From the NCBI GenBank assembly GCA_949127665.1, contig CASBQE010000351.1, positions 1-38,574 of the forward strand: 38,574 bases of DNA. The letters are read 5' to 3'. Positions 1 to 38,574 of the stretch are shown here, in pieces. Numbering within the stretch: position 1 is the stretch's first letter; the number at the start of each line of letters is the position of its first letter. The stretch is from Synechococcales cyanobacterium PMM_0083 (GTDB lineage: Bacteria; Cyanobacteriota; Cyanobacteriia; Leptolyngbyales; Leptolyngbyaceae). A program made the position numbers and the translations under genes. The notes beneath the pieces were generated by a model. The model searched no databases and was not told the DNA's origin. It worked only from the letters and a program-made list of their open reading frames with translations.

Positions 1-11
1 CAATTCAAACT

Positions 12-90
12 GCGATCGTTCCAGTGCAAAGCGTCAGCTAAGCCAATTGTAGCTACTGCGTTAGCGGTAAATCCTGGGTGAGCGATCGCC
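12..90 (+). repeat. 79-bp direct repeat, copy 1
   Basis: This segment, bounded by gcgatcg and gcgatcgcc, recurs at 911-989 in the same orientation with about 7 mismatches in 79 positions by eye. The two copies bracket the ParD/ParE module. On the minus strand one frame is open through both copies (AIAHPGFTANAVATIGLA-like), so it may descend from a coding fragment. No protein family is recognised. Confidence 0.85.
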
Positions 91-383
91 TTACTCCGGG
101 AAGACATCCTGCAAGTTGCGATAACCGTTAACGACTCGGAGGATTTCGACATCATCGCCAAGCACACGATAGAAGATGATGTAATTTATCAGCAATAATC
201 CGCGTAACCCTGTCGTGATAAGGGCATAAGACTTACCGATGTAGGGATAACGCGCTAAGTGAGTGCATTTTTGGTTGAAACTGTAACGAAGCGATCGCCA
301 GCATCAATGCTCTGTGCCAGAAAATAGTCGGAAATCTCATCCAGATCTTGGCTAGCTGCGATCGTAATCCGCAGGTTCTTCAT
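91..383 (-). pseudogene. parE: ParE/RelE-family toxin, frameshifted
   Basis: The reading frame starts at ATG 383, overlapping the antitoxin stop as ATGA. It reads MKNLRITIAASQDLDEISDY...DRFVT and then hits a stop after a shift. Moving one base near 278-280 restores FNQKCTHLARYPYIGKSYAL...YIIFYRVLGDDVEILRVV...LQDVFPE and a stop at 91-93. The joined product would be 97 residues, the normal ParE length, with the family's core tract (YIIFYRV, VEILRVV) intact. The simplest explanation is loss of one T in a TTTT run (AAA on the plus strand). ParE toxins poison DNA gyrase. As read, the toxin would be truncated after about 40 residues and inactive. A sequencing error in the homopolymer is the alternative. 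Confidence 0.85.
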
Positions 384-673
384 GCAGAAGTAGCTCTGGC
401 GGCATTGACCTTCTGCCGGAGTTGAGCAAGTACATTGTCTGCGTCTAAGACTTCACCTTGCTCGGCGGCTTGTATCCCTGCATCAATTTTGCGGCGAGTT
501 TGTTCGACCCAAGCAAGATAATCTGGGGTTTCCTCAGGATGTTGCTGGGCGACCTCATCGGCGAGGAGTACTAACGCTATATCAATGGCATTTTCGAGAG
601 ATCTGTATCCACCTTGCTGTGAGAGAGACTCAAGAATTTTGCTTTGCTGGGCACTCAAAGTAATTTGCATCAT
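380..673 (-). CDS. parD: ParD-family antitoxin
   Basis: A 97-residue protein beginning MMQITLSAQQSKILESL, with a short N-terminal beta/helix segment of ribbon-helix-helix type and a charged C-terminal tail, as in ParD-like antitoxins that pair with ParE. Its TGA stop overlaps the toxin ATG by four bases (ATGA), the usual translationally coupled antitoxin-toxin order. The antitoxin frame is intact although its partner is frameshifted. A second ATG directly follows the first, so the true start could be one codon later. Autoregulation through the RHH domain is expected for the family. No operator was identified by eye. Confidence 0.75.
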   Translation of the reverse strand: MMQITLSAQQSKILESLSQQGGYRSLENAIDIALVLLADEVAQQHPEETPDYLAWVEQTRRKIDAGIQAAEQGEVLDADNVLAQLRQKVNAARATSA

Positions 674-1046
674 TTTTAAGCAGTTGAAAAAATGGAATTT
701 GTACTTTCAGAGAACGCTGAATAATTTCCTTCAATATAGCGATAGTTTCGGTCTTGCTAATTTAGTCTTCCATCCGCAGAAAGCGCGTTTGGCTTGCCGT
801 CCCTGAGAAATCGCCCGTCTTCTCTCCCAAGCTCGATCGCAGTTGCATAGACACACTCATCGACAACAGCGATCGTTCGAGTGCAAAACCGAAAATTTGG
901 GATGGAAAATGCGATCGCGCCAGTGCAAAGCGCCAGCTAAGCCAATTGTGGCTACTGTGTTAGCGGTAAATCCTGGACGAGCGATCGCCCAGTTATGAGC
1001 GCGTGGTATTCTGACGTTCTAATTGATTTCATCGTCGGCTGCATCC
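674..1046. other. Intergenic region upstream of parD and the DUF2079 genes
   Basis: About 370 bases with no convincing gene; the plus-strand ORFs at 585 and 995 look like chance frames. It holds the antitoxin promoter region (minus), several HIP1-like gcgatcg sites and the second 79-bp repeat copy at 911-989. No clear Shine-Dalgarno precedes the first DUF2079 gene. Confidence 0.6.
911..989 (+). repeat. 79-bp direct repeat, copy 2
   Basis: Same orientation as 12-90 and about 91% identical by eye. The 899-bp spacing encloses parDE exactly, so recombination between the copies would delete the module. The copy ends about 57 bases before the first DUF2079 ATG. Confidence 0.85.
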
Positions 1047-2699
1047 ATGCGTCAGTTACAGGGCTTCAAAGATTTTTGGGCAAAGCGCCATTCAGAAATG
1101 TGGCTGGAAATGCAGCCCGTGCTGCGGTTGGCAGCATTTTTCTGGGTTGTGATGCTGCTGTTAGCACTGCATCGCCACCTGACTTTTTATGCATCCTACG
1201 ACCAGGGAATTTTTAATCAGCTTTTCTGGAATGGGATTCACGGAAACTTTTTTCAAAGTTCCCTGTCGTCGGTACTGTCGGGGGCAGTGGTGCTTGATCG
1301 CCAAGTGCCCACAGTTGCTTATCACCGATTGGGGCAGCATTTTGACCCAATTTTGCTGCTGTGGCTGCCGATTTACGCGCTGTTTCCCCATGCCGCGACG
1401 TTGGTTGTACTTCAGGTGGCACAGGTAACAGCGGCGGGATTGATGCTATACGCTCTAGCGCGACAGTATTTGCAGCCCACTCTTGCCCAGTGGATCACCG
1501 CTAGCTACTACACCTCGGTTGCCGTCATCGGACCCACCTTTTCCAACTTTCACGATTTGAGCCAGATTCCGCTGCTGCTGTTTACCCTGTTCCTCGCATT
1601 GGAAAGGCGCTGGTGGTGGCTCTTTTGGCTAATGGCAGGCTTAACCCTGCTGGTGCGAGAAGACACCGGCATTTTGCTGTTTGGCATTGGGCTATATTTA
1701 GCGCTGAGTCGGCGATTTGCGATCGTGGGGATTGCCTTGTGCAGCATCAGCTTCGCCTATGTGATGTTAGCCACCAATGTTTTCATGCCGCTGTTTTCTA
1801 GGGATATTTCCCAGCGGTTTATGGTCGAGCGATTTGGACATTTTGCCAGTGGAAACGAAGCCTCCACCTTCGAGATTCTGGGCGGCATCCTCAGCAATCC
1901 GCAGCGGTTAATTAGCCACGTTTTTTCATCAGTTGATTTGAAAGTGTCCTATATGTTGGCGCAAACCCTCTCCCTTACCTTTGTGCCGCTGATCTCACCC
2001 AGCGCTTGGATGATGACCAGCGCACCCTTAGCGCAACTACTGTTACAAGGGGGCGATTCGCGGTTCTCGGTGTATATTCGCTATGCGATCACGCTGGTGC
2101 CCGGTTTGTTTTATGGGGCGATTCTGTGGTGGTCAGTGCATCCCCAGGTTTTTAGATCCCGATTCAAAAAAATCTGGCTAGGGTTGATCATTTTGTCGCT
2201 CTTGGTTGTGCTGTTGAAAAGCCCCCATCGCGTGTTTTATTTTGTCATCCCAGATTCGGTTCAGCCTTGGGTGCAGGTTCCTCTATTCCGTCAGTGGAGC
2301 CATGTGGCAGAGGCGCGATCGCTCCTCACCCAAATCCCCCCCGATGCCAGTGTTTCGGCAACAACCTATCTCGTGCCACCGCTATCGGGTCGTCGAGCCG
2401 CTTTGCGAATGCCCTTTTTGCAGTTTCGCAATGATCAAAATCAAGTGGAAAACGTGGAGTATATTGTGGCGGATTTTTGGCAGTTGCAGCAATATCAGCC
2501 TGCGTTTCGGGAAGAGCGCGGCTACATGGAAATTTTGCCCACTAAAATTGACGACTTGCTCTCACAGAATCAATATGGTATTCAATCTTTTCAGGATGGC
2601 ATTGTATTGATGCAGCACCAAAAACCATCGCAACCCGAAGCCTTAGCCCAGTGGAAAGCACTTCGCCCCACCTATGTGCCCACGCCTAAACCCAATTGA
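1047..2699 (+). CDS. DUF2079 multi-pass membrane protein 1
   Basis: About 550 residues starting at ATG (MRQLQGFKDFW); the ORF track extends to an upstream TTG at 1023, which is less likely. There are many hydrophobic helices. The family hallmark YASYDQGIFNQLFW follows the first membrane segment, and LVREDTGILLFGIGLYL lies in the middle. DUF2079 proteins are of unknown function. From memory they are grouped with GT-C membrane glycosyltransferases, whose catalytic acid sits in the first extracytoplasmic loop; the YD in YASYDQG is in the right place for that. A second paralogue follows at once, then a GT2 and a deacetylase, which suggests transfer of a lipid-linked sugar. The glycosyltransferase role is inference. 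Confidence 0.85.
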   Translation: MRQLQGFKDFWAKRHSEMWLEMQPVLRLAAFFWVVMLLLALHRHLTFYASYDQGIFNQLFWNGIHGNFFQSSLSSVLSGAVVLDRQVPTVAYHRLGQHFDPILLLWLPIYALFPHAATLVVLQVAQVTAAGLMLYALARQYLQPTLAQWITASYYTSVAVIGPTFSNFHDLSQIPLLLFTLFLALERRWWWLFWLMAGLTLLVREDTGILLFGIGLYLALSRRFAIVGIALCSISFAYVMLATNVFMPLFSRDISQRFMVERFGHFASGNEASTFEILGGILSNPQRLISHVFSSVDLKVSYMLAQTLSLTFVPLISPSAWMMTSAPLAQLLLQGGDSRFSVYIRYAITLVPGLFYGAILWWSVHPQVFRSRFKKIWLGLIILSLLVVLLKSPHRVFYFVIPDSVQPWVQVPLFRQWSHVAEARSLLTQIPPDASVSATTYLVPPLSGRRAALRMPFLQFRNDQNQVENVEYIVADFWQLQQYQPAFREERGYMEILPTKIDDLLSQNQYGIQSFQDGIVLMQHQKPSQPEALAQWKALRPTYVPTPKPN

Positions 2700-2785
2700 T
2701 CGGGCGATTCGTGAAACGATTCCTACGGGAATCGCCCAACTCCCTTAAATCCCTCATACCGCGACGAGAAAGCAGTCACCCGATT

Positions 2786-4543
2786 ATGGCGCATCTAATA
2801 TCCCTCAAAAAATCGCTCCCTGAGCGGAACGAATCAAACCAGAATCATCAAGCAGAGATCAAATGGCTGCTGATTTTAACAGCCGTTTTTTGCAGCTTCC
2901 TGCTAATTTTTTCGCTCCATCGGTATTACACCTTTTATGCGTCCTATGATCACGGGCTATTCAATCAAATTTTTTGGAACAACCTGCACGGGCGATGGTT
3001 TCAAAGCTCACTAACCGGCGAACATTCAGCGGCAGGCGTGTTTCACAACGAAATTCCGCCCGTTAACTTCAACCATTTAGGACAACACTTTGTCCCCAAT
3101 TTTCTACTTTGGCTGCCGATCTATGCCCTGTTTCCGTCTCCGGTAACCCTGGTCGTATTGCAAATTGGCTTAATGGCGGCAGGTGGAATGGTGCTATATG
3201 CTCTAGCGCGACACTATTTGGAGCCGACTCTATCGTTGCTGATTACAGCGGGTTATTTTGGGGCATATGCGGTGATTGGTCCCACGTTTGCCAATTTCTA
3301 TGAACACTGCCAAATTCCGCTGTTTGTATTTAGCGCCTTGCTGGCAATGGAAAAGCAGCGCTGGTGGGTATTTTGGCTCATGGTTGCTTTCACTTTGGGC
3401 ATTCGGGAAGATACCGGAATTATTTTATTTGGCATTGGATTGTATTTGGTGTTAAGCCGTCGCCATCCCTGGGTCGGAGTAGCGCTTTGCGGAGTTAGTT
3501 TTGCCTATGTGGCAATCATCACCAGCGTGGTTTCACTTCACTTCTCAAGCGATACTCCACCGCCATATATGGCTGGACGTTTTGGACAGTATGTGCCAGG
3601 GATCGAGTCGCCCACGACGCTGCAAGTGCTGTGGGGCATGTTAACCCATCCGGTAGAAGTGTTGAAAAGTCTGCTGACTCCGTTCGATCGCAGAGTCATG
3701 TATCTCCTCGGTCAATGGCTACCGTTAGCGTTTGTGCCTGCCCTATCGCCTCCAAGCTGGATTATTGCAGGAGTGCCCTTGTTAGCGTTGCTGATGCAAT
3801 CGGGAATGTCTGCCCTAACAATTACGCTGCGATATTCAGTTGCGATCGTTCCTGGGATTTTTTATGGCGCAATTTTATGGTGGGCAACGCCGTCTCAGCG
3901 TCCTATGGTTGAACCAATGGGCAAGCGATCGCTGTGGCAAACCCTCGGCTTCACCTACCGCACCCGTCAGTTAACTTCTACCTTTCGTCGCTTTTGGATA
4001 GCTTGCATTGCCCTATCGATCCTCTTGGTGACCCTTTCTAACCCGAATCAGGCATTCTACTTTTTACTGCCCGAATCCTTCAATCCCTGGCTATACATTA
4101 CTCTGCCGCGCCAGTGGGAACATAGCCAAGTGTTGCGCGACATGATTCGGGTGATTCCTGCTGATGCGAGCGTTGCGGCGACCACCTACCTAATTCCACC
4201 CCTTTCCACCCGGCGCGAAATTAGTCGATTTCCCAATCTCCAGCTAAAAGATGAGCAAGGACAAGTGCAGATGATGGAGTATGCCGTGGCGGATCTTTGG
4301 CGGTTGGATCAGTATCAACCCCTGTTTAAGGGGGATCACCAGCGCTTAAGCCTGATTATTGCCAGAATGGATGAAATCCTTGCCCAGAAAGCCTATGGAC
4401 TGGTACATCTGCAAGATGGAGTAGTGCTGTTGCAAAAGGGTGTTCCCTCTCAGACAGAGAGCTTAACCGCTTGGGCACCTTTACGGCAAGATTTACTAGC
4501 GTCTTTAGAAAAAACAACGCTTAAACGGCGAACAAAACAGTGA
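2786..4543 (+). CDS. DUF2079 multi-pass membrane protein 2
   Basis: About 585 residues from ATG 2786 (MAHLISLKKSLPER). The track's TTG at 2696 overlaps the previous stop but would add 30 residues with no membrane character. It is a clear paralogue of the preceding protein along its whole length: YASYDHGLFNQIFWNNLHG, LGQHFVPNFLLWLPIYALF, GIREDTGIILFGIGLYL and PADASVAATTYLIPPLS all have counterparts there. It carries an extra loop of about 25 residues (around MVEPMGKRSLWQTLGFTYRT) before a late membrane helix. The tandem pair looks like an old duplication with divergence. Substrate and acceptor are unknown. Confidence 0.85.
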   Translation: MAHLISLKKSLPERNESNQNHQAEIKWLLILTAVFCSFLLIFSLHRYYTFYASYDHGLFNQIFWNNLHGRWFQSSLTGEHSAAGVFHNEIPPVNFNHLGQHFVPNFLLWLPIYALFPSPVTLVVLQIGLMAAGGMVLYALARHYLEPTLSLLITAGYFGAYAVIGPTFANFYEHCQIPLFVFSALLAMEKQRWWVFWLMVAFTLGIREDTGIILFGIGLYLVLSRRHPWVGVALCGVSFAYVAIITSVVSLHFSSDTPPPYMAGRFGQYVPGIESPTTLQVLWGMLTHPVEVLKSLLTPFDRRVMYLLGQWLPLAFVPALSPPSWIIAGVPLLALLMQSGMSALTITLRYSVAIVPGIFYGAILWWATPSQRPMVEPMGKRSLWQTLGFTYRTRQLTSTFRRFWIACIALSILLVTLSNPNQAFYFLLPESFNPWLYITLPRQWEHSQVLRDMIRVIPADASVAATTYLIPPLSTRREISRFPNLQLKDEQGQVQMMEYAVADLWRLDQYQPLFKGDHQRLSLIIARMDEILAQKAYGLVHLQDGVVLLQKGVPSQTESLTAWAPLRQDLLASLEKTTLKRRTKQ

Positions 4544-4601
4544 ATGCAGAGTCAAATTTACTCGGTTGAGCAACTCCTTAAATGAGAATAAACGCGAATT
4601 G

Positions 4602-4620
4602 CCCATCTCCTTTAGATGGG
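4602..4620 (+). other. Small hairpin between DUF2079-2 and GT2
   Basis: CCCATCT-cctTT-AGATGGG forms a perfect 7-bp stem with a 5-nt loop in the 188-base gap after the second DUF2079 gene. It has no T tract, so it is a weak terminator or a processing/attenuation hairpin separating the DUF2079 pair from the glycosyltransferase. Confidence 0.4.
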
Positions 4621-4731
4621 AATAAGCGAGTCACAAGTCTAAATCTTTCCATGGGATAGTTCAGTTTGCGACTGTCTTGTATGGTAGAAGTTGTGTTTGA
4701 TGCCCGGTGTGTGTGGTTGAGGAGAGCAAGC

Positions 4732-5637
4732 ATGAGTCGGTTCCCTAGAAAGTCGTTAAGCTCTAGGTTGAAGTGGGGGCAGGTGCGCCGCGATCGCGAA
4801 TCACCTAGCCAAAGGCGAGAAGGAGTGTTGGCGTTTGCGGGTGAGCCAGCCGCGACCGTGGAGTTGGCTGAAGGCGTTCCCTATAGCGCAGCGATCGCCC
4901 CTCAGCAGCTTGATCGCGCGGCTATCATCATGCCTGTTTACAATGAGCAAGCCTGCATTGGCAGCACATTTGATGCGGTGATGGCATACTGTCAAAGCCA
5001 TCCTAACTTTCAGTTTATTTTTGTGAATGATGGCTCCAGCGATCGCACCCAGCAAATTTTAGAACAGCGCATTGCCGATTCACAGACTGAGCAAATTCAA
5101 CTGCGGTCCTATTGCGATCGCGGCGGCAAAGGTCATGCCGTCAAAATGGGAGTCTATTTAGCGAATACCGACTACGTTTGTTTTTTAGACGGAGATCTCG
5201 CCTATTCTTTGGATCATTTGGACTGGCTCACGGCAAAATTAGCACAGTACGACGTGGTGATCGGTTGCCGCAGCCTAGTGCCCGAAGGCAACCAAGGACT
5301 CAGGCTTTCTAGAAAAATTGCCGGAAAAGTTTTCAATAGCTTGTCCAAACAAATTTTGAACTTGCCCTATGTGGATATGCAAGCAGGATTAAAGGGCTTT
5401 AGCAGCAAGGCAGCCAAAGAAATATTTGATCGGCAAGAACTGATCGGCTTTTCTTTTGATGTGGAGCTAATTTATTTGGCGAAGAAACTGGGATACTCGA
5501 TCGCCGAAATTCCGGCTTATGTTTCCAACAGCCATGCGACCAAAATATCCAAAGTGGATTTGTTGGCGGATTCTATCAAAATGCTGCGTGATCTATTCAA
5601 AATTCGCTGGAATGATTGGACAGGACGCTATGAATAA
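4732..5637 (+). CDS. GT2 glycosyltransferase, dolichyl/polyprenyl-phosphate sugar synthase type
   Basis: About 301 residues from ATG 4732 (MSRFPRKSLSS). The start is chosen because GAGGAG lies 7 bases upstream; the track's TTG 4666 start is unsupported. After an N-terminal tail of about 60 residues comes a GT-A domain: AAIIMPVYNEQACIGSTF, FIFVNDGSSDRT, a nucleotide/metal motif FLDGDLAYSLDHL (DGD in the DxD position) and the GCRSL...QAGLKGF region typical of DPM1/ALG5/ArnC-like enzymes that load sugar onto a polyprenyl phosphate at the cytoplasmic membrane face. There is no C-terminal membrane pair, so it is the soluble DPM1-like form. Its stop overlaps the deacetylase start by 8 bases. The donor sugar cannot be read from the sequence. 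Confidence 0.88.
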   Translation: MSRFPRKSLSSRLKWGQVRRDRESPSQRREGVLAFAGEPAATVELAEGVPYSAAIAPQQLDRAAIIMPVYNEQACIGSTFDAVMAYCQSHPNFQFIFVNDGSSDRTQQILEQRIADSQTEQIQLRSYCDRGGKGHAVKMGVYLANTDYVCFLDGDLAYSLDHLDWLTAKLAQYDVVIGCRSLVPEGNQGLRLSRKIAGKVFNSLSKQILNLPYVDMQAGLKGFSSKAAKEIFDRQELIGFSFDVELIYLAKKLGYSIAEIPAYVSNSHATKISKVDLLADSIKMLRDLFKIRWNDWTGRYE

Positions 5638-6421
5638 AGTGGTTCTGCTGAGTTTTGATGTGGAAGAGTTTGATATTCCCGAAGAATATGGTCAAATTCT
5701 GAATGATCGAGAAAAATTTCGGGTGTCGCTGAAGGGCTTGGAGCCGATTTTGCACCTGTTGAAGCGACTGAATATTCGAGCCACTTTTTTTACAACTGCT
5801 TACTTCGCGCTGCACCATCAGCCGTTGATTCGAGCGATCGCCCAAACCCACGAAATCGCTTCCCACGGCTTCTATCATTCGTCATTTGAGCCAGCCGATT
5901 TAGCCACATCCAAGCACACACTTGAACAAATCACGCAAGCGCCCATCACCGGGTTTCGCATGGCGCGGCTACAAAAAGTGAATGATCATGCGATTGAAAG
6001 CGCCGGATATGCCTATAATTCATCCATGAATCCGACTTATCTTCCGGGGCGATATAATAACTTCTTCACTCAACGCACCGCCTACTACTCGCAGCAGCTT
6101 TTGCATATTCCCGTATCGGTCACGCCGCTGATTCGGTTTCCACTGTTTTGGTTGAGCTTCAAAAACTTTCCACTGCCGCTTTATCAACTTGCCAGCTTGT
6201 TCACTTTGCAATGCGATCGCTATTTGAGCTTATACTTTCACCCGTGGGAGTTTACTGACCTTTCAGCCTATGGGCTACCGAGCTACGTGAAGCGCCATTC
6301 TGGAAAACCGATGCTTCTGCGTTTAGAGCGATATCTCACTTGGCTGCATTCTCAGGCAGACTTTATTACCTACGCTGATTTCAGGCAGTTTGTTTACCCA
6401 AAATCTTCATGTCTGGGCTAA
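5630..6421 (+). CDS. NodB-like polysaccharide deacetylase
   Basis: 263 residues from ATG 5630 (MNKVVLLSFDVEEFD). The track frame begins earlier inside the GT2 gene. NodB-fold signatures are present: SFDVEEFD with the metal/catalytic Asp near the N-terminus, RATFFTTAYFA, the His pair in ASHGFYHSSFE, and YFHPWEF near the C-terminus. There is no signal peptide, so it is probably cytosolic and acts on a small or lipid-linked sugar rather than on exported polymer. It overlaps the GT2 by 8 bases and the transporter by 13, implying translational coupling. Pairing a polyprenyl-phosphate GT2 with a deacylase is the ArnC/ArnD or FlmF2/NaxD arrangement. That analogy is inference. Confidence 0.88.
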   Translation: MNKVVLLSFDVEEFDIPEEYGQILNDREKFRVSLKGLEPILHLLKRLNIRATFFTTAYFALHHQPLIRAIAQTHEIASHGFYHSSFEPADLATSKHTLEQITQAPITGFRMARLQKVNDHAIESAGYAYNSSMNPTYLPGRYNNFFTQRTAYYSQQLLHIPVSVTPLIRFPLFWLSFKNFPLPLYQLASLFTLQCDRYLSLYFHPWEFTDLSAYGLPSYVKRHSGKPMLLRLERYLTWLHSQADFITYADFRQFVYPKSSCLG

Positions 6422-7959
6422 ATTTTTTATCATTTATTGGCATTTTTGCGCTCTGTGGCATTGCATGGCTCACCTCAGAGAACCGTGGCATCGTTCCCTG
6501 GCGAACCATTTTTTGGGGAATTGGGCTGCAACTCATTTTAGGGCTGCTGGTCTTTCAGATTTCCGCCACACGTAATTTGCTGGAACTGCTGAGCGATGGC
6601 GTAAATTCTATTTTGCAAGCGACGGAAGCAGGCTCACGCTTTATCTTTGGGTCGCTGTTGGTGCCTGACCCAACGAGCGCTCCGGCAAGTCCTTTGCTGG
6701 CGGGTCGGTGGATTGCCCGTGCCGTTACGCCGCCCTATGTGCCGGTTCCAGGCGATCGCCTCCTGTCCAACGGCTCCAGCGGCGATTTCATCAGCTTGGG
6801 ATATGTCTTTGCGTTTCGGGCGTTGCCTAGCGTCATTTTCTTTTCGGCGCTGATGGCGCTGCTGTACACCCTGGGCTTGATTCAGCCGTTGGTGAATGGG
6901 TTTGCCCGAATTTTTCGCCGCACCATGAACCTCAGCGGTGCCGAAGCCCTCAGCGGTGCTAGCAATATTTTTGTAGGGATTGAAGCCACTATTTTGGTGC
7001 GCCCCTATCTAGAGCGCATGACCCGCAGTGAAATCTGTGCAATTTTGGCAGCCTGCTTTGGCAGCATCGCTTCCACGGTTTTAGCGCTGTATGTCGGCTT
7101 CTTGCGTCCCGTGTTCCCCAATATCACCGGACATTTGATTTCAGCCTCGATTATGGCAATTCCTGCCTGTTTTGTTATTTCCAAAATTGTGGTGCCTGAA
7201 ACCGAAGTGCCAGAAACGATGGGAAAATCCTTGCAACGCCAGCAGACTCGAACGGATGCCGCCGCTGAAGAGAAGGTAAAAGAATCGCGAGATATCGAAA
7301 CCGTTGAGGATCGTGACTTGTTGATTGACGATGAAACTGACGGAAATCAACGGAATTATGAGCAGCCTGCGCGACTGAATTTGATGGAAAGCGTAGTGTT
7401 GGGGGCTATGGATGGAGTGAAGTTGGCAGCAGCGATCGCGGCTTTACTCATCGCTGTTCTCGGATTGGTGGCATTGGTCAACTTATTTTTCGCCAATCTG
7501 GCATCTCTGGCAACCAGTTCTCAACCGTTCATTCGCGGGATTGGTCGCGTATTTCAGATTGTCACTCTGCAAAATATTTTGGGCGCACTGTTCTTGCCGC
7601 TGACCTTTTTGACCGGAGTTTCTCTGCAATGGCAAGAACTGTGGCAATCTTCCGTTTTGATTGGGCAACGGCTGATTTTGACTGAAGTGCCTTCCTATCA
7701 GCAGCTTGCGGTATTGGCAAATCAGGGGGGGTTGAGTCCACGCGCCTTGCTAGTGGTCAGCTACGCCCTGTGTGGATTTGCCCATCTGCCATCGGTTGGC
7801 ATTTTTGTCGGCGGCTTAGTTAGTTTAGTGCCGTCGCGCCGCCGAGATATTACCGAACTCGGCTGGAAGGCTTTGTGGGCGGCTACCCTGGCAACGCTGA
7901 TGATTGGCTGCATCGCGGGGCTATACGATACCGGAAACCCAGCAATCTTAGGAAAATAG
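6409..7959 (+). CDS. CNT-family (NupC-like) transporter with altered binding-site motifs
   Basis: 516 residues. N-terminal helices are followed by the CNT core, with GAEALSGASNIFVGIEA and RSEICAILAACFGSIASTVLALYVG, a late LILTEVPSY and CGFAHLPSVGIFVGGL. CNT transporters couple nucleoside uptake to Na+ or H+. Compared from memory with Vibrio CNT, the base-contacting GQTE reads VGIE here and FANFSS reads FAHLPS, while both glutamates remain, so the substrate may not be a standard nucleoside. An insert of about 60 strongly charged residues (TEVPETMGKSLQRQQ...EQPARLN) separates the two halves and makes it longer than the roughly 400 residues of bacterial NupC. The start overlaps the deacetylase end. 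Confidence 0.82.
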   Translation: MSGLNFLSFIGIFALCGIAWLTSENRGIVPWRTIFWGIGLQLILGLLVFQISATRNLLELLSDGVNSILQATEAGSRFIFGSLLVPDPTSAPASPLLAGRWIARAVTPPYVPVPGDRLLSNGSSGDFISLGYVFAFRALPSVIFFSALMALLYTLGLIQPLVNGFARIFRRTMNLSGAEALSGASNIFVGIEATILVRPYLERMTRSEICAILAACFGSIASTVLALYVGFLRPVFPNITGHLISASIMAIPACFVISKIVVPETEVPETMGKSLQRQQTRTDAAAEEKVKESRDIETVEDRDLLIDDETDGNQRNYEQPARLNLMESVVLGAMDGVKLAAAIAALLIAVLGLVALVNLFFANLASLATSSQPFIRGIGRVFQIVTLQNILGALFLPLTFLTGVSLQWQELWQSSVLIGQRLILTEVPSYQQLAVLANQGGLSPRALLVVSYALCGFAHLPSVGIFVGGLVSLVPSRRRDITELGWKALWAATLATLMIGCIAGLYDTGNPAILGK

Positions 7960-8016
7960 CAGGAAGATAGCCGCTTGAACCATTCGGGAATTTGAAACGA
8001 GACAGGAACGACAGAT

Positions 8017-8751
8017 ATGAATCGAAAACGACTTTGGCTGGTGGGTTTAGGCATTATTAGCGCGATCGCCCTGATATTCGGCGGCTATTATCCACACCAG
8101 CCGTCTGCAAGCATTTTGCAGATGCCTGATGCAGCGATCGCTCAAACCGCCAAGCCATCTCCAACATCTTCCCCAGCCACTCCTGCTGCTCCATCCGCCG
8201 CCCCGGTTTCACCTCCGAGTCTGCCTGCTATTCCAGTCAATCCATCCGGCACTGCCTCATTCGCTCCCCCCGCATCGATCGCGCCGCCCTTACCGATGGG
8301 CAGCATCTATCAAGATCCAAGTGGACGCTTTCGGGTTGGCATTTTGCAAGATTACAAAGTCAGTCCGCTGGCAGGCTCCGTGCTAGTTGAATCAGCGGAC
8401 AGCACCCTAGCATATATCGTGGTGCCGCAGTCTCAACCTTTGGGTAATCCCATCGGGCTAAATGCGGGTTACGACAACAGTGAAAGCCTTGCAAAAATTG
8501 CGATCGCGGCATTCCAACGTGGCGAAGGGTTTCAGACTGCGCCTGCCCAACCCGAAGAGGGCGGTGGCGCGGTAATGAATTGGTCAGGCACCTTGACTCT
8601 AGGCGGAAACACCCAGCCCATGAGCGGCGTAATTTTGGCGCGTCCATCATCCAAATATATTTTACTGATGTTGGTTGCTGCGACTCAAGCCGGAGCCGAC
8701 CGGGTGCCGGGTGCTGTTTCTGCTTTGGCAAATAGTCTTGAGCCACTTTAG
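8017..8751 (+). CDS. Membrane-anchored or exported protein with Pro-rich linker
   Basis: 244 residues. MNRKRLWLVGLGIISAIALIFGGYY is a signal or anchor helix, followed by a Pro/Ala/Ser linker (residues about 45-90) and a globular C-terminal domain of about 145 residues beginning SIYQDPSGRFRVGILQDYKV. Its alternating beta pattern (GRFRVGIL, GAVMNWSGTLTLGG, KYILLMLVAA) recalls the PsbP/Mog1-like fold, but no signature confirms that. AGGA lies about 12 bases before the ATG. It follows the transporter by 57 bases and may be read through from it. Probably periplasmic or lumenal; function unknown. Confidence 0.7.
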   Translation: MNRKRLWLVGLGIISAIALIFGGYYPHQPSASILQMPDAAIAQTAKPSPTSSPATPAAPSAAPVSPPSLPAIPVNPSGTASFAPPASIAPPLPMGSIYQDPSGRFRVGILQDYKVSPLAGSVLVESADSTLAYIVVPQSQPLGNPIGLNAGYDNSESLAKIAIAAFQRGEGFQTAPAQPEEGGGAVMNWSGTLTLGGNTQPMSGVILARPSSKYILLMLVAATQAGADRVPGAVSALANSLEPL

Positions 8752-8834
8752 AAAATAGGTGTTGGGTGTCGGGTTTTAGATGATAGATTTTGCTTAAGTC
8801 TTTTACCTCGCACACAACACTCAAAGCTTCCGCC

Positions 8835-9440
8835 ATGTATTCAGACTCAGAAATTTATCGCTTAATGGACTTGTTGCCCGCTTCGGGTCGGATGATGACT
8901 AAGCTAGTCAGCAAGCCAGAGCAACGGTATGTGATTGATCATCCATTTCCCATGCCGTGGATGACGGCTCGCCCAATTTGGGTGAATTTTGATATGCTCA
9001 GCCAGCTATCTCGTCCTGAATGCGACCTGCTGATGCTGCGTACCGTTAGCTGGATGACTAGCATCAAGTGGTTTCGCCCCAATTGGTATCAGGCGGCGGT
9101 TTTGGCGGGAGTGGTGGGCGTTGCAGTGCAGACGGTGCAGGCAGATGCGGTGGGTATGATCGCGGCAGGGGCGTTGAGCGCGATCGCAGGCACCCAGATT
9201 TGGCGCGAAAACCGCAGCACCCAAAAAGAACTGGATGCCGATGACACTGCAATTCAGGTGGCACAACGACGCGGCTATACCGAACTAGAAGCCGCGCAGG
9301 CATTACTCTCTTCGATCGAAGCCGTCGCCCAAATCGAAGGACGCAACCTCAGCTTGATTGACTTGTTACGCAGCCAAAATTTGCGGGCGATCGCCCAAAT
9401 ATCTCCCGTTGGCGCTCCTGCAAACCTCCGTAAAAACTAA
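8835..9440 (+). CDS. DUF3318 protein
   Basis: 201 residues from ATG 8835 (MYSDSEIYRLMDLLPASGRMM); the ORF track starts 15 codons earlier at a non-family start. The N-terminal block (DLLPASGRMMTKLVSKPEQ, PFPMPWMTARPIWVNFDMLSQLSRPECDLLMLR) matches cyanobacterial DUF3318 proteins. A hydrophobic Ala/Val/Gly stretch (AAVLAGVVGVAVQTVQADAVGMIAAGALSAIAG, about residues 88-121) looks like one or two membrane helices, and a charged helical C-terminus follows. The motif arrangement with a conserved region before a membrane hairpin recalls M48-like peptidase remnants, but no HExxH is visible. Function unknown. Confidence 0.8.
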   Translation: MYSDSEIYRLMDLLPASGRMMTKLVSKPEQRYVIDHPFPMPWMTARPIWVNFDMLSQLSRPECDLLMLRTVSWMTSIKWFRPNWYQAAVLAGVVGVAVQTVQADAVGMIAAGALSAIAGTQIWRENRSTQKELDADDTAIQVAQRRGYTELEAAQALLSSIEAVAQIEGRNLSLIDLLRSQNLRAIAQISPVGAPANLRKN

Positions 9441-9593
9441 ACTATTCCAAGTCCATAGCTTGATCAAGGCTTTCCCATTAGCTGAATTTTTGCGGTTCTG
9501 CAATTTGTTTGAATAAGTTGGTTATTCGTAAAAATGTCAGTAGAATTTTGATATTCACATCAGGTGCGCTGGGTGTACGAGTTGAGAGAAAGA

Positions 9594-10307
9594 ATGAAAT
9601 GGCTTTCACCATCATGGCTGTGGCTTGTGGCTAGCTTTACGCTGCCGATCGCGATTGCGGTTGGGGTCAAAGCATCTATTCGTCTGCAACAACCCTCTCC
9701 TCCAGCATCTCAGCTAGGATGCCAAACGATTATTGCCGATCCTAAGCCACCGATGAACGTGCGCTCTAGCCCAGTTGTTGCGGCTGACAATATGCTGGGT
9801 CGGTTGCCGAACGGAGTGCCGTTAATCGTGACCGATGAAAATGAAGGCTGGCTGAAGATTAGCAGTCCGCTTCAAGGGTGGGTTTACAAAGAGCTAACCG
9901 TGACTAGCTGCGGCTTGCCGAGTGGCGCTGCGCTCACGGCTCAATCACCATCGGATGCTGGGACTCATTTAATGGCGATCGCCACTCAGCAATATCAAGC
10001 TGGCAACATAGATGGGGCAATTGCTTTAGCCAAAACGGTGTCTTCTGACAGTTCTGTTTATCCAGTTGCGATAGCTGCTGTGTCGCAGTGGCAAACGGAT
10101 TGGAATCGAGCAGAGTCAGGCTATTACAGCGCTCAAACAGCTTTAAGGGATGGCAAATGGGATCAGGTTTTAAGCCAAGTCGAACACTATCCTAATATTC
10201 GATTTTGGAAAGAGAAGCTGGCAGGGTTAGTCAAGCAGGCGATCGCCCAACAAGAATCATCCAAAAGCAAAAAGGAGGCAGTTACGCCTCCTTCTCAAAA
10301 TCCTTAA
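9594..10307 (+). CDS. Membrane-anchored SH3-domain protein
   Basis: About 237 residues from ATG 9594 (MKWLSPSWLWLVASFTLP), preceded by a purine-rich GAGAGAAAG; the track uses GTG 9564. An N-terminal hydrophobic anchor (residues about 5-25) leads to a bacterial SH3 domain: PPMNVRSSPVVAADNMLGRLPNGVPLIV...GWLKISSPLQGWVYKELTV. A TPR-like helical part follows (ATQQYQAGNIDGAIALAKTV, SGYYSAQTALRDGKWDQVLSQV). SH3b domains of this kind often bind peptidoglycan stem peptides, so a periplasmic envelope role is likely. The last codons encode the stem of a hairpin that serves as the terminator of the facing gene. Confidence 0.78.
   Translation: MKWLSPSWLWLVASFTLPIAIAVGVKASIRLQQPSPPASQLGCQTIIADPKPPMNVRSSPVVAADNMLGRLPNGVPLIVTDENEGWLKISSPLQGWVYKELTVTSCGLPSGAALTAQSPSDAGTHLMAIATQQYQAGNIDGAIALAKTVSSDSSVYPVAIAAVSQWQTDWNRAESGYYSAQTALRDGKWDQVLSQVEHYPNIRFWKEKLAGLVKQAIAQQESSKSKKEAVTPPSQNP
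10262..10293 (-). terminator. Rho-independent terminator of the DUF1517 gene inside the SH3 gene
   Basis: AAGGAGGC-loop-GCCTCCTT is a perfect 8-bp stem with a 6-nt loop. On the minus strand it is followed at once by TTTTTGCTTTT, a typical U tract; on the plus strand there is no T run. It therefore terminates the minus-strand gene ending at 10334, although it lies within the final codons of the plus-strand SH3 gene. Confidence 0.75.
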
Positions 10308-10333
10308 TTAGCTTGGACGATTAAACCAGCGTC

Positions 10334-11323
10334 TTAAACCAACTTCAGGGATGGATATTCCACCAGTAAATCATCACGGGTTAAAACATCCCCTTCTGCT
10401 TGAGGAGTCCAAAGAACTTCCAAAGCCAACAGGCGATCGCTGGCAACTCCGCCCAAAATGCCCAAAGCCTGACGCAAATCTTCGGTATTGTTGACAGCCG
10501 GCAATTTCAGGCTACCCTGAGCGCCGACCACCAATGTCACCACGATAAATTCGCCCGGATCTTTCAACTCTTGAGTTGCCAAAGACCCGACTCCATCACT
10601 ACCAGCCAATAGTGCGTCAAGGGGCGCTTGTTTAAGCTGGTTGTTGACGTTTGAAAGAGTCTCACGGCTAAACTTGCTGCGTTCACCTAAAGCAAGCCGA
10701 TTAAACTCTGCCTCTGCGCTTGCCAAACGCGACTGCTGCACGGTGGAATTGGCATGAGTCCAGTACTCTGGATGGCGAAGCAACGCTAAAGTAGTCTCTT
10801 GCAGAACCTGAGCAAGCCCTTCGGTTGACCCCGTGTTAGCACTAGCTGCTAGTTTGTCTAGATCAGCCTGAAGTTCGCGAGCATTCGCCAACAAGCCCAC
10901 TTGTAGCCGAGCCACGCTAACCGTTGGGTTTGAAACAGCGTCGTAATCAGAACCCTCTCCCTGGCTACGGCGAAATGTTTGAACGAGGAAACTGGCGACT
11001 GCAAAGAAAACCAGAATCGTTACCAAGCTACCACCGCCACCAATAAAGAAGGTGGGCGCAATAAAAGGAAATCCAAAACCACCGCCCGGATAGTAGCCAC
11101 CGCCGCCTATCGGAGGCGCGTAGCTTCGTGGAGAACTGTATCCCCGGCTAGGCATTGGCGCACGCGAACGGAATGATCCGCCACCAATTCGTCCGCCGCC
11201 CCGTGAAGCTGCAAAGGCATCATTTGCCTGCCCTAGCGATAAACCCAGCACCAAGACCAAGAGAAGAAGTGGCTTCAACAACGGTTTGAGATATGAAATG
11301 AGCTTCTTGTACATAACTGACAT
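10334..11323 (-). CDS. DUF1517 membrane protein
   Basis: 329 residues. A hydrophobic leader (LLKPLLLLVLVLGLSLGQANDAFA) with an AFA-A cleavage-like site is followed by a Gly/Arg/Ser/Pro-rich region (SRGGGRIGGGSFRSRAPMPSRGY, GGGGYYPGGGFGF), a membrane helix (SLVTILVFFAVASFLVQTF, about residues 100-118) and a cytosolic or stromal domain of about 200 residues (VARLQVGLLANARELQADLD...). This is the architecture of cyanobacterial and chloroplast DUF1517 proteins, some of which are thylakoid proteins. A second Met (MYKKL) three codons in could be the true start. It converges on the SH3 gene and has its own terminator. Confidence 0.85.
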   Translation of the reverse strand: MSVMYKKLISYLKPLLKPLLLLVLVLGLSLGQANDAFAASRGGGRIGGGSFRSRAPMPSRGYSSPRSYAPPIGGGGYYPGGGFGFPFIAPTFFIGGGGSLVTILVFFAVASFLVQTFRRSQGEGSDYDAVSNPTVSVARLQVGLLANARELQADLDKLAASANTGSTEGLAQVLQETTLALLRHPEYWTHANSTVQQSRLASAEAEFNRLALGERSKFSRETLSNVNNQLKQAPLDALLAGSDGVGSLATQELKDPGEFIVVTLVVGAQGSLKLPAVNNTEDLRQALGILGGVASDRLLALEVLWTPQAEGDVLTRDDLLVEYPSLKLV

Positions 11324-11766
11324 CTACTAAACTTTATTCAACGTGAAATGATGTTAGAGAAGATTAGGAACTATTTATCTCAGCGTCTCTGTATATCCAC
11401 CATATAAGCACCTCAAGCAACCTCTTTCGATTGGCTGTGCTAACGCATCAAGTTAAAAGTTCATTTGCCCTTCATTAAGAGTTATAAATCAATCTCATCT
11501 ACTAATCTACAGTCTTTTCGATTGGCTTTAGAGGTGAAAACGCGGTCAAAAGAGGAGTGATTTCCGTAGCTTAACAGGCGGTTCCTTCCCTTGAAAACAC
11601 TTTATGGTTAGATAACTCCTGCTTGCTAGTGCTTACTGTAGTTAGGGTCGCTACTCTAAAGATTTATTCTTCTACATTATATTCTCAAAGGAAAGCAGTA
11701 AAAACGTCTAGCAAAAGACAGACATGACGGCACATAGGCGTTGCTGAGTGCAAGTATGTTTTGACC

Positions 11767-11833
11767 GTAGGGGTAGGTCTTGTGGCTACCCTGGCGGAGA
11801 TAGAGGGCAACCGCAAGGGATTATTGCCCCTAC
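11767..11833. repeat. Imperfect fold-back repeat
   Basis: Outer arms GTAGGGG and CCCCTAC and inner arms GGTCTTGTGGCTACCCT and AGGGCAACCGCAAGGGATT pair imperfectly around ggcggagat. This is the style of the short interspersed hairpin repeats common in cyanobacterial intergenic DNA. It lies about 45 bases upstream of the hli -35 element. Confidence 0.6.
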
Positions 11834-11875
11834 AAATTTCATCCCCAAATTTAGCAATGCCCGTTACATACAGTC

Positions 11876-11903
11876 TTGACGACTAGTAATTTCTCCTTAC
11901 AAT
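11876..11903 (+). promoter_or_regulatory. Probable hli promoter
   Basis: TTGACG and TACAAT are spaced by 16 bases, a near-consensus sigma-70 type promoter about 95 bases before the hli ATG. TTACA-containing motifs at 11863 (GTTACATA) and on the minus strand near 11920-11935 (GTTACATTTCTTTATT) partly resemble HLR1 half-sites bound by RpaB, but no perfect HLR1 box is seen. Confidence 0.6.
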
Positions 11904-11998
11904 GGTCTTGCAATAAAGAAATGTAACGGAGAGATTCTGTTCTTTTTTGCACTTTTCTATTTCACGGTTTTTTTCAATTAATAACAAGGTTCACTGAT

Positions 11999-12166
11999 AT
12001 GACTCGACAACCCTCCGTAACGCCTAAAGCTGGCGAACCTAAGTTTGGTTTTAATGAGTATGCTGAACGCTTAAATGGTCGTGCTGCCATGATTGGCTTT
12101 GCTCTAATGCTGGCGATCGAGTATGCCAGTGGTCAAGGGTTACTAGCATGGCTGGGTTTAGACTAG
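11999..12166 (+). CDS. hli: High-light-inducible protein (Hli/Scp)
   Basis: 55 residues, too short for the ORF track: MTRQPSVTPKAGEPKFGFNE, then YAERLNGRAAMIGFALMLAI and a short hydrophobic end. The ExxNGRxAMIGF motif is the LHC-superfamily chlorophyll-binding helix 1 signature; the Glu and Asn are chlorophyll ligands and the Arg pairs with the Glu of the partner helix. Hli proteins are single-helix thylakoid proteins that act as dimers in photoprotection and chlorophyll recycling near photosystem II. AAGG lies about 10 bases before the ATG. The gene has its own near-consensus promoter and is monocistronic, ending 28 bases from the convergent cyclase gene. Confidence 0.95.
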   Translation: MTRQPSVTPKAGEPKFGFNEYAERLNGRAAMIGFALMLAIEYASGQGLLAWLGLD

Positions 12167-12194
12167 GTTGACTGGCACTTGACATTTAGCACCT

Positions 12195-14195
12195 TTAATT
12201 AGGATCTTCCGTAATCAAGCGATCGCGATAAAGCTGTGGTTGTGGCTGATCAAGTTCACTAAGTTGATTAGACGAATCGGCATAGCCCAAAACCTGGAAA
12301 ACCTCAACCAGGCTTTGCCTGCCGCGCAGTTGAAGATGTCCCCACGATTCCACATAAAACTGCTCTTGCAGATGGTCAAGTGTTTCACGAGCAATTAAAA
12401 TTCGACACTGATTAGTTTGCTTATCTTTTTGCCAAGCTTCTAGACGAGCAGCAATGTTGACACTATCCCCAATCACCGCATATTCCAAGCGATTTTTTCC
12501 GCCCAAGCTGCCTGCCATCACATCTCCGGTAAAGATTCCAGCCCGCATTTCCACGACAGGTAATCCTCTTTGCTGCCAATCCTGATTCAGCGTTTGTAGG
12601 CGATCGCCCATTTCAACCGCACAAGCAACTGTTTGCCGCGCATCTTCGGCAATTTCAGCGATCGTTAAACGCGGCACTGGCACACCAAACACCGCCATTA
12701 GTCCATCACCCATAAATTTGTTGATAATGCCGTGATGTTGATGAACGGCTTGAGTCATGCTAGACATATATTCATTTAGCCAGCCCATCATTACTTCGGG
12801 TGGATGTTGTTCGGAAATGCCGCTGAAGTTGCGAATGTCGATAAACAAAATGGTGACCGTGAGAGTTTGCCCCGCTAACCTGCCTGACTGGAGTAGGCGA
12901 TCGCGAGAATTCCATAAAGCCGAAGCAATTTCAGGTGAAGTCTGCTGTCCCAATAGCTTCATCACAATTTGCTGCTGCTGACGGGCGTATTGTATTTGGC
13001 AAGTAATGGTAAAGCTGCCGACCGCGATCGCGGCGATTGCCGGAGCCGCAATCGGAACCCATGCTTGATGCAAAAATAGACTATAGCCTGCACCCATCAA
13101 TAGCAACAGCAGCCCGGTTCCTGCCAATGCCAGCATAAATGGACGCTGCGACCATCCGGCAAGCAATCCCCCGGCGATCGCCCAGCTTACAATCCACAGC
13201 ACTTCCATTGGCTCAGACCAAAACCAAAACAGCGATCGCCCTTCTAGTGCAGCCGTTAGCGTTTGGCTGACCATTTGAGCATGAACCACCACTCCCGGCA
13301 TTTTAGAATTAGCTCTCGCAGCAGCACTAAAAGGAGTAAAAAACAAATCTTTGACGCTGGGTGCAATTGTGCCAATTAAGACAACGCGATCTTTAATCAG
13401 AGCAGGATTGACCTGGTTTTGCAAAACCTGACTCAACGTGACGACTTCCGAAGGATATTGAGCCGATCGATAGTCCAGTAAAATCTGTTCTCCTGCTGCA
13501 TCAATCCGTTGATAGCCACCCGAATTAGACCTTAATGGCGAAAAAACTGCCTTGCCCAATACAAAGTCTCCATTGGGCAAGCGATCGCTGGAATGATTCA
13601 AGTATTGCATTGCTAGCCGAGTGGAAAAGGATACATACTGTGCTGCGTCATCCGATACAAACATCAGATTTCGCCTGATAACGCCATCGGTGTCAGTAAT
13701 CAGATCGCTGAACCCAACCCGGTCAGAGGGTAGTTTAGGCGGGGCAGGAATCGCTTCTTCTGGGGTGTTTCCTAAAGATTGAATGGCAATCACATTAGAA
13801 CGCCGCAGTTCCTTCATTAGGGCATCATGTCCTGGCTCAGCGGGAATATCGCGTAAAATATCCAACCCAACTGCTCGTGGTTGATGCTGTTGAAGTTGGC
13901 TAAGCGCCGCCGCATAAACGCTATCAGGAAATGGCCAACGCTTCTGAGTCCGAATATCGGCTTCTGTGATGGCAACAATCAGCAGCCTAGAATCGACATC
14001 AGTCTCTGATCGCACCCGCACCATTGCGTCATAAACTGCTAACTCTGAGGATTCTAATTGACCTAACTGTCGAGTTCCTAGCACTAAGCCGGTGACGCTC
14101 ATTCCAGTCAGTATTAGCACTCCTAATTCTGTAGAAGTGCTTAGCGGCAAAAAGTTGCACCACCGTAAAAAAACTTGGCGAAACCAGACGATCAC
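12195..14195 (-). CDS. CHASE2-domain class III adenylate/guanylate cyclase
   Basis: 666 residues starting at GTG 14195, with AGAGGA about 9 bases upstream. Domains in order: an N-terminal membrane helix (about 20-42), an extracytoplasmic CHASE2 sensor (about 45-330: DSRLLIVAITEADI, PRAVGLDILRD, KDRVVLIGTIAPSVKDLF), three membrane helices (about 335-400), and a class III cyclase domain (about 440-640). The two metal Asp residues lie in ILFIDIRNFS and KFMGDGLMAVFG, and the transition-state Asn/Arg in GDSVNIAARLE. Lys in INKFMGDG matches the adenine-selecting Lys, but the second purine-selecting position, usually Thr or Asp (YTVIGD-type), is Ala (EYAVIGD). Makes cAMP most probably, in response to an unknown outside signal. 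Convergent with hli. Confidence 0.88.
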   Translation of the reverse strand: MIVWFRQVFLRWCNFLPLSTSTELGVLILTGMSVTGLVLGTRQLGQLESSELAVYDAMVRVRSETDVDSRLLIVAITEADIRTQKRWPFPDSVYAAALSQLQQHQPRAVGLDILRDIPAEPGHDALMKELRRSNVIAIQSLGNTPEEAIPAPPKLPSDRVGFSDLITDTDGVIRRNLMFVSDDAAQYVSFSTRLAMQYLNHSSDRLPNGDFVLGKAVFSPLRSNSGGYQRIDAAGEQILLDYRSAQYPSEVVTLSQVLQNQVNPALIKDRVVLIGTIAPSVKDLFFTPFSAAARANSKMPGVVVHAQMVSQTLTAALEGRSLFWFWSEPMEVLWIVSWAIAGGLLAGWSQRPFMLALAGTGLLLLLMGAGYSLFLHQAWVPIAAPAIAAIAVGSFTITCQIQYARQQQQIVMKLLGQQTSPEIASALWNSRDRLLQSGRLAGQTLTVTILFIDIRNFSGISEQHPPEVMMGWLNEYMSSMTQAVHQHHGIINKFMGDGLMAVFGVPVPRLTIAEIAEDARQTVACAVEMGDRLQTLNQDWQQRGLPVVEMRAGIFTGDVMAGSLGGKNRLEYAVIGDSVNIAARLEAWQKDKQTNQCRILIARETLDHLQEQFYVESWGHLQLRGRQSLVEVFQVLGYADSSNQLSELDQPQPQLYRDRLITEDPN

Positions 14196-14361
14196 CTAAA
14201 TCCTCTTTGGACTGACTCAGCCCGATTGAGCGACACAACAGTCAACTCAACAATATTGCAATATGTTCAGCAGAATTTGACACAAAGCAAACTCTATAGT
14301 CCTAACTCTATTTATTCAGAAAAAAATTTAGGGTTATCCCGCCAGCGATCGCCCAAAAAAT

Positions 14362-15318
14362 CTAGAGCATTTCGTGCTGTTCATAGGCTGCCACGATCCG
14401 CTGCACTATTGGATGGCGCACCACATCTGCTTTGGTGAGGTTGCAAAAGGCGATTCCTTCGACGGAGTGTAGCACTTTTTGGGCGATTGCCAGACCCGAT
14501 GCTTGATTATGCGGCAAATCGGTTTGGGTCACGTCACCTGTAACCACCATCCGAGAGCGGAATCCTAGCCGAGTCACGATCATTTTCATTTGGGCGGGCG
14601 TGGTGTTTTGGGCTTCATCCAAAATCACAAAGGCATTATTCAGAGTTCGTCCCCGCATGTAGGCGATCGGAGCCACTTCAATCACCCCACGTTCCATTAA
14701 GCCAGGAATTTTTTCAGGATCGATGAATTCATACAGCGCGTCGTAAAGAGGGCGCAGATAGGGATCGATTTTTTGCTGCAAGTCTCCGGGAAGGAACCCT
14801 AGCTTTTCTCCAGCTTCCACCGCAGGACGGGTCAAAATTAAGCGTTCAAATTCATTGTTTAGCAAGGCTTGAACGCCCAGAACAGCCGCCAGAAATGTTT
14901 TTCCTGTGCCCGCAGGACCGATGCAAAAAGTCAGGTCATGACTGCGAACAGCTTGGATATATTGCCGCTGGCGGAAGGTTTTTGCACGAATGTCGTAGCC
15001 ACGACGAGTGCGAGCAAGCACATCTTTTTGCAGGTCTTGCAGTTCATCTTGCTGCTGAGTTTCGATCGCCTGTTGCGCGGTTAAAATGTCGGCACTAGAA
15101 ATAGGTTTTTCCTGTCCCCAATAGCGTTCTAATAACTGAATCAAGCGGTGGCTTAGTAAAACTTGCTCATCTGTGCCAGAGATTAGAAGCTCTTGCCCCC
15201 GTAGAACTAGCTTTGCCCCCGTTTGGCGAGCAATCAGCTTTAAGTTTTCCTCTCGATTGCCTGCTAAGGCGATCGCGCTTACAGCACTGGGCAACTCAAT
15301 CTTTAATGCCTCTACCAT
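14362..15318 (-). CDS. phoH: PhoH-like ATPase
   Basis: 318 residues. An N-terminal KH-like segment (about 1-70, with LKLIARQTGAKLVLRGQELLISG) precedes the PhoH P-loop domain. Walker A GPAGTGKT lies at residues 134-141, Walker B FVILDEAQNTTPAQMKM follows, and MVVTGDVTQTDLP is a further family motif. Members are linked to RNA metabolism and ribosome maturation (YbeZ type). It is the last gene of a minus-strand block rpsP-KH-phoH with short gaps (12 and 47 bases), a conserved cyanobacterial arrangement, which supports a ribosome/RNA role over the old phosphate-starvation label. Confidence 0.93.
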   Translation of the reverse strand: MVEALKIELPSAVSAIALAGNREENLKLIARQTGAKLVLRGQELLISGTDEQVLLSHRLIQLLERYWGQEKPISSADILTAQQAIETQQQDELQDLQKDVLARTRRGYDIRAKTFRQRQYIQAVRSHDLTFCIGPAGTGKTFLAAVLGVQALLNNEFERLILTRPAVEAGEKLGFLPGDLQQKIDPYLRPLYDALYEFIDPEKIPGLMERGVIEVAPIAYMRGRTLNNAFVILDEAQNTTPAQMKMIVTRLGFRSRMVVTGDVTQTDLPHNQASGLAIAQKVLHSVEGIAFCNLTKADVVRHPIVQRIVAAYEQHEML

Positions 15319-15365
15319 GCAGTCTGGTTGGCTACTCTAGAGGATAGGAGCGCATCTTAACACGT

Positions 15366-15770
15366 TCATTCATCAACCTGCACATCTTCGTTGCGGGTTA
15401 AAATCCGCTTGGGGCTGGGCACAATCCGACGAGGGGCACTATGCCCTACTTCTCGCTCAGGCTCATCAACCGCCTCAGAAGATGGACTGCCGTAAACATC
15501 CAAGTGAATGGACTGACCCGCTAAATGAGCGATCGCAGAGAGTACAGTACGAATTGCCTGAATGTTTCGCCCACCCCGACCAAACACCCGCCCTTTATCA
15601 ACCCCTTCAAACGCCAACCGAATCCAAACTTTTGTTTTGTTTGGAGATGTTTCACAATCCAACCGCAGAGCATCAGGCGATTCCAAAAAAGGCTGAATTA
15701 AAAATCGAACCAGCCCCTCATAATCTGGAGGCAGTGTCGCGGAAGAATTAACTGCAACGGGTTCAGTCAT
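15366..15770 (-). CDS. KH-domain RNA-binding protein (KhpA/YlqC-like)
   Basis: 134 residues. The central KH domain (about 15-95) has the loop GRGGRNIQAIRTVL, equivalent to the GxxG RNA-binding loop, followed by AIAHLAGQSIHLDVYG. A charged tail of about 35 residues extends beyond the usual KhpA length of about 80. It lies 12 bases downstream of rpsP and is probably co-transcribed. The family binds structured RNAs and is commonly encoded next to S16. The long N- and C-terminal extensions are usual in cyanobacterial members. Confidence 0.9.
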   Translation of the reverse strand: MTEPVAVNSSATLPPDYEGLVRFLIQPFLESPDALRLDCETSPNKTKVWIRLAFEGVDKGRVFGRGGRNIQAIRTVLSAIAHLAGQSIHLDVYGSPSSEAVDEPEREVGHSAPRRIVPSPKRILTRNEDVQVDE

Positions 15771-15782
15771 GAAGTTTAAGCT

Positions 15783-16037
15783 TTAGATTTCAGGTTTGAG
15801 TTGATCAAACACGTTAGCTCTTCGCAAAATATCACGCACTGTGTCTGTTGGCTGTGCGCCTTGTTTCAATCGCTTGATAATACCAGGCATATCCAACCTG
15901 ACTTCATCCGTTCTAGGATTATAGAAGCCTAGTTCTTCTAAAGGTCTGCCATCGCGGCGATCGGCGCTATTCATCGCCACAATCCGAAAGCTAGCCTCCC
16001 TCTTTTTTCCGAACCGCTTTAAGCGCAATTTGATCAT
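15783..16037 (-). CDS. rpsP: 30S ribosomal protein S16
   Basis: 84 residues, the standard length. [38 protein letters not shown] and the helical C-terminus ([19 protein letters not shown]) are diagnostic of S16, a small-subunit assembly protein that binds 16S rRNA in the body. First gene of the rpsP-KH-phoH block. A strong 10-bp hairpin lies in its leader. Confidence 0.98.
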
Positions 16038-16073
16038 GCTGATTTTAGGTTTCTAGGTAAATAGTCTGGTCAA

Positions 16074-16105
16074 TTGTCGGCGGTGAGTATGAACGCCGCC
16101 GACAA
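16074..16105 (-). promoter_or_regulatory. Strong hairpin in the rpsP leader
   Basis: TTGTCGGCGG-12 nt-CCGCCGACAA is a perfect 10-bp GC-rich inverted repeat centred about 52 bases upstream of the rpsP ATG. On the plus strand a short run ATTTTTG follows a few bases later, but no plus-strand gene needs a terminator here. It may be a leader structure for S16 autoregulation or the terminator of an earlier transcript. The role is inferred from position only. Confidence 0.5.
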
Positions 16106-16424
16106 TCACAGATTTTTGATCATATCATAGCTAGATATTGTAATAGCGTTTAGGTTAAGGGAAAATAGGGCGATCGCTTTACTACTCAACAATCAAGCGA
16201 TCGCCTCAAACCATGAAGCCGAAAAGCGATCGCTCAGACTCGGGAGTTGCTGCATCATCATGTGCAGCAGACTACGTTTTTCGACGTGGCAGCAGCGCAA
16301 AGACGATCTACATTCAAGATGGGGGAACGAGAATAGCTCAACGGTATCCGACATGAATTTTCTAGGTAATCAGCTTATTCTGTCGCTAGACCAACCAATT
16401 AAAGGCAAACACGACTCAGAAAAA
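16106..16424. other. HIP1-rich intergenic region upstream of rpsP
   Basis: About 320 bases. Three complete gcgatcgc octamers sit within about 70 bases around 16170-16240. No credible ORF or RNA gene was recognised. Confidence 0.5.
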
Positions 16425-17618
16425 CTACTCAGTTAAGTAAGTGGGTTTTGATGGCTGAATCCGCCGCTGTTGTAGCCATAGCCCAAGCAGCAAACCAATG
16501 CCGACGATTCCCGTCATGTAAGCTAGGGAAATCAACCGCACAAACAGCGGTGGAGCAATGCCCTCTACAGGAATGTTCTGTGCGACTTGAAATGGCTGGA
16601 ACTGTCGTGTAGAGACTGCTTGAGGAATGACTTCGACCTCAACATGATGAGGCGCACCATCAAAAAACTGCTGCTGCCATGCGATTTTTCCGGCGCTATC
16701 TGGCAAGCCTTGGTAGGCAAATAGAACCCAACCACCTTCTAAATCTGAGGTTTTTATCCGCAAAGCCACATCCGTTACAGGTTGCTTCGTTTTGGTGTCG
16801 ATCACATTGACTTGCAGTTTGGCAAGCTGACCTACAGTGGCACTTGAATCACCCGAAAGTTGCATCTCTAATCCTTGAGATTGCAGCTTGGATGGCGTGT
16901 CAGATTTCGGCGCATCTTCTGTCATATGGGACATTGCCATCGACATGTGAGCTTGCCCAAGCTCAGCACTGATATTGATATACAAGAGTGCCGCGATCGC
17001 CACCACAGTAACGCCACTCAGCAGCAGTCGCACCCGTTGCGGCGCAATTTCCCCTGGCTGAACCGACTGCCCACTGCCAATGACCCAACCACCGCCCAGA
17101 CCTGCTGCCAGCAGAATTGCTGCCAGAATGCCAAAGTTACGGTACTTAACCCAATCCTCTAGAACCGATAGAGTTAGGGTTTGCTGAATAGGTGCAAAGG
17201 CATTGGGGGCGATCGGTGTCACATCTACCAACAATTGGTAATTTCCCCGAATGGGCAGCATTTGTTGGATTTGCAACTCACCCTTGGGCGCTAGAGTCTC
17301 TAGATTCAGCAACGTTGTGCCTTCGGAGATTGGAAAATCCGTCATAAACCAAGGGTTTTTGAAGGGAGTCAGAATTTGCAGGTGCATCTTGGCGTTCTCT
17401 AGAGGCTGCCCTGACTCGCCTATTGCTTGCAGCGTCAACTGCATGGGAATCTGGGGGCTAGTTGCCTCAGCTTCAAAAGGTCTAATCTCGTTCCGAACGG
17501 GGCTGGTTGTAAGTCTTATAGACGATTGGGGAGTTTGGGAAAACCCAATCCAACTGGAAAAAACAACTCCTATCAAACAAGTCACACTAATCAGCGCTAA
17601 ACGCTTAAATTTTGACAT
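16425..17618 (-). CDS. Membrane protein with two Ig-like/YtkA-like domains and Met/His cluster, B12-riboswitch unit
   Basis: 397 residues from ATG 17618 (MSKFKRLALISVTC), preceded by GCAGGA 8 bases upstream; the track begins five codons earlier. After a signal helix comes a beta-rich domain (about 30-145, with LTLQAIGESGQPLENAKMHLQI). Two membrane helices follow (about 150-205), then the cluster QAHMSMAMSHMTED, a second beta domain resembling FixH/YtkA (QLAKLQVNVIDTKTKQPVTDV, FFDGAPHHVEVEV) and a C-terminal helix. It lies 44 bases after cbtB, downstream of a cobalamin riboswitch, so a role in cobalt handling is likely. The Met/His motif could be a metal site. It is not CbtA. No exact family is recognised. 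Confidence 0.75.
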   Translation of the reverse strand: MSKFKRLALISVTCLIGVVFSSWIGFSQTPQSSIRLTTSPVRNEIRPFEAEATSPQIPMQLTLQAIGESGQPLENAKMHLQILTPFKNPWFMTDFPISEGTTLLNLETLAPKGELQIQQMLPIRGNYQLLVDVTPIAPNAFAPIQQTLTLSVLEDWVKYRNFGILAAILLAAGLGGGWVIGSGQSVQPGEIAPQRVRLLLSGVTVVAIAALLYINISAELGQAHMSMAMSHMTEDAPKSDTPSKLQSQGLEMQLSGDSSATVGQLAKLQVNVIDTKTKQPVTDVALRIKTSDLEGGWVLFAYQGLPDSAGKIAWQQQFFDGAPHHVEVEVIPQAVSTRQFQPFQVAQNIPVEGIAPPLFVRLISLAYMTGIVGIGLLLGLWLQQRRIQPSKPTYLTE

Positions 17619-17662
17619 CGGTTTATCCTGCAATCACGACACAAATGGGTTGAACTCAAGCC

Positions 17663-17854
17663 CTAATGACAACTCACCAGCGCGGTGTGATGACGCAGGG
17701 AATGCACTTTGTCGTGAATCGCTGGATAGGTCGTGAAGTAAACAGTCCAGAGCGTTAATGCTAAAAGTGAGATGTAGAGTGATGACTGCACTGGCACTGA
17801 TAAAGTCTGCCGGGCGATTTTTTGTTGAACTGAACCATAAGATTGAGTCGTCAT
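17663..17854 (-). CDS. cbtB: CbtB-type cobalt transporter subunit
   Basis: 63 residues: MTTQSYGSVQQKIARQTLSV, one membrane helix (SSLYISLLALTLWTVYFTTYP) and a His-rich C-terminus with IHDKVHSLRHHTALVSCH. This is the CbtB pattern, a small single-helix protein with metal-binding histidines, named for its partner CbtA in B12-regulated cobalt uptake. GAGG lies 7 bases before the ATG. It is the first gene after the riboswitch. No cbtA is visible in the window; the next gene is the unknown Met/His membrane protein. Confidence 0.85.
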   Translation of the reverse strand: MTTQSYGSVQQKIARQTLSVPVQSSLYISLLALTLWTVYFTTYPAIHDKVHSLRHHTALVSCH

Positions 17855-17887
17855 TTTGTACCTCGTAAATGAGACGATGTTGTGAAA

Positions 17888-18055
17888 TTCGGCAGGCGTT
17901 CTGACTTGGAAAGTGCAAAATCAAAAATGGTAAGGAGCATACGTCCTATCAAGTTGCTAATTTCCTTCACAGTTGCGGGACAGCGGTAGAGTTTCACTAC
18001 ACTTTCCCTGTTACCTCCGACGGCTGCTTCCCGTCAGAACCAAGTTGTGGACTCA
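17888..18055 (-). promoter_or_regulatory. Cobalamin (B12) riboswitch
   Basis: On the minus strand the leader reads GGTTCTGACGGGAAGCAGCC, then AACAGGGAAAGTGTAGTGAA, then the B12 box GCTGTCCCGCAACTGTGA and, near the 3' end, CCAAGTCAGAACGCCTGCC. These blocks, in this order, are the conserved core of adenosylcobalamin riboswitches. It ends about 33 bases before the cbtB ATG, with the Shine-Dalgarno in between, so control could act on translation as well as transcription. B12 is expected to repress cbtB and the following gene. A weak -10 (TATGCT) lies just upstream near 18055-18062. Confidence 0.93.
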
Positions 18056-18061
18056 GCATAC

Positions 18062-18453
18062 TTGATCAGGAAGCTTTTAGAAATGTTTCAGAAGATATTC
18101 TGCTGGGGTTGTTAGTGCTGAAATTTTTGCAGCATTTTTAGCGAATATTGATTCTTCTTTGTTTTTCTTTGTTGAAGATACAGCGATTTTCAGTAGAGTG
18201 GGCATGGCTTTAAGGTGAGGGCGCAAAAGTGAAATGCTCCCCAATGAATATCTCCGATGCTTCTGGTGACAGCTTCACCTCTCCATAAAAATAATGATGA
18301 TTGAGCGTTATCCACATAACTCTAAATTCTTTCGCCTTGACGGTATCAGCGAATGGAATGTAACCAACGATTGATTGCAAAAGGGCGATCGCTTGCCACA
18401 ATATTTTAAATCACTGGTATTCTTGCCAGCATGTGAGCTTGCGAGGATTGAGC
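18062..18453. other. Intergenic region between the riboswitch and TspO gene
   Basis: About 390 bases, AT-rich to the left. A 63-codon minus-strand frame (18210-18401) is open but has no start signal, no recognised family and a GATCGC repeat in it, so it is not called. The minus-strand promoter for the riboswitch transcript must lie near its left edge. Confidence 0.5.
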
Positions 18454-18921
18454 ATGATCAGATCGTGGATGGTAATTGGGGCAGTGGCGATCGCGGTTTC
18501 TTTTTTGAGCGCTCTCCTCAAACCTAAAGATATCAAATGGTTTAGCCGATTGCGGCGACCAAAATGGCTAGTTTTTGAGCCGCTGATCCCCGTCATTTGG
18601 ACGGTTATTTTAATCTGTGGTGCTTGGTCAGCTTATCTCGTGTGGGAAGCAAACCCCGGCACTGCTCAAACGTGGTGGCTAATGGCGTTTTATTTGGTAG
18701 TAGAGCTTGCCATTATCGCTTACTCGCCTGTTACGTTTCACCTCCAGAGCCTTAAGGCTGGCACGATTGTTGGGATGATTGGATTTGTTTTAGGCTTGAT
18801 TTTGATATTTTTGGTATATCCCATTTCTAATACAGCCGCGCTGTTGCTAATGCCCTACCTCCTTTGGAGTCCCATTGGTAGCTACACCACTTGGGCGATG
18901 GATCAGTTAAATCCTAGCTGA
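18454..18921 (+). CDS. tspO: TspO/MBR-family membrane protein
   Basis: 155 residues from ATG 18454 (MIRSWMVIGAVAIAVS), with GAGGAT 8 bases upstream; the track starts at GTG 18433. Five hydrophobic helices are visible. The family tract is FSRLRRPKWLVFEPLIPVIWTVILICGAWSAYLVWE (the W-x-P...P-x-W type motif in helix 1-2), and the end reads LLLMPYLLWSPIGSYTTWAMDQLNP. TspO proteins bind porphyrins and related tetrapyrroles and act in stress and pigment regulation. Motif conservation is partial, with no clear Trp-rich porphyrin site beyond helix 2, so substrate is uncertain. Confidence 0.8.
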   Translation: MIRSWMVIGAVAIAVSFLSALLKPKDIKWFSRLRRPKWLVFEPLIPVIWTVILICGAWSAYLVWEANPGTAQTWWLMAFYLVVELAIIAYSPVTFHLQSLKAGTIVGMIGFVLGLILIFLVYPISNTAALLLMPYLLWSPIGSYTTWAMDQLNPS

Positions 18922-19209
18922 AATTATATTTGAGATGTTGCATTCAAGTCGTTTGGGGTTTAGCGCTGAGGTTAGCTGGGTGTGATATTTGCGATCGCGT
19001 TAGACATACTGGGTTGCAGTCAACGCATAAAGTTCTGCGCTGCCATCAACACCAAGTTGCCGTCATGTTTTTTGCCATTGCGCGATCGCGGTCATTGTCA
19101 TCCTCAATAGATGTTGTTTGAAATTGCCAATGGGGGATCTGATAGGCAAAGCGATCGCCCTAACACTGTAGGATCATAATGTTTCGATTCGTGTCCTTAG
19201 GAGACAGTT

Positions 19210-19650
19210 ATGACCCGCGCCATCATGGAAACCGATAAGGGCACCATTCATCTAGAACTATTTGACCAAGATGCCCCTAACACGATCAAAAACTTTGTAG
19301 AACTCGCCAACAGTGGCTTTTATGATGGGCTAGCCTTCCATCGGGTTCTCTCCAATTTTATGGTACAAGGAGGCTGCCCCAACACTCGCCCCGGTGCAAC
19401 AGGCGCACCAGGAACAGGTGGACCAGGCTACAAAATCAAGTGCGAAATTAACCCCAATTTGCACGAAGCAGGCTCACTTTCCATGGCACACGCTGGCAAA
19501 GATACGGGTGGCAGTCAGTTTTTCATCTGTCATTCAGCCCAATCGCATTTGGATGGAGTACACACCGTTTTTGGTAAAACGACTGATATGGATGTCGTCA
19601 ATGCCATTCGTCAAAATGACAAAATTCTTTCGGTGAAAATTGAAGCGTAA
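19210..19650 (+). CDS. Cyclophilin-type peptidyl-prolyl isomerase
   Basis: 146 residues with no signal peptide, so cytosolic. The cyclophilin core is complete: [43 protein letters not shown] (active-site Arg and Phe/Met/Gln), [17 protein letters not shown] and [11 protein letters not shown]. It catalyses cis-trans isomerisation of Xaa-Pro bonds in protein folding. TAGGAGAC gives a strong ribosome site. The gene stands alone, converging on the subtilase gene with a palindromic hairpin between them. Confidence 0.95.
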
Positions 19651-19680
19651 ACTCTTCTGATCTTGAAAGATGACTCTGTA

Positions 19681-19702
19681 AGGGCGTTTCGCGAAACGCC
19701 CT
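19681..19702. terminator. Palindromic hairpin between cyclophilin and subtilase genes
   Basis: AGGGCGTTT-CGCG-AAACGCCCT is a perfect 9-bp stem with a 4-nt loop, midway between two convergent genes. Neither side has a long T run, so it is a weak bidirectional terminator or a short interspersed palindrome. Confidence 0.55.
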
Positions 19703-19731
19703 CCGAAAAATCAGTGGTCTAACAATGTCAA

Positions 19732-22716
19732 CTACACTGTAATGCCAGTTCTGGTCGCCGTATTGGTTAACGCACTGATAGCCTGCTCTGTGGTCAAAGT
19801 AGGTCTGCCACTCAGCATTAGAGCGACAACGCCTGCCACATGGGGTGTTGCCATTGAGGTGCCGCTATAGTTTTCGTAACCATTATTGGGCAGGGTCGAG
19901 TAAACTCCCACACCCGGTGCAACCACATAGTTTACAGCAGGCAATCCGGCATCATTGGAGAAATTGGCTAGCTGGCTGTTGATGTTGACTGCTCCCACTG
20001 CAATCCCCCATTGGGCTGCCAGATTAGCCGGGAACCCAGGGCTGGCACTGAACTCATTGCCCGATGCCATCACCACGATCGCTCCCCGTTCTGCCGCATA
20101 TTGCACTGCGGATGCAACCTCGCCAGAGTAACTACCACCAAGGCTGAGATTAATCACTCTTGCGCCATTATTCGCCGCATAGCGGATTCCTGCCGCCACA
20201 TCACTCAAGGTGCCGCTGCCGTCAGCACCTAGCACTCTGACAGGCATGATTCTGGCATTGTAAGCAACACCAATCGATCCAGTACCATTATTTTCGGCGG
20301 CGATCGTGCCTGCTACATGGGTGCCATGACCATTTAGATCCAGGGGAGTATTGTCATTGTTTGCAAAGTCCCAGCCGCGCACATCGTCGATATAGCCATT
20401 GCCGTCATCGTCAATCCCATTTCCAGAAACTTCGCCGCTGTTTACCCAGATATTGGCATCCAGATCGGGGTGAGTGTAATCCACTCCAGTATCAACAACT
20501 GCCACCACCACTCCTTCCCCTGTGAAGCCCTGCGCCCAAACTTCTGGGGCATTGACTAGATCCAAATTCCAGCTATTGCCACCCAAGTCTGGCACATTGG
20601 CATAGGGAGATTGTCCGGTGACTTGAGCAACGGCTGCCGCTGCATTGACCAATCCATAGCCATAGTTGAGGTTGTATCCGGTGGGAAGAATGATTGGAGA
20701 GGCTGAGGCGGTTAGGGTGTAGTTAGTGCTGCCGCTGTAGGGAAAGACTCGAATGTAGTAGGTTCCTGCTGCCAATGCGATCGTCAAACTTTCAGGCAAC
20801 GTGCCGTTTTGCCACGGATAGGCAAGGATTTCACCGGAGTCGATCGCGCCATTGCTGTTGGCATCTTGAATCAACTGGAGATCAGCATCTGCGCTCAAGC
20901 CCAACAGGTTTAGACTGACGCTGTTGGTGCCATCAAGCGTAAAGCGGTAGAAATCGTTTGCATCTCCGCTGCCAATATAGTCGCTAAAGGTTTGCAGACT
21001 GCTGAGGATGCCAATATTACGAGCCGTTGCCAGGGTATTGCCAGCATCGTCAACTGGAGCAGTGTAGGGTGTTGCGGAGGCAGTTAAAGTGTAGGTGGTG
21101 CTGCCGCTGTAGGGAAAGACCCGGATGTAGTAGTTTCCTGCTGCCAGCCCGATTGTCAAACTTTCAGGCAATGTGCCGCCTTGCCAGGGATAGGCAAGTA
21201 CATCACCGGAGTCGATCGCGCCATTGCCATTCACATCTTGGATTAACTGCAAGTCAGCGTCCGCGCTCAAGCCCGATAGATTTAGACTGACGTTGTTTGT
21301 GCCGTTAAGCGTAAAGCGGTAGAAATCGTTTGCATCTCCGCTGCCAACATAGTCGCTAAAGGTTTGCAGACTGCTGAGGATGCCAATATCACGAGCCGTT
21401 GCCAGGGTATTGCCAGCATCAACTGGAGCAGAAATCGCTGCGGTCGTCAGGTTGAGGACATAGTTCGTCTCGCCACTAAATTGGTAGACCTGGACAAAGT
21501 AATCGCCTGCTTGCAAATTTTGAGTCAAAGTTTCTGATAAGGTGCCGCTTTGGTTAGAGGAGGCAAGCATCTCGCCAACGTCTACGATCCCGTTGTTATT
21601 AGCATCGCGAATCAACCGTAGATTAGAATCTGCATTTAACCCAGACAGATTGACGGTTAGGGCACGGGCAGTGTCGAGACTAAAGCGATAAACATCTACG
21701 GTGTCGTTGTTATAAATTGACCCCAAAACGGTCTGAGTTGCGCTGAGCGCACCGAGATTGACCTCGGTAGGCAACAGATTGCTGGGATCAGCGTTCGACA
21801 GGTTCAGGGTGTAGCTGGTATAGCCATTGAACTGATAAACCTGAGCGAAGTAGGTGCCTGCTGCCAGCGATCGCAGATTAATAGACTCATCCAACGCTTT
21901 TCCCCGCTGCGATCGCGCCACTTCCTCGCCAGCCTCAACAATGCCATTATTGTTGGCATCTCGAATCACTCGCACATCTGCGTCGGCGCTTAATCCAGTT
22001 AGCGATAAATTCAAGGGAGCATTAGCGCCAAGCGTGAAGCGATAAAGATCCGTCGTATCTTTGCTGCTGAATGAACCGGTCACAGTCTGCGGCGAGCTTA
22101 AAGATCCGAGTGTCACCCCACCTGTGAGAAACTCGCTCACATCGCTATTGGACAGACGCAGCGAATAGGCAGTATTTCCTGAAAACTGATACACCTGCAC
22201 AAAGTAGGTGCCTGTCGCCAAACTGTCCAGATTCATAAATTCATCAGCGGTTCCAGATAGATCCGACCGTTTAATTTCTTCGCCGATATCGACAGCGCCG
22301 TTGGCGTTTAGGTCTTTAAACAATTTCACATCGGCATCGGCGGTGAGGTTGGTTAACGCCAAGTTGAAGGTGCTGAGTTTCGTCAAGCTGAAGCGATAAA
22401 AGTCGGAGGCATCCGTGTTGCCCACAGAACCACTTTGGATAATTACCCCTTTCAGAACGTCGAGATCGATCGCAGAACTGGGAAAATCGTCCGCATCGGC
22501 AACAGTCACCTTGTTTGAGGAACTTGCCCATCCTGTAATCATCGCTTGATCTAGCATAGAACTGCTTCTGGCTTGTAAGTTGGGCGAGAAGCGATCGCCC
22601 ACTAAATCTGTCAGCCGAGCATCTAACAAGTTCGGGAAAATTTCGTCTGAAACCTCTGCTTGAGAGGACAGACTGTTGCTAGTTGATAGAACATTCTGAA
22701 ATAGATCGTTTGGCAT
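19732..22716 (-). CDS. Subtilisin-like serine protease with five N-terminal PPC repeats
   Basis: 994 residues. There is no Sec signal peptide, so secretion, if any, uses another route. Five beta-sandwich pre-peptidase repeats (about residues 80-675) each contain DFYRF/DLYRF/DVYRF, a dockerin/EF-hand-like loop (DLNANGAVDIGEE, DANNNGIVEAGEE, DVNGNGAIDSGDV) and TYFVQVYQFSG or YYIRVFPYSG. The S8 catalytic domain follows (about 725-990) with Asp742 in VVDTGVDYTHPDLD, His797 in NGHGTHVAGT, Ser954 in SGTSMATPHVAG, and the acidic loop GIDDDGNGYIDDV. PPC domains normally sit C-terminal and are removed; here they precede the protease. The fourth and fifth repeats are near-identical. Calcium dependence is inferred from the loops. 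Confidence 0.92.
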   Translation of the reverse strand: MPNDLFQNVLSTSNSLSSQAEVSDEIFPNLLDARLTDLVGDRFSPNLQARSSSMLDQAMITGWASSSNKVTVADADDFPSSAIDLDVLKGVIIQSGSVGNTDASDFYRFSLTKLSTFNLALTNLTADADVKLFKDLNANGAVDIGEEIKRSDLSGTADEFMNLDSLATGTYFVQVYQFSGNTAYSLRLSNSDVSEFLTGGVTLGSLSSPQTVTGSFSSKDTTDLYRFTLGANAPLNLSLTGLSADADVRVIRDANNNGIVEAGEEVARSQRGKALDESINLRSLAAGTYFAQVYQFNGYTSYTLNLSNADPSNLLPTEVNLGALSATQTVLGSIYNNDTVDVYRFSLDTARALTVNLSGLNADSNLRLIRDANNNGIVDVGEMLASSNQSGTLSETLTQNLQAGDYFVQVYQFSGETNYVLNLTTAAISAPVDAGNTLATARDIGILSSLQTFSDYVGSGDANDFYRFTLNGTNNVSLNLSGLSADADLQLIQDVNGNGAIDSGDVLAYPWQGGTLPESLTIGLAAGNYYIRVFPYSGSTTYTLTASATPYTAPVDDAGNTLATARNIGILSSLQTFSDYIGSGDANDFYRFTLDGTNSVSLNLLGLSADADLQLIQDANSNGAIDSGEILAYPWQNGTLPESLTIALAAGTYYIRVFPYSGSTNYTLTASASPIILPTGYNLNYGYGLVNAAAAVAQVTGQSPYANVPDLGGNSWNLDLVNAPEVWAQGFTGEGVVVAVVDTGVDYTHPDLDANIWVNSGEVSGNGIDDDGNGYIDDVRGWDFANNDNTPLDLNGHGTHVAGTIAAENNGTGSIGVAYNARIMPVRVLGADGSGTLSDVAAGIRYAANNGARVINLSLGGSYSGEVASAVQYAAERGAIVVMASGNEFSASPGFPANLAAQWGIAVGAVNINSQLANFSNDAGLPAVNYVVAPGVGVYSTLPNNGYENYSGTSMATPHVAGVVALMLSGRPTLTTEQAISALTNTATRTGITV
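20690..21435 (-). repeat. Two near-identical PPC repeat units in the subtilase gene
   Basis: Tandem units with a period of about 372 bases (124 residues) encode repeats 4 and 5. Shared tracts include GNTLATAR(N/D)IGILSSLQTFSDY and TLPESLTI. The other three repeats are clearly more diverged, so this duplication is recent or kept similar by gene conversion. Confidence 0.85.
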
Positions 22717-23152
22717 TGTGCTAACCCTATGTGTAGTGAGAAGTACAGCAATAGAAACTGAATAGGTTGCTTGATTAATCTATCGGCAGCACGCATATGT
22801 TTTTTGCAAAAACTTTCAACTGCATCATCATGGAAATGATCTTGCGGCTACGCTAGCCCGGTATGATTTTGTTTGTCGTCAATAGTGACATCAGCTTGAG
22901 TTCGATTCGCTCCGGACTGTAGAGACTTTTTTTACCCCAAGTCTTTAGCCCTGGAAAGCGTGAGCCTTTGATGCGATATGGGGCGTGAGCCTTTGATACG
23001 ATTAGTATGGCAACGAAAAATCTAATGGCTTGTTTGACCCCGCGATCGCGTCTATCGATTGATTTTTCACAGGCATGTCGCGATTAGCACTTAACTATGC
23101 TAAAAAAACAGGATTAGACCTTAAATTTAAACATTCACTTAAACATTCACCG
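22717..23152. other. Upstream region of yajQ with short direct repeats
   Basis: Two copies of gcgtgagcctttgatrcgat lie at 22958-22977 and 22983-23002, a 25-base period. TTAAACATTCAC occurs twice in tandem just before the yajQ ATG (about 23127-23150). The minus-strand subtilase leader also lies here. The track's yajQ frame begins at 23075 but that extension is not conserved family sequence. Confidence 0.6.
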
Positions 23153-23644
23153 ATGGCTGCAAACTATTCCTTCGATATTGTCAGCGAGTTCGATCGCCAA
23201 GAGTTGGTCAATGCGCTTGATCAAGCAACCCGCGAGATTCAGAGTCGCTATGACCTAAAAGACACCAAAACAACTGTGGAACTCGGCGAAGAAGCAATCA
23301 CCATCAACACCGACAGCGACTTCACTTTAGATGCCGTCAACAGTTTGATTCAAACGAAAGCGATTAAGCGCAACCTATCTCTAAAGATTTTTGACTATGG
23401 TAAGGTCGAAGCTGCCAGTGGTACTCGTGTGCGGCAAGAAGTGAAATTGAAAAAAGGAATTTCTCAAGAACTCGCCAAACAAATTTCTAAGCTAATTCGC
23501 GATGAGTTTAGCAAAATTCAAGCATCCATTCAGGGAGATGCAGTAAGGGTTACGGCAAAATCTAAAGATGATTTGCAAGACGTAATCCAGCGCTTAAAAC
23601 AAGAAGACTATCCAACTCCTCTGCAATTTACCAACTATCGCTAG
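23153..23644 (+). CDS. yajQ: YajQ-family nucleotide-binding protein
   Basis: 163 residues from ATG 23153 ([21 protein letters not shown]), matching the family N-terminus (xSFDIVSExD); the track's 26 extra codons are dropped. The two-fold ferredoxin-like pattern is complete, with [40 protein letters not shown] and the end [16 protein letters not shown]. Some YajQ homologues bind cyclic di-GMP or act as RNA/nucleotide-binding factors; which applies here cannot be told. It stands alone between the subtilase and histidine kinase genes. Confidence 0.95.
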
Positions 23645-23825
23645 CGGCAATTGCCACCTTAAAGGTACGGTTTGGCGACTATCGCTGATCCGAAATTCCG
23701 GCTAACTTCGTATTAGTAGGCGATCGCCATTCAAATTATTCAATCTTCAGAAAAATTAGTTTGATGGAATTTACAACTTTAAGCAGCCTGCTAGTGATTG
23801 AAACCGGATAAAGAGGGATAAGGGC

Positions 23826-25481
23826 GTGCCAAAGTGGTTGTTGCCAACTTTAAGTGAAGTGATAGCGCTGAATGATCCAACCTGGACTATTGGCATGTCA
23901 GATTCAGCAAGTGATGTCAAGCCTGAAGCATCTCAGCGGTCAGGTAGCCGTGTCGCTTTACAGCAGCTTAGGGCAGAAGGGGAATGGTATGCGGCGATCG
24001 CGGCGCTCAACATTCTTCTACAGCAGCATCTTACTGTTCCCAAGACTCCCGCCTACGCAGCCGCCCAAACCGTTGCCCAAACGTTAAATGGCAATGACGA
24101 TCAGGCAATTTCTGGCATGATCTTATCGGGTCCTACTCCTGTTTTCAATCATCCTCAAATTGTCAAGCAGTTTGCAACACGAACTCTGGCAGCCACATCC
24201 CTACATTCGCCTCACTGGATGCCGTTTCAGTTGCTTCCAGCAGAAGCGGGGACCTGTGCTAGTGACCATCCGCTGCCCGTGTTGCCGTTACTACCCGGCG
24301 ATCCCCTGGCGGCAGAACCGTTTTGTCTGGTGATGACTCCCTGGTTCAGTTTAGTTATGGTCTTGGGCGAAACTTTGACCCAAGAACCAGCCTTTTTGTT
24401 TTCGTTTGTGCCAGAAGTCGTGCAGCAAGCTTGGGAGGCAATTCGCCCTCGGATTTTGTTGATGACTTCTCACCAGGTCGATCGCCTGGATGAATTAGTG
24501 CATCAGTTTTCGCCCGTTTCGCCAGACTATAAAACGGTGATGCAGTTTAGCCGCTTGATGTTGGAATTGTTCGACTTGTTGGAAGATGATCAGCCAGAAG
24601 TAAGTTCTCAAATAGAGGAGTTTAATGGCTCAAATGAGGGTCAAAAAGGAAAAATTGCTCAGAATTCTGCTCGGTCAAAAGCGTTTGGCAATCAAACGAT
24701 CCCAGTGCAAGCAGAACTAGATGAGAAATATTTGGATGTGGAATTGGTGCAGGCGATCGCCCATGAAGTTCGCACCCCGTTGACCACCATTCGCACCTTA
24801 ACGCGATCGCTGCTCAAGCGCCTCGATTTAGCGCCTGATGTGCTGAAGCGGCTGGGCATTATCGATCGCGAATGCAGCGAACAGATTGATCGCTTTGGGC
24901 TGATCTTTCGCGCGATGGAACTGGAAACGACCGCCACCCATTCGCCCCAAATGTCTTTGATTCGTACCTCTGTCGTGGATGTGTTTCAACAGAGCATTCC
25001 TCGCTGGCAGCAGCAAGCCAGCCAACGCCAGATGACCCTAGACATCGTTGTACCGGAAGCAATGCCAGCCGTTGTCAGCGACCCAACCATGCTAGAACAG
25101 GTACTCACTAGCCTAATCGAGCGCTTCACCCGCAATTTGCCTGCGGGTAGCCACATTCAAGTAGACGTAACCTTGGCGGGAGATCAGCTTAAACTCCAGT
25201 TGCAATCCCTGTTAGACACCGCCAGCCAAAGTAGCTGTAAGGGATTATTTGGCACTTCTCTGCCCAAGCCTTCGCCCAAGTCAATCGGTCGGATGCTGAT
25301 GTTTCAACCAGAGACAGGCAGCCTTAGCCTCACCTTAGCAGTGACGAAAAGTTTGTTTCAGGCGATCGGCGGCAAACTAACGGTCAAACAACGTCCTAAA
25401 GCCGGAGAAATTATGACGGTTTACCTGCCTCTAGAAATGGAGCGATCGCCGTTGGAAAGTAGTAAAGTTATCACAGTTTAA
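23826..25481 (+). CDS. Histidine kinase with conserved H-box and degraded ATP-binding domain
   Basis: 551 residues from GTG 23826, preceded by GAGGGATAAGG. The N-terminal half (about 40-270) is a soluble input region with no membrane helix and no recognised sensor fold (LQQLRAEGEWYAAIAALNILL, PFCLVMTPWFSLVMVLG). A low-complexity linker leads to the dimerisation domain with His313 in QAIAHEVRTPLTTIRTL. The catalytic part lacks key motifs: the N-box position reads LEQVLTSLIERFTRNL with no Asn-Ala, and no DxGxG is seen, only a late LSLTLAVTKSLFQAIGGKLTV (G2-like). It may be phosphorylated by a partner, act as a scaffold, or be inactive. No response regulator is adjacent. Confidence 0.8.
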   Translation: MPKWLLPTLSEVIALNDPTWTIGMSDSASDVKPEASQRSGSRVALQQLRAEGEWYAAIAALNILLQQHLTVPKTPAYAAAQTVAQTLNGNDDQAISGMILSGPTPVFNHPQIVKQFATRTLAATSLHSPHWMPFQLLPAEAGTCASDHPLPVLPLLPGDPLAAEPFCLVMTPWFSLVMVLGETLTQEPAFLFSFVPEVVQQAWEAIRPRILLMTSHQVDRLDELVHQFSPVSPDYKTVMQFSRLMLELFDLLEDDQPEVSSQIEEFNGSNEGQKGKIAQNSARSKAFGNQTIPVQAELDEKYLDVELVQAIAHEVRTPLTTIRTLTRSLLKRLDLAPDVLKRLGIIDRECSEQIDRFGLIFRAMELETTATHSPQMSLIRTSVVDVFQQSIPRWQQQASQRQMTLDIVVPEAMPAVVSDPTMLEQVLTSLIERFTRNLPAGSHIQVDVTLAGDQLKLQLQSLLDTASQSSCKGLFGTSLPKPSPKSIGRMLMFQPETGSLSLTLAVTKSLFQAIGGKLTVKQRPKAGEIMTVYLPLEMERSPLESSKVITV

Positions 25482-25635
25482 CCCCACGGGCGACCTTCTT
25501 CAACTATCTGCAAAGACTGCCCTCACCCTAGCCTATTGGGAGAGAGAACCGGAAATGCCTGAAAGCCATACATCAGCTTGATTTTAAAGCGCAATGGTGA
25601 GCGCAGTAGTGACATATCCTTTGCATCGATCCCGC

Positions 25636-27489
25636 TCAATTTCCCTTGACCGTCGGAGCAGGTGAGGGCGCTATTTGCGTTGTTTCAGCAAGGCTCCATT
25701 GTTGAATGAAGGTTTGCGCTGGGTTATGCAATGGGCGACCATCGCCAATTTTATTGGCAAGCTGAATTGCCTCGGCGTACTGTTTTGCGATCGCCAATTT
25801 CTGAGCTTGATTTAATACTGCCTGATCTTCAAGATCTAAAAGGCGCTGTTTCCAATCAAAGACGGCGGCTTGGGCGGTGGGTCGTAGCGGTCTTCCCAGG
25901 GGAACTTGACTCGCGTAAGCGATCGCGGTGCTAAATGCCTCAGGAGTTCCGACAGCCGCAAATTTTTCAGCCGCAATAATAGCAGCGCGATCGCTAATGT
26001 GTTGCTGATCCTGTTGCCAGACAGAAATCAAAGTCTGAGCATAAAGCCGATGGGGGCGAGTGGGCACAATTCCTTGTGCCATTTGAATGGCAAGCGGTAG
26101 CAGGGGGAGGGTGCGCGCATCCGCCACGAATTTTGCAAGGCGCAGTTGGGTTAAATCTTGCAGTCGATCTTCTAAGGGCGAAATTTTGGTCTGGACGGTC
26201 GTGTACAGCGGGTGGCTGGGCTGAATCTGGCGCAAGGCAGATAGGGTGGTAATTAGCTGCCAAAAGTTTTCTTCCGTTGGCATAGCGGCAGGCATTTGCC
26301 GATTTAACTGGGTTGCCTGATCTAATCCAATCAGGTCTTGCAAGTCAGCAGATAAAGATTGGACGGGAAGCCATTTTGCCTGGGCGATCGCGCCTGCCAA
26401 GTTTCCCTGCTGCAATTGCTGAGTCGCACTATCAGCCAGCGCCTTACTCCAGTGAATTACATCGTTTTCGGCACTTGCACGAGCGTAGGTTTTGGCAGGT
26501 AACTGCTCCAACTCAGCGATCGCGGGTCCCAGTTTTCCCGCAGCTCTAGATACATCCGCTCCTACCTCTGCCCGAATTGTTTGAAGCTGATTATCAGATA
26601 AACGCTCTGTGATGATTCGCTCTTGCATCCGAATGAATTGCTGCTGCCAATACTCATCCTGTTGGTTCGCAAACGGGAGCAGCAACGCTTCAGCTTTTTG
26701 CCAATCGCGTTTCTTTAAGGCACCTTCAATAGAATCCTCTAGCCCTTTCCCTTTGATTTGGCTTTTTCGCCACCGCGTCTCCATCTGTTGAGCATCTTTA
26801 TAAAATGGGCTATTTCCAGGAACTTTGCTGACCAGATAAATCGCCTGCTTTAAATTATTTTGTCCGGCTTTTTGGCTGGCGATCGCCAGCACATTTTTAG
26901 ACCAATCGCGCATCACCCGCTTGGCAGGTTTTTCTAAAGTGTGGTTATCTTGCCAAGGTTCAATCAGTTTTAACCCCGCTACCAGCGCACTAGCGTTGCC
27001 CGATCGCGCTGCTTGTTCTGCACAAAATAACCGCTCCGCATCGGATGAAAAAAACCATAGCTGCTGACAATTAGGATTCGGTGGCACATCCGTTAGCCAA
27101 GAGATTGCTGCAACACCCGTGCCCCCACAAAATGCCACCAGACCCAACCACACCAAAGGCGTTCCTAAGGCTTTAGCTCCTTGCTTCAGCTTTGAGGTCA
27201 CTTGAGCAAATAATTCAGCCGTTGTCTGCCCCTGCGTTTTTGCTTCCACAGATGAGTCAGTGATGTCAGTTTCTTGACCCAAATCTTTAGGGACAGTATC
27301 GAGCAAACCATTCACTTTGGAATTGCTTAAAGTGGTATCGGATTGAGCCGATTGACTGGCTATTTCTGATAGCTCCGAACCTGCGATCTCGCCTTCTAAG
27401 TCAACCGACTGGATTAAAGGATGGGTTTCAGATGCAGCTTGATGCCCTGCCACTTGGGGACGAAATCGGTCAATTGCCTTGTGTGCCAT
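25636..27489 (-). CDS. Membrane protein with helical (TPR-like) repeats
   Basis: 617 residues. An N-terminal acidic/polar region of about 105 residues precedes one membrane helix (TPLVWLGLVAFCGGTGVAAISWL, about 110-132). The remainder is all-helical, with a repeated pattern AI..A..V....P....AQ...I..W: AIYLVSKVPGNSPFYKDAQQ, AIQMAQGIVPTRPHRLYAQT, AIAYASQVPLGRPLRPTAQA, AIQLANKIGDGRPLHNPAQT. This is a TPR/Sel1-like superhelix of a cyanobacterium-specific kind. The N-terminus is likely cytosolic and the repeats outside. No enzymatic motif is seen. It ends with a Pro/Thr tail. Function unknown; a scaffold for envelope protein complexes is the likeliest guess. Confidence 0.7.
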   Translation of the reverse strand: MAHKAIDRFRPQVAGHQAASETHPLIQSVDLEGEIAGSELSEIASQSAQSDTTLSNSKVNGLLDTVPKDLGQETDITDSSVEAKTQGQTTAELFAQVTSKLKQGAKALGTPLVWLGLVAFCGGTGVAAISWLTDVPPNPNCQQLWFFSSDAERLFCAEQAARSGNASALVAGLKLIEPWQDNHTLEKPAKRVMRDWSKNVLAIASQKAGQNNLKQAIYLVSKVPGNSPFYKDAQQMETRWRKSQIKGKGLEDSIEGALKKRDWQKAEALLLPFANQQDEYWQQQFIRMQERIITERLSDNQLQTIRAEVGADVSRAAGKLGPAIAELEQLPAKTYARASAENDVIHWSKALADSATQQLQQGNLAGAIAQAKWLPVQSLSADLQDLIGLDQATQLNRQMPAAMPTEENFWQLITTLSALRQIQPSHPLYTTVQTKISPLEDRLQDLTQLRLAKFVADARTLPLLPLAIQMAQGIVPTRPHRLYAQTLISVWQQDQQHISDRAAIIAAEKFAAVGTPEAFSTAIAYASQVPLGRPLRPTAQAAVFDWKQRLLDLEDQAVLNQAQKLAIAKQYAEAIQLANKIGDGRPLHNPAQTFIQQWSLAETTQIAPSPAPTVKGN

Positions 27490-27693
27490 GACTTCAGCGC
27501 TTCTGTGTCAACAATTCGGTGCCGACTGCTGTGAACAGCCTAGCTGAGATGGGGTGATTACCGTGTCTGTTGACTCATCCGCACGTCAGCTTGCCGCTAT
27601 TGTATAAGCTGTAACTCAGTTTAGATCGCAACTGATGGAATCTTTCGCGATCGCTATAGCCTTGATTAGTCAAAGCGATGTGCTAACAGCAGA

Positions 27694-28146
27694 TTAGCTG
27701 TTGGCAGGTTCGGGATTGCGATAGCCAAAGAAATCAATGTGATAGTCCGTGATTCGCACGCCTGTTTGCTCTTCAATCTGCTTGAGGATATCGGCTGGCA
27801 AAACGATGTGAACATCCAAAATCTGGTTGGTATCTAAACAGTTCACATGACTATGAGAATCACTAATATTGCCGTAAAGTCTGCCATCGGATCGCTCAAT
27901 GCATTCAATAATGTTTTGGCTAGAAAGCGCTTCTAAGTTTTGATAAACTGATGTGTGCCCAATTTCTTTACCTTGCAGATTCAGGCGATCGTAAATTTCT
28001 CTGGCAGACATATGCTCTTGAGCTTGCCACAGCAGTTCTAAAATGAAACGACGCTGACGACTCAGGCGCATCCCCAAGTTTTGGCAACGATCTAGGGCAT
28101 CATCGAGCGATCGAATTGGTTTTTGATTAATGGTGTTGCTTTGCAT
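27694..28146 (-). CDS. Fur-family regulator, FurC/PerR-like
   Basis: 150 residues from ATG 28146 (MQSNTINQKPIRSLDDALDRC). The track starts 29 codons upstream, but that Met lies on or beside the predicted transcription start and the shorter form fits the family length. The winged-helix DNA-binding part (GMRLSRQRRFILELLWQAQEHMSAREIYDRL, GHTSVYQNLEALS) is intact, followed by the dimerisation half (RLYGNISDSHSHVNCLDTNQILDVHI). The CxxC pairs of the structural zinc site are absent; only single Cys residues remain. The regulatory metal site (HSHVNC region) appears present. This resembles cyanobacterial FurC/PerR, the peroxide-responsive member, from memory. It is divergent from a thioredoxin-fold gene. 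Confidence 0.83.
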   Translation of the reverse strand: MQSNTINQKPIRSLDDALDRCQNLGMRLSRQRRFILELLWQAQEHMSAREIYDRLNLQGKEIGHTSVYQNLEALSSQNIIECIERSDGRLYGNISDSHSHVNCLDTNQILDVHIVLPADILKQIEEQTGVRITDYHIDFFGYRNPEPANS

Positions 28147-28240
28147 ATCTAACCGCGCTTTTTCCAACCAGGCTTTTTGATGCGATGCGGCTATAGCTAG
28201 ATACAATCTGTCTTGGGTGCCTCTACACATCATGCTTCCA

Positions 28241-28268
28241 AGTATAGTTCTAGTATAGCTAAAGTAAA
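28241..28268 (-). promoter_or_regulatory. Probable fur-like gene promoter with duplicated -10
   Basis: On the minus strand TTTACT and TATACT are spaced 16 bases apart, with a second TATACT 11 bases further upstream. The repeated ATAGTTCTAGTATAG-type motif is near-palindromic and could be an autoregulatory site. Transcription would begin near 28234, making the upstream Met of the track leaderless. Confidence 0.5.
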
Positions 28269-28361
28269 CTCGCTACAACTTTGGTTTAAGGCTGAGAACT
28301 AAGCCATCAGCCTTTATGGTTCGCGGGTGTCTTCATTGCCTCACAATAAGAAAGATAAAAC

Positions 28362-28967
28362 ATGAGTTTGAATGGTATGTGCTTCTCTGGTTCTGTCTTC
28401 TCTCGGCTGCGATCGCTGCTTCCTTGGCGTAAACTATGCCTGTTGGCAATCAGCCTGCTGATTTTGTTGAATGGGATGAATATGCCAGCGGCGATCGCGG
28501 GGTTAAACGACGATCGCTATGAAGGCGACATTTTCACACTCTACGCAGGAAACGGCTCTCTCGTGCCGCCCAAAGTCACCCTAGAGCAAGCCTTCGAGCG
28601 AAAACGCCCCACAATATTAATTTTTTATGTAGACGACAATAGCGATAGCAAAAAATATTCCACGGTTGTCTCCCAACTGCAAGCATTTTATGGTCGCGCC
28701 GCAGATTTGATTGCGCTGCGTGTAGATGCGATTCCACCCAAAAAAACCTATGCAAAAACAGAGGCAGGCTATTACTACGGCGGAGTTGTGCCCCAAACCG
28801 TTCTATTTGACGAAACCGGCAAAGTTGTTCTCAATCAAAAAGGTAGCGTTCCCTATGAACAATTAGACGACGTATTGCGGAAAGTGTTTAAGTTAGTGCC
28901 CCGATCCGAATCAAGGGAGCTAAAACGTCAGCCTATCAACGAATTCAACACCGAACTGATTCGCTAA
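28362..28967 (+). CDS. Thioredoxin-fold lumenal protein, photosystem I accumulation factor-like
   Basis: 201 residues. A long N-terminal region ends in a signal helix (LCLLAISLLILLNGMNMPAAIAG, cleavage likely after AIA). The mature part has a thioredoxin-like order: PTILIFYVDDNSDSKKYSTVVSQLQAFYG, LIALRVDAIP, YYYGGVVPQTVLFDETGKVV (cis-Pro equivalent VVPQ). The WCxxC active site is absent, replaced by YVDDNSDSKK, so it is not a redox enzyme. Cyanobacterial proteins of this kind are annotated as thylakoid membrane photosystem I accumulation factors (recalled, not searched). It is divergent from the FurC-like regulator with about 215 bases between starts, which may link it to peroxide or light stress. 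Confidence 0.75.
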   Translation: MSLNGMCFSGSVFSRLRSLLPWRKLCLLAISLLILLNGMNMPAAIAGLNDDRYEGDIFTLYAGNGSLVPPKVTLEQAFERKRPTILIFYVDDNSDSKKYSTVVSQLQAFYGRAADLIALRVDAIPPKKTYAKTEAGYYYGGVVPQTVLFDETGKVVLNQKGSVPYEQLDDVLRKVFKLVPRSESRELKRQPINEFNTELIR

Positions 28968-29172
28968 CTTGCATCGGCGTAGAGTTTATGTTACGGCTCC
29001 ACTCAGAGGATGGCTGAGAAACACCAGGATTGTTATGGTAGTGGCAAACCTAGGCAAAGCATTGCTGCATGAACTTGAGTGAAGCATCTCGCACAATCCT
29101 AAATCCCCAGCCCCTAGCGGGAAGCAAGCTTGTGTCTTGCAGCTAATTAGGATGTAAGACATCCCCGAAGTT

Positions 29173-30468
29173 CTAAACTTCTGCCTCTGCCCTCTTAATC
29201 TCCAACGCCTCAATCACCAACTGCACCAGCTTTTCAGCCGCGCCGGGTTGTCCACGAACTGCCCGGAGTTCACTCCGCATTTTTTGCAATGTTTCAGGAT
29301 GCTCTAAGTAGTCCGCCACTTTTGCAGCAACCTCTTGAGGCTGAAACTCGCCATACCATTCTGGGACGATTTCTCGCTTTGCCCAGATGTTGGGCCATGC
29401 CCTCAACTTGGGGCGAAGCGAGACAAGCCAAGTGGTTACAGTCGCTATGCTGGTGCCGATCGCCGGGAGATTCACCAATAATCCAGGCAATCCATCCCAG
29501 GCTCGCATAATGTCGAGTTGGTGCATTGGCATCAGCACTAGCATTGGAATTGCCAAGGCACCCAATTCAGCCGTGTTTGCCCCAATCGTGGTGATGCAAA
29601 TGTCACAGCGGGATAGCACATCATAGGCTGGAAACTGTTTCCATAAGGTAACTTGAGTTCCAGAGGAAGTTTTTAGAAAGGGCAGTTGATCGGCTCCATC
29701 GGGAATCACTAGAGTCGCAGATGCCCAGCCAAATTTCTGAATTATTGGGTTTTGGGCTGGATCGGCATAGTTCGCCAGGGTTTGTAGATCTAAGGAGGGT
29801 GCAATGGGAATCCCAAATTGGGCGGTGGGATAGCTTTGATGGAGGTGGTCAGCGATCGCCAGCGTCAACGGCACTCCCAAAGTTAGCTTCATCGGTTTGG
29901 AACCGGGAAGCAGTCCAATTAGAAGTGGGTTGTTGAGTTCAGCTATTGGTTTGTTTTGATCATTAATGCTCTCAATCTTGCCTGCTTCTGCCATCAAGTC
30001 GCCCACAACGGTAAATTTATGGGCATATTTGGGGGCAACGCGATCGCACATTGTGGAATTCATCACGCCAAAGCGATCGATGAGGGAATGCCAGCGTGCC
30101 TCCCATTCCGCATAAACCACGGTGCGATAGCCCAATCGTTTGCCGATTACCACCGGAAAAAACTGATCACCGCCCAAAAATAGCACCACGCCTTTGGGTC
30201 GCCAATCCCAGTGATCCTGAGTTTTGCCCCGCAGCAAAAATGGAAAGAACTGAGCCGCTTCCTGGACGCGATCGATTTCAGTAAAGCGACGGGCGATCGC
30301 GCCTTCCTGTCCGCTGGCATTGGTGCAGGGCGATAACACAACCGAAATTCTGACTTGGCTGCGATCGTTTCCCAGTTGGCGGCGCAGTTCTCGCACTACA
30401 GGATGCACCCAGGTTGCCAACTCACCGGGACCATTCGATAAAATCAAAATATCAACGGGCTGATTCAC
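29173..30468 (-). CDS. LpxB-like glycosyltransferase-fold protein
   Basis: 431 residues. MNQPVDILILSNGPGELATWVHPVVRELRRQL is a Rossmann-type start with a GPGE motif, followed by LLIGLLPGSKPMKLTLGVPL and ICITTIGANTAELGALAIPMLVL, which match the nucleotide-sugar half of LpxB-like (GT19) and other GT-B enzymes. Cyanobacteria carry such LpxB-related proteins besides true lpxB, and they are conserved but uncharacterised. Predicted cytosolic or membrane-peripheral. It stands alone and is divergent from the GNAT gene with 71 bases between starts. Lipid A disaccharide synthesis cannot be claimed, as the LpxB catalytic Asp/Glu context was not confirmed by eye. Confidence 0.78.
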   Translation of the reverse strand: MNQPVDILILSNGPGELATWVHPVVRELRRQLGNDRSQVRISVVLSPCTNASGQEGAIARRFTEIDRVQEAAQFFPFLLRGKTQDHWDWRPKGVVLFLGGDQFFPVVIGKRLGYRTVVYAEWEARWHSLIDRFGVMNSTMCDRVAPKYAHKFTVVGDLMAEAGKIESINDQNKPIAELNNPLLIGLLPGSKPMKLTLGVPLTLAIADHLHQSYPTAQFGIPIAPSLDLQTLANYADPAQNPIIQKFGWASATLVIPDGADQLPFLKTSSGTQVTLWKQFPAYDVLSRCDICITTIGANTAELGALAIPMLVLMPMHQLDIMRAWDGLPGLLVNLPAIGTSIATVTTWLVSLRPKLRAWPNIWAKREIVPEWYGEFQPQEVAAKVADYLEHPETLQKMRSELRAVRGQPGAAEKLVQLVIEALEIKRAEAEV

Positions 30469-30539
30469 CAGTGCATAACCCTTTCACTCTGAGAGATAGA
30501 ATACAGTCACTTTAGCCTTAACAAAGAAGCATCCAGCAA

Positions 30540-31043
30540 ATGACCTCAAGCCAAGTAACAATCCGTGCGGCGATTCCAGGGGATGAAGCCGTGATTTTTA
30601 GCCTGATTCGGGCACTCGCAGAATACGAAAAGCTGACCGATCAAGTCACGGGCAGTGAAGCGTTGCTGCGATCGCATTTGTTTGGCGATCGCCCTTATGC
30701 TGAAGCCATTTTGGCAGAAATAGACGGTGCTGTCGTGGGGTTTGCTCTATTTTTCTACAGCTACTCCACTTTTCTAACTAAACCAGGCATTTATCTAGAG
30801 GATTTGTTTGTCTTACCAGAGTACCGCAGTCAAGGAATTGGCAAGGCGCTGCTGATTGATCTCGCTCAACGGGCGATCGCCCAAGATTGCGGACGGCTAG
30901 AATGGAGTGTGTTGGATTGGAACGAACCCGCCATTGGTTTCTATCGGCGAATGGGCGCAACCCTGCTTCCTGATTGGCGCATTTGTCGCGTCACCGGCGA
31001 TGCATTGGGGCAAATGGCATTAGGAAAAAGGAAAACTCTATGA
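30540..31043 (+). CDS. GNAT-family N-acetyltransferase
   Basis: 167 residues. The GNAT pattern is clear: [25 protein letters not shown] at the start, [35 protein letters not shown] (acetyl-CoA pyrophosphate loop RSQGIGK), and [24 protein letters not shown]. The closest group is the diamine/spermidine acetyltransferase-like set ([17 protein letters not shown]). Its TGA overlaps the gloB ATG as ATGA, so the two are translationally coupled. The acceptor is unproven; polyamine or amino acid are options. Confidence 0.92.
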
Positions 31044-31813
31044 AGGTCTATCGAATTCCAGTTCTATCGGACAATTATGTGTTTTTGTTGCACGATGCCG
31101 AGGCAAATATTGCAGCCGTCGTTGATCCGGCGATCGCTGAGCCTGTTTTGCAAAAGCTGAGGGAACTGGGCGCGCGGCTAGTTGCGATTTTTAATACCCA
31201 TCATCATAGTGATCATGTGGGCGGCAATCCAAAACTGTTGCAGCACTTTCCCGATGCGATCGTCTACGGCGGCGCAGAAGATCGGGGCAGAATTCCGGGG
31301 CAGCAGGTATTTTTGCAAGACGGCGATCGCGTCTCATTTGCCAACCACACAGCAGAGGTCTTCTTTGTTCCTGGTCACACTCGCGCCCACATTGCCTACT
31401 ATTTCTCGCCTGTGGCTCCGGGTGAAATGGGCGATCTATTTTGTGGCGATACGTTGTTTTCCGGTGGCTGCGGCAGATTGTTTGAAGGCACCCCAACCCA
31501 AATGGTGGAATCCTTGGGCAAGCTCCGTAATCTGCCAGACAGCACCTATGTTTGGTGTGCCCACGAATATACGCTCAAAAACCTTCAGTTTAATTTGACG
31601 GTAGATCGTGACAATCAGGATTTGCAACAACGATTTGCGGAGGTGAAACAGATGCGCGATCGCCACGAAGCGACCATTCCTGCCAATCTGGGCATCGAAA
31701 AACGCACCAACCCCTTTCTCCGGTGGGATGCGCCCGAACTGCAAACTGCAACCCAATCCACGAATGCCATTCAAACCTTCGCTCGTCTACGCGGCATGAA
31801 AGACCACTTTTAA
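31040..31813 (+). CDS. gloB: Hydroxyacylglutathione hydrolase (glyoxalase II)
   Basis: 257 residues from ATG 31040 ([19 protein letters not shown]); the track frame starts inside the GNAT gene. Metallo-beta-lactamase fold with [10 protein letters not shown] (binuclear metal motif HxHxDH), [26 protein letters not shown] and the glyoxalase II C-terminal tract [13 protein letters not shown]. It hydrolyses S-lactoylglutathione to lactate and glutathione in methylglyoxal detoxification. Length is normal. Coupled with the upstream GNAT by an ATGA overlap. Confidence 0.95.
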
Positions 31814-31863
31814 GGCGGTAGGGATTGGAGAACAGATCTCTATAAAGGCGATCGCAATGTTTC

Positions 31864-32433
31864 TCAGTTTCTCGCATTTAAAACCTGAGATGCCGTCAGT
31901 GTGAGGGCAAATACAAAGGATAGGATTACCGCATCATCCTGATAAACCTGTTCCTCGTATAGACCATCCACCCACTGCAAAATTGTCACTTTCTGGGCGA
32001 TCGCATCCACAATCCAATACTCAGAAATCTGCCGTCCTGCATACTCGGTGCGTTTATAGCGATAATCGCGGGTTTCCTGTTTCGGGCTAACCACCTCAAC
32101 CACCAATAACGGCGGCGGCATATCCTGAGTAATCAGGCAATGAGTTGCCCCTTCTAATGCAGCCGCAGTTTCTTCTGATAGCACCATCAAGTCAGGTTCT
32201 CGTGCCGTTGCCCGTGCCCCACTGACTGCAATCTGCGCTCCCATTCTCAAACAGTAATAGGAAACCCCGCTTTGCAGAAAGATGGCAAACAGGAAGGAGG
32301 CAATCCGGTTGTTTAAGTCACTCTCCGTAGGCATGGCAATCAGTTCCCCGTTGACCAGTTCATAGCGGGTATCGCTGCCATCGTCATAGGTCAAGTATTC
32401 CTCGATCGTCATGGGTTTCGTGGTGACAGTCAT
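31864..32433 (-). CDS. Uma2/DUF820-family protein
   Basis: 189 residues. MTIEEYLTYDDGSDTRYELVNGELIAMP, AREPDLMVLSEE, PPPLLVVEVVSPKQETRDYRYKRTEYAG, and EYWIVDAIAQKVTILQW give the PD-(D/E)XK-like core: E of YELVNGEL, D of EPDLMV, and E...K of VEVVSP...YRYKR. Uma2 proteins are highly amplified in cyanobacteria and of unclear role, often in accessory islands. This marks the left edge of the toxin-antitoxin island. Convergent with gloB. Confidence 0.92.
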   Translation of the reverse strand: MTVTTKPMTIEEYLTYDDGSDTRYELVNGELIAMPTESDLNNRIASFLFAIFLQSGVSYYCLRMGAQIAVSGARATAREPDLMVLSEETAAALEGATHCLITQDMPPPLLVVEVVSPKQETRDYRYKRTEYAGRQISEYWIVDAIAQKVTILQWVDGLYEEQVYQDDAVILSFVFALTLTASQVLNARN

Positions 32434-32511
32434 GGCGTTTAGCGAGATGGGCTGTTTATTCTAGCTATTCCTATGATACTGGTTGAGTTGCCCAGCTAAG
32501 GGCGATCGCTA

Positions 32512-32617
32512 CTGCTGACCGCTGGGTTTCCGCTATTTCCTACTCCCGGTTTTCACGCCCTGCTGTTACCTAAATGGTGTGCGATTCTCCCACGGAGAGG
32601 CTTCGCCAACGCAAAGC
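32512..32617 (+). repeat. CHAT-TPR 5' cassette, copy A (degenerate)
   Basis: A decayed fragment of the signal-peptide segment: ctgctgaccgctgg...cggttttcac...gctgtta...gtgcgattctcccacggag...cttcgccaacgcaaagc. The same blocks occur in copies B, C and D in the same orientation. Frame is not kept. Confidence 0.75.
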
Positions 32618-32636
32618 GATCGCTCTGAGCATGAGG

Positions 32637-33038
32637 CTAATTCATCAAAATTGAATTCAGTTCAGAGTACCGAGAGAACATCCTATCGATGCTTGCAAGT
32701 TTGGCATTGGCGTTAATTGCCGTAGCGATGATCAAACGATCAAAGGGATCTCGATGGATAGGGGATAAGTTTACCGCTCGATAAGCAATCTCAGCCGTGA
32801 TCGGAAACAATGAAATCCCTGATGGCTCTAGCGCTTCCTGAAGCCAAAGATCGACTTCACAAGAAAGTTCTAAGCGCCCACGCTGATGCGCCATCGCTAC
32901 TTCAAAACAAGAAATGGGTGATATTCCTACTTGGTCAGCAGTTTCGATCGCATCCCGCCAATATGCGGGGAATCGCTCAAATTCCTGAGTCAGAAACCAA
33001 ACCCAAATATGGGTATCCAGGATAATTATTTGAGACAT
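32637..33038 (-). CDS. PIN-domain toxin (VapC-like)
   Basis: 133 residues from ATG 33038 (MSQIIILDTHIWVWFL); the track starts two codons upstream at a TTG. PIN acidic residues are seen in LDTHIWVW, ISCFEVAMA and HRDPFDRLIIATA, and near the end ASIDRMF, so all four are present. VapC toxins are RNases that cut tRNA or rRNA. The start overlaps the end of its antitoxin by 13 bases. No frameshift; the pair looks intact. Confidence 0.88.
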   Translation of the reverse strand: MSQIIILDTHIWVWFLTQEFERFPAYWRDAIETADQVGISPISCFEVAMAHQRGRLELSCEVDLWLQEALEPSGISLFPITAEIAYRAVNLSPIHRDPFDRLIIATAINANAKLASIDRMFSRYSELNSILMN

Positions 33039-33256
33039 TCCCAATCTTGTTCATCCACAATGGGGCTGACTAAATCACCTACTGTTCTGCCTTGACCTGC
33101 GATCGCGGGTGCGGCAGTTCGTCGCTGCGATCGCGGTACTTCTGCTCTTGCTTCTAAGATTGTCACAATCACACGCGCAGACTGTACATTTGGCTGGTCT
33201 GCGACCCAAATCATCTGCCCATTTTCAAAAATCGCCTCATAGCTTTTAAGCATCAT
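33026..33256 (-). CDS. VapB-like antitoxin of the PIN toxin
   Basis: 76 residues. MMLKSYEAIFENGQMIWVADQPNVQSARVIVTILEA is a small beta domain seen with cyanobacterial PIN toxins, followed by a basic and then acidic tail (RSQRRTAAPAIAGQGRTVGDLV...DEQDWECLK) that could occupy the toxin active site. It precedes and overlaps the PIN gene. GTGAGGC lies just before the first ATG. A second ATG follows directly. Confidence 0.8.
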   Translation of the reverse strand: MMLKSYEAIFENGQMIWVADQPNVQSARVIVTILEARAEVPRSQRRTAAPAIAGQGRTVGDLVSPIVDEQDWECLK

Positions 33257-33302
33257 GCCTCACTCATGCTTTTTCCCAATCTTACCTGGAGTTACGCGAT
33301 CT

Positions 33303-33422
33303 ACTTTTTATCGCGCCAATATTGCGCGTCAGTTGGCAGAGTTAGCGGTAACTCTGGCGGAGATGGAAGCTGAAGTTGCGAGAGACTTTACAGAAAACAA
33401 TTCTTCTAGCACGGCGGCATAA
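33303..33422 (+). pseudogene. Possible gene remnant (C-terminal fragment)
   Basis: A frame without a start reads TFYRANIARQLAELAVTLAE MEAEVARDFT... to a TAA at 33420-33422. The helix-like composition and clean stop suggest the tail of a lost gene. No family is recognised, and upstream codons are not protein-like. Confidence 0.25.
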
Positions 33423-33429
33423 GGCATTC

Positions 33430-33718
33430 AGATCTCTGACTTCTTGACCTCACCCTAAGTTGCCTGTACTGCTTCACAGAAGTCGGAGATCTTTGTAAAA
33501 TGCTGCATAATTTTTGGGTGAGGGGATGATAGATTTGCAGTCGATACCTCCACTGCCAAATCTCTCATGCCACCCATCCAGCCTCTCCGCCTTGCGGCTG
33601 TGGCGTTCCTGCTGACCGCTGGGCTTCCCCTACTCCCCGCTCCCAATTTTCCACTCCCCGCTGTTGCTCAAACGATGCGCGATTCTCCCACGGAGATGCT
33701 TCGCCAACGCAAAGCAGA
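33430..33718 (+). repeat. CHAT-TPR 5' cassette, copy B (with hairpin, promoter region and signal peptide)
   Basis: Begins with the AGATCTCTGACTTCT/AGAAGTCGGAGATCT inverted repeat (33430-33444 and 33478-33492, one mismatch). It continues through gctgcataatttttgggtgag...gatgatagatttgcagtc to the coding segment ending cgccaacgcaaagcagag. Copy D has the same order at the start of the CHAT-TPR gene. Confidence 0.85.
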
Positions 33719-33953
33719 GGAATCGTCAGTTAAATCAGTGAATGGGTCTCACCATCACAATATGAAAGAACTTCGGTTTGATGCAATGGATGGGGTTTGG
33801 CGAGTTGCGTTTGCGTTTGATCCGGAGCGCCGGGCAATTCTGTTTGTAGCAGGCGACAAGTCAGGAATCAGTCAAAAGCAATTTTATAAGAAACTAATTA
33901 GGAAAGCGGACGAACGCTTTGATCAGCATCTAGAGCAACTGAGGAAAAAGTAG
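33567..33953 (+). CDS. Signal-peptide/HigB chimera (truncated HigB-like toxin)
   Basis: 128 residues. Residues 1 to about 50 (MPPIQPLRLAAVAFLLTAGL...QRKA) are the repeated CHAT-TPR signal peptide. From about residue 55 (VKSVNGSHHHNMKELRFDAM, WRVAFAFDPERRAILFVAGD, KQFYKKLIRKADERFDQHL) the sequence is the C-terminal half of a HigB/Gp49-like RelE-superfamily toxin, whose normal N-terminal half of about 55 residues is gone. The frame is open across the junction and the antitoxin gene follows directly. The product would be exported if the signal works, so it is unlikely to be a normal cytosolic RNase. An internal start at MKELRF could give a short fragment. Confidence 0.85.
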   Translation: MPPIQPLRLAAVAFLLTAGLPLLPAPNFPLPAVAQTMRDSPTEMLRQRKAEESSVKSVNGSHHHNMKELRFDAMDGVWRVAFAFDPERRAILFVAGDKSGISQKQFYKKLIRKADERFDQHLEQLRKK

Positions 33954-33955
33954 TG

Positions 33956-34276
33956 ATGGTGAATCCGTTAGGAAACAAGTTGAGTCATCTTCCTGAAAAG
34001 CGGCGTGAAACGATTCAGGCAAGGGCTGAGCAGTTAATTGCTGAGGAACTATCGCTACGGGATTTGCGGTTGGCGCGTAAGCTGACTCAGGAAAAACTAG
34101 CAGAGTTGCTTCACATTCGACAGGAAAGTGTATCGCGGATTGAAAAACGCTCTGATTTACATTTGTCTACCCTTCGGGAATTTGTTAAGGCAATGGGAGG
34201 TGAATTACGTTTAGTGGTCGAGTTTCTTGATCGCCCACCCATTATTCTCTCTGGTTTTCAAGATCTACCGGAATAA
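33956..34276 (+). CDS. HigA-like XRE antitoxin
   Basis: 106 residues from ATG 33956; a GTG three bases earlier is also possible, and GAGGAAAAA is upstream. Helix-turn-helix LRDLRLARKLTQEKLAELLHIRQESVSRIEKRSDLHLSTLREFVKAMGGELRLVVEF is the XRE/HigA pattern of toxin-antitoxin pairs whose toxin gene comes first. It is coupled to the chimeric toxin, starting two bases after its stop. The antitoxin is complete although the toxin is not, and it may still bind and regulate other promoters of the island. Confidence 0.85.
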   Translation: MVNPLGNKLSHLPEKRRETIQARAEQLIAEELSLRDLRLARKLTQEKLAELLHIRQESVSRIEKRSDLHLSTLREFVKAMGGELRLVVEFLDRPPIILSGFQDLPE

Positions 34277-34285
34277 GCTTAATTA

Positions 34286-34735
34286 ATGAGAGTTTATCTG
34301 GATACCAGTGCCCTTAATCGAATTTTTGACGATCAATCTCAGGCAAGGATTTACCTGGAGGCAACGTCTATGCAGATAATTTTTCTGGCGGTTGAAAGTG
34401 GCGCTGTAGAGTTGATTCACTCAGGTGCTTTGGTATTTGAAACGGACAGAAATCCTTACAGCGATCGCCAAACCTTTGTTCGCCAAGTCCTTCAAAAAGC
34501 AATTGCCTTTCAGGAAATTGACCAGTCTGTATTAATTGCTGCTCAAGAAATTGAGACCCGCGATAGGATCAGGGGTGTTGATGCGTTGCACCTTGCCTAC
34601 GCCGAGAAATCGGTCGCTGACTACTTTGTGACCTGCGATGACCGCATGATCCGAAAGTACAGCGGTAACGTCGTAACAATAACGCCAATTGAGCTTGCGG
34701 TTCTGTTCTCTACTATTCAAAGCCAGGAGCCTTAA
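34286..34735 (+). CDS. PIN-domain protein (second VapC-like toxin)
   Basis: 149 residues. MRVYLDTSALNRIFDDQ gives the first PIN Asp, VFETDRNPY the Glu region, GVDALHLAYAEKSVADYFVTCDDRMI the third and fourth acidic residues. This is a different PIN subgroup from the 32637-33038 protein. It starts 9 bases after the XRE gene and is followed 6 bases later by a 71-residue partner, so the order is toxin then partner, with possible co-transcription from the cassette B promoter. Confidence 0.85.
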   Translation: MRVYLDTSALNRIFDDQSQARIYLEATSMQIIFLAVESGAVELIHSGALVFETDRNPYSDRQTFVRQVLQKAIAFQEIDQSVLIAAQEIETRDRIRGVDALHLAYAEKSVADYFVTCDDRMIRKYSGNVVTITPIELAVLFSTIQSQEP

Positions 34736-34741
34736 ATAACT

Positions 34742-34957
34742 ATGACTAGACTAGCCGTTCCTACAAGTGATGTCGTGAAGTCTGAAGCTATTAAGGTGCT
34801 AATAGAGCAGCTAGGGATTGGTAAGGCAGCTTTCTTTATCCGGGAAACGATGGCGCAACCTGTAGATTATTTGAAGCTCAAGGATCAACTGTTTGGAACT
34901 ATGACTGTGAGCAATGTTTATGATGAAATCCAACGAGATCAGCAAAACCGTGAGTAA
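34742..34957 (+). CDS. Small partner of the second PIN protein (probable antitoxin)
   Basis: 71 residues: MTRLAVPTSDVVKSEAIKVL, IEQLGIGKAAFFIRETMAQP, VDYLKLKDQLFGTMTVSNVY and a charged end. It is helical and lacks a clear DNA-binding motif. The family occurs as a PIN partner in cyanobacteria, from memory, with no search. It is six bases downstream of the PIN gene. Antitoxin function is inferred from that position. Confidence 0.65.
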   Translation: MTRLAVPTSDVVKSEAIKVLIEQLGIGKAAFFIRETMAQPVDYLKLKDQLFGTMTVSNVYDEIQRDQQNRE

Positions 34958-34970
34958 TTTCTTGCTTGGA

Positions 34971-35170
34971 GGGTGATAGATTTGCAGTCAACGCTTTCCA
35001 CCGCAAAAATCCTCCCATGCTACCCATCCAGACTCTCGGACTTGCGGCTGTGACGCTCCTGCTGACTTCTAGAGTTCCCCTACTCCCCGCTCCCAATTTT
35101 CCACTCCCTACTGCTGTTCAAGTGGTGCGCGATTCTCCCACGGAGAGGCTTCCCCAACGCAAAGCGGAAG
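34971..35170 (+). repeat. CHAT-TPR 5' cassette, copy C
   Basis: Shares gatagatttgcagtc...cccatgctacccatccagac...cggacttgcggctgtgacgctcctgctga...gtgcgcgattctcccacggagaggcttccccaacgcaaagcgg with copies B and D. It lacks the 15-bp inverted repeat at its left end. Confidence 0.85.
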
Positions 35171-35202
35171 CTCAAAACTTTGCAGTGTTTCAGGCTGATT
35201 AG
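35017..35202 (+). pseudogene. Orphan CHAT-TPR-type signal peptide ORF (copy C)
   Basis: 61 codons from ATG 35017: MLPIQTLGLAAVTLLLTSRV, then PLLPAPNFPLPTAVQVVRDSPTERLPQRKAEAQNF and a stop after 10 unrelated codons. It matches the N-terminus of the CHAT-TPR protein but none of the TPR or CHAT body follows. Its stop overlaps the end of the facing BrnA gene by 4 bases. Confidence 0.7.
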
Positions 35203-35489
35203 GTAGGAAGTGGATTGTGTCGAATATAGTCAGACAAAGCGGCATTGATCAGAGCTTGATAGCCTTGATTACCTGCTTGATGCTTGAAGTATTCAATCAC
35301 CAATGTATCCAGCACAACCACTGATTGCTGATTCCGATCCACTGGAACTCTGCCAACTCGAAGAACTGCCTGCGCCATTTGAGTTTCAGTGACTTCAGGA
35401 ATGTCTGATAGATCAATGTCTTCATCCGACATGGCATGAATCCGCTCCCAATTAGTTTGAGAGGTTTTGGAAGAAGATGAGTTGTTCAC
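35199..35489 (-). CDS. brnA: BrnA-type antitoxin
   Basis: 96 residues from GTG 35489 (codons for NNSSSSKTSQTNWERIHAM), with GAGGAA 8 bases upstream; the track starts further up inside brnT. TNWERIHAMSDEDIDLSDIPEVTETQMAQAVLR is the BrnA N-terminal pattern and LDTLVIEYFKHQAGNQGYQALINAALSDYI its ribbon-helix-helix C-terminus. It overlaps brnT by about 38 bases in another frame, the usual BrnTA coupling. Intact. Confidence 0.85.
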   Translation of the reverse strand: MNNSSSSKTSQTNWERIHAMSDEDIDLSDIPEVTETQMAQAVLRVGRVPVDRNQQSVVVLDTLVIEYFKHQAGNQGYQALINAALSDYIRHNPLPT

Positions 35490-35727
35490 GTTTGGTTCCT
35501 CTTCGCATTGAAATAACACGGATTTCATTGTTAGCTTCGGTATGAGCGATCGCCACCAAGATTTGATCTAATACACCAAGGGTGACAAAACGCTGCTCTC
35601 GGTAGGCAAAGCGATCGTCCTCATAGGTAAACGTTGCACCTGTAAAGACAGTTTCAGCATCGGCAAAATCAAACCCATGTTTCGCCAAGTTTGATTGACG
35701 CTTGTTGTCATCCCAGATGAATCGCAT
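35452..35727 (-). CDS. brnT: BrnT-type toxin
   Basis: 91 residues from ATG 35727 (MRFIWDDNKRQSNLAKHGFDFADAETVF), the standard BrnT start; the track's ORF runs 112 codons upstream through cassette D. RFVTLGVLDQILVAIAHTE and IRVISMRRGTKREQLIFF complete the RelE-like ribonuclease fold. It is the first gene of the pair and is transcribed away from the CHAT-TPR gene, sharing a 65-base region with cassette D. Confidence 0.9.
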   Translation of the reverse strand: MRFIWDDNKRQSNLAKHGFDFADAETVFTGATFTYEDDRFAYREQRFVTLGVLDQILVAIAHTEANNEIRVISMRRGTKREQLIFFQNLSN

Positions 35728-35791
35728 AGCCTTACTATACCTGCAATGTAATATATCGAGATCTTTGCCTGAAGTTGGCTGTATGGCATCT

Positions 35792-35852
35792 AGATCTCCG
35801 ACTTCTTGACCTCGCCCTAAGTTGCCTGTATGCCCCCAGAAGTCGGAGATCT
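35792..35852. repeat. 15-bp perfect inverted repeat
   Basis: AGATCTCCGACTTCT (35792-35806) and AGAAGTCGGAGATCT (35838-35852) with a 31-nt loop. The same motif begins copy B (33430-33492) with one mismatch. It lies between the divergent BrnT and CHAT-TPR genes and could be an operator, a MITE-like remnant or a terminator. Confidence 0.85.
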
Positions 35853-36045
35853 TCATGAAAGCTGCATAATTTTTGGGTGAGAGGATGATAGATTTGCAGT
35901 CAATGCTTTCACGGCAAAATTTCATGCAACCCATCCAGACTCTCCGACTTGCGGCTGTGACGCTCCTGCTGACCGCTGGGGTTCCCCTCCTTCCCGCTCC
36001 CAATTTTCTACTCCCTGCTGTTGCCCAAACTACCCCAGAGCGCAA
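35792..36045 (+). repeat. CHAT-TPR 5' cassette, copy D (functional context)
   Basis: The cassette in its native place: inverted repeat, gctgcataatttttgggtgagaggatgatagatttgcagtc leader, ATG 35924, signal peptide. The coding similarity to B and C ends near ccagagcgcaaaactgag; here residues DSPTERLRQ are missing. Confidence 0.85.
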
Positions 36046-38515
36046 AACTGAGGATGGTGGCAAAGCCTCACAGGAAGCAAATCGGCTGCTGAACCAAGGA
36101 ACGCAGCAATATCAAACGAGCCAATATCAAGCAGCATTGCAGTCCTGGGAACAGGCATTAGCGATCTTTCAGTCAATTAAAGACCGCAATGGAGAAGCTG
36201 CGGCGCTGACTAATTTAGGGATTGCCTATCGTTCTCTGTCGCGGTTCAACCAAGCGATCGAGTACCATCAACAAGCTTTATCGATTTTTCAGGCAGTGGG
36301 CAATCGTAATGGGGAAGCTGCGGCGCTAAATAGTCTAGGGATTGCCTACCGTTCTCTGTCGCAGTACAACAAAGCGATTGAGTTCTATCAAAAGGCATTA
36401 CCGATCTTTCGAGCAGTGCAGGATCGCAACAGGGAAGCTACTGCGCTGACTAATTTAGGGGGTGCCTACGGTTATCTAGCGCAGCACAACAAAGAGATCG
36501 AGTACCATCAACAGGCATTACCAATCTTTCGGGCAGTGGGTAATAACAACGGAGAAGCTATGGCGCTGATGAATCTAAGTGCTGCCTACGGGTCTTTGTC
36601 GCGATACAACAAAGCCATTGAGTACTCTCAGCAAGCCTTATCAATTTTTCGGGCAGTGGGCGATCGGAACGGAGAAGCTATAGCGCTGATAAATCTAGGT
36701 ACTGCTCATGCTGATCTATCAAAGTACAACAAAGCGATCGAGTACCATCAACAGGCATTACCGATTTTTCAGGCAGTGGGCGATCGCAACAGGGAAGCGA
36801 GTGCGCTAATGAAGCTAGGTTCTGCCTACAATTCTCTATCCCAGTACCCTAAAGCCCTTGAGTTCTATCAACAGGCATTACCCATTTTTCGAGCAGTGGG
36901 CGATCTCGAAGGGGAAGGAAATCTCTTGCACAATATGGGTCTTCTTCTCAACAAACAGAAGCAGCCAGAGTTGGCAATTATTTTCTACAAACAATCCGTC
37001 AACGTGCGGGAAACGATTCGGGAGCCACTCCGCACCCTTTCCCGTGAGTTGCAAGAATCCTATGCTCAATCGGTGTCTGGCACCTATCGTTCTCTGGCAG
37101 ATTTGCTGTTAGCGCAGGGGCGAATTCTGGAAGCACAGCAAGTGTTGGAACTGCTGAAAATCCAGGAGATTCGGGAATTTACCCGTGAGGCAAGAACGAC
37201 GACCTCGATGGGGATTGCGACGACGGCGAGTGAAGCCAAAATCCTCAAAGAACACGGCAGCTTGATCGCCTTTGGGCAAAAGGTGGATGCCTGTGAACAA
37301 AGCCGCTGTGACCAACTCAGCCAACTCAACGACCAACAGCAAGCCCTGACGCAGCAATACAACCAGACGGTTTCCAGCTTTGAGAAAGAAATCCGCCAGC
37401 GCAAATCGGTGGATGATGCCCTGTTCGATCCGCGCAACTTGTCGTCTAAAGCGAAGGAAATTGTGGAATCGCAACCGGGCACGGTGTTGATTTATCCCTT
37501 TGTGTTGGAAGACAAAATCTGGCTACTGTGGGCGGCAAAAGGCGGGATTGTCAAAACTGTGGCGGTGCCTGTTTCCCGGAGGCAGTTGGGGGAAACCGTG
37601 CTGAAGTTTCGTCAAGCGCTGCAAGACTCTAGTCCGACTGCGCGCCCAGCTATTGTCACGTCTGGCAAGCAACTGTATGACTGGCTGATCAAACCACTGG
37701 AATCAGAACTGAAGGCAAACAAGATTCAAAATCTGGTGTTCTCGCTGGATCGCGTCACCCGCTATATTCCCATGAGTGCCCTATTTGATGGCGAAAAATT
37801 TCTGATTGAAAACTATGCGGTTTCCACGGTGTTATCTGCCGAGTTGACGGATCTGCGCGACAGGCTACCCGCCAGCAACCAGACTTCCATTTTGGCGATG
37901 GGTGCATCGGAGTTTAAAGATGATCCGCCGTTGCCGAATGTGCCTGGGGAACTCAACGCGATTATTCAACAAACTCAATCGAGTTCTAAGTCAAACAGCG
38001 GCTTCTCTGGCTCAAAGTTCCTCAACCAGTCGTTTGACTTTCGCACCCTGCGAGACAATCTAAGCAAGCATAAAATTTTGCATATCGCCACTCACGGTAA
38101 GTTTGTTGCAGGTCGCTCGGAAGATTCCTTCCTGGTGTTGGGCACTAGCGAGAAACTCACCATTCCCGAAATCAAAACCCTGCGAAATTTAAGCAATATC
38201 CATCTGGTGGTGCTGTCTGCTTGCGAAACGGCGTTGGGCGGGGATCAAGATGGAATAGAAATCTCTGGGCTAAGCTCCTATTTCTTGAACAATGGTGCCA
38301 AAGCGGTGATGGCTTCTCTCTGGGTTGTGGATGATGCCAGTACGAGTGTACTGATGTCTGAGTTTTACCGTAGGCTGGCAAGCAGCACTGCCGAGAAACC
38401 GATGACCAAAGCTGAGGCGTTGCGTCAAGCTCAACTATCCCTCATCCGCGAGGGAGGCAATTTTGCCCGTCCTTACTTCTGGGCACCCTTTACCCTGATC
38501 GGCAATGGATTATAA
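35924..38515 (+). CDS. Exported TPR-CHAT caspase-like protease
   Basis: 863 residues from ATG 35924 (MQPIQTLRLAAVTLLLTAGV), chosen because the same Met begins copies B and C; the track starts at 35873. A signal peptide ending PAVAQT is followed by about seven tetratricopeptide units of 40 residues (A.NLGIAYRSLSQYNKAIE.YQQALPIF.AVGDRN), a helical linker (about 400-500, REFTREARTTTS) and a C-terminal CHAT domain. The caspase-type dyad is visible: His724 in HIATHGKF and Cys767 in LSACETALGG, and the end reads YFWAPFTLIGNG. CHAT-TPR proteases are common in cyanobacteria and related to the gRAMP-associated Craspase peptidase. This one is predicted outside the cytosol, so it cannot be a cytosolic guard. 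Partner and substrate are unknown. Confidence 0.92.
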   Translation: MQPIQTLRLAAVTLLLTAGVPLLPAPNFLLPAVAQTTPERKTEDGGKASQEANRLLNQGTQQYQTSQYQAALQSWEQALAIFQSIKDRNGEAAALTNLGIAYRSLSRFNQAIEYHQQALSIFQAVGNRNGEAAALNSLGIAYRSLSQYNKAIEFYQKALPIFRAVQDRNREATALTNLGGAYGYLAQHNKEIEYHQQALPIFRAVGNNNGEAMALMNLSAAYGSLSRYNKAIEYSQQALSIFRAVGDRNGEAIALINLGTAHADLSKYNKAIEYHQQALPIFQAVGDRNREASALMKLGSAYNSLSQYPKALEFYQQALPIFRAVGDLEGEGNLLHNMGLLLNKQKQPELAIIFYKQSVNVRETIREPLRTLSRELQESYAQSVSGTYRSLADLLLAQGRILEAQQVLELLKIQEIREFTREARTTTSMGIATTASEAKILKEHGSLIAFGQKVDACEQSRCDQLSQLNDQQQALTQQYNQTVSSFEKEIRQRKSVDDALFDPRNLSSKAKEIVESQPGTVLIYPFVLEDKIWLLWAAKGGIVKTVAVPVSRRQLGETVLKFRQALQDSSPTARPAIVTSGKQLYDWLIKPLESELKANKIQNLVFSLDRVTRYIPMSALFDGEKFLIENYAVSTVLSAELTDLRDRLPASNQTSILAMGASEFKDDPPLPNVPGELNAIIQQTQSSSKSNSGFSGSKFLNQSFDFRTLRDNLSKHKILHIATHGKFVAGRSEDSFLVLGTSEKLTIPEIKTLRNLSNIHLVVLSACETALGGDQDGIEISGLSSYFLNNGAKAVMASLWVVDDASTSVLMSEFYRRLASSTAEKPMTKAEALRQAQLSLIREGGNFARPYFWAPFTLIGNGL
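36190..36910 (+). repeat. 120-bp tandem repeats encoding TPR units
   Basis: Six near-copies of a 120-base unit of type aatctaggtactgcc...aaagcgatcgagtaccatcaacaggcattaccgatttttc...gggcgatcgcaac. Nucleotide identity is high enough for slippage or recombination, so unit number may vary among strains. Confidence 0.9.
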
Positions 38516-38574
38516 GTAGAAGGGCGAAATTAAAGCTAACCTAAATTACCGGGTTTCGACTACGCTCAACCCTC

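Follow-up and report, generated by a model that had tools for sequence, protein, structure and literature searches.

The 38,574-nucleotide stretch of DNA analyzed here (the window) encodes a histidine-kinase-like protein belonging to a core family of the Cyanobacteriia, in which the phospho-acceptor histidine is invariant and the G1 and G2 motifs of the ATP site are consistently missing (hereafter, the His-only family). Judged by its HisKA domain, this near-universal protein is a sensor kinase, but judged by its motifs it cannot act as one alone. Furthermore, the same genome encodes a paralog with the mirror-image lesion, an intact ATP site without the histidine (the ATP-only family). The motif losses, which a preliminary description had noted in the single sequence, mark a core family and are accompanied by a candidate for a reciprocal partner. 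With modest confidence, we favor the explanation that the His-only protein is an ATP-less phosphotransfer (perhaps phosphatase) protein that may form a split kinase with this paralog in some lineages.

An orphan kinase-like gene with a complete H-box

The His-only gene starts with GTG and encodes 551 aa in an intact frame, residue 1 aligning with Met1, which is conserved among the orthologs. It is located on contig G000:C351 of a draft genome of 4.6 Mb (484 contigs, approximately 86% complete). The HisKA match (residues 306-351) scored 29.2 bits, above its Pfam threshold of 26.9, the HATPase_c match (residues 419-537) scored 18.8 bits, below its threshold of 26.4, and the H-box, with His313 within AIAHEVRTPL, is complete. 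The following features were assigned to the gene and its product:

23826..25481, + strand: His-only histidine-kinase-like protein, 551 aa (open reading frame, Pfam, orthologs)
24258..24575, + strand: DICT-like sensory segment, approximately residues 145-250 (profile-profile match to the N-terminus of the ATP-only paralog; pLDDT 92-97)
24723..24935, + strand: DHp/HisKA helical hairpin, residues 300-370 (HisKA above the Pfam cut-off; model helices)
24762..24776, + strand: H-box HEVRT with phospho-acceptor His313 and a phosphatase-type ExxT motif formed by E314 and T317 (conservation)
24948..25436, + strand: degenerate CA (HATPase-like) domain, residues 375-537, with a predicted Bergerat-type fold and without ATP motifs (Pfam, alignment, model, dN/dS)
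25122..25124, + strand: Arg433 at the N-box Asn position (ortholog alignment)
25206..25208, + strand: Ser461 in place of the D-box Asp, with loss of the G1 box (ortholog alignment)
25278..25331, + strand: family-specific segment KSxGQLLMFQPETGSLSL replacing the ATP lid and G2 loop (conservation; three short model strands)

No response regulator gene adjoins the His-only gene in the window, and in this sense it is an orphan, as are most cyanobacterial kinases and regulators. Its locus tag in the model strain might be slr1414, a tentative assignment. Just upstream lies a YajQ/DUF520 gene annotated as cyclic-di-GMP binding (23075-23644, + strand), relatives of which were found near the His-only gene in only 2 of 80 loci. 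The window also encodes a protein with CHASE2 and adenylate/guanylate cyclase domains (12195-14195, - strand), a subtilase-domain protein of 994 aa with five PPC stretches (19732-22716, - strand), and, approximately 3 kb from the His-only gene, a thylakoid photosystem I accumulation factor of the slr1796 family (28362-28967, + strand).

G1 and G2 motifs are missing throughout the family

Alignment with intact kinases placed Arg433 at the N-box Asn position (LTSLIERFT vs NLLHNAIKF) and Ser461 at the D-box Asp position (LQLQSLL vs EIRDTGVGI), while GxGLGL of the intact kinases corresponds to SLSLTL at residues 499-504. Neither DxGxG nor GLGL occurs anywhere after residue 441 of the window protein. 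These positions were followed through 157 orthologs, which were gathered by a protein search in 58 genomes, a profile-based scan of GTDB genomes (80 loci), and the addition of 20 further loci from lineages chosen for the absence of the ATP-only paralog. The phospho-acceptor His is present in 157/157 orthologs, DxGxG and GLGL are each found in 0/157, and the D-box Asp is found in 0/137. Thus, the complete H-box and the missing DxGxG box reported in the preliminary description are properties of the whole family, and the two escapes it had left open, namely orthologs with intact boxes or motifs that are simply displaced, did not materialize for G1 and G2: no intact box was found, and displacement was ruled out, as no DxGxG or GLGL lies downstream in any of the 157 sequences. 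Its statement that the N-box lacks the Asn is correct for the window protein and its clade, where Arg is the rule, but it does not extend to the family, in which this column holds Arg in 86, Asn in 58, and other residues in 13 of the 157 orthologs, with Asn kept mainly in Nostocales and Oscillatoriales. Since the same losses recur across the 157 orthologs, G1 and G2 were, on the evidence of the alignment, already lost in the ancestor of the His-only family, while the N-box Asn survives in part and its loss is clade-specific.

Other positions are nearly fixed. Within the ExxT motif, T317 is conserved in 137/137 and E314 in 135/137 sequences, and within the segment that replaces the lid, Q494, P495, E496, T497, and G498 are conserved in 133, 136, 130, 136, and 137 of 137 sequences, respectively. 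In one ortholog (L052, genome G052), the residue following the His is Ser rather than Glu (AHSVRTPL), a natural ExxT variant.

The degenerate CA domain is widely distributed and strongly constrained

The protein search identified orthologs in 57 of the 58 genomes, the remaining genome (G049) matching only with an ordinary kinase. Among 292 genomes searched across the phylum, with presence scored at E<=1e-30, the family matched 137 of the 139 Cyanobacteriia and nothing outside this class; the two Cyanobacteriia without a match (G049 and G286) represent one genus. The family reaches down to picocyanobacterial genomes of 1.6-1.7 Mb.

For a comparison of the window protein with that of a congener (88% identical), NG86 dN/dS, with ratios taken from separate dN and dS, amounted to 0.029 for the CA-like domain, 0.050 for the DHp domain, and 0.168 for the N-terminal part. 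Moreover, the mean top frequency in the family alignment was 0.75 for residues 484-536 and 0.73 for the DHp domain, compared to 0.20 for the loop of residues 462-483. The domain that the preliminary description called eroded is therefore under the strongest purifying selection in the protein and is a working domain rather than a decaying one; low dN/dS and conservation without the ATP motifs indicate that it is kept for something. A local pseudogene or recent decay in a single genome, for which nothing speaks beyond the motif losses themselves, is practically untenable, being ruled out by the sharing of these losses among 157 orthologs and by dN/dS well below 1 in an intact frame.

The AlphaFold2 model of the window protein (65 sequences) has a mean pLDDT of 81.7, and its DHp and CA regions are confidently predicted. 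Helices 296-330 and 337-368 form the DHp hairpin, and short strands at residues 485-487, 491-494, and 499-502 occupy the place of the ATP lid and G2 loop. In line with the structure prediction that the preliminary description had proposed as a check, a Bergerat-type CA fold is predicted to be retained. The strong constraint on this domain, the nearly invariant QPETG segment, and the N-box Asn kept in 58 orthologs could be taken to mean that it still binds ATP or another ligand through its replaced motifs, so that the protein would still be a kinase that works unaided, or else a sensor of metabolites; however, with the D-box Asp, DxGxG, and GLGL absent in all sequences and Asn changed to Arg in the clade of the window protein, we regard this as very improbable.

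Foldseek searches of the PDB with the model ranked ZraS, DivL, and RetS-GacS at the top, and sequence profiles returned the same names. The presence of RetS and DivL among the nearest solved structures, by sequence as well as by fold, is what an allosteric pseudokinase would lead one to expect, i.e., a protein whose mixed dimers tune intact kinases and in which phosphorylation of His313 is incidental. However, His313 is invariant in 157 sequences across the class, whereas a pure scaffold has no need of a His and DivL itself has lost its phospho-acceptor His, which makes this reading improbable.

A DICT-domain paralog with the reciprocal loss

The preliminary description suggested that the protein could serve as a scaffold for phosphotransfer, dependent on another kinase. 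This remains the best-fitting reading and is supported in part, by the (near-)invariant His and ExxT residues and by ATP-site residues that were lost throughout the family under strong purifying selection. Its other suggestion, that a different ligand is bound, gained no support and was not contradicted. As to the other kinase, a candidate was found in a DICT-domain paralog with an intact ATP site and without the phospho-acceptor His. DICT, HisKA, and HATPase_c domains were each detected in 24/24 members of this ATP-only family. With diverse lineages included (n=99), its phospho-acceptor column consists of 88 Gln, 9 Arg, 1 Glu, and 1 His (Gln in 32/33 and 78/79 in smaller sets), while the N-box Asn, D-box Asp, and G2 Gly are each conserved in 98/98 sequences, one row being gapped. 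The predicted model of the ATP-only protein shows an ordinary kinase core, nearest to HK853 structures. The genome of the window contains a member on another contig (G000:C158, locus L061), with Gln at the phospho-acceptor position and an intact ATP site. Hence, reciprocal motif losses are found within one genome, the functions of both proteins being read from their motifs.

Profile-profile comparison of the two families aligned their N-terminal regions (probability 94.5, E 7.7e-8) and their DHp-CA regions (E 1.8e-23); therefore, a common DICT-type architecture is probable at the level of sequence. Pfam DICT itself gave no match in the window protein and matched only 4 of 40 His-only members at E<0.1 (best 0.016). 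In the tree, each family forms one clade with full support. A sister relationship of the two was not retained, as the tree does not join them.

Since Arg and Glu also occur at this position, a catalytic role specific to Gln is unlikely in the ATP-only paralog. The only ATP-only paralog with His (L101:8030-9460, - strand; CAC codon, CHELRTPL) stems from an uncultured Nostoc MAG and possibly represents a natural reversion or an assembly error. Likewise, Gln in the H-box was dismissed as a widespread trait, the remaining Gln matches inspected being a histidyl-tRNA-synthetase-like protein and a third kinase family. The latter, present in many of these genomes, is doubly degenerate, with the H-box QELRTPLTSVxGM lacking the phospho-acceptor and a CA part lacking both the N-box Asn and DxGxG; it was not found by pattern in the draft genome of the window and was located as follows:

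L210:1840-3372, L212:1866-3338, and L216:1801-3375, + strand (also L213-L215 and L217): doubly degenerate kinase family (H-box pattern)

Genomic neighborhood and co-occurrence

Downstream of the His-only gene, 30 of the 80 loci have the ATP-only gene as a convergent neighbor, with gaps of 2 to 2373 bp. The pair is found within approximately 3.3 kb in 13 genomes, always convergent, and across nine family codes (f7, f18, f25, f28, f33, f34, f36, f39, and f40). The recurrence of this arrangement is not by itself strong proof of a functional link, and adjacency was dropped as such because murE is also syntenic, accompanying the pair in 28/30 loci and lying near the His-only gene without the paralog in 4 loci. 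What the synteny documents is an old neighborhood, which may be merely inherited, and not a function.

At E<=1e-70, a cut-off that could miss diverged copies, the ATP-only family was detected in 36 of 139 Cyanobacteriia genomes. All 36 also contain the His-only gene, but co-occurrence was likewise dropped as proof of pairing, since the absence of unaccompanied ATP-only genes (0/36) is weak evidence when the His-only gene is nearly universal. The scores of both families across 35 genomes correlated with a Spearman coefficient of 0.50, in which shared ancestry is uncontrolled, and this was not counted as evidence. Conversely, in 101 of 137 genomes the His-only gene occurs without the paralog at the same cut-off and, therefore, pairing cannot be the general function of the His-only family. 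At one locus (L051, genome G038), a short kinase (open frame of 327 aa, HEMRNPL, intact DNGPGI) adjoins the His-only gene in the same orientation and could be an alternative partner.

The picocyanobacteria (family f2) show a different arrangement. In 14 loci (L188-L194 and L196-L202), the order mrp-rodA-His-only-psaD is kept on one strand, so that rodA and psaD, a photosystem I gene, flank the His-only gene, and trpE follows in 13 of them; the ATP-only paralog is absent at all 14 loci examined. Three complete kinases, in addition to one more HATPase match (L291), were recognized in G035, a genome of 1.7 Mb, and the fact that all three have their own His speaks against pairing. Judging from this complement, the His-only protein of G035 must either depend on one of these kinases, obtain phosphoryl groups from a regulator by reverse transfer, or work as a phosphatase.

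The persistence of the His-only family without the paralog, including at all f2 loci examined, together with the retained HE-x-x-T motif and the precedent of ChpT as an ATP-less kinase-like phosphotransferase (PMC3433190), could argue for a stand-alone phosphatase or HPt-like relay that serves a core response regulator, acting on its own or with phosphoryl groups returned by a phosphorylated regulator, and is unrelated to the ATP-only paralog. Yet this would leave the mirror-image lesions and the recurrent neighborhood as coincidence, and the window has no response regulator gene beside the His-only gene; we regard it as rather unlikely, if by no means negligible.

Proposed mechanism and significance

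In the explanation favored here, the His-only family would descend from a HisKA histidine kinase that kept its dimerization and phospho-acceptor part and lost ATP binding. His313 would take a phosphoryl group from another protein and pass it to (or receive it from) a response regulator, and the ExxT motif would also permit phosphatase action. The CA-like domain would have acquired a new role, perhaps in binding partners, with the DICT-like segment serving as input. The sequence conservation makes it likely that the His-only protein is an ATP-less phosphotransfer/phosphatase protein. Where present, the ATP-only paralog (L061 in the genome of the window) is the best candidate for the donor, in the role that CheA4 has toward CheA3 (PMC3591291), and the two could constitute a split, heteromeric histidine kinase in which the CA domain of the ATP-only subunit phosphorylates His313 of the His-only subunit; from the motif states, we consider this pairing possible, at somewhat less than even chances. 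An obligate two-protein HisKA kinase that arose by reciprocal loss in two DICT-type kinases, with the His half also acting as a core cyanobacterial signaling protein with other partners, is a tentative and rather doubtful proposal.

Should the His-only protein prove to be a phosphotransferase or a phosphatase, it would fill a gap in the core two-component wiring of cyanobacteria. Should it pair with the ATP-only paralog, the two would parallel, in nature, the classical complementation between kinase mutants in mixed dimers.

Comparison with known systems

In the open-access literature searched, no paper on the His-only family was found; phosphotransferase and split-kinase behaviors are known there, and their combination in DICT-type HisKA proteins was not found described. 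The closest parallels to the phosphotransfer function are ChpT of Caulobacter and Spo0B of Bacillus, which combine a DHp-type hairpin bearing a phospho-acceptor His with a CA-like domain making no use of ATP, a pattern that the motifs of the His-only protein fit. ChpT has no autokinase activity and bound no ATP in crystals, and its altered lid was suggested by the authors to serve partner binding (PMC3433190). In contrast to both proteins, the His-only protein has a DICT-like N-terminal region, an intact HisKA signature, and a different conserved segment in place of the lid. The ChpT family (HPTransfase, PF10090) gave no match in 40 His-only members at E<0.1, and neither ChpT nor Spo0B was among the PDB profile matches at E<0.01.

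Split kinases are known from CheA3/CheA4 of Rhodobacter sphaeroides, in which one protein carries the phospho-acceptor His and phosphatase activity and the other the ATPase, neither autophosphorylating alone, and the HE-x-x-T motif has been used to mark possible bifunctional split kinases (PMC3591291). While these are CheA-type proteins with deleted domains, the candidate partners described here are full-length HisKA-type proteins with reciprocal motif losses. Similarly, Hik36-Hik43 of Synechocystis, a two-protein split kinase with two-hybrid support (PMC7656254), consists of an HPt protein and a CheA/PilL-type kinase with a CheW-interaction domain and not of HisKA proteins. RetS and DivL, besides ZraS the nearest folds, are signaling pseudokinases that act on other kinases, RetS by heterodimerization with GacS, whereas the His-only family has kept its His without exception. 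Finally, intact DICT-domain histidine kinases with DICT, HisKA, and CA domains exist in the same genomes (e.g., G000:C44, locus L252); unlike either degenerate family, these keep both the His and the ATP motifs, and the tree groups them with neither.
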